In this document: positions 1 through 27,578 of the stretch, piece after piece
Layout of the letters: each line of letters begins with the position of its first letter
How positions within the stretch are numbered: the first letter of the stretch is position 1
Source of the DNA: a virus
Length of the DNA stretch: 27,578 nucleotides
IMG/VR virus record: IMGVR_UViG_3300008108_000271
Span: 1 to 27,578 of that record
Direction: 5' to 3' (one strand)
Notes under the pieces: generated by a model
Databases searched by the model: none
The model's input: the letters and a program-made list of their open reading frames with translations, nothing else
Told to the model about the DNA's origin: nothing
Program-made: the position numbers and the translations under genes

Positions 1-185
1 CGGCGGCGTTGCACATATCCGTGTCGGACGCTTTTGGCTTTCATACCCTCAGGCTGCCATTCGCGGTTCCTATTCTTGCAGCGTCTGGTGCAGTTGATCT
101 TGCGAGAATCTGATGTCGAAAAAACAACAGAGCAGATTGGACACTGCTTGCTGACTAATCTTTCGCTGGATTTGATGTATGCCAT
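1..185 (-). CDS. small zinc-finger protein, 3' end cut by the window edge
   Basis: The ATG at 185 follows a strong AGGAGG with a 4-base gap. The reading frame stays open to base 1, so only the first 61 codons are visible. The product has CPIC near residue 15 and a second cysteine pair (CTRRC) near residue 32, which is a C-x2-C...C-x3-C zinc-binding pattern. Lys and Arg are abundant after it, which would suit nucleic-acid binding. It is the last of three consecutive small zinc proteins at this end of the leftward operon. I do not recognise the family, and the C-terminus is outside the window. Confidence 0.7.
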   Translation of the reverse strand, partial: MAYIKSSERLVSKQCPICSVVFSTSDSRKINCTRRCKNRNREWQPEGMKAKSVRHGYVQRR

Positions 186-218
186 CTAGCCTCCTGATTA
201 GGCTTGGTGCAGGGAGAA

Positions 219-413
219 TCAGGCTCCCTGCTTGTCCACCTTAGCACGGTCACGCTTCGCCCAGCCCTTGCCCTTGTATACGACGGCGCTCGGCGTGAGC
301 TGCAAGATCATCCAAGGTCCACACTCGCAGCGTGGCACGACTGGCTCAAAGCCAGACTGGAGTCGCTCCTCGATCTTGCCGCAGGTCGGACACTTGAACT
401 CATAGATCGGCAT
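219..413 (-). CDS. FmdB-type zinc ribbon protein
   Basis: This 64-residue protein begins MPIYEFKCPTCG, the hallmark opening of the FmdB/CxxC_CxxC_SSSS zinc-ribbon family. A second Cys pair (CECG) follows, and then a motif around YKGKGW that is also typical of the family. The frame is open further upstream, but the ATG at 413 gives the canonical family N-terminus and overlaps the preceding gene by 14 bases. A weak AAGGA lies about 10 bases upstream. FmdB-like proteins are common in bacteria and occasional in phages. Their function is not established beyond zinc binding and a proposed regulatory role. Confidence 0.8.
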   Translation of the reverse strand: MPIYEFKCPTCGKIEERLQSGFEPVVPRCECGPWMILQLTPSAVVYKGKGWAKRDRAKVDKQGA

Positions 414-612
414 TGGGTACCCAGTCCTTGCCAGCCCAGTATGGCTTACCCTCTCGCCGCTCTGCCGTGCGGCGGCAGTAGCTGCACTCGCCACAGGTCG
501 GAGCGTCTGGCACTAGGTCACGCTTGCACTTGTTGCAGTACAGGACACGAGAACAGGCGCGGCGCTTGCCTAGCCCACGGATATCGCCAGGCTTGCACAG
601 GTGCTCGATCAC
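400..612 (-). CDS. small zinc-ribbon protein
   Basis: This is a 70-residue protein with a GTG start at 612 that overlaps the TGA of the glycosyltransferase gene (GTGA). It has two CxxC pairs, one in YCNKCK and one in CGECSYC, separated by a short loop, so a treble-clef or zinc-ribbon fold is likely. Similar small Cys-rich proteins occur in phage early regions beside HNH nucleases, but I cannot assign a role. Its C-terminal codons overlap the start of the FmdB-like gene, which suggests the two are co-translated. Confidence 0.7.
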   Translation of the reverse strand: MIEHLCKPGDIRGLGKRRACSRVLYCNKCKRDLVPDAPTCGECSYCRRTAERREGKPYWAGKDWVPNADL

Positions 613-1823
613 TTCGCCTTCCTCCGCTGTGCGCGGTTCAGGGTTACTGGCTGCTCTGCCGGTACGCCTAGCCTGATCTTGCCACTGAAGATGTCAGCAA
701 AGAGCGGCTGCCACTTGGTCGTGTAGACATAGTCAGCGTCGTACTCGTACATCTTGGCGGCTAGTGCAGCACGGTCGATCTCGCCAGCCTGTGTGGCGAT
801 GTAGTTGAGCGTCAGCCCCTCAAGGATGCTCTCAACGCTTGGGATCTTCCACCATGACTCCTGCATCTCATCCCAGTCCAGTTGACCCTCGGCGATGTAG
901 CCGTGGTCTTTCACTAGCTCAGGCTGCGCTGTCCAGTCGGTCACGATGACTGGCGTGCCGGACGCCTGCGCCTCGATCACAGGGATGCCGAACCCCTCAC
1001 CGCGTGAGGCGAGCAATAAAACGCTGGCAGAGCGCATGATGCTGGCGAGCGTCTCGGCTGGGATGCCTGCGCGCATCTGGCTGCTGTTGACCCATCGGAT
1101 GCGATCCTCTGGTGCTCCGACTGCCTTGAGTACAGGGATGAGGTTGATGCCGTCTAGGTGACCCCATCGGTCGGTGTGCAGGTACAGGTAGGCATCCTTG
1201 TGCTGCTGCGCGAAGAGCGCCCATGCCTTCAGCATCTCAGGGAATGACTTGCGCTTCCCCTTGTTCATGGCGGTAATGACGGTCAGGTGTGCGTCCTCCG
1301 GTACGCGGAGCACATCGCGGCAGGTCGGCCCTTCGTGCGTCCAGATCTTCGTATCAATGGCGTGAGGGATGTAGACCAAGCGGTCACGCGGTACGCCTGC
1401 CTTCAGGAGTGCCTGCTCGCCGTGCTTGCTCATAGCCACGATGAGCTTGTTTCCACCCTTGATGCACCACTCAGCGACGCGCGGCGGCACTGGGTCGTGG
1501 TCGATCGGCACCCACGAGACCACAGGCAGTTGGTGGTAGGCATCGTTGATCGCTACCCACACATCGAACAGCGTGATGCCGAAGCCACCCTGTGAGGCAG
1601 CCATGGCGATGTTCTCTGGTCCTGAGTCATTGGCGTACTTGATCAGCCCCTCGGCGAATACCTGGATGCCCTCAACCTCCATATTCGTCGGAGCGCCATA
1701 GTTGGCTGCTACGCCCACAGGGATGCCGTCTGCCTTGATGCGCTGCGCCAGTTGCTTGGTCTGCTGACCGTAGCCGGTTGGTGCGAGTGGCGTGTTGCTG
1801 ACGATGATGATTGGCTTGCTCAT
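609..1823 (-). CDS. GT4-like glycosyltransferase (GT-B fold)
   Basis: This 404-residue protein has the two-Rossmann layout of retaining GT4 enzymes. The N-terminal half opens with a hydrophobic strand and a Gly-rich turn (TPLAPTGYG, about residues 11-19). The C-terminal half carries the E-x7-E motif at E276 and E284 (SRGEGFGIPVIEA), which binds the nucleotide-sugar donor. The C-terminus ends NRAQRRKAK, a basic tail seen on several phage proteins. ATG 1823 is preceded by GGAGGGAAG. The acceptor is unknown: it could be host surface glycan, a virion protein or modified DNA. The nearby Mom-like gene and dNMP kinase make a role in DNA modification conceivable but unproven. Confidence 0.85.
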   Translation of the reverse strand: MSKPIIIVSNTPLAPTGYGQQTKQLAQRIKADGIPVGVAANYGAPTNMEVEGIQVFAEGLIKYANDSGPENIAMAASQGGFGITLFDVWVAINDAYHQLPVVSWVPIDHDPVPPRVAEWCIKGGNKLIVAMSKHGEQALLKAGVPRDRLVYIPHAIDTKIWTHEGPTCRDVLRVPEDAHLTVITAMNKGKRKSFPEMLKAWALFAQQHKDAYLYLHTDRWGHLDGINLIPVLKAVGAPEDRIRWVNSSQMRAGIPAETLASIMRSASVLLLASRGEGFGIPVIEAQASGTPVIVTDWTAQPELVKDHGYIAEGQLDWDEMQESWWKIPSVESILEGLTLNYIATQAGEIDRAALAAKMYEYDADYVYTTKWQPLFADIFSGKIRLGVPAEQPVTLNRAQRRKAK

Positions 1824-1832
1824 ACTTCCCTC

Positions 1833-2501
1833 CTATTTCTTTGGATAATCGATAACTGGATACTTGAGTGCGCGCAACATATTGCGCTTCTCCCATTTAT
1901 GCCCTAGCAGCGCGATGTACCTGTGCTTTCTTGACCTCTCCTTCAGGTAGAACCTCTCCCCATATTTCGCCTTGATTGCATCAATCCTGCGACCTTCCCC
2001 ATTGCGAACTTGGTCGGCGATTGTTTGACCGTGTAGGTGCTCTAGCCCCTCAACCTTCCAGTCAGTCCTCTTTGCGCTGAGACCTGTGTAGAGGAAGTTA
2101 GTCGCTTGATACACAATGCCCTCGTGACCCTGATCGGTATCAGCATAGGACACGACGATCGCAGGCGTTGGCAGTAGGTTGAGTGAGCCAGCCACTAGCC
2201 GGCTTGCCTCGTTTGGCTGGTTGTTGACTAGGCATAGGCGATTTAGTTCCAGCACCCTGTCTGCATATTCAGCGCCTGCGATTCCAGACCTGAGCGCTGC
2301 TGATGATGGGGTTCCGAATGTACAGACTCCTACTAGATCGCCGTCCTTGAACAGCCCATAGGCGTAGGAGATAGACGGTAGCCGCTTGGCGTAATGGACA
2401 TTGAGCAGCAGCCAGTGAGATTCAGTTGGCTTGATCTGGCGCACGGCATAGCCTTGGCCCTTTGCATCAAAGAGGCCTTGTTGGTAATCAAGCGCCATCA
2501 T
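1833..2501 (-). CDS. Mom-like DNA modification protein (GNAT-type)
   Basis: This 222-residue protein resembles the Mom family, whose Mu member converts adenine to N6-carbamoylmethyladenine and so protects phage DNA from restriction. Visible family-like blocks are NVHYAKRLPS (residues about 34-43), YGLFKDGDLVGVCTFG, a VLELNRLCL segment, VSYADTDQGHEGIVYQATNFLYTG, and a C-terminal KHRYIALLG followed by LKYPVIDYPK. ATG 2501 follows AGGAGG by 5 bases; a second ATG at 2498 is possible. The protein has no signal peptide. Family membership is by recognition of these motifs. The actual chemistry in this phage is inference. Confidence 0.75.
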   Translation of the reverse strand: MMALDYQQGLFDAKGQGYAVRQIKPTESHWLLLNVHYAKRLPSISYAYGLFKDGDLVGVCTFGTPSSAALRSGIAGAEYADRVLELNRLCLVNNQPNEASRLVAGSLNLLPTPAIVVSYADTDQGHEGIVYQATNFLYTGLSAKRTDWKVEGLEHLHGQTIADQVRNGEGRRIDAIKAKYGERFYLKERSRKHRYIALLGHKWEKRNMLRALKYPVIDYPKK

Positions 2502-2510
2502 TGAGTCCTC

Positions 2511-2840
2511 CTAACTATGTTTGGTGATCTTGCCGTGACAGACCCTACACAGCGTGCGGAGCATATAGGTCGGCACGATCAACGCGCCTCCCTGACTCAG
2601 CGGCTGGATATGGTCTGCAGTGAGTGGGTTGCTGGGATTGCCGTCGCGCTGTCCGCACAGTTCGCAGTAGGGAACCTCCTTGCGCTTTTGGATGCTGAGC
2701 CTCCGCCAGTCGGCGTTGCGGTACGGAGATGGTCCGCGATTCTTCGCCCACTCGGTCGCCTTGCGTGGTCCGCAGACATTGCAGCGGTTGCCGTAGGTGG
2801 TCAGGACTCCGCAGGTCAGACATGGTCGCTGCGCCCTCAT
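2511..2840 (-). CDS. HNH endonuclease with N-terminal zinc ribbon
   Basis: This is a 109-residue protein. Residues 7-23 carry two CxxC pairs forming a zinc ribbon. The HNH core follows: CELC at 59-62, DHI with D76 and H77, then CRVCH at 98-102. This matches small phage HNH nucleases of the His-Me finger fold, which nick or cut DNA. ATG 2840 overlaps the TGA of the metallopeptidase gene (ATGA). Some phage HNH proteins act with terminase, but this one lies far from the terminase genes, so a role in replication, recombination or homing is equally possible. Confidence 0.85.
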   Translation of the reverse strand: MRAQRPCLTCGVLTTYGNRCNVCGPRKATEWAKNRGPSPYRNADWRRLSIQKRKEVPYCELCGQRDGNPSNPLTADHIQPLSQGGALIVPTYMLRTLCRVCHGKITKHS

Positions 2841-3241
2841 GCCTTAGGGAATGCCGGTAGCGATAGGTAGGGAGCGATGATGCGCGCGAGATGCTCAATG
2901 GTGCGCTCCTCGCCGTCCTCTAGTTGCGGCTCGATCACAGCCCAGGCGAGTTTACCGAGCGACTCCTCCAGGTTCTCGGAGATGCGTGCATAGCGTGCCA
3001 GCACCAGGTGCAGCAGCTCGTGAGTCAGGATCAGGCGCTGCTTCTCTGGCTCCTGCTTCCAGAAGTCGAATGCGACGCGCAGGTCTGCGGTTGGCTGCTG
3101 TGGGTGCGCGTCAATGTCAGCCCATGAGTCAACATCGGAGGCGGCCTCAACGATGGTGACCTCCCAGTGGTCAAGACCCATGACGGTCTGTGACTCTGAG
3201 ACCCACGCCTTCAAGACGGCGAACTTGTCCTGCTTAGCCAT
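2837..3241 (-). CDS. HExxH zinc metallopeptidase-like protein
   Basis: This 134-residue protein contains LILTHELLHLVLARY with H74, E75 and H78, the HExxH zinc-binding and catalytic motif of gluzincin or SprT/ImmA-like peptidases. The third ligand could be E89 or E94 in the following helix. The start chosen is ATG 3241, which has GGAGGG at a good distance; the longer frame upstream lacks a Shine-Dalgarno sequence. No signal peptide or TM is visible, so it is probably cytoplasmic. The substrate is unknown. It lies between a Cys-rich protein and an HNH nuclease in the early operon, and small phage proteins of this type are usually annotated only as putative metallopeptidases. Confidence 0.7.
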   Translation of the reverse strand: MAKQDKFAVLKAWVSESQTVMGLDHWEVTIVEAASDVDSWADIDAHPQQPTADLRVAFDFWKQEPEKQRLILTHELLHLVLARYARISENLEESLGKLAWAVIEPQLEDGEERTIEHLARIIAPYLSLPAFPKA

Positions 3242-3434
3242 TTGCCCTCCTGTAGTGGTGGAGCAGGAGTGGAGTTGCACCACTCGTTTGTCGCTGACCG
3301 GCAATAGCCATGATGGTCGTGCGAGCGTCTACGCTGCCCCAGGTTAGACCCTGCCGATGGGAGGACACCACCGGCAGGGCGAGTGACGGCAGCACACCAA
3401 AAGGTCGCGCCGTCGCACAGGAATCGTACCGCAT
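3234..3434 (-). CDS. possible small protein (66 aa), doubtful
   Basis: An open frame starts at ATG 3434, which shares its A with the upstream TGA (TGATG). It ends 8 bases inside the next gene, so its junctions fit the operon pattern. No conserved motif is recognisable and the composition (many R, H, S, T) looks low-constraint. A stable hairpin with a conserved loop lies inside it at 3349-3379. That would be unusual in a coding gene and suggests this 192-base stretch is mainly an RNA regulatory spacer. Confidence 0.3.
   Translation of the reverse strand: MRYDSCATARPFGVLPSLALPVVSSHRQGLTWGSVDARTTIMAIAGQRQTSGATPLLLHHYRRANG
3349..3379 (-). promoter_or_regulatory. hairpin H1 with conserved CCTCC loop
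   Basis: An 8-bp perfect stem (CCCTGCCG with CGGCAGGG) encloses a 15-base loop. On the coding strand the loop contains TGG-TGTCCTC-CCA, and TGG can pair with CCA to extend the helix after one mismatch. No U-tract follows, so it is not a classical intrinsic terminator. Its loop core is shared with hairpins at 7491-7527 and 10360-10388, whose stems have different sequences. Confidence 0.65.
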
Positions 3435-3883
3435 CACTTTGCCACCCTTAGTGGGAGTGGTGACACAGATCGAAGTGGGCAGGTCTTATCCCAGCAGGTC
3501 GGCGTGGTGTCCTCGTCACCAGCGCAGACACGGCACATCAGATCTACGGCCGCAGCGTAGCGTTGCATCTTCGCGGCGATGGAGTGATCAGGCTGATCGT
3601 CAATGCGCGACTTGACCCAGTACAGATCAGCGTCGGTGACAAAGGTGCCGCCGTAGTAGCGCTCGCGCGCCCAATGGACGCTCTTACCGTATTGCGGCAT
3701 CAGATTGAATAGCGCGTTGAGTTTGACTTCGAGTTTTAGTGACCACGCCGCACAGGCTTGCTGAAACTCTCGCTGCTCAATGGGTAGTCCGCGATTGTCA
3801 CTGCTAACACGCCTCTGCCGAGCGGCGCGAGACGAGAGAACGCGGTTGGACTTAGGTCGATTGCTCGGCTGCGAGATGTCCAC
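3434..3883 (-). CDS. hypothetical protein with C-terminal Cys cluster
   Basis: This is a 149-residue protein with a GTG start at 3883 and GAGGGA about 11 bases upstream. The N-terminus is basic and disordered-looking. The middle is helical and rich in aromatic residues. The C-terminus has CRVC, then a Cys in PTCWDKTCPLR, giving a C-x2-C...C-x4-C arrangement that may bind zinc. I do not recognise the family. Its first 148 bases overlap the end of the RlpA-like gene in another frame, which is a long overlap for this genome. A shorter form would need a non-standard start, because no ATG, GTG or TTG with a ribosome site is obvious just after the overlap. Confidence 0.55.
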   Translation of the reverse strand: MDISQPSNRPKSNRVLSSRAARQRRVSSDNRGLPIEQREFQQACAAWSLKLEVKLNALFNLMPQYGKSVHWARERYYGGTFVTDADLYWVKSRIDDQPDHSIAAKMQRYAAAVDLMCRVCAGDEDTTPTCWDKTCPLRSVSPLPLRVAK

Positions 3884-4236
3884 GGCTTTTTTAGTCCCTC
3901 CTTACACGATCCACAATAGTCTCGTACCACAACGATCACGCACTTACTCGCATCGTCCTTCCGGCAGACGAGCAGTCTAAACGGTTTGTCACCCCAGCGC
4001 CAGCGCCCTACCGCTGCGAACATCACCAGCTCACCGCCACGGCCACCCTGTGCCTTGGACTTGTACGGCGAGCAGGTGTTCTTGTAGCCACCCACGCAGT
4101 ACTGATCGCCCTTAGGGGAGGTGCTGCCATACCAGGTCGCCACGCCGCTGACTGGCACGCCGCTTGGCGTGAGATCTGGTCCTGTGTTGCCGGTGAGCAG
4201 CGTCAGCCCTAGCAGGAGCGAGACTACTTGAGCCAT
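3736..4236 (-). CDS. secreted RlpA/expansin-like double-psi beta-barrel protein
   Basis: This 166-residue protein has a signal-peptide-like N-terminus (MAQVVSLLLGLTLLTG, residues 1-16) followed by the RlpA-type barrel. GVATWYGS near residue 31 corresponds to the ASWYG motif of the family, VVVRDYCGSC matches the V-x-D strand, and AIDLSPTAFSRL matches the IDLS helix. Six or more cysteines suggest disulphides outside the cytoplasm. RlpA homologues cleave or bind peptidoglycan glycan strands. The ATG at 4236 overlaps the methyltransferase stop by 13 bases; an upstream extension would lack a signal sequence at its N-terminus. A secreted wall-active protein in the early gene block, far from the lysis genes, is unusual. 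Confidence 0.75.
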   Translation of the reverse strand: MAQVVSLLLGLTLLTGNTGPDLTPSGVPVSGVATWYGSTSPKGDQYCVGGYKNTCSPYKSKAQGGRGGELVMFAAVGRWRWGDKPFRLLVCRKDDASKCVIVVVRDYCGSCKEGLKKPWTSRSRAIDLSPTAFSRLAPLGRGVLAVTIADYPLSSESFSKPVRRGH

Positions 4237-4817
4237 ACCGTCACATACCCTTCCAAGACAGGAAGGTTGCCACGCTCCTCTAGCCACTGCCGCACGAGCG
4301 CACCCTTGCCCTCGGTCGGTGTGATGCAGTCATCCACCGCGATGATGCAGTCCGCTGGTAGTCGGTCGTAGATCGCTTGCAGCTCGCGGAGGTGGTGCTC
4401 TGCCGCGTCTAGGCTCCCAGTCTTGTAGTCGAACGAGTCTAGGTACAGCAGCGAGATAGACGATGCGTTGCCGAAGTGCCGGAGGAAGTCCACAGAGTCA
4501 CCCACGGTGACGCGAGCACTCGGAGCCAGTGCGCGAGCGGTGTTGACATTGTCTGGGTTGATGTCGACCGAATAGGCGAAGCCATCCAACTGACCTGCAA
4601 GCCATGACCAGACCACGGTGCTCTGGCCGTCACCGTTCCAGTTGTTCTCCTGCCGAGCGCAGCCGGTCTCAACGATGAGCGTGGGCTGGCTAAAGGATCG
4701 TGCGATCAGGATGTCGGCGATGAAGGTGAACGCTGACCAGCGGCGGCTCTCTGCGAGATGCGGTGCAAAGGTCTTGGCGAACCCTGCGCGCAGCAGGGTC
4801 ACATCTTCCCTAGTCAT
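4224..4817 (-). CDS. class I SAM-dependent methyltransferase-like protein
   Basis: This 197-residue protein has LIVETGCARQENNWNGDG at about residues 47-64, a variant of the SAM-binding motif I (VETG-C). It is followed by YSVDINPDNV (acidic end of beta-2, residues 82-91), VTVGDSVDFL (motif for adenine contact) and LLYLDSFDYKTG (beta-4). The layout matches Methyltransf_24-like enzymes. The substrate is unknown; candidates are a sugar, small molecule or polysaccharide, and no DNA methyltransferase (D/N/S)PP-Y/F motif is visible. ATG 4817 overlaps the upstream nuclease gene by 8 bases. Confidence 0.75.
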   Translation of the reverse strand: MTREDVTLLRAGFAKTFAPHLAESRRWSAFTFIADILIARSFSQPTLIVETGCARQENNWNGDGQSTVVWSWLAGQLDGFAYSVDINPDNVNTARALAPSARVTVGDSVDFLRHFGNASSISLLYLDSFDYKTGSLDAAEHHLRELQAIYDRLPADCIIAVDDCITPTEGKGALVRQWLEERGNLPVLEGYVTVWLK

Positions 4818-5169
4818 GATTCAGCAGCTCAACGAAGTCCTCGAAGTCCAGCACGATCATGGTGCGGCGCTTGGTGCCAGGTCCAGGTGCGTCGCCAACG
4901 ACCAGCGCGGTGATCTGGGTAGCGTTGCCTTTGACCGAACGAAGCCAGCCGTCGTAGCGCTCTGAGTAGGAGCCGTTGCCGACCTTGCACTGAATGGCGA
5001 TCCAGTCGGACTGCACATCCGTCTTGCCGCCGTACTGGCCGACTCGCACGCCGCCGATCTTCTCGGCGACCTCACGCTCAAAGGCATTGCCCTTGTTGCG
5101 TGCGCGCTTGCCGCGCTTCGCCTTGTCGGCGTTCTGCTGATCGATGTCTAGGTCGCTCATCTTGCTCAC
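4810..5169 (-). CDS. PD-(D/E)XK nuclease, Holliday-junction-resolvase-like
   Basis: This 119-residue protein has a basic N-terminal helix (GKRARNKGNAFEREVAEKIG) with E31, then a Tyr/Gly loop, D51 in KTDVQ, and an IQCK strand with K62. This E...D...(Q/E)xK spacing is that of small archaeal-type or phage Holliday-junction resolvases and related PD-(D/E)XK enzymes, with Gln replacing the usual Glu of ExK. It probably resolves branched DNA with the endonuclease VII upstream or acts in its place. The GTG start at 5169 overlaps TGA (GTGA); an ATG nine bases later is an alternative. Confidence 0.7.
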   Translation of the reverse strand: MSKMSDLDIDQQNADKAKRGKRARNKGNAFEREVAEKIGGVRVGQYGGKTDVQSDWIAIQCKVGNGSYSERYDGWLRSVKGNATQITALVVGDAPGPGTKRRTMIVLDFEDFVELLNHD

Positions 5170-5456
5170 TTCTCTACCAGCCTTCCTAGCCGTGCGTGTC
5201 CGCCGTCGGACAGCGTGAATACAGACTGTTGCAGCTCTAGGTGACCTGCCTTGTACAAGTCTGCGATGGTTGCGCGGTTGAAGATGTGCTCGTTGAGAAA
5301 GAACCAGCCCTCTGGCGCGATTGCGTCCGAGTACCGGATGCTCAACTTGGCGAACTGGCGACCGATCTTGGGGTCATAGCACCACGCATCTGCGCCCTCT
5401 TGGACGCAGCGGATGCCCTCGTCCAGCTCAGGGGTGAGGATCTCGATGTGACTCAT
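5166..5456 (-). CDS. hypothetical protein (96 aa)
   Basis: The start is ATG 5456, which overlaps the preceding TGA (ATGA). The product is acidic and mixed alpha/beta, ending in a pattern (TIADLYKAGHLELQQSVFTLSDGGHARL) that reads like a winged-helix: helix, turn, beta hairpin. I do not recognise the family and cannot assign a function. It sits in a run of five small ORFs linked by 4-base overlaps. Confidence 0.65.
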   Translation of the reverse strand: MSHIEILTPELDEGIRCVQEGADAWCYDPKIGRQFAKLSIRYSDAIAPEGWFFLNEHIFNRATIADLYKAGHLELQQSVFTLSDGGHARLGRLVEK

Positions 5457-5644
5457 TTGACGCACGCCTTATGCCGCCACTCAAAGCGACGGCCCTTCTC
5501 GTGGATTACCAGTACGCGCGTGCCAGGGAACACCTGCCGCTTAGGGTCGGTGTAGTCAATCACCTTGCCGCAGTCGGTGCAGTTGGTCACCGTCCATACC
5601 GGCGGCTTGGCTGCTCCTGCGCGCTTGGTCTTTACGCCTGCCAC
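5453..5644 (-). CDS. small zinc-binding protein
   Basis: This is a 63-residue protein with a GTG start at 5644, chosen because GGAGGG lies 7 bases upstream; the longer ATG form has none. It contains NCTDCGK near residue 22 and HKAC at the C-terminus, giving a C-x2-C...H-x2-C set of possible zinc ligands flanking a beta-rich centre. Function is unknown. It overlaps its neighbours on both sides. Confidence 0.6.
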   Translation of the reverse strand: MAGVKTKRAGAAKPPVWTVTNCTDCGKVIDYTDPKRQVFPGTRVLVIHEKGRRFEWRHKACVK

Positions 5645-5817
5645 TGCAATGCCCTCCACATCCAAACCACTGTCGCTGCCGTGGTGAGCAGGTAGATCAT
5701 TGACGGCGCAATACCTACGCCGCGCTTGATGCTCATCGGCAGACTAGCGAACACCACGAGAAAGAGCGCAGTGTTGATGACGATGAGGGTGATGCCGAGA
5801 TAGGCGAATTCGCTCAC
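5632..5817 (-). CDS. small two-TM membrane protein
   Basis: The GTG start at 5817 overlaps the TGA of the gene upstream (GTGA). The 61-residue product has two hydrophobic segments (about residues 6-26 and 37-53) separated by a basic loop (SIKRGVG), so it is an inner-membrane hairpin. No motif identifies its job. It is in the early operon, away from the lysis genes, so a holin role is less likely than an envelope-modifying or superinfection role, but neither is shown. Confidence 0.65.
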   Translation of the reverse strand: MSEFAYLGITLIVINTALFLVVFASLPMSIKRGVGIAPSMIYLLTTAATVVWMWRALQWQA

Positions 5818-6029
5818 AGGTCGCACAGCCCTGACAGGAGCGCCATGCGATCCGTTGCCAGTTCAATGGCTCCCTCAATGCTGTCGCCCTGGAAGGTCAA
5901 CTCAGACCCAGCAGAGTCAATGAGCACCACCGTCCAGAGTGGTGGCTCACCAACTCGCACTAGGCCGTCGTAGTGATAGCCGAGCTGCGCGGCTCGTGTC
6001 TCTAGTTCCGTTAGCGCGACATTGCTCAT
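5814..6029 (-). CDS. hypothetical protein (71 aa)
   Basis: The start is ATG 6029, which has GGAGGA just upstream and overlaps the kinase stop (ATGA). The product is a small alpha/beta protein with an N-terminal helix (LTELETRAAQLGY), a beta hairpin around LWTVVLID and a C-terminal helix (IEGAIELATDRM). No family is recognised. Confidence 0.65.
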   Translation of the reverse strand: MSNVALTELETRAAQLGYHYDGLVRVGEPPLWTVVLIDSAGSELTFQGDSIEGAIELATDRMALLSGLCDL

Positions 6030-6625
6030 GATTCCTCCTCTGGGGATGCCGACCACTTGCCGTTATCCACCATGTACTTCCTGAGGATCGCGTAGGACTT
6101 CTCCGCTGTCAAGTCTGTTGTGTCGATCTGCAGGTCATACTCGGTCTGGAGGTAGCCGTGCTCGGTCACATCTGCTGCCCCTTGGAGCACCCCTCGGCGT
6201 TCGGTCCGAGCCGCTGCGGAGGCGAACACACGCACGATGGTGATGCCTGGGATGTGCTGCCGGAGGAAGTGCGCCTCCAGCGGCAGACGCACATCGTCAA
6301 TGGCGATCGGCCGCCCTAGCGGCTGCAAGCGCTGGAACGCGTCGTGCCACGCCTTGATCCAGAAGTAGGCATCCAGTTCGCGCAGCTGCGCGCCGATGTC
6401 TTGCAGGATCTCGCGGCCTGAGGTCTTGACATCCAAGCCCAGGCGGCGCTGCTCGTAGTGCTTGCTCTTGTCGAAGTCCACGCCATAGGCGAGCGATGCC
6501 ACCTCACGGATGGTCTGCGCGATTGGGAGCACGATGTACCGGCTCTTGCGTCGCTCCTCCAGCATTTCTGCCAGCGTGCTCTTTCCTGACCCCTGTGGTC
6601 CTACGAATGCGATGTGTGCGCTCAC
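6026..6625 (-). CDS. deoxynucleoside monophosphate kinase-like protein
   Basis: This 199-residue P-loop kinase has Walker A GPQGSGKST at residues 9-17. Family-like blocks follow: TSGREILQDIGAQLRELDAYFWI (a helix that contacts the dNMP) and AIDDVRLPLEAHFLR, the Walker B/DVR region typical of phage dNMP kinases such as T4 gp1. An arginine-rich lid lies at AARTERRG. It should phosphorylate dNMPs to dNDPs in the cytoplasm for phage DNA synthesis. T4 gp1 also accepts hydroxymethyl-dCMP, which is relevant given the Mom-like and glycosyltransferase genes. The GTG start at 6625 overlaps TGA (GTGA). Confidence 0.8.
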   Translation of the reverse strand: MSAHIAFVGPQGSGKSTLAEMLEERRKSRYIVLPIAQTIREVASLAYGVDFDKSKHYEQRRLGLDVKTSGREILQDIGAQLRELDAYFWIKAWHDAFQRLQPLGRPIAIDDVRLPLEAHFLRQHIPGITIVRVFASAAARTERRGVLQGAADVTEHGYLQTEYDLQIDTTDLTAEKSYAILRKYMVDNGKWSASPEEES

Positions 6626-7032
6626 TTCATGACCCTCCTCACATACTCAATCCACATATGCAAGCGCTGTGGATAGCGCTCCAGGAATCCAATGGCTCGG
6701 TTGCACGGTCCGCAGAGCAGCGCTCTGACGCACTTGCCGCACGAGATCGGCGCTCCCTTTGTCCTCCGAGTACCCAGCCCTTCGTACTGGCAGCAGCGCG
6801 GATCGTGATCGACCGTCACTGCTCTTGGCTCACCGAAGCGGAGTGGCTCCCTGCACGCACCGCACCGGTCTAACTGCGCCAGCCGTAAGGCCATGTACTG
6901 CTCCATCGTCATCCGATGGTTGTAGAGCGTGTACTTGAGCACTCGATGTGCTCGCTCTTCTGGAGTCTCGTTCTCTCTGATCTTCCTCAATGCCAGAGCA
7001 CGAGCTGATGGGTTCTCTGACCTGACGCGCAT
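6622..7032 (-). CDS. recombination endonuclease VII-like
   Basis: This 136-residue protein has the endonuclease VII (His-Me finger) signature: C57 and C60 in CGAC, the VDHD motif with D75, H76 and D77, then RALLCGPCN with C107, C110 and N111. T4 gp49 of this family resolves branched DNA before packaging. The N-terminus is a basic helical region. The ATG at 7032 directly follows the TAA of the replication protein gene. Cysteines around 80-81 and 98-101 are extra and may bind a second zinc. Confidence 0.85.
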   Translation of the reverse strand: MRVRSENPSARALALRKIRENETPEERAHRVLKYTLYNHRMTMEQYMALRLAQLDRCGACREPLRFGEPRAVTVDHDPRCCQYEGLGTRRTKGAPISCGKCVRALLCGPCNRAIGFLERYPQRLHMWIEYVRRVMK

Positions 7033-7467
7033 TTAGCGCTTCCCTCCAAGAATCTCGCCTAGCGGCGTGAGCCGTCCAGAGCCAGAGCGTTTAGGGGATA
7101 TAGGGGTTCTATTCTGTTCTCTCTCTCTTTCTCTTTCTCTGTCCGTCAACCCACCCTCTTTTCGTGCTCGGTACCTTTCTCCACGAGAGGTCGAGGTGGG
7201 GTCGACTTGATAGCGAGAATAGTTTGAGACGGCAATGACACCGTCTCCAGATTCTGTAAGCAGACCACTTTTCAACAATCCTTCCACACCCCTGAACAGG
7301 CGTGGGCCGATGACGGTCTTGAGGTGCTGTCGGTTCTTGAACACTCCGCCGGAGCGCAGCAGCTTGACCTCACCAATGATCGTGATGAACGCGCGGAACT
7401 GCGTGTCAGTCAGCGCCGAGATCTCCGCATCTCGATGTGCGTTTGCTACCCACTTAAACCAAACCAT
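7033..7467 (-). CDS. winged-helix replication-initiation-like protein
   Basis: This 144-residue protein begins MVWFKWVANAHRDAEISALTDTQFRAFI, a pattern shared with N-terminal winged-helix domains of phage replisome organisers. A helix-turn-helix-like stretch follows (GVFKNRQHLKTVIGPRLFRGVEGLLKSGLLTE). The C-terminal third is low complexity: a DREREREREQ charged repeat and a basic tail. The length fits a DNA-binding loader rather than a full helicase. ATG 7467 follows AGGAC. No dnaC-like ATPase or helicase is seen in the window, so the replication partners must lie elsewhere or come from the host. Confidence 0.65.
   Translation of the reverse strand: MVWFKWVANAHRDAEISALTDTQFRAFITIIGEVKLLRSGGVFKNRQHLKTVIGPRLFRGVEGLLKSGLLTESGDGVIAVSNYSRYQVDPTSTSRGERYRARKEGGLTDREREREREQNRTPISPKRSGSGRLTPLGEILGGKR
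7107..7141. repeat. CT/GA microsatellite inside the replication gene
   Basis: The plus strand carries repeated CTCTCT and TTTCTC units. On the coding strand they encode alternating Arg and Glu (the DREREREREQ segment). Such tracts are prone to slippage, and length changes in multiples of 3 or 6 would alter the charged linker without breaking the frame. Confidence 0.7.
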
Positions 7468-7490
7468 CTAGTCCTCCGCTCTGTGTTAGT

Positions 7491-7527
7491 GGCTGGGAGA
7501 GGTGGAGGTCACCAGTCTCTCCCAGCC
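7491..7527 (-). promoter_or_regulatory. hairpin H2 with conserved CCTCC loop
   Basis: This perfect 11-bp stem (GGCTGGGAGAG with CTCTCCCAGCC) lies in the gap of about 79 bases between the annealing protein and the replication protein genes. The 15-base loop reads, on the coding strand, AC-TGG-TGACCT-CCA-C. It has no U-tract. It is related in loop but not in stem to hairpins H1 and H3. Confidence 0.7.
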
Positions 7528-7546
7528 GTAGATGATGCCGCTCAAC

Positions 7547-8233
7547 TTAGAACGGCAGGTCCTCAATGCTCGTCTCGGTGCGCTCAGGCTCACCTGTTGG
7601 TGCCTGCTGCGCGTTGACCCAGGCGATGCTGGGCTTGCGCTGGCAGAAGGTGCCGTTCGACTTGCCGCTGCACGCGTAGAACGCGTTATAGGGCTTGCCA
7701 GCCTTGCTCGTACCGGCAGGCTTGAACGACCAAGCGGTGCGGTGGTCTGGGCATTCGCCCTCCGCGAAGAGCATTGCCGCTGCTACGGCCACATCACTCG
7801 TAGAAACCGAAGGCTGCGAGTGCCTCACAGAATCAACGGAGAGGGGTGCCACAGCCACGCTGTGAGGCGTTGTGGTGCCAGAGGCATATAGTGACCTCCC
7901 CACACCGATCTGTGCAGCGCAGCGACGCAGAGCGTCGGAGGCTGCTGACTTGTATGGCTCGTCATCCTGTGCGCTGTTTGGGTAGCCAAAGTCCTGTCGG
8001 ACGGTGGTCACGCCATCGATCACAGCGATGAGAGTGCCGTGGACCACCTTGGCGGCAGGGTCTGCCACCTTGACCTCAAACTGCCAGCCAGCCAGACCGA
8101 GCACATCGTCAAGGCGCTGAGCTACGGCTCGCGCATCGGCGTAGGTGAAGGTCATGCCGCCGCGCCCTGGGCGCTGCTTTAGGTCTGTGCCGGTAAAGGG
8201 TGCGGCCAGTGCCGCTGCGATTTGCTTACTCAT
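7547..8233 (-). CDS. Rad52-like single-strand annealing protein with zinc knuckle and SSB-like tail
   Basis: This is a 228-residue protein starting at ATG 8233 (GGAGG 8 bases upstream). Residues about 15-118 match the Rad52/Rad22-type annealing fold: a TFTYADARAVAQRLDDVLG helix, the GWQFEVKV strand, and the DEPYKSAASDALRRCAAQIGVG block. A linker follows, then a C-terminal zinc knuckle candidate with C161, H164, C188 and C197. The last residues, TSIEDLPF, resemble the acidic DDDIPF tip of bacterial SSB, which recruits replication partners. It should anneal single strands during recombination with the YqaJ exonuclease encoded just upstream. Confidence 0.75.
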   Translation of the reverse strand: MSKQIAAALAAPFTGTDLKQRPGRGGMTFTYADARAVAQRLDDVLGLAGWQFEVKVADPAAKVVHGTLIAVIDGVTTVRQDFGYPNSAQDDEPYKSAASDALRRCAAQIGVGRSLYASGTTTPHSVAVAPLSVDSVRHSQPSVSTSDVAVAAAMLFAEGECPDHRTAWSFKPAGTSKAGKPYNAFYACSGKSNGTFCQRKPSIAWVNAQQAPTGEPERTETSIEDLPF

Positions 8234-8792
8234 TCTCTGGTCCTCCAATGGTCTCTACAGGTAGCAACTTTGCGGCTACCAGATTTAGTGAACTCGCCTT
8301 TGCAATGTGTCCGCTCTCGAATACGGTTCCCTCCTTCACTTCTGTTGCCAGATACAGATACTGGCTCTTATCCATCACTCCGAGCAGCCACGCGCGCTGG
8401 AATCGTGTAGCGCTGGGTGCGCCATTCCGATCCTCACCGAACGCGAGTTGCAAGTGAACGAATGCGTAATAGTCCACCGTCTGGTGGTCTCGGATGTAGT
8501 CAAAGACGCTCACCTCAACATCGTCGCCAGCCGGTCGGCTCCACGCCTTGGTCTTGACATCGACCTTGAGACCGCAGACTTCGTAGTCGTGCGTCGTGCG
8601 ATTGACTGGCAGGTAGGGCATCTTGCAATCTCGGAGCACTTGCTCAAAGACGGCCTGACCTAGCACGCCAGTCCAGGTCGTGTTGCCTGTCGCCTTCTCC
8701 TTGCGGAACCGCAAGCCGTTGCTGGACTGCGCCTCCAGGAACATCTCCTCTGCGCGGATGATCAGCGCAGGTGTGATCGGTACCTCAATCAC
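8226..8792 (-). CDS. PD-(D/E)XK nuclease-like protein
   Basis: This 188-residue protein has GVLGQAVFEQVL with E50, THDYEV with D69 and KVDVKTKAW with D78 and K80. This fits a restriction-endonuclease-like active site (E...D...DxK). Later residues are beta-rich with a WLLGVMDKSQYLYLA block. The gene lies between the YqaJ exonuclease and the annealing protein and overlaps both (ATGA at its start, 8 bases at its end), so it may be a third member of the recombination module. The exact substrate is unknown. Confidence 0.65.
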   Translation of the reverse strand: MIEVPITPALIIRAEEMFLEAQSSNGLRFRKEKATGNTTWTGVLGQAVFEQVLRDCKMPYLPVNRTTHDYEVCGLKVDVKTKAWSRPAGDDVEVSVFDYIRDHQTVDYYAFVHLQLAFGEDRNGAPSATRFQRAWLLGVMDKSQYLYLATEVKEGTVFESGHIAKASSLNLVAAKLLPVETIGGPENE

Positions 8793-9751
8793 GCGTCACC
8801 GTCCTTGCCGTGAACGCGGAACACGCGCGCACCTGGCTTCTCTGAGGTGAAGCGCTTGATGGCTTCGCTGTAGGTGTCTGGCGCGACGGTGCGGAGGACA
8901 TCCGCGATGCTCTCCCAGTCCACCTTCACGCTGCTCTTGTTCTGCTTCCAAGTGGCAAGCCAGCCGTGACCCTTCACGCCTTCGCCCTCACCGATGGCTT
9001 CCTTGATGGCGATCGCCATCTCCTTGAGTGCAGCATCGGCAGCCTCTGCCTCAGCCTTCGCCTCAATGTAGAGACGCGCGATGTGATCGAGCTGCGGATC
9101 TGCCTTCGCGTAGGTGTTGCTGCTCTGCGGCTTGACCTCCGCGAGTGTGTCGCTGTCGTTTCCGGTCAGCGGCGGTGGAGTTTTGGTCTTGACCAAGTCC
9201 AGGAACGCCACGGCCTTATCGAACAGGAGTGTCTGGTAGATCGGATCAGCCTCAACGCGCTCAATGCGGAAGACCAAGCCAGAGAGCAGCACGGCGACAT
9301 CGCAGTACGACGCGCCTGTGATGAACATCTGCCACTGCACCTGATCTACATACTCAGGTGGCACTGGGTACAACTGCCAGCGGCTGCTCGTTGAGGTCTT
9401 GATCTCTACGAGACCGTCGGTGTCGCCCACGATGGTGCGGTCCAACGATGCCATCGCCCAACTGTGCTCTTTCAACCGCACGATTCCGTTGCTCTTTCGC
9501 AGCTTCTTGCCAGTCTCGGCGGTGTAGTAGTCAGCGACTGCCTGCTCTAGCAACTGCCCACGCTGTGCCGCTGCTCCTACCTGCTGCTCACCGACCTGAC
9601 CAGTCAACTCTGCCCAGAGTCGGTATGCGGTCTTGTACGGCGATGTGCCGTTGATGGCGGTAATGCCGGTGGCGGTGATGCCGCCCTTCCGCATCTCGAA
9701 CCACTCTGGACTGCGCTGTGGCGCAGATACAAATTCGTAGCGCTTGCTCAC
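8789..9751 (-). CDS. YqaJ-type exonuclease (lambda exo-like)
   Basis: This 320-residue protein has the YqaJ viral recombinase signature: RSPEWFEMRKGGITATGI (residues 13-30), a GQLLEQAVADYY helix with E69 or E67, D104 in ASLDRTI, and the catalytic E116-I-K118 in LVEIKTS, followed by YVDQVQWQM (Q137 region). It resects double-strand ends 5' to 3'. A long Ala/Glu-rich helix (about residues 225-265) is a coiled coil. The GTG at 9751 has GGAGG upstream and overlaps the previous TGA (GTGA); the longer ATG form is less likely. Confidence 0.85.
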   Translation of the reverse strand: MSKRYEFVSAPQRSPEWFEMRKGGITATGITAINGTSPYKTAYRLWAELTGQVGEQQVGAAAQRGQLLEQAVADYYTAETGKKLRKSNGIVRLKEHSWAMASLDRTIVGDTDGLVEIKTSTSSRWQLYPVPPEYVDQVQWQMFITGASYCDVAVLLSGLVFRIERVEADPIYQTLLFDKAVAFLDLVKTKTPPPLTGNDSDTLAEVKPQSSNTYAKADPQLDHIARLYIEAKAEAEAADAALKEMAIAIKEAIGEGEGVKGHGWLATWKQNKSSVKVDWESIADVLRTVAPDTYSEAIKRFTSEKPGARVFRVHGKDGDA

Positions 9752-9915
9752 TTGAACACCTCCCATAGGATGACCGCCAGAACCCAGACGATCATCATCA
9801 CGACGGTGAACTCGAAGCGCTCCTGTCGGCGCGACTCGCGCTGGAGCTTCTCGTACTCGCTGCTGAAGTACGGCCGCACGACCATCTTGGGCGTGCTCTT
9901 ACGATTGACTTTCAC
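9748..9915 (-). CDS. small C-terminal-TM membrane protein
   Basis: This is a 55-residue product with a GTG start at 9915, preceded by AGGAGGG. The N-terminal half is strongly basic (KVNRKSTPK, then QRESRRQERF) and the C-terminal 20 residues form one TM helix (VVMMIVWVLAVILWEVF). The predicted topology has a cytoplasmic basic head that could bind nucleic acid or acidic lipid. Function is unknown. Confidence 0.6.
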   Translation of the reverse strand: MKVNRKSTPKMVVRPYFSSEYEKLQRESRRQERFEFTVVMMIVWVLAVILWEVFK

Positions 9916-9998
9916 AGTGACCCTCCTACGACTAGCACGATGTAGATGCACGCGATGAAGATCGCGTACCCAATACCGTCAATGATTGCTGACTTCAT
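9912..9998 (-). CDS. 28-residue membrane peptide
   Basis: This tiny ORF starts at ATG 9998 (sharing its A with the upstream TGA) and ends in a TGA that overlaps the next GTG. The product is nearly all one hydrophobic helix (GIGYAIFIACIYIVLVVGG). Its perfect fit into the overlap chain, and the fact that it carries the AGGAGG of the next gene, support translation. Its function may be only coupling or membrane association. Confidence 0.5.
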   Translation of the reverse strand: MKSAIIDGIGYAIFIACIYIVLVVGGSL

Positions 9999-10240
9999 CA
10001 GCGCACCGTCGCAATCGCGTCTTCAAGCAAACCGGCGGTGTAGGTATCGCCCATCTTTTCAAAGGCAGATGCCGTGACGCTGGCTTCAATCTTTACGCTG
10101 CGGAAAGTCTCCAGCGTTGGGACGATCTCCTTGATGCGCCCAGCCCAGAATGCTGCATCTTCGCTGGCTGGATTCAACAGCACGCCATCAGCAATGCTCT
10201 CTAGGGTTACCTTGATCTCTCGAAGTGTTGCCTTCGCCAT
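9998..10240 (-). CDS. hypothetical protein, first gene of the leftward operon
   Basis: This is an 80-residue protein starting at ATG 10240 with an ideal AGGAGG 6-7 bases upstream. The longer in-frame ORF would start inside the -10 box of the promoter and cannot be translated from it. It looks largely helical (TLREIKVTLESIADG; SAFEKMGDTYTAGLLEDAIATV) and soluble. No family is recognised. As the promoter-proximal gene it is likely to be made early and in quantity. Confidence 0.7.
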   Translation of the reverse strand: MAKATLREIKVTLESIADGVLLNPASEDAAFWAGRIKEIVPTLETFRSVKIEASVTASAFEKMGDTYTAGLLEDAIATVR

Positions 10241-10292
10241 GTTGACCTCCTTGTCAGTCCAGCCGAGTGGCTGTGTCCTGCCTGACATAGGC

Positions 10293-10322
10293 ATCATAGG
10301 GTCAACGGTTCGCGGCTGTCAA
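10293..10322 (-). promoter_or_regulatory. sigma70-like promoter with overlapping inverted repeat
   Basis: On the minus strand TTGACA (10322-10317) and TATGAT (10298-10293) are separated by 18 bases, close to the bacterial consensus. ACGGTT and AACCGT (plus-strand 10305-10310 and 10321-10326) form an inverted repeat that overlaps the -35 box and spacer, suiting an operator. The predicted start site is near 10286. About 45 bases of leader precede the ATG at 10240. Confidence 0.7.
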
Positions 10323-10359
10323 CCGTGTTGCGTGACTATCTTTTATGCAGGGTGGATAG

Positions 10360-10388
10360 CCCCTGGGTGGGGAGGGACCACCCAGGGG
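10360..10388 (-). promoter_or_regulatory. hairpin H3 with conserved CCTCC loop
   Basis: This perfect 11-bp stem (CCCCTGGGTGG with CCACCCAGGGG) has a 7-base loop TCCCTCC on the coding strand. It lies just after the last gene of the right-hand operon and before the leftward promoter. There is no U-tract on either side. It could stop or process the late transcript. Its apical TGG-TCCCTCC-CCA resembles H1 and H2. Confidence 0.7.
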
Positions 10389-10395
10389 AAGCCGC

Positions 10396-10551
10396 CTAGG
10401 ACGGCTGCGACAAGTCCTCTAGAGCAAAGTCAATGAGGAGCCTCAGGCAGATGCCACACAGGAGCACCTGCTCAGACTCGACCTCCCAGACCCTGCTCTG
10501 TAGCTCACAGACCGAGCAAGTGCCGTAGGGGCGCTTGACTCGGACTGGCAC
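10396..10551 (-). CDS. small double-CxxC zinc protein
   Basis: This 51-residue product has a GTG start at 10551 with AGGAAG 5 bases upstream, beginning just after the lysin stop. CSVC (residues 12-15) and CGIC (32-35) form a zinc-ribbon pair on either side of a beta hairpin (RVWEVESEQVLL). An acidic helix ends the protein. It is the last gene before the H3 hairpin. Function is unknown. Confidence 0.6.
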   Translation of the reverse strand: MPVRVKRPYGTCSVCELQSRVWEVESEQVLLCGICLRLLIDFALEDLSQPS

Positions 10552-10553
10552 GA

Positions 10554-10802
10554 TTACTTCCTAGTTAGGCCGTAGGTCGTGGTGTCCCTATCTAGGGCCT
10601 TTACGACGATACCCAGACCACTCGCCAAGCCAGCACTTACGATCGTTCGGAAGTCTCCGCCCTGGATATCGAGCAGTGGGATGCCCAATCCCAACGCCAC
10701 ACTGATGGAGACGGTTAGGAATGTCTTCACGAAATCCAGCCCAATTTCAAAGATTTGAGTGCTCGCGGCGATGTACTTGATACCTGCCCAAATTCGGTTC
10801 AT
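10554..10802 (-). other. in-frame internal start producing a stand-alone holin
   Basis: The codon for M307 of the lysin (ATG 10802) is preceded by AGAAAGGAAAAGGGT, a strong Shine-Dalgarno region at proper spacing. Translation from here gives an 82-residue protein with two TM segments and a hydrophilic C-terminus (DRDTTTYGLTRK), the size and topology of an r1t-like holin. The same reading frame would therefore yield both fusion and free holin. Confidence 0.6.
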
Positions 10803-11720
10803 ACCCTTTTCCTTTCTAGTCGCAGCGGCTGCTGCATTGATGACGGCGAGACCATCTGCGGCGAGCGCGCCCCAGTCAGCCTTGCCGATCTGATCCAACT
10901 GCGCCTGTACAGCGTCAGATGTCTTAGTGCCAGATTGTACTTTGCGCGCCTCCTGGGGCTGCTGAGGTGCCTGTACGGCGACTTTAGGAGCAGGGGCAGG
11001 CGTAGGTGCCGCAGGCACAACTGGCGCTACCACAGGAGCAGGAACGACCACAGGCGCTGCGACTGGCGCAGGAGCGGCGACCTTGCCAGGGTGGGTGACG
11101 ATCAGGATGCACTTGTAGTCAACGCCAGCCTTCTTCGCCTTGAACTTGCTATTGGCGATCTGGCGGAGCTGCGCCTCTGTGACCGGCACGCCGTAGCGTT
11201 CAGCGGCGACCTTCTCGTCGCGCGTCGGACACGCCCACTGCCAGCCGTCAACATCGTCATAGCCTGCGGAGGTCATATGGCCGTAGCCAGCGGTGACGGT
11301 CTTGGGGTCTTTCTTGCTCCAGTAGCGCTTCCAACCGTCGTGCCACTTGCTGATCGGTACGCCTGCTGGGTAGTCCACTCCCTGCTGTACCCAGATCTGT
11401 AGAGCAGCGCCGCCCTTAGCGGCTGCGACTGCGTCCGCCCACGACTTCGCATATCGAGCCTTGCCACCTAGGTGCGCGATGACCTTCGCAGCCTCAGGCA
11501 GAGAGCCGCCGTTGTCGGACTTGCCCTGAATATCCTTGCGGCCAGTGACCTTCTTCATTGCTGCTACGCCGTCAGCGGCGCTGTAGTCGACCGTGTAGCC
11601 AGAAGCCCACGAGACTGCGGCGGCACAGGATGACCAGGTGCAGTCATCAAGAATCTGCTTCGCGCCCTTCTGTTGCGCCTCTGCATCCGAATAGAGTTGG
11701 CTCTTGACCTTGTACTTCAT
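10554..11720 (-). CDS. endolysin fused to a holin-like C-terminal domain
   Basis: This is a 388-residue protein starting at ATG 11720 (GGAGGA upstream, TAATG overlap with the previous gene). Residues about 20-205 look like a C39-like cysteine peptidase: C27 in DDCTWSSC, H148 in TAGYGHMT and an Asp-rich stretch following. Residues 212-255 form a Pro/Ala/Val linker. Residues 307-388 carry two hydrophobic segments (FVKTFLTVSISVALGLGIPLL; IVSAGLASGLGIVVKAL), like r1t-type holins. No stop separates the halves. An internal ATG at 10802 has its own ribosome site. The family assignment rests on motif recognition; C32 is an alternative nucleophile. Confidence 0.75.
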   Translation of the reverse strand: MKYKVKSQLYSDAEAQQKGAKQILDDCTWSSCAAAVSWASGYTVDYSAADGVAAMKKVTGRKDIQGKSDNGGSLPEAAKVIAHLGGKARYAKSWADAVAAAKGGAALQIWVQQGVDYPAGVPISKWHDGWKRYWSKKDPKTVTAGYGHMTSAGYDDVDGWQWACPTRDEKVAAERYGVPVTEAQLRQIANSKFKAKKAGVDYKCILIVTHPGKVAAPAPVAAPVVVPAPVVAPVVPAAPTPAPAPKVAVQAPQQPQEARKVQSGTKTSDAVQAQLDQIGKADWGALAADGLAVINAAAAATRKEKGMNRIWAGIKYIAASTQIFEIGLDFVKTFLTVSISVALGLGIPLLDIQGGDFRTIVSAGLASGLGIVVKALDRDTTTYGLTRK

Positions 11721-11893
11721 TATTCCTCCATCCACCTGAGTGGTCCAGTCAGCAACCAGATCAGCGTCAGTCCGCCGAAGAGTGTTGCCATTGTTGATTG
11801 CGTGTCGCCTTCCGGCAAGACCACGACTGCGAAGAGCAGACCGAGAATGGTCCACGCCCCACCGACGAGATCTACGATGATGCGCTTGATCAC
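11720..11893 (-). CDS. two-TM holin-like membrane peptide
   Basis: This 57-residue ORF has a GTG start at 11893 that overlaps the TGA of the preceding gene (GTGA), and its TAA overlaps the lysin ATG. It has two hydrophobic segments (about residues 10-26 and 37-49) separated by a short loop with an acidic start (PEGDTQ), and a charged C-terminus (RWMEE). Its position immediately before the lysin suggests a holin or antiholin. Confidence 0.65.
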   Translation of the reverse strand: MIKRIIVDLVGGAWTILGLLFAVVVLPEGDTQSTMATLFGGLTLIWLLTGPLRWMEE

Positions 11894-12933
11894 TTGGTCA
11901 CCTTTCTCGCCGCAGCAGCGGCACTCGATGCGGCAGCAACAGCAGCACTTGCCACTTGGCTGATCACGATTGCCACAGCAACCGGCGCAGCCTTCTTCTT
12001 CTCGGCAGGTGAGAGATCTTTGCCTAGGTTGGTAATCGCCTCCACTGCCTTAGTCACAGTCTCAGCGACAGCAGCGACAGCCTCACCAACTGCCGCAACC
12101 GTTTGCTCCGCAATGTTATCTGGTGACGGTGTCGGTTCAGGTGTTGGCTCCACGCTTGGCTCTGGTGTCGGTGACGGCTCTACCGATGGTTCAGGAGTAG
12201 GTACAGGAGTGGGATCAGGAGATACGGACTCTGTCGGAGTAGGAACTGGCGACGGCTCGGCCGTGGGCGACGGCTTGGGTGTGGGAGTCGGTGATGGGAT
12301 CGGCGATGGTTGGACACTTGGCACCTCACTTGGTGACGGCTCCGGCGTGGCTGTCGGAGTCGGCTCAATGCTTGGCTCTACAGATGGTGACGGTTCTGGC
12401 GTTGGTTCTGGAGAAGGCTCCACAGATGGCGTAGGATCTGGCGATGGACTTACTAATGGACTTGGCTCTGGTGAAGGCTCTGGAGTGGGCGATGGGACGA
12501 CATAGGTCGGATCGGTAATCGTCAGGAAGCCAGCGCCGCAGCAGGAGTCAGTCGCGTTGATCGCCCAGCCGTAGAGATCGCCAGCCACTAGCTCAATGAG
12601 GATGCTCCCCTGCACATCCTGTCCGCCGCTCGGCAAGACCAGCAGGGTCTCTACGCCATTGAGCAGGAACAGAGGACGGTCGTAGAACGCCGAGTCGGTG
12701 GTCGTGTAGTGCCACAGCGCGGAGTAGGTGAAGTCACTGTCAGCGACGGCCGTGTAGGACGCGGTGTTAGAGCCGCCTCCCTGATTGGGTCCAGCCAGGG
12801 TGAAGCCGCCATCTAACTCTGTCACCGAGCCACCGCCGGTGGTAGTGAATGTCCAGACAGGCATCGCCAGAATCGGCGCGACCATAGAGCAGGTCAGGAT
12901 GATGCCCAGCAATGGGAACGCGAGCCGCCTCAC
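11890..12933 (-). CDS. membrane-anchored surface protein: signal peptide, beta domain, Pro-rich stalk, C-terminal TM
   Basis: This 347-residue protein has a GTG start at 12933 (GTGA overlap). Residues 1-23 are a signal peptide (RR, hydrophobic core, ILAMP). Residues 25-141 form a beta-rich, CUB-like or PEP-CTERM-associated domain with the FYDRPLFLLNG and VAGDLYGWAI patterns. Residues 146-272 are a Pro/Ser/Glu/Thr repeat stalk. Residues 274-347 are Ala-rich helix, ending in a hydrophobic run (PVAVAIVISQVASAAVAAA) and a basic tail (RKVTK). The architecture is of a protein exported by the infected cell and held in its membrane. It is placed in the lysis cassette. Function is unknown; superinfection exclusion, spanin-like or wall-spanning roles are possible. 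Confidence 0.7.
   Translation of the reverse strand: MRRLAFPLLGIILTCSMVAPILAMPVWTFTTTGGGSVTELDGGFTLAGPNQGGGSNTASYTAVADSDFTYSALWHYTTTDSAFYDRPLFLLNGVETLLVLPSGGQDVQGSILIELVAGDLYGWAINATDSCCGAGFLTITDPTYVVPSPTPEPSPEPSPLVSPSPDPTPSVEPSPEPTPEPSPSVEPSIEPTPTATPEPSPSEVPSVQPSPIPSPTPTPKPSPTAEPSPVPTPTESVSPDPTPVPTPEPSVEPSPTPEPSVEPTPEPTPSPDNIAEQTVAAVGEAVAAVAETVTKAVEAITNLGKDLSPAEKKKAAPVAVAIVISQVASAAVAAASSAAAAARKVTK
12118..12498 (-). repeat. degenerate tandem repeat coding for the Pro-rich stalk
   Basis: Units of 6 to 18 bases built from GGTTCTGG, GGTGACGG, GGCTCTGG and GGAGTAGG on the plus strand encode PEPSP, PTPEP and SVEPS units. Copies differ mainly at third positions, which suggests selection on protein composition. 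The tract is likely to vary in length between relatives. Confidence 0.8.
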
Positions 12934-13097
12934 TTAGAGAGCAGCGATGCGAGTAGTGGGATCAGCACGCTGAACAACAGCGCGGCAATCACCACCAATC
13001 CTCCTTTGATCCTGTCCACATCGGAGCGCACCTGATCCAACTTTGCGGAGTGTGCGTCCAGACGCTCGATCAGTTGGTCAATCTGGCGTGGGGTCAT
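12930..13097 (-). CDS. coiled-coil plus one-TM peptide (XhlA-like)
   Basis: This 55-residue ORF starts at ATG 13097, overlapping the TGA upstream (ATGA), and ends in a TGA that overlaps the next GTG. The N-terminal half is an amphipathic heptad helix (QIDQLIERLDAHSAKLDQVRSDVDR); the C-terminal half is a single TM helix (GGLVVIAALLFSVLIPLLASLL). This layout matches XhlA/haemolysin-type accessory lysis proteins. Confidence 0.7.
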   Translation of the reverse strand: MTPRQIDQLIERLDAHSAKLDQVRSDVDRIKGGLVVIAALLFSVLIPLLASLLSK

Positions 13098-13297
13098 CGT
13101 GCCTCCAGCGCGGCAGTCAGCGCCAGCAGCGCGTCAGTTCGAGTTGCGCCAGTGCCTGTGACCAGCGGCTCGCCGTCCATCTTGTCGGATGCGATGGCCG
13201 TCCACACGCCGTCAATCTGGTCAATGAGAATCACCTGCCAGCCGTGAGCGGCAGCCGCAGCCATTGCTGCGTCCAGTGCCTGAAGTTCAGCGTCCAT
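13094..13297 (-). CDS. hypothetical small protein (67 aa)
   Basis: The start is ATG 13297, sharing its A with the fibre TGA; a GTG three bases earlier is an alternative. The product has an N-terminal Ala-rich helix, a GWQVILIDQIDGVWTAIAS beta hairpin and a C-terminal helix (TRTDALLALTAALEA). This alpha-beta-alpha shape recurs in small phage proteins near tail fibres, but no function is known to me. Confidence 0.6.
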   Translation of the reverse strand: MDAELQALDAAMAAAAAHGWQVILIDQIDGVWTAIASDKMDGEPLVTGTGATRTDALLALTAALEAR

Positions 13298-15174
13298 CAC
13301 GCACCAATCCTTCCGACGCTTAGTGCTGGGTACACGCCAGCGACCACAACTGTGTTGAGCGCGCCGCCTGATTGCTGGATGGCAGACATTGTGACTAGGT
13401 CACCAGCGGCAAGATAAAGGTTTGTAGAGACAGATAGGATTGTTGAGCCGGCAGGCGAAGCAAGAACTTGAATCCCTCCGGCATCGCTACCATTGACAAT
13501 GATGTTGACTGCTCGCCGCCCAGTTGCGTTTGCGGCAAAGGCGATGTTTGCGGTGACGGCATAGAAGCCATCTTGACCAATGGCGATGCGGTCGTTGGCG
13601 TTGTTGAACCAACTCTTAGGGTCATAGGTTCCAGTGGTCGGTGTTGTGCTCGCTGTGTCTAGCAAGATTGTTGTTGAGGTGTTGTTCGTTAGCGACTGCG
13701 CCGCAGAAGCGACGCTCGCACGCGAGACATACAATGAGTTTGCACCACCGATAACTAAAGAGTCATCAGTCTTTAGCGTGTTGGCGGCAGAGCGATAAAG
13801 GTTTGTGTCCGCTCCGATTGTTAGTCCTGCACCAGCAGTCGTGGTTGTGATTGTGATCTGATCCTTATTAGCACTTGCGTCATCGATCTGCACGCTCCCA
13901 CCGACGGTCATATCCTGGTCAACCACTAGATTATCATTGACCTGCACGCTCCCAGAGGCGGTCAGGAGTGAGCTAACCACTAGCTTGCCCTCGACCTGCA
14001 CGCGCCCTGCGGTGGTAGTGGCTGGCTTTAGGTAGATGATGCCTGAGCCTGGACCACTCTTGACCGTTGCGCTTGTCACGGTGCCAGAGCCAGCCGTACC
14101 AGCGGAGGTGTAGGTGAAGGTGGTGCTGTTCGTCACCGTGACGATGTAGGTGCCGTTCATCGTCGTGCCAGCTGTGCCAGTGATGCCAGCGACCACCACC
14201 TCATCGCCAGTGCCGAAGGCGTGCGCGCGAGTGGTCACAATGGTCACAGTGCTACTAGTTCGATTTGCACTAGTCAGCGTGATTGTCTTGCCTTGGGTCG
14301 TAGCGTCCAAAGTAATGTCGCCGGATCGTGTGTCAAGGACCAACTTCGACTCGGAACCTACGACACCAAAGGTGGTCAAGGAAAGCCTGCCTGAAAGAAG
14401 AGAGAGCGCACCAGGGCCATATAGGTCAGGCAGGGTCTGATCGGTCACAAGGTATTGAATCTGCGAGCGGTCAATACGAAGTTCTGCAATGTCAAGTGTT
14501 GCGCTTGCAACTGATCCAGTTGCGTTTACTGAAAGTTTTATTAGGAGATATGCCGCGTCTGCCGGAGCAGATCCAGTACCGTTTGGATTAAGTCCGAATT
14601 CCGCTCCACTTCCAGCCGTTGCACCCACAACGGCAGCATTCATTGTCGACCCACTTAGATTTGCTAATGCGCTCGTGCCAGTCGTCGTTGATAGATCCGC
14701 TCTTACATATTCAGCAGAGAATGAGAGTCTATAGTTGGCTGATACCGTAGCCGCCGCAATAGCGACGCGCACCTGATTGCCGTAGGTTCGAGCCTCTGAT
14801 GTTGCGATTGGTACATAGCGCGTGAAATAGACTTCATCCGCATTGACTGCGTTGGTAAGCGTGAATCGCAGAACAGTCTGCCCAGGCGCAAGCGTGCTGT
14901 CCGCAATGCTCGCAACAATCCTGCCGCCTGAGTTATCCGTGAAACTGAAATACGGCAGAGGATTGCTTTCGCTAATAGCCCCAGTTGCGTCGTTAGGAAG
15001 CACTTCAAAGTCACCGTTTGCGACACCGGCTTGAATCTCACGCAGCGAGGCAGGACCGAAAAGTTGCGACTTCTCTCCATCGCTGTTGGTGCTGACAAGC
15101 GTCGCGCCGTTATCGGCGTTTACGCCACCCTCAAATGCGCCGAAGCCTTCTAGGTTTGTGCCGTACTTACCCAT
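13297..15174 (-). CDS. tail fibre or receptor-binding protein with C1q/TNF-like tip
   Basis: This is a 625-residue protein starting at ATG 15174 (GGAGAA upstream). Residues 1-50 form an attachment segment. Residues about 50-235 look like a jelly-roll carbohydrate-binding module (NGDFEVLPN opening). Residues 300-375 carry the beta-sandwich repeat AHAFGTGDEVVVAGITG...NGTYIVT, common in phage tail proteins. Residues 395-430 hold near-repeats of SVQVNDNL and SVQIDD that read as a trimeric beta-spiral shaft. Residues 495-618 resemble a C1q/TNF head (DGFYAVTANIAFAAN; GDLVTMSAIQQSGG). It lies next to the tail hub gene, so it is the best candidate for host recognition. Confidence 0.75.
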   Translation of the reverse strand: MGKYGTNLEGFGAFEGGVNADNGATLVSTNSDGEKSQLFGPASLREIQAGVANGDFEVLPNDATGAISESNPLPYFSFTDNSGGRIVASIADSTLAPGQTVLRFTLTNAVNADEVYFTRYVPIATSEARTYGNQVRVAIAAATVSANYRLSFSAEYVRADLSTTTGTSALANLSGSTMNAAVVGATAGSGAEFGLNPNGTGSAPADAAYLLIKLSVNATGSVASATLDIAELRIDRSQIQYLVTDQTLPDLYGPGALSLLSGRLSLTTFGVVGSESKLVLDTRSGDITLDATTQGKTITLTSANRTSSTVTIVTTRAHAFGTGDEVVVAGITGTAGTTMNGTYIVTVTNSTTFTYTSAGTAGSGTVTSATVKSGPGSGIIYLKPATTTAGRVQVEGKLVVSSLLTASGSVQVNDNLVVDQDMTVGGSVQIDDASANKDQITITTTTAGAGLTIGADTNLYRSAANTLKTDDSLVIGGANSLYVSRASVASAAQSLTNNTSTTILLDTASTTPTTGTYDPKSWFNNANDRIAIGQDGFYAVTANIAFAANATGRRAVNIIVNGSDAGGIQVLASPAGSTILSVSTNLYLAAGDLVTMSAIQQSGGALNTVVVAGVYPALSVGRIGA

Positions 15175-15176
15175 CG

Positions 15177-16604
15177 TTATTCTCCTCCGACAAGGACGCT
15201 CAGGCCCTTGAGATACTGCCGTCGGAAGTCTGCTTGGACTTCATACTCGACTTGATACGAGCCGCCGCCCTGAGCGAACCGCATCGTGATTGTAGGGATG
15301 TAGAGAATAGTGGACGAGAGGTCCAGCGCTGGTGCGGTCAGCTTCACATACTGGCCTGGGAGCCACGCCTTGACGAGCGTGTAGGTCGCAGCGGCAGTCA
15401 GTGCGTAGCCTTGGCTGTAGCCGTACTCCCAGTCAGGCGCGGAGGTCTGAGCGAGATCGCCACCAGCAATAGTGAACGAGACCGAGCGGATTGGCTTGCC
15501 GCGCGACACCATCGTGGCGCGAGCGAGCGAACCAATGGTGCCACCGCGATCTGCCTTGGCGACCACCTTTGGTGCGCTGAAGATTTCGTGTGGCAATGGG
15601 CCATTGCGCGCAGCCAGCCCTGCGCCGTTGCGGCTGTAGGTGCCGGTGTAGGTGCGAAAGTAGGGATCGTTGGTTGGTGCGGTAGGGAAGGTCTGGTTGC
15701 TGTCATAGCGCGCCAGCGTTGAGTCAGCCTGGACAAAGATACCCTTCACGATGTCCGAGTGATCAAGGTTGACCGTGAGATCGCGTGCCAGCAGGCGAGT
15801 CACGCTCGCCGCGCTACCTGTCTGCACGCTTGCAGGGTCAGTGACGATCTCTGCTGGTGCCGTCGCGTAAGTCGGAGCGGCAGTCTTTGGACCGTAGTTC
15901 AGGCGGCCGTCGCCATCAATCCAGTAGCGGTACTGCACATCGGCAATACCACCAGCCGCCTCTGCAATCTGATCAAGCGCGCTCTGAAGCGTCGTCGCCT
16001 TGAAGGTCTGCTTGCCAATGGTCTGCGCTGAGCCGCTAAAGACTGCGCGTGTAGAACCGCTGATCACGGCGGTATTCAGGATCTGTCGCGTGGTCGCGTC
16101 GTTGACCTGAGTATTGACTCGCGCCAATAGCGCGTTGATGTGGTCTCGATCAGTTGATGATGCGCCGCCCTGAGTGAAGGAGTCTACGAATGATGTGGCG
16201 CGGATGCCTGTCGTGCCGTTGCGAATGATGGTCTTACCGAGCCAGCCGTCTGCATCCTCAACGGTCACCGTTGCGCGCGAGCCAAGGCCGTTCTCCAACA
16301 AGACGGCATCAATGCCGGTGATGTAGCCCAAGAAGATTGGCGTGGTCGCGCTGTAGCGGCTGTCAAAGAACTGGACGCGCGCATTGTCGTAGACCGCGCC
16401 TGAGCGCCACCACGGTCCTGCTACTGGGGTCTTGGTCTCAATCACATCGAACTGCATTGAGCCACCGTTGCCGTCGCCTGAGAGCGTCAGCGAGAGACTG
16501 CCCAGATCAACATACGGCGTGGTCAGCGCGCTCGGAGCTGGGAGGTCCAGTAGGTTCGCGCCGCTGTCAACGCCAGCGACGATCAGGCTGAATGGGTTTG
16601 CCAT
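15177..16604 (-). CDS. minor tail protein, tail hub-like
   Basis: This 475-residue protein lies between the tape measure and fibre genes, the usual place for the distal tail or hub proteins. It is beta-rich with a GWLGKTIIRNG region and a DALDQIAEAAGG-like helix, consistent with the gp27/Tal-type hub fold, and ends in a YQVEYEVQADFRRQYL strand. ATG 16604 directly follows the tape measure TAA. The assignment is mainly positional; no enzymatic domain is visible. Confidence 0.65.
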   Translation of the reverse strand: MANPFSLIVAGVDSGANLLDLPAPSALTTPYVDLGSLSLTLSGDGNGGSMQFDVIETKTPVAGPWWRSGAVYDNARVQFFDSRYSATTPIFLGYITGIDAVLLENGLGSRATVTVEDADGWLGKTIIRNGTTGIRATSFVDSFTQGGASSTDRDHINALLARVNTQVNDATTRQILNTAVISGSTRAVFSGSAQTIGKQTFKATTLQSALDQIAEAAGGIADVQYRYWIDGDGRLNYGPKTAAPTYATAPAEIVTDPASVQTGSAASVTRLLARDLTVNLDHSDIVKGIFVQADSTLARYDSNQTFPTAPTNDPYFRTYTGTYSRNGAGLAARNGPLPHEIFSAPKVVAKADRGGTIGSLARATMVSRGKPIRSVSFTIAGGDLAQTSAPDWEYGYSQGYALTAAATYTLVKAWLPGQYVKLTAPALDLSSTILYIPTITMRFAQGGGSYQVEYEVQADFRRQYLKGLSVLVGGE

Positions 16605-17822
16605 TTAGCGACCGCGCTTGAAGGTGCCTGTTCGGTTGATCGAGTCGGTGACTACGGTGTCAACCTTGCCTGTGCCGATAAAGATGTTGTTGGTTGTGAC
16701 TCCGCCTCCCATCGGTGGAATAAAGGTTCCAGAGGCGACTGCGTTGGCGAGATACGGCGAGTATCCGGCGGAGGTTGTACCAGCCCTTCCAAGCGTTCCC
16801 TGTGCTGCGAAGAGCGTCTTGAGTCCAACGATAATGGCATCAATAGCAATCTTCATTGCCTGGAGCAGCAACTTCAATGGGGTCAGCGCGATTACCAAAC
16901 CCTGAACAGCAGTCTTGCTATCTGCGCCAAAGACTGAGAACAGTTCGCTGAATGATGCCGCTAGCGGTCGAACGGCATTGTCAATCAGGTCGGTGATGAC
17001 TGGACCAATCTGGCTGATGATGTCGCGGAATACTGGAAGGGCATCCTTGACAATGAAGGTCAGGAACTCATTCACCGCAGGCAGTAGGTCGTAGCCAAGT
17101 TTCTCCATTGCCTCAGCAAACTGAATCTGTGCCGCTGCAAATCGTCCACTGGTTGAGTTTGCCAGTTCGTCTGCAATGCCGCCGTACTTGGCGGTCGCAG
17201 CCGTGAGGATGTCTTGAATCGATACCTGCTGCTTGATGGCCTTGGTGGTCCGCACAGTAATCTTATGACCGAGTTCGTCTGTCTTGGTCTTATAGACAGT
17301 CTTCTTGACCGTCTTCTCTGTGGCGATGCCAAGTTCCTTGAGACCCTTGCCCTGACCCTGAGATGCCTTGCCAAGCGTCATCATTACCTCGGACAAGTCT
17401 TTGCCAGTGGCAGCGGAGATTTGTGCTGCGACGGCATTTGCCCTAAGGAGCAGTTCTTGGTCCTTGAAGAATCGTGAGCCGATTTCTAGCCCAGCGCGAA
17501 CCTGGTCATCCTCAATGCCAAGGCGAGCCATCGCGTTGATCTGCTCATCAATGCGGCCAGTCAGTTCAAGAACATTGAAGCCACGCTGCTTGAGCGCAGC
17601 GTTGAGAAGAATCGTTGAGCGCTCATCCTGAGCAGCAGCCTGAACGGCGTCGAGTGCAATCTTTCCGAGCGCTGCTGTTGCAGCAGAGGCGAAGCCGATA
17701 CCTACGGCAGCAAGTTTTCCAGCCGTTCCTAGTTTGCCAAGGCTATTATTGACTTTGCCAATCGCCTTAGAGGCAAGGTCCCTTGCCGTCAGCGCGAAGA
17801 CAATACCGCCGGTTGATGCCAC
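16605..17822 (-). CDS. tape measure protein (short)
   Basis: This 405-residue, mostly helical protein starts at GTG 17822 with AGGAGT upstream. It has a hydrophobic region at about residues 31-53 (LGTAGKLAAVGIGFASAATA), a long central helical region and a second set of hydrophobic helices (IVKDALPVFRDIISQIGPVITDLI; LLLQAMKIAIDAIIVGL). Tape measures set tail length at roughly 0.15 nm per residue, so about 60 nm is expected. A basic KTVKKTVYKTKTDELGHK segment interrupts the helix. Position after the chaperones and before the hub supports the call. Confidence 0.85.
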   Translation of the reverse strand: MASTGGIVFALTARDLASKAIGKVNNSLGKLGTAGKLAAVGIGFASAATAALGKIALDAVQAAAQDERSTILLNAALKQRGFNVLELTGRIDEQINAMARLGIEDDQVRAGLEIGSRFFKDQELLLRANAVAAQISAATGKDLSEVMMTLGKASQGQGKGLKELGIATEKTVKKTVYKTKTDELGHKITVRTTKAIKQQVSIQDILTAATAKYGGIADELANSTSGRFAAAQIQFAEAMEKLGYDLLPAVNEFLTFIVKDALPVFRDIISQIGPVITDLIDNAVRPLAASFSELFSVFGADSKTAVQGLVIALTPLKLLLQAMKIAIDAIIVGLKTLFAAQGTLGRAGTTSAGYSPYLANAVASGTFIPPMGGGVTTNNIFIGTGKVDTVVTDSINRTGTFKRGR

Positions 17823-17831
17823 GCTCTACTC

Positions 17832-18608
17832 CTATCCTGCTCTTAGGTTGGACATATTTGGTCTGATGCCAAAGACCCTTGCGTCTTGGCGCAGTTGCTG
17901 CACACGAGCGCTTGCAGCGATTGCCTTCACCTTGTCGCTTGCCTCTCGCTTGCTGCGTCCGAAGGCTTGCAGCGGCGTAAGTGGTCCGACATAGTCAGGC
18001 TTGTTCCAATGCTTGAGCGCTGGGTGTGATTGCCACTTCGCGGCCGTACCATTCGCGTACTCAATCTCCAGCCCTAGTACCTTAGCGCGCTTAGCCTCAT
18101 CGTTGAGTAGCAGCACCACAGTCGCGCCAAAGGCGTCCGCGCCCTTTTGATAATTTGCTTCTACAGCAGGGAAGACGAAGTTATTGCCTCGAGCTCCTGG
18201 GTGCTGAATCTTCCCCTGGTCGAACACCGAGTATCCAGCACCGGCTGCATCAAGACGACGATTGATCGCCTGACCGACCACATTGGTCTTTGGAATCGTG
18301 TGTGGCTTTGAGCCGTAGATTACGAAGCGCGCATACCAGGCTTGCTTCTTCCCCTGTGTAGGTCCGACGATAGCCCCAGGCCGCTGATAGCGAGAGCGGC
18401 GACCGCGCACGCTCTTGGCAAGTCCGCCAACATCTTTCGGCGCAGCGGCGCGGACATATGGCGCATAGGCACGAGCAGCATTGACAACGGCGAACTGCTC
18501 TAGCTTGCGAACGCCCTTCCAGCCAAGTGTCTTTAGGAAGACATCTTGCAGCGCTTTCGCCTCTGCTCGAATCTGCCCTTGCATCTTGATTTCTAGAGCG
18601 GCTGGCAT
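17832..18608 (-). CDS. HK97 gp10-like tail completion or neck protein
   Basis: This 258-residue protein starts at ATG 18608, sharing its A with the upstream TGA; the GTG three bases before is the other option. HK97-gp10-like blocks are GGLAKSVRGRRSRY, AWYARFVIYGSKPHTI and HPGARGNNFVFPAVEANY. A long insert and C-terminal extension make it almost twice the family's usual length. In most phages this gene lies between the connector and the tail terminator; here it sits between the chaperones and tape measure, so its role may be different. Confidence 0.6.
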   Translation of the reverse strand: MPAALEIKMQGQIRAEAKALQDVFLKTLGWKGVRKLEQFAVVNAARAYAPYVRAAAPKDVGGLAKSVRGRRSRYQRPGAIVGPTQGKKQAWYARFVIYGSKPHTIPKTNVVGQAINRRLDAAGAGYSVFDQGKIQHPGARGNNFVFPAVEANYQKGADAFGATVVLLLNDEAKRAKVLGLEIEYANGTAAKWQSHPALKHWNKPDYVGPLTPLQAFGRSKREASDKVKAIAASARVQQLRQDARVFGIRPNMSNLRAG

Positions 18609-18817
18609 CACTTCCCTTTCGGCTGCATCTCTGCGTGGATTGTCCAGGCAAGCAGCACTTGGTCGAGCGGTAGGCTCGCTACCTCATCTGGCCACATCCC
18701 AAACTTCTCGCCCAAGATGTGGAAGATGATTTCTGGCGGAGGCGCGATAGATTGTCCAATCGCCATCCGCTTGGCGGCGAGCCTTACTTGGGGTCCGGCT
18801 GATTTCCTTTGCCCCAC
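18608..18817 (-). CDS. second tail-assembly chaperone ORF, possibly made by frameshift
   Basis: This 69-codon ORF lies in the -1 frame relative to the upstream chaperone and overlaps its last 34 bases. Its only early start is GTG 18817, with a GAGG too close to it, and an internal ATG at MAIGQSI has weak signals. The central segment (IIFHILGEKFGMWPDEVASLPLDQVLLAW) resembles the short C-terminal domains of siphovirus chaperones. In this position the two are often joined by programmed frameshifting. No canonical slippery heptamer is present in the overlap; GGGCAAA and CCCCAAG are the nearest. Confidence 0.6.
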   Translation of the reverse strand: MGQRKSAGPQVRLAAKRMAIGQSIAPPPEIIFHILGEKFGMWPDEVASLPLDQVLLAWTIHAEMQPKGK

Positions 18818-19047
18818 GCCTCAAGCGTCTGTGTTAGCGCATCTACTGGTGCGTCCAACACATCGTCACAAGGGTTCCCATCTAGATCCTTGAAATTGTG
18901 CTTGACGATAAGTTTGCTAAACGCTTGAAGCGCCCTAATCGAATCGCCTGACTCCAAGTCCAACAGGATGCGAGCCGAGACCTGCTTACGCAGCTCAGCG
19001 GTCCAGCCTGCGAACTCACCCTCTAGCGCAATCTTGATCGTGTCCAT
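18784..19047 (-). CDS. tail assembly chaperone (gpG-like)
   Basis: This is an 87-residue protein starting at ATG 19047 with AGGAGGG upstream. It is acidic and helical (WTAELRKQVSARILLDLESGD; ALQAFSKLIVKHNF) and lies between the tail tube and tape measure, where the gpG-like chaperone is found. It should bind the tape measure during tail assembly. The call rests on position, size and the overlapping second ORF. Confidence 0.65.
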   Translation of the reverse strand: MDTIKIALEGEFAGWTAELRKQVSARILLDLESGDSIRALQAFSKLIVKHNFKDLDGNPCDDVLDAPVDALTQTLEAWGKGNQPDPK

Positions 19048-19082
19048 ATTGACCCTCCTACTAGCGCCCTAGGCGCTGCTCT

Positions 19083-20087
19083 TTACGGCGCTGTTGCCAG
19101 TGGCGAATCCACGATGATCTCAAGCGACTTGCCTGAGGTCGTGTCGAACGCCAGTCGGCAGGTGACCTCATTGACCACCACGCCGTCCATATCCGCCGAG
19201 AGCGGAACGACATTCTCAACTTCCCACGAGCCAAGAATCCAGACGCCGTAGTTGTCGGAGGTCGTGCCGTAGAGGCGCAGGAACTTCTGCGTGGCAATGT
19301 CGGTGATTGGGAATGAGGTGGTCGCCGCGCTGTTGCTCACGACCGTGAAGGTCAGCGTCGCATCGAGCACGCCGGTCAGCGCAGCCGTAGCTGCCGTCAG
19401 GCTGCCATCAAGCGCCGTCACCATTCCCACGCCAGTGGTCACCGAGAGGTTGAAGTTCATCACGCTGGCGAAGTCGGTTGCGCCAGTGCCGCTCTTGTCA
19501 GGGAAGTTCGTATCGGTGCTCAACTTCATCAGGCGGCCAGCCATCATTGGATTCTCTGGGAGTGCCGTTGGGAAGGCAAGCGCCGACGATGTGACCGTGG
19601 TCGCAGCGAAGGTTGCGCCGACTTGCAGGAGATTTGAAGCATCTGCTGAGAAGGTCACTTCAGTTGGAGCAGCATCGCGCACGAGATACTTCTGCACGCC
19701 ATCGCTGACAAGGAACGAGTAGAACACCAGTGTGTCGACATCGCCCTGTGTTGGCGACCAAGTCCAGGTATATGGCGACGCGGTGCCTGAGGTGCTTGCG
19801 CCGATTGCATCAAGGATGAGCGGAAGGGTGCGAAGCGATGCAGGGCCCTCTGTGATGGTCAGGACTGGTGCTCGTCCGGTGATCGTTGGTCGCCCAGCCT
19901 GAATGGCGGTGCGCTTACCAACTGAGGTCGTCTCGCCCAAGTCAACGGTCACGCCCAAGTCGAGCGCACCGATGGTCTCGTTGAACAAGACCTCGCCTGT
20001 CGCGGTGCCGATAGATGCGGCTGTGCCGAATGCAGCCTGCGACGCAGTAGCGATCCGCGTCAGAGCCTTTGCGCCGATTGTTGCCAT
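19083..20087 (-). CDS. major tail protein (tail tube)
   Basis: This 334-residue protein is beta-rich and high in Ala, Thr and Val. It begins with an IGAKALTRIATASQAAFG segment and carries repeated TLTITEGPASLRTLPLIL and EVTFSADASNLL-type strands typical of siphovirus tube proteins. It starts at ATG 20087 with AGGAGA upstream and sits directly after the tail terminator candidate. It should form stacked hexameric rings around the tape measure. Confidence 0.8.
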   Translation of the reverse strand: MATIGAKALTRIATASQAAFGTAASIGTATGEVLFNETIGALDLGVTVDLGETTSVGKRTAIQAGRPTITGRAPVLTITEGPASLRTLPLILDAIGASTSGTASPYTWTWSPTQGDVDTLVFYSFLVSDGVQKYLVRDAAPTEVTFSADASNLLQVGATFAATTVTSSALAFPTALPENPMMAGRLMKLSTDTNFPDKSGTGATDFASVMNFNLSVTTGVGMVTALDGSLTAATAALTGVLDATLTFTVVSNSAATTSFPITDIATQKFLRLYGTTSDNYGVWILGSWEVENVVPLSADMDGVVVNEVTCRLAFDTTSGKSLEIIVDSPLATAP

Positions 20088-20104
20088 CTCTCGATCTCCT
20101 TGCT

Positions 20105-20536
20105 CTACGCGGTGAAGGCGACCGTGTCATAGACGGTCACTTCCGCAGTTGCCTGCACCGTCAGGTAGTCCTGATCGGCGTATGTATCTGTGCCGAGTGT
20201 AGTACCAGTGACTGCGACCTGAACCGCGTTTCCACTAATGGTCACCGCTCCATCGAATGCAGTGCGGAGCCACGAGCGCCAAGTGTAAAGGTCGCGGTAC
20301 TTGTCATCCATCCGTGGGATAGGGAGCAGGTAGACCACGACATTGACCGTCAGCACCGTGGTGCGGTTGCCATTGCCGACGGTGATCTGGTCGCCACCTG
20401 GGAAGAGCACCGCGCACGGTACGACCGGCAGCGACTCAGGTGGCGTGGCGTATGCCTTTCGGAGCGTGTAGCCAGCAGGCTTTGTAACCGCCGTCAGGCG
20501 TGTTGCAATGGCATCAAGGATGGTCAGGTCGTTCAT
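20105..20536 (-). CDS. tail terminator-like protein
   Basis: This is a 143-residue protein whose ATG at 20536 overlaps the connector TGA (ATGA). The fold suggested is helix (LDAIATRLTAVTKPAGY), strands (TVLTVNVVVYLLP) and a C-terminal strand (LTVQATAEVTVYD), like the gpU/terminator family that caps the tail. Position between connector and tail tube supports it. A different neck role cannot be excluded. Confidence 0.65.
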   Translation of the reverse strand: MNDLTILDAIATRLTAVTKPAGYTLRKAYATPPESLPVVPCAVLFPGGDQITVGNGNRTTVLTVNVVVYLLPIPRMDDKYRDLYTWRSWLRTAFDGAVTISGNAVQVAVTGTTLGTDTYADQDYLTVQATAEVTVYDTVAFTA

Positions 20537-21132
20537 CGCGCCAAGCCGTTGCGCTTGCGGTACGGCTCAAGGATCAACGCAGCCTCTGGGTGCAGGGCGC
20601 GACTCATGCGGAGGATACCGCCGAGGTCTGCGGAACCCACGATGGCATATGGGCTTACCCTACTAGCCCAGACTGCATTTGCCTGGATGATTTCTGCTTG
20701 CTTGACCGCAGCAGGAACGCTAGGGAATCCGAACACGCCGACCACCTTCACGCCAAGGTAGACATCCTTAGGGAAGTTGCGCGGCCATGTGACGCTCGTG
20801 TCGATCTCGGTGTAGGGGAAACCGTCTAGCGCAGCATTGCGCGGAGCCAGCACATAGTCGGTGCCGCTCGTCCAGGTGGTCTCGTAGGTGCCGTTCGCGT
20901 CGTCATCTGTTTGGAGCGTGGTGACGCTGACGAGATCATCGGTCAGCACATACTCCCAGTCCTCAGCCGTGTAGTAGCGCGTCTCGGTCGCGGTGCCGAA
21001 GCCAGTCTTACGGTCGCAGTAGAGATCGATCAGCGTGTCGGTTGCGTCCAGTACAGCTTGAAGCGCGCTGTCATCCACCGTGTCGGTAATGCCGACAGCA
21101 GCCTTGAACTCAGAGAGCGTTGCGTAGGACAT
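20533..21132 (-). CDS. head-tail connector, gp6-like
   Basis: This 199-residue protein begins MSYATLSEFKAAVGITDTVDDSALQAVLDATDTLIDLYC, a typical N-terminal helical bundle of HK97 gp6/SPP1 gp15-type adaptors. A beta-rich middle (YYTAEDWEYVLTDDLVSVTTLQ) and C-terminal helices (VKQAEIIQANAVWASR) follow. It binds the portal ring. ATG 21132 follows the TAA of the previous gene with no gap. Confidence 0.8.
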   Translation of the reverse strand: MSYATLSEFKAAVGITDTVDDSALQAVLDATDTLIDLYCDRKTGFGTATETRYYTAEDWEYVLTDDLVSVTTLQTDDDANGTYETTWTSGTDYVLAPRNAALDGFPYTEIDTSVTWPRNFPKDVYLGVKVVGVFGFPSVPAAVKQAEIIQANAVWASRVSPYAIVGSADLGGILRMSRALHPEAALILEPYRKRNGLAR

Positions 21133-21402
21133 TTAGCGGCCTCCTGTGTGCATGACATAGAGCAACTCTGTGCCTGATGCTACCACTGCGTAGAGCTTGT
21201 CCGACTCTGGCAGCCAGATCTCGTGCATCTCATTCTTTGGCAGAGCGAAGCCAGTGGCGGTAGTCACATCGCTGTTGCCGAGATAGATCACATTGCCACC
21301 GGTAGGAGAGTGCAGGTAGACATAAGACGCGCCAACAAGCCCAGTTGCGATGAGCACTGGCTCAGTTCCGACGGTCTTTTGTGAGGCGATAATGGTTGCC
21401 AT
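21133..21402 (-). CDS. small beta-rich head protein
   Basis: This 89-residue, all-beta protein (TEPVLIATGLVGASYVYLHS; GNVIYLGNSDVTTATGFALP) has its ATG overlapping the TAA upstream (TAATG). Proteins of this sort near the capsid gene are often decoration or stopper proteins, but I cannot identify which. Tight coupling with its neighbours indicates a virion role. Confidence 0.6.
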   Translation of the reverse strand: MATIIASQKTVGTEPVLIATGLVGASYVYLHSPTGGNVIYLGNSDVTTATGFALPKNEMHEIWLPESDKLYAVVASGTELLYVMHTGGR

Positions 21403-21629
21403 TATTCCCCTTCAGGAGCGACGGCTGGCTCCGATTGCGAGATGGTAGCAGTCCTCATACCCTTTGATACTTTCGCGCGCTCTACGAGCCGCGTTGGTGC
21501 TTCTGCGTCGACATCTGCAACAGCCTCAGCCAAGGCAAACCCAATCAGGCTCTCCGCCTCTGCTTGTGGCAGGTCAACGATTGAGCCGCTCGGATATTCA
21601 CCGCGTCGCTTGCAAAGTCGAACGAGCAT
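21402..21629 (-). CDS. small head-region protein
   Basis: This is a 75-residue protein starting at ATG 21629 (AGGAGA upstream). The N-terminus (VRLCKRRGEYPSGSIVDLPQAEAESLIGFALAE) matches a widespread small phage protein found just after the capsid gene: strand, glycine turn, then a helix. The C-terminal half is acidic and disordered. Function is unknown. Confidence 0.6.
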   Translation of the reverse strand: MLVRLCKRRGEYPSGSIVDLPQAEAESLIGFALAEAVADVDAEAPTRLVERAKVSKGMRTATISQSEPAVAPEGE

Positions 21630-21652
21630 TAGTTCTCCTTACTTGCGGTTCA

Positions 21653-21676
21653 GGGGAGCCGCCGAAGCGGCTCCCC
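21653..21676 (-). terminator. UUCG-loop hairpin after the capsid gene
   Basis: A perfect 10-bp stem (GGGGAGCCGC with GCGGCTCCCC) is closed by a C(TTCG)G tetraloop on the coding strand, the most stable class of RNA hairpin. It lies 33 bases after the capsid stop. It lacks a U-tract, so it may act as a partial terminator or as a 3' stabiliser of capsid mRNA. Confidence 0.75.
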
Positions 21677-21708
21677 ATCCCCACTGACTAAACCTAGCTA
21701 CTGACGGA

Positions 21709-22845
21709 TCAGTTGCAGGCGTAGTACTTGACGGCATCAGCCTGTGCAAGGCCGGTCGCGCCGCGAACCTCAACCTTGTACGACACCAAGCCCAGGTTCC
21801 AAGCGTACTCGCGCGATACGGAGACACTGATGCCACCGACAAGCGCGGTCTTGATCTGACCAAGGTCACCGAACAGGATTGGCTTGGCATTGTCAGCAAT
21901 GTCAGCAATCCCTGAAGCGGTGTAGACAGGCTTGCCAAGGAGGCGATCAACGCCACCCTGACCACCTGGCTGGAAGAGCGGAAGGCTGGACGAAGTGATC
22001 CCAAGGATGGTTCCAAGGGTCGCATCGGACATCAACCAACCAGCCTTCGCGGCGCCGCGATATTGCTGCTTGACCGCGAACTGGAGCTGGACTAGCTCGG
22101 AATATGTAGGCACGAAAGTCGCACCTGTCACACCTGAACCAGCCGCGTTCACGACGGCCGTACCAGCGGCTGCGCCGTGGGCAATAGCAACTTCCTGACC
22201 AGCAGCGTCCGCAATGAACGCAGCGATGTCAAAGGCTGCATCTTCAACCAGCTCCTCGGACACCTGTACGAGGATTTTGTAGCCTGACGGCTGGAGCTGG
22301 AGCGTACCCATGGTTGGGTCACTTTCAACAATCGTTCCACCTTCGCCTGGTGCCGTTGCGGTTCCGAGAGCCGTGGCTCGTGGGAACTTGATCGCGTTGC
22401 CGGTGGCAACACGGATCACATCAACAACATCTGGGTTGATGAAGGGGTTGATCTGGCCTGCAACGACATTCACTCGTGGGAATACCGCAACAGGATCACC
22501 CAGGTTGCTGCTCTTGGTCACATCGCGGTACTCGAACGAGTCCGTGCCGCCAGCAAGACCGATGGCGCGCAGGCGCTCCGAGTCCGTCTTAGCCTTAGGA
22601 GCCGTAGGAGCAACAACAGCGGCGAACTCGGCGCGAGCCTCGTCAGCAGCCTTGCGTGCTTCGGTAGCGTTCTTCTCGGACTTCATCGCCTCAGCCAGCG
22701 AGCCGGCCTCTGCGACGAGCTTCTCGAAGCGCGCCTTGTCTTCGCCCTCTAGGGCGATTCCCTTATCGGCGGCCTCAACGGCAATGCCGCGTGCCTCCGT
22801 CAGGAGGTTCGCTCGCTTGTCAGCGAGATTTGCGAAGTCGGACAT
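21709..22845 (-). CDS. major capsid protein, HK97 fold
   Basis: This 378-residue protein starts at ATG 22845 (AGGAAG 8 bases upstream); an in-frame GTG at 22854 is too close to that site. Residues 1 to about 100 are a charged coiled coil (delta domain) acting as a built-in scaffold and removed by the protease. The rest is HK97-like: VNVVAGQINPFINPDVVDVIRVATG, TLQLQPSGYKILVQVSEELVEDAAFD (E-loop and spine helix region) and GKPVYTASGIADIADNAKPILFGD near the C-terminus. It sits next to the protease and portal. A spacer of about 111 bases upstream allows separate expression. Confidence 0.9.
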   Translation of the reverse strand: MSDFANLADKRANLLTEARGIAVEAADKGIALEGEDKARFEKLVAEAGSLAEAMKSEKNATEARKAADEARAEFAAVVAPTAPKAKTDSERLRAIGLAGGTDSFEYRDVTKSSNLGDPVAVFPRVNVVAGQINPFINPDVVDVIRVATGNAIKFPRATALGTATAPGEGGTIVESDPTMGTLQLQPSGYKILVQVSEELVEDAAFDIAAFIADAAGQEVAIAHGAAAGTAVVNAAGSGVTGATFVPTYSELVQLQFAVKQQYRGAAKAGWLMSDATLGTILGITSSSLPLFQPGGQGGVDRLLGKPVYTASGIADIADNAKPILFGDLGQIKTALVGGISVSVSREYAWNLGLVSYKVEVRGATGLAQADAVKYYACN

Positions 22846-22956
22846 AGTGTCCACTTCCTTTCTCCGCGCATAGGCGGACTATCTTCTTTGCTCTCCTCGG
22901 TGGGTTGCTCTAACGCGGACTCGCCTACTCAGGGCGGTGGGGCGCAGGCACGAGAC
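22846..22956 (-). other. spacer between protease and capsid genes
   Basis: This 111-base gap contains no ORF or clear -35/-10 pair. Distant inverted copies of TAGGCG and CGCCTA (plus-strand 22871-22876 and 22922-22927) could form a weak long-range stem. The capsid ribosome site lies at its downstream end. Confidence 0.4.
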
Positions 22957-24435
22957 CTAGAGTGCGTCACCTTCTGCCGCTTCCAGGGCAAGCATTGCCA
23001 TAGCGACGGATGGGTCAACGACCTTCTCCTGCTTTGGCGCGAGCTTGGAGCGAACAGCATCAATGACAACCACTTCCTCGGCGGACAGTTCGCGTCCAGC
23101 CTTGATTGCTTCAAGTGTGGCGACAAGTGCCTCAGCCTCTACGCCGATCTTTGGCGCAGTGACTTGGCGGATTGCCGTGAGACCAAGGGTTGCAGGGTAG
23201 GCAGGGGTCTGACCACCAGCGGCAAGGATGCTCACCTCGAACAGGTTGGCTTCCTTGATCGTGCGCTGATTGCCATCCCAAGCATCCTGTACCTTCTGGA
23301 AGCCGAACGACATACCGGCAGCGGCGCTCTCATGCGTGAGCATTGAGATGACCTTGGCAGCGTCTGGATCGGCTGGATCTAGTTTCGCCTCAACGCGCAG
23401 ACCAGTCTCGTCCTCGGTCAACTGAAGGCGACCGCTTGCCGTGGTGGCAAGAGCGCGCGTCTCGTCATGACCAAACAAGAAGGAGATGATCTTCTGCCCT
23501 GCGGATGCGCGAGCCAGTGAACGCTTGAAGGCTGCTGGCGCAATGCGCTCCTCGAACGGCAGACCAGCGCTTGCGCTGTTCCAGATCGCGGCGTAGCCAG
23601 TGAAGGTTCGCTGTCCGTCAGCGTCAGCCTCGGCAAGACGGTACTCGCCGATTGGCAGTGAGCGAACTTCTTTCTCTTTCATATCAATGATCTCCCTATC
23701 TTCAGCTGCGATCAAAGCATCTGCCCACGAGAGTACGCGATCAGTTGCGTCGCGGTCAGTTGTTTCCACACCCCAAAGGAAGCCAGCAACAGCGCCTGGA
23801 CCTGGGAAGTCCTCGTTCTCCTGATCCTCATTCTGTGGCACGCCTTCCCAGTCGCCGCGATGACGGCGAATCCATGCGGCCATGCGGATCACCTTGTCGG
23901 TGTCGGCTCGTCCGGCTGCGAGTTCGCGTGCCTCGGAGATCGTCTGCGCCTGCAAGCCATCGCCTGCGCGACCGTCCTCTACGAATGACAAGCCACGAGC
24001 TGCGGCGTTGCGGATGTAGTCAGGAACCTCGTACACGGCGCGCTCTTCGTCGGCGAGATACTCGTCAGGCGAGTACGCCTCGATCATCAAGCCGCGAGCC
24101 ATCTCGCGCACGGCTGCGTCATTGTCAATCGCGTACTCCAACTCCTCACCATACTGCTCCTTGAGCAGACCGTACTTGTACTCCTTGAATGCCAAGCCGG
24201 TGGCGAAGGGTGAGCCGTCAAAGTCGTTGAGGTGTACCTCTTCAACGCCTGCGACCTTGTACTCCTGAAGCCATGCGCGCGTCTCTTCTAGGCGCTCAAT
24301 GCTGCGAGCAGAGACCACGATCAGTTGCTTATCGCCAGTCATGACCTCCTCGTTGAGGAGGTTGATCAGCGGCTGATTCGGCTGCTCATTGTCAAGGATG
24401 AGCGTGCCGTCAAGGTCAACGATGATGTAGCTCAA
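22957..24435 (-). CDS. HAD hydrolase-linker-S78 prohead protease fusion
   Basis: This is a 492-residue protein with a TTG start at 24435, overlapping the portal TGA (TTGA). Residues 1-125 are a HAD phosphatase domain: DLDGT at 7-11, VSARS at 41-45, and a DND motif at 104-106. Residues about 135-245 match a helical domain found before proteases in other phages (AGDGL...ISEARELAAG...DKVIRMAAWIRRH). Residues 258-425 are the S78/HK97 prohead protease with H323 (FGHD), S376 (MSFGF) and E400 (LFEVSI). It processes the capsid delta domain. An internal ATG at 23682 could yield a 241-residue protease alone. The HAD function is unknown. Confidence 0.8.
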   Translation of the reverse strand: MSYIIVDLDGTLILDNEQPNQPLINLLNEEVMTGDKQLIVVSARSIERLEETRAWLQEYKVAGVEEVHLNDFDGSPFATGLAFKEYKYGLLKEQYGEELEYAIDNDAAVREMARGLMIEAYSPDEYLADEERAVYEVPDYIRNAAARGLSFVEDGRAGDGLQAQTISEARELAAGRADTDKVIRMAAWIRRHRGDWEGVPQNEDQENEDFPGPGAVAGFLWGVETTDRDATDRVLSWADALIAAEDREIIDMKEKEVRSLPIGEYRLAEADADGQRTFTGYAAIWNSASAGLPFEERIAPAAFKRSLARASAGQKIISFLFGHDETRALATTASGRLQLTEDETGLRVEAKLDPADPDAAKVISMLTHESAAAGMSFGFQKVQDAWDGNQRTIKEANLFEVSILAAGGQTPAYPATLGLTAIRQVTAPKIGVEAEALVATLEAIKAGRELSAEEVVVIDAVRSKLAPKQEKVVDPSVAMAMLALEAAEGDAL

Positions 24436-25613
24436 GACTGTGAATCCTGACCGACTACGCCGATGTTAAGCGCCTTGTAATGCTCGTCGCCACCGGCCAC
24501 ATCTGCGCGATCCTCAAGACGGCGGATCTCGTTGAGCGATAGGATGCCGTTATTCAGCGCGATGGCGTATGCGTCGTAGCGCTCCTTGGTCGTAGGTCGG
24601 AGCAGGCCGTCAAGAGTGAACTTGATGAAGGTCTGATCGGCACCTGGAACGAGACGCTGCAAGCCAGCCTCTAGGCGCGTGACGAGTGGTCCAAGCCCAA
24701 GGCGCAGCCATTCGATGCTCACGATCTCAACGCTGTTGTACGAGCTGTTGCCGCCTGGGTACTGGAGCAGGTGAAGCGGTACGCCCATCAATCGAGCGAT
24801 GGACTCAACGCCCCAGTGCAGGGTCTCAACCAACTGCATATCGCTGATCTTCATGGACATCTGCTGGAAATCTGCACCACCAGTCAGCACGGCGATCTTG
24901 TGCATCTTCTCGATGCCCTCGTGTCGGCGGCTGAACGAGTTGCGGAGTGAGTCCGCCTGATCCTGCGTCAACTCTCCAGGGATCTTGATCACGGCGGATG
25001 GGGCTGCGCCCTGCTCGTAGAACTTCGCGCTGTAGAGCTGCGTGGCGCTGGCAAGGCCGAGCGTCGTGCGGTGCTGCTCAACAGGCGACGGTGCGCGGAG
25101 CGCCGAGCCAGTGGCGAAGAGTGGGATGTGCAGGATTGCGTCGGCGGTCAACTCCACGCCGACATTGTCATCGCCAGTGACGGTGTAGATCGGTGCGCCG
25201 TCAACGCTCTTGATGGTCACCTTCTGCGGATCAAGTACGCGCATCTCAACGATGTCGCCGTTGCGCCCCTTGATGAACAGAACGAACAGATTGCCGTCAA
25301 TGAGGAGTGACGAAACCATGCGGTGCTTCAAGTCGAAGCCAGTGAAGTTCGGATTGTTTGGCTGTGGCATGGTGAGCCAAGATGGTGACGGTCGGTATGG
25401 GCGGCGAGTGCCGTCAATGCGGATGTAGGTATCCCATGGCAGCGACGCGACAGTGTCGGCGTACAGCTTGACTGCTGCGTAGTAGGCTCCGATTGAGAGT
25501 GCCGTCTGGCTGTTGATTGATACACCGGCAGAAGAAACCGATGGCTGATTGTCGGTGATCCAAGTGCCACCTACGGCACGCTGCTCACCAAGGATGCGGC
25601 GAAGGATGCTCAC
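24432..25613 (-). CDS. portal protein (HK97-type)
   Basis: This 393-residue protein has the HK97 portal signature: YYAAVKLYADTVASLPWDTY near the N-terminus, the SSLLIDGNLFVLFIKGRNGD strand pair, the PSPVEQHRTTLGLASATQLYSAKFYEQGA wing, and LHWGVESIARLMGVPLHLLQY. The GTG start at 25613 overlaps the TGA of the small membrane ORF. It forms the dodecameric ring at the packaging vertex and connects to TerL and the gp6-like adaptor. Confidence 0.9.
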   Translation of the reverse strand: MSILRRILGEQRAVGGTWITDNQPSVSSAGVSINSQTALSIGAYYAAVKLYADTVASLPWDTYIRIDGTRRPYRPSPSWLTMPQPNNPNFTGFDLKHRMVSSLLIDGNLFVLFIKGRNGDIVEMRVLDPQKVTIKSVDGAPIYTVTGDDNVGVELTADAILHIPLFATGSALRAPSPVEQHRTTLGLASATQLYSAKFYEQGAAPSAVIKIPGELTQDQADSLRNSFSRRHEGIEKMHKIAVLTGGADFQQMSMKISDMQLVETLHWGVESIARLMGVPLHLLQYPGGNSSYNSVEIVSIEWLRLGLGPLVTRLEAGLQRLVPGADQTFIKFTLDGLLRPTTKERYDAYAIALNNGILSLNEIRRLEDRADVAGGDEHYKALNIGVVGQDSQS

Positions 25614-25747
25614 TTACGGTCTCCTAGCGTATAGCCGATAGCGGCAAGAGCCGCGCCCAATGCGATGAGTCCTAATGGGATAGAGAGTAGCGCGAGACCT
25701 GCGATGACAAGTGCGCCACCCACAACTTCGAGAAGGTTGCTAATCAT
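25610..25747 (-). CDS. small membrane protein between terminase and portal
   Basis: This 45-residue ORF (ATG 25747) is overlapped by the terminase TGA (ATGA) and ends in a TGA overlapping the portal GTG. It is mostly hydrophobic (VVGGALVIAGLALLSIPLGLIALGAALAAIG), long enough for one bent or two short TM passes, and ends GDRK. Function is unknown; a membrane peptide inside the head operon is unexpected. Confidence 0.6.
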   Translation of the reverse strand: MISNLLEVVGGALVIAGLALLSIPLGLIALGAALAAIGYTLGDRK

Positions 25748-27330
25748 AGGTTGATCCACTCCACTTTCGCTGCTGACTTAGGTTCTACCTGCAGGAACTT
25801 TACACCCTGGAAGGCGACACAGGCGGAGATCGCAGCATCGATGCGGTCTGGGGATGCCTTGTATGCCTTGGTCAAGACCTGACCAAAGCGCGTCAGGCGC
25901 GTGTGGACATTGGAGATGTGGCGAGCTAGGAGCGGATTGCCGTCGTGGCGCAGCCCTTCGCCAGTGGCCACGGCCGTAAAGAATCGGTCAACGGCTGGAC
26001 CCATCCGCTCAATCGTGGCGGTGTTGAAGACTGCCACGCGCTTGCCGTAGCGGCGCGTCCAGTCCTCAATCTCAGAAGCCCAGCCAGGAGGGTCGGCAAA
26101 GATGGTCGCGTCATAGGTCTGCATGACCTGATCGATCACTGCGTCTACCTCGCCGCGCGGCACCGTCCAGTCTGGGTCGCGGTTGGTGTCGGACTTCTCC
26201 CCCGCCCTGATCAGGAAGATGTGACCGTCCATTGTGCAGGCGGTGATGACCGTAGCGTCACGCGCATACGAGCCGTCAAAGCCGATGCTCAGGCGCTCGC
26301 CTGGAATGAGTTTGCGCTCACGATCAGCCAGTTTTGCCCATGCCTCTGCGCCAATCCAGCGGTCTGGCGGCTGCACAAAGCGGTTGAGATGGTAGCGCTG
26401 CCACTCGTGCATTGGCACTTCGCTGGCGCGTGCGAGCAGTCGGTCGATGTCTACGAATGCTGGTGCGCTTGGGTTCGCCTGCTCTAGTGCAGCCCTACGG
26501 CCAGTGTCGGTCTCTAGGTCGTGGCTATCAGCAGCAGCCCACCACTCGACTAGGAAGGAAGGGTCGATCACCTCGCCAGACGAGATGCGCTTGGCGTAGG
26601 TCAGCATCCTGCCGAGCAGCGTGTTCTCGTCGGAGCCTGCCGTTGAGATGTTCAACTCCAGCGCTTCGGCTCGCTTGGCGAGAGAGTTGGAGAGCACGAG
26701 ATGCACGCGCTCTTTGTTGCCTGTCCACTCGTGCAGCTCGTCAGCGATAAAGCAGGTAGGTCGCCCACCGTCGTTGGTGCCTGCCGCAGCGGCGACGCGG
26801 TACATACGGCCAGGGCGATCCTTGATCAGGATCTCGGTGTCGTAGACCTCAAACAGTTTGGCGAGTGGACCCTGCGTGAGCATAATGCGAGCCGTGCCAA
26901 AGAGCAGGTCAGCCTGCTCGAATGACGCCGCAGCGATAGGGATGTTCGGTGACTTCGGAGCCTTCGGTCCAGCCAGTTCTGCTAGGGCGATAGCCGCGAG
27001 CAGCTCGGTCTTGCCGTTGCCTTTGGGCGTACCCAGCAGGGCACGCTTCACGGTGCGCTTCTGTGTGGCTGCGTCGTACTCGTAGAGCCGCCAGATGTAG
27101 GCACGCTGCCACGGCTCTAGGCGGAACGGCTCGCCGAACTTATCGCCCTCACCGTGAACTAGGTTGGTCTCAATCCAGCGACAGACCAGCCCACCCCACG
27201 ACGGTGGTGGTGGACTACTGATCGGCGACGAGTAGAGTGGCCTCTTCTGCGGAGTCGTTGCCGGCTTCAATGTAGCGTGGGTCGGCTTCGGCTTCGGCTT
27301 CCGCGAAGGCTGCGTTTGCGATTCTGGCAT
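25744..27330 (-). CDS. large terminase subunit
   Basis: This is a 528-residue protein starting at ATG 27330, with GGAGGA 5-6 bases upstream; the longer frame has no such site. ATPase motifs are Walker A GTPKGNGKT at 100-108 and Walker B FIADELHEW at 194-202. The nuclease domain has D352 (GFDGSYARD), D413 (FADPPGW) and D495/D498 (SPDRIDAA), the RNase H-like metal site. The first 45 residues are Lys/Pro/Ser-rich and encoded across the end of the small subunit gene. It cuts and translocates DNA into the prohead. Confidence 0.9.
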   Translation of the reverse strand: MPESQTQPSRKPKPKPTHATLKPATTPQKRPLYSSPISSPPPPSWGGLVCRWIETNLVHGEGDKFGEPFRLEPWQRAYIWRLYEYDAATQKRTVKRALLGTPKGNGKTELLAAIALAELAGPKAPKSPNIPIAAASFEQADLLFGTARIMLTQGPLAKLFEVYDTEILIKDRPGRMYRVAAAAGTNDGGRPTCFIADELHEWTGNKERVHLVLSNSLAKRAEALELNISTAGSDENTLLGRMLTYAKRISSGEVIDPSFLVEWWAAADSHDLETDTGRRAALEQANPSAPAFVDIDRLLARASEVPMHEWQRYHLNRFVQPPDRWIGAEAWAKLADRERKLIPGERLSIGFDGSYARDATVITACTMDGHIFLIRAGEKSDTNRDPDWTVPRGEVDAVIDQVMQTYDATIFADPPGWASEIEDWTRRYGKRVAVFNTATIERMGPAVDRFFTAVATGEGLRHDGNPLLARHISNVHTRLTRFGQVLTKAYKASPDRIDAAISACVAFQGVKFLQVEPKSAAKVEWINL

Positions 27331-27578
27331 TGAGTTCCTCCAGGCTTCTTGCCGCCTCACCATACACGATGCCCAAGGTCAGCCCTGCCTTGGGGTGCAG
27401 ACCGAACCGATCCTCTAGCTGGCGGATCTCGGCATCTACTGAGGTGCGCTGTCGGTACATAGGGTTGAGGATCTTCTGCCCCTGAGAGCCTGAGATCATC
27501 GGCTCCTCGCGTAGGTAGATGTCCATCCGCTCGCGCTCGTCGTACATCGAGAAGAGCCGCTCAAGCGCTGGCATCTGC
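27215..27578 (-). CDS. small terminase subunit (P27-like), 5' end outside the window
   Basis: The frame is open to the window edge, so the true start probably lies beyond 27578; the first visible ATG is at 27574. The sequence ERLFSMYDERERMDIYL, GSQGQKILNPMYRQ and AEIRQLEDRFGLHPKAGLTLGI matches the C-terminal half of the P27/Terminase_4 family. The tail is strongly acidic (AEAEAEADPRYIEAG). It recognises packaging sites and regulates TerL. Its last 116 bases overlap the TerL gene in another frame. Confidence 0.75.
   Translation of the reverse strand, partial: QMPALERLFSMYDERERMDIYLREEPMISGSQGQKILNPMYRQRTSVDAEIRQLEDRFGLHPKAGLTLGIVYGEAARSLEELNARIANAAFAEAEAEADPRYIEAGNDSAEEATLLVADQ

Follow-up and report, generated by a model that had tools for sequence, protein, structure and literature searches.

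A gene that joins a HAD phosphatase domain in frame to a prohead protease was identified in the window, the whole 27,578-nucleotide stretch of viral DNA analyzed here (positions 1 to 27,578 of IMG/VR record IMGVR_UViG_3300008108_000271). Judging from codon comparison across relatives, the gene very probably makes two products, a long form and the protease alone. By the same kind of comparison, several N-terminal modules, the HAD domain among them, are interchangeable. Features are listed in Table 1.

Table 1. Coordinates of the fusion gene, its predicted parts and its neighbors in the window
Feature	Coordinates	Strand	Remarks
HAD-MID-S78 fusion gene, long form	22957..24435	-	492 aa; TTG start; in ~200 IMG/VR contigs
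HAD phosphatase domain	24058..24435	-	aa 1-126; polynucleotide 3'-phosphatase-like; no large cap
MID (name coined here), helical domain	23692..24030	-	aa about 136-248; phrog_2859-like
Peptidase_S78 core	23188..23637	-	triad H323/S376/E400
Internal Shine-Dalgarno-like AGGGAG	23692..23697	-	
Internal start codon ATG	23680..23682	-	Met252
Predicted short form	22957..23682	-	protease alone, 241 aa
TTGA overlap	24432..24435	-	portal stop TGA overlaps long-form start TTG; AGGA upstream at 24445-24448
Portal protein gene	24432..25613	-	upstream neighbor
HK97-type major capsid protein	21709..22854	-	PF05065 at aa 142-378

The fusion gene sits between the portal and major capsid genes, and a terminase gene also lies upstream. 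The C-terminal part matches PF04586 Peptidase_S78 over aa 267-416 (E=3.9e-29, 102 bits, cut-off 21) and scores above the curated cut-off of TIGR01543 (84 bits, cut-off 59). With these profile matches, the catalytic His/Ser/Glu and portal and HK97-type capsid genes as neighbors, it is a predicted S78/HK97 prohead protease. The N-terminal stretch of the major capsid protein, read from its sequence, resembles a delta-domain scaffold. The first-pass annotation had described a HAD domain with DLDGT, Ser and DND motifs, linked through a helical domain to an S78 protease with H323, S376 and E400. The motifs (D7/D9/T11, S42, D104) and the domain order were confirmed, and these residues and the protease triad were invariant in a first alignment of 23 sequences. 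The AGGGAG, the 9-base spacer, the ATG and the 241-aa product were found exactly as it described them. HK97-type prohead proteases (PF04586, TIGR01543, phrog_80) share the His/Ser/Glu protease between portal and major capsid genes, and phrog_80 already has N-terminally extended members; the window gene differs in adding an N-terminal HAD phosphatase and a conserved internal start.

Elsewhere the window encodes, all on the minus strand, a Group 1 glycosyltransferase (609-1823), a Mom-like DNA modification protein (1833-2501; PF25680 E 3e-36, phrog_1384), a deoxynucleoside monophosphate kinase-like protein (6026-6625; phrog_139 E 3e-21) and a recombination pair, a Rad52-like annealing protein (7547-8248) and a YqaJ/RecE-like exonuclease (8789-9766). 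The Mom-like protein suggests that the phage DNA is modified, and the kinase-like protein is possibly linked to that modification.

Scans of viral contigs found the fusion in ~200 contigs of uncultivated phages, reaching far beyond the nearest kin; the count is approximate because part of the contigs appear in it under two locus ids, and all statistics use distinct sequences. Every HAD open reading frame that is not cut by a contig end carries the protease in frame, except L215 (3752-4432). In that sequence a stop codon interrupts the HAD domain and the contig ends soon after, so that error and decay look alike. No unfused version was found among the ~200 contigs, and HAD-MID reading frames lacking a protease run off the contig end. 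The fusion is therefore not a chance event. Nor is it credible that assembly or annotation joined two separate genes: the same open frame recurs in ~200 contigs with many linkers, and purifying selection extends across the junction, which leaves an artefact with a negligible probability.

The fusion was absent from the 50,697 named phage records searched, among which the best match was Pontimonas phage phiPsal1, whose protein has no HAD. Searched alone with tblastn, the HAD domain matched mostly annotated polynucleotide kinases. No relative was found in the genome contigs scanned for a host or prophage, and literature searches for a HAD-protease fusion returned no paper on it. Two UniProt entries from uncultured Caudovirales phage, A0A6J5R419 ("Prohead protease") and A0A6J5PW45 ("HAD-like domain containing protein"), known here by name only, match HAD and MID over about 255-260 columns at 53% and 33% identity; the searches found no study of them.

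The HAD domain looks active. Across 113 distinct HAD domains, D7, D9, R44, T52, L56, K84, D104 and R110 are unchanged, position 42 is S or T and position 105 is D or N; superfamily motifs I-IV (DxD, S/T, K and an acidic pair) are all present. dN/dS is 0.116 for HAD, 0.136 for MID and 0.066 for the protease. A degraded HAD domain, named beforehand as the outcome that would count against the first-pass annotation, is ruled out by these key residues, and the active site is intact under purifying selection. Structure prediction gave a confident model of the HAD part (pLDDT about 90) and a mean pLDDT of 89 for HAD plus MID; the first full-length fold was poor in the protease part, and only its HAD part was used. 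The predicted fold is Rossmann-like, and HAD phosphatases head its PDB matches.

By sequence and predicted fold, the domain is closest to the 3'-phosphatase of polynucleotide kinase (PNK). The T4 Pnkp 3'-phosphatase was the best PDB match in one structure search, and Pnkp1 and T4 Pnkp were among the top matches in another. Matches to phrog_415 (polynucleotide kinase) had E=1e-9 for the window and 1e-8 to 1e-11 overall; the match to TIGR01484 (E=9e-4) was under its curated cut-off. Before iteration, the family HMM matched two phage PNKs, one T4-like and one from a Streptomyces phage, in both cases in the phosphatase part. A sequence search of solved structures returned nothing clear with the first alignment; with a wider alignment it returned Pnkp1 (E 0.0017) and a hypothetical protein (E 0.00016). 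The 3'-phosphatase domain of T4 polynucleotide kinase/phosphatase (phrog_415, phrog_505, 5UJ0, 2IA5) is among the closest solved folds, and T4-like PNK phosphatases share with HAD the core, DxDGT, the VSGR/VSAR Arg, T-x-x-W-L, and DD/DN with the following helix. The HAD domain differs from T4 PNK in having no kinase, in being fused to a protease, in an identity of 20-23% and in the loop after motif I, which is absent in an alignment with T4-like PNK. Among the window proteins scanned, neither a PNK kinase nor an RNA ligase was recognized. The loop after motif I binds substrate in T4-like PNK, so the HAD substrate may differ. Because the loop is missing and the cut-off of Pfam HAD_PNKP PF25109 (27.6) was not reached (13.7 bits for the window, 23.4 bits for L209), the domain is called polynucleotide-3'-phosphatase-like, a likeness and not a membership. 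Motifs I and II are separated by a short stretch, which indicates that there is no large cap; HADs without a cap usually have large substrates.

The T4 Pnkp 3'-phosphatase works in the cytosol. The HAD domain might likewise act only in the infected cell, on 3' phosphates of DNA or RNA or on nucleotides, fused to the protease for late co-expression and never packaged, with the internal start securing free protease. The cytosolic site of phage polynucleotide 3'-phosphatases and the nucleotide and DNA enzymes of the window (dNMP-kinase-like, Rad52, YqaJ and Mom-like) agree with this, yet a fusion to a head protease that is kept in ~200 contigs, with no unfused version, would be odd if location were immaterial. 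We regard a purely cytosolic role as possible and less than probable.

To examine the internal start, the codons of 135 distinct genes that have MID and/or HAD ahead of S78 were aligned (362 codon columns). The Met252 column holds ATG in 45 genes, TTG in 40, GTG in 36 and other codons in 14; it is 90% NTG, the most NTG-rich of the 362 columns. Every Leu or Val codon in it is TTG or GTG (76/76); among 90 comparable columns the runner-up reaches 70%, and the background is 22% TTG among Leu codons and 36% GTG among Val codons. On the protease tree, ATG, GTG and TTG interchanged at this column at least 10 times. The 14 genes with no NTG comprise seven with ATG one codon earlier, L077 and six HAD-less genes. 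The HAD lineage L077/L078, which has no start codon at the site, counts against the internal start, as do the six HAD-less genes (6/46).

The residues before the internal start vary by family (DREIID, ERFD, EENS, AEVID, NEGDE, and GEA in phiPsal1 kin), and despite this most families keep a purine-rich, Shine-Dalgarno-like stretch there. The upstream Arg codon is AGG in 73/78 cases (94%), compared with 2.7% elsewhere in these genes. Shine-Dalgarno strength exceeded that of synonymous shuffles, with a combined P of 7e-8 for 28 linkers; these linkers are in part related and not independent. Over 13 clusters, Fisher P was 0.0015; the signal was weak in several clusters, and the region tested missed the start in L201. 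Since the test alone is too weak at the 13-cluster level, the case for the internal start rests mainly on codon identity. Taken at the codon level, the start codon and Shine-Dalgarno stretch are conserved beyond amino-acid need. Read most simply, this means that ribosomes start at the Met252 column and give the protease alone, and the internal start proposed in the first-pass annotation is thus backed by codon-level conservation. The ATG could instead be a relic, left from a time when the protease gene was unfused and began there, with only the long form made today and the protease cutting itself free. Its position does coincide with the beginning of the part common to many phage proteases, whose matches begin at aa 243-272. 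A relic would be expected to drift to other Leu and Val codons, yet the changes at this column run among ATG, GTG and TTG only, with the AGG bias upstream; we consider this explanation improbable.

Internal starts also occur where HAD does not. HAD-less extended proteases (phiPsal1, L082 3809-5263, and its kin L230-L309) have TTG at the same column in 34 of 46 distinct genes. In the six HAD-less genes with no NTG at the column, a GTG lies five codons upstream, and in several of them GGAG precedes it. The start common to these relatives therefore belongs to the N-terminally extended protease and not to HAD. The phiPsal1 prohead protease (MG835450) resembles the window protein in its MID and S78 parts (~32% identity over aa 35-465) and has TGGAGA upstream of its internal TTG; it differs in having two modules in place of HAD, a Cys-rich one with weak likeness to HiPIP and a further small one.

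The long form starts with GTG in 65 distinct relatives, TTG in 37 and ATG in 15, and an NTGA overlap with the portal stop is found in 102 of 117. Shine-Dalgarno strength is alike at the long-form and internal starts. The suggestion that the TTG start would lower the level of the long form does not generalize: a TTG brake is not a conserved feature, and it was rejected as a general explanation.

The N-terminal part behaves as a slot for exchangeable modules. Between the window and L060, dN is 0.62 in HAD and 0.05 in the protease, which indicates that HAD was exchanged alone. The protease tree shows no fewer than four gains or losses of HAD, and in L201 and L209 a related HAD is joined to a distant S78. 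L030 and L186 have an additional Cys-rich module. L058 has DUF3721 (PF12518, E 3.5e-10) inserted at aa 141-177, between HAD and MID, and MID is lost in L118 and L141. Small modules of other kinds, with a stretch that weakly resembles HiPIP, are found in L074 and phiPsal1; the phiPsal1 stretch, related to the four-Cys module, matches HiPIP weakly (E 0.014). More than a hundred related genes preserve the second start signal, which would also yield the protease alone; this suggests that only some protease molecules carry the phosphatase, as an optional passenger that can be swapped.

The four-Cys module (CGNC...C...C) lies between HAD and MID in L030, L053 and L186. MID also occurs in HAD-less head proteins; in Cyanophage S-CBS3 and Roseobacter phages (L226 2465-4975, L224 2483-4933, L227), MID and an S78-like protease are joined to the major capsid protein in one long protein, with possible internal starts there too. 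MID was not concluded to be a dedicated head-targeting domain, because a small solo MID protein is encoded near topoisomerase genes in PaBG.

That unrelated modules fill the same slot, and that MID is found in head proteins with no HAD, would also suit a mainly structural N-terminal part. In that case HAD, Cys-rich and other modules would be interchangeable plugs or spacers, adjusting through MID the dose of protease or its placement, and catalysis would be of secondary importance. The catalytic residues conserved in 113/113 domains and the low dN/dS of HAD argue against this, and we think it unlikely.

The explanation we favor is the one with two starts, and we hold it as a whole to be moderately likely. 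Translation coupled to the portal stop through TTGA would yield HAD-MID-protease, and ribosomes loading at AGGGAG-9nt-ATG would yield the 241-aa protease, which has the normal size of an HK97-type prohead protease. HK97-type proteases assemble inside the procapsid. Both forms could enter it, since both contain the protease, and in such a mixed pool only part would carry N-terminal cargo. HAD, held by MID, would occupy a slot in which related phages swap HAD alleles or carry other modules. We infer that HAD is an active phosphatase without a cap, of the polynucleotide 3'-phosphatase type, and that its targets are probably the ends of nucleic acids; it might work in the procapsid or on entering DNA, after injection, or in the infected cell. 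Packaging of HAD and its release by proteolysis are speculative. A broader proposal is a general cargo system of N-terminally extended prohead proteases, in which the modular slot and internal start load an enzyme, here the polynucleotide-3'-phosphatase-like HAD, on a fraction of the protease molecules; the enzyme would travel with them into the procapsid, be released there by proteolysis and act on packaged or injected DNA. We put this proposal forward tentatively and consider it doubtful.

Nested genes at this locus have precedents. In lambda, C and Nu3 are in-frame nested protease and scaffold genes. The short product is a scaffold in lambda C/Nu3, Mu and PaMx73, whereas here the predicted short product is the protease and the long form adds an enzyme. 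In Mu and PaMx73, an internal start with a Shine-Dalgarno sequence inside the prohead protease gene gives the shorter C-terminal scaffold (PMC4378225).

Few enzymes are packaged with phage DNA, and the route of cargo entry is known in few cases. The start-codon column also offers a clean way to test for internal initiation from sequence, applicable to other prohead proteases with long N-termini. The protease enters every procapsid and is then removed; fusing an enzyme to it, with the ratio set by a second start, would be a simple means of loading cargo.
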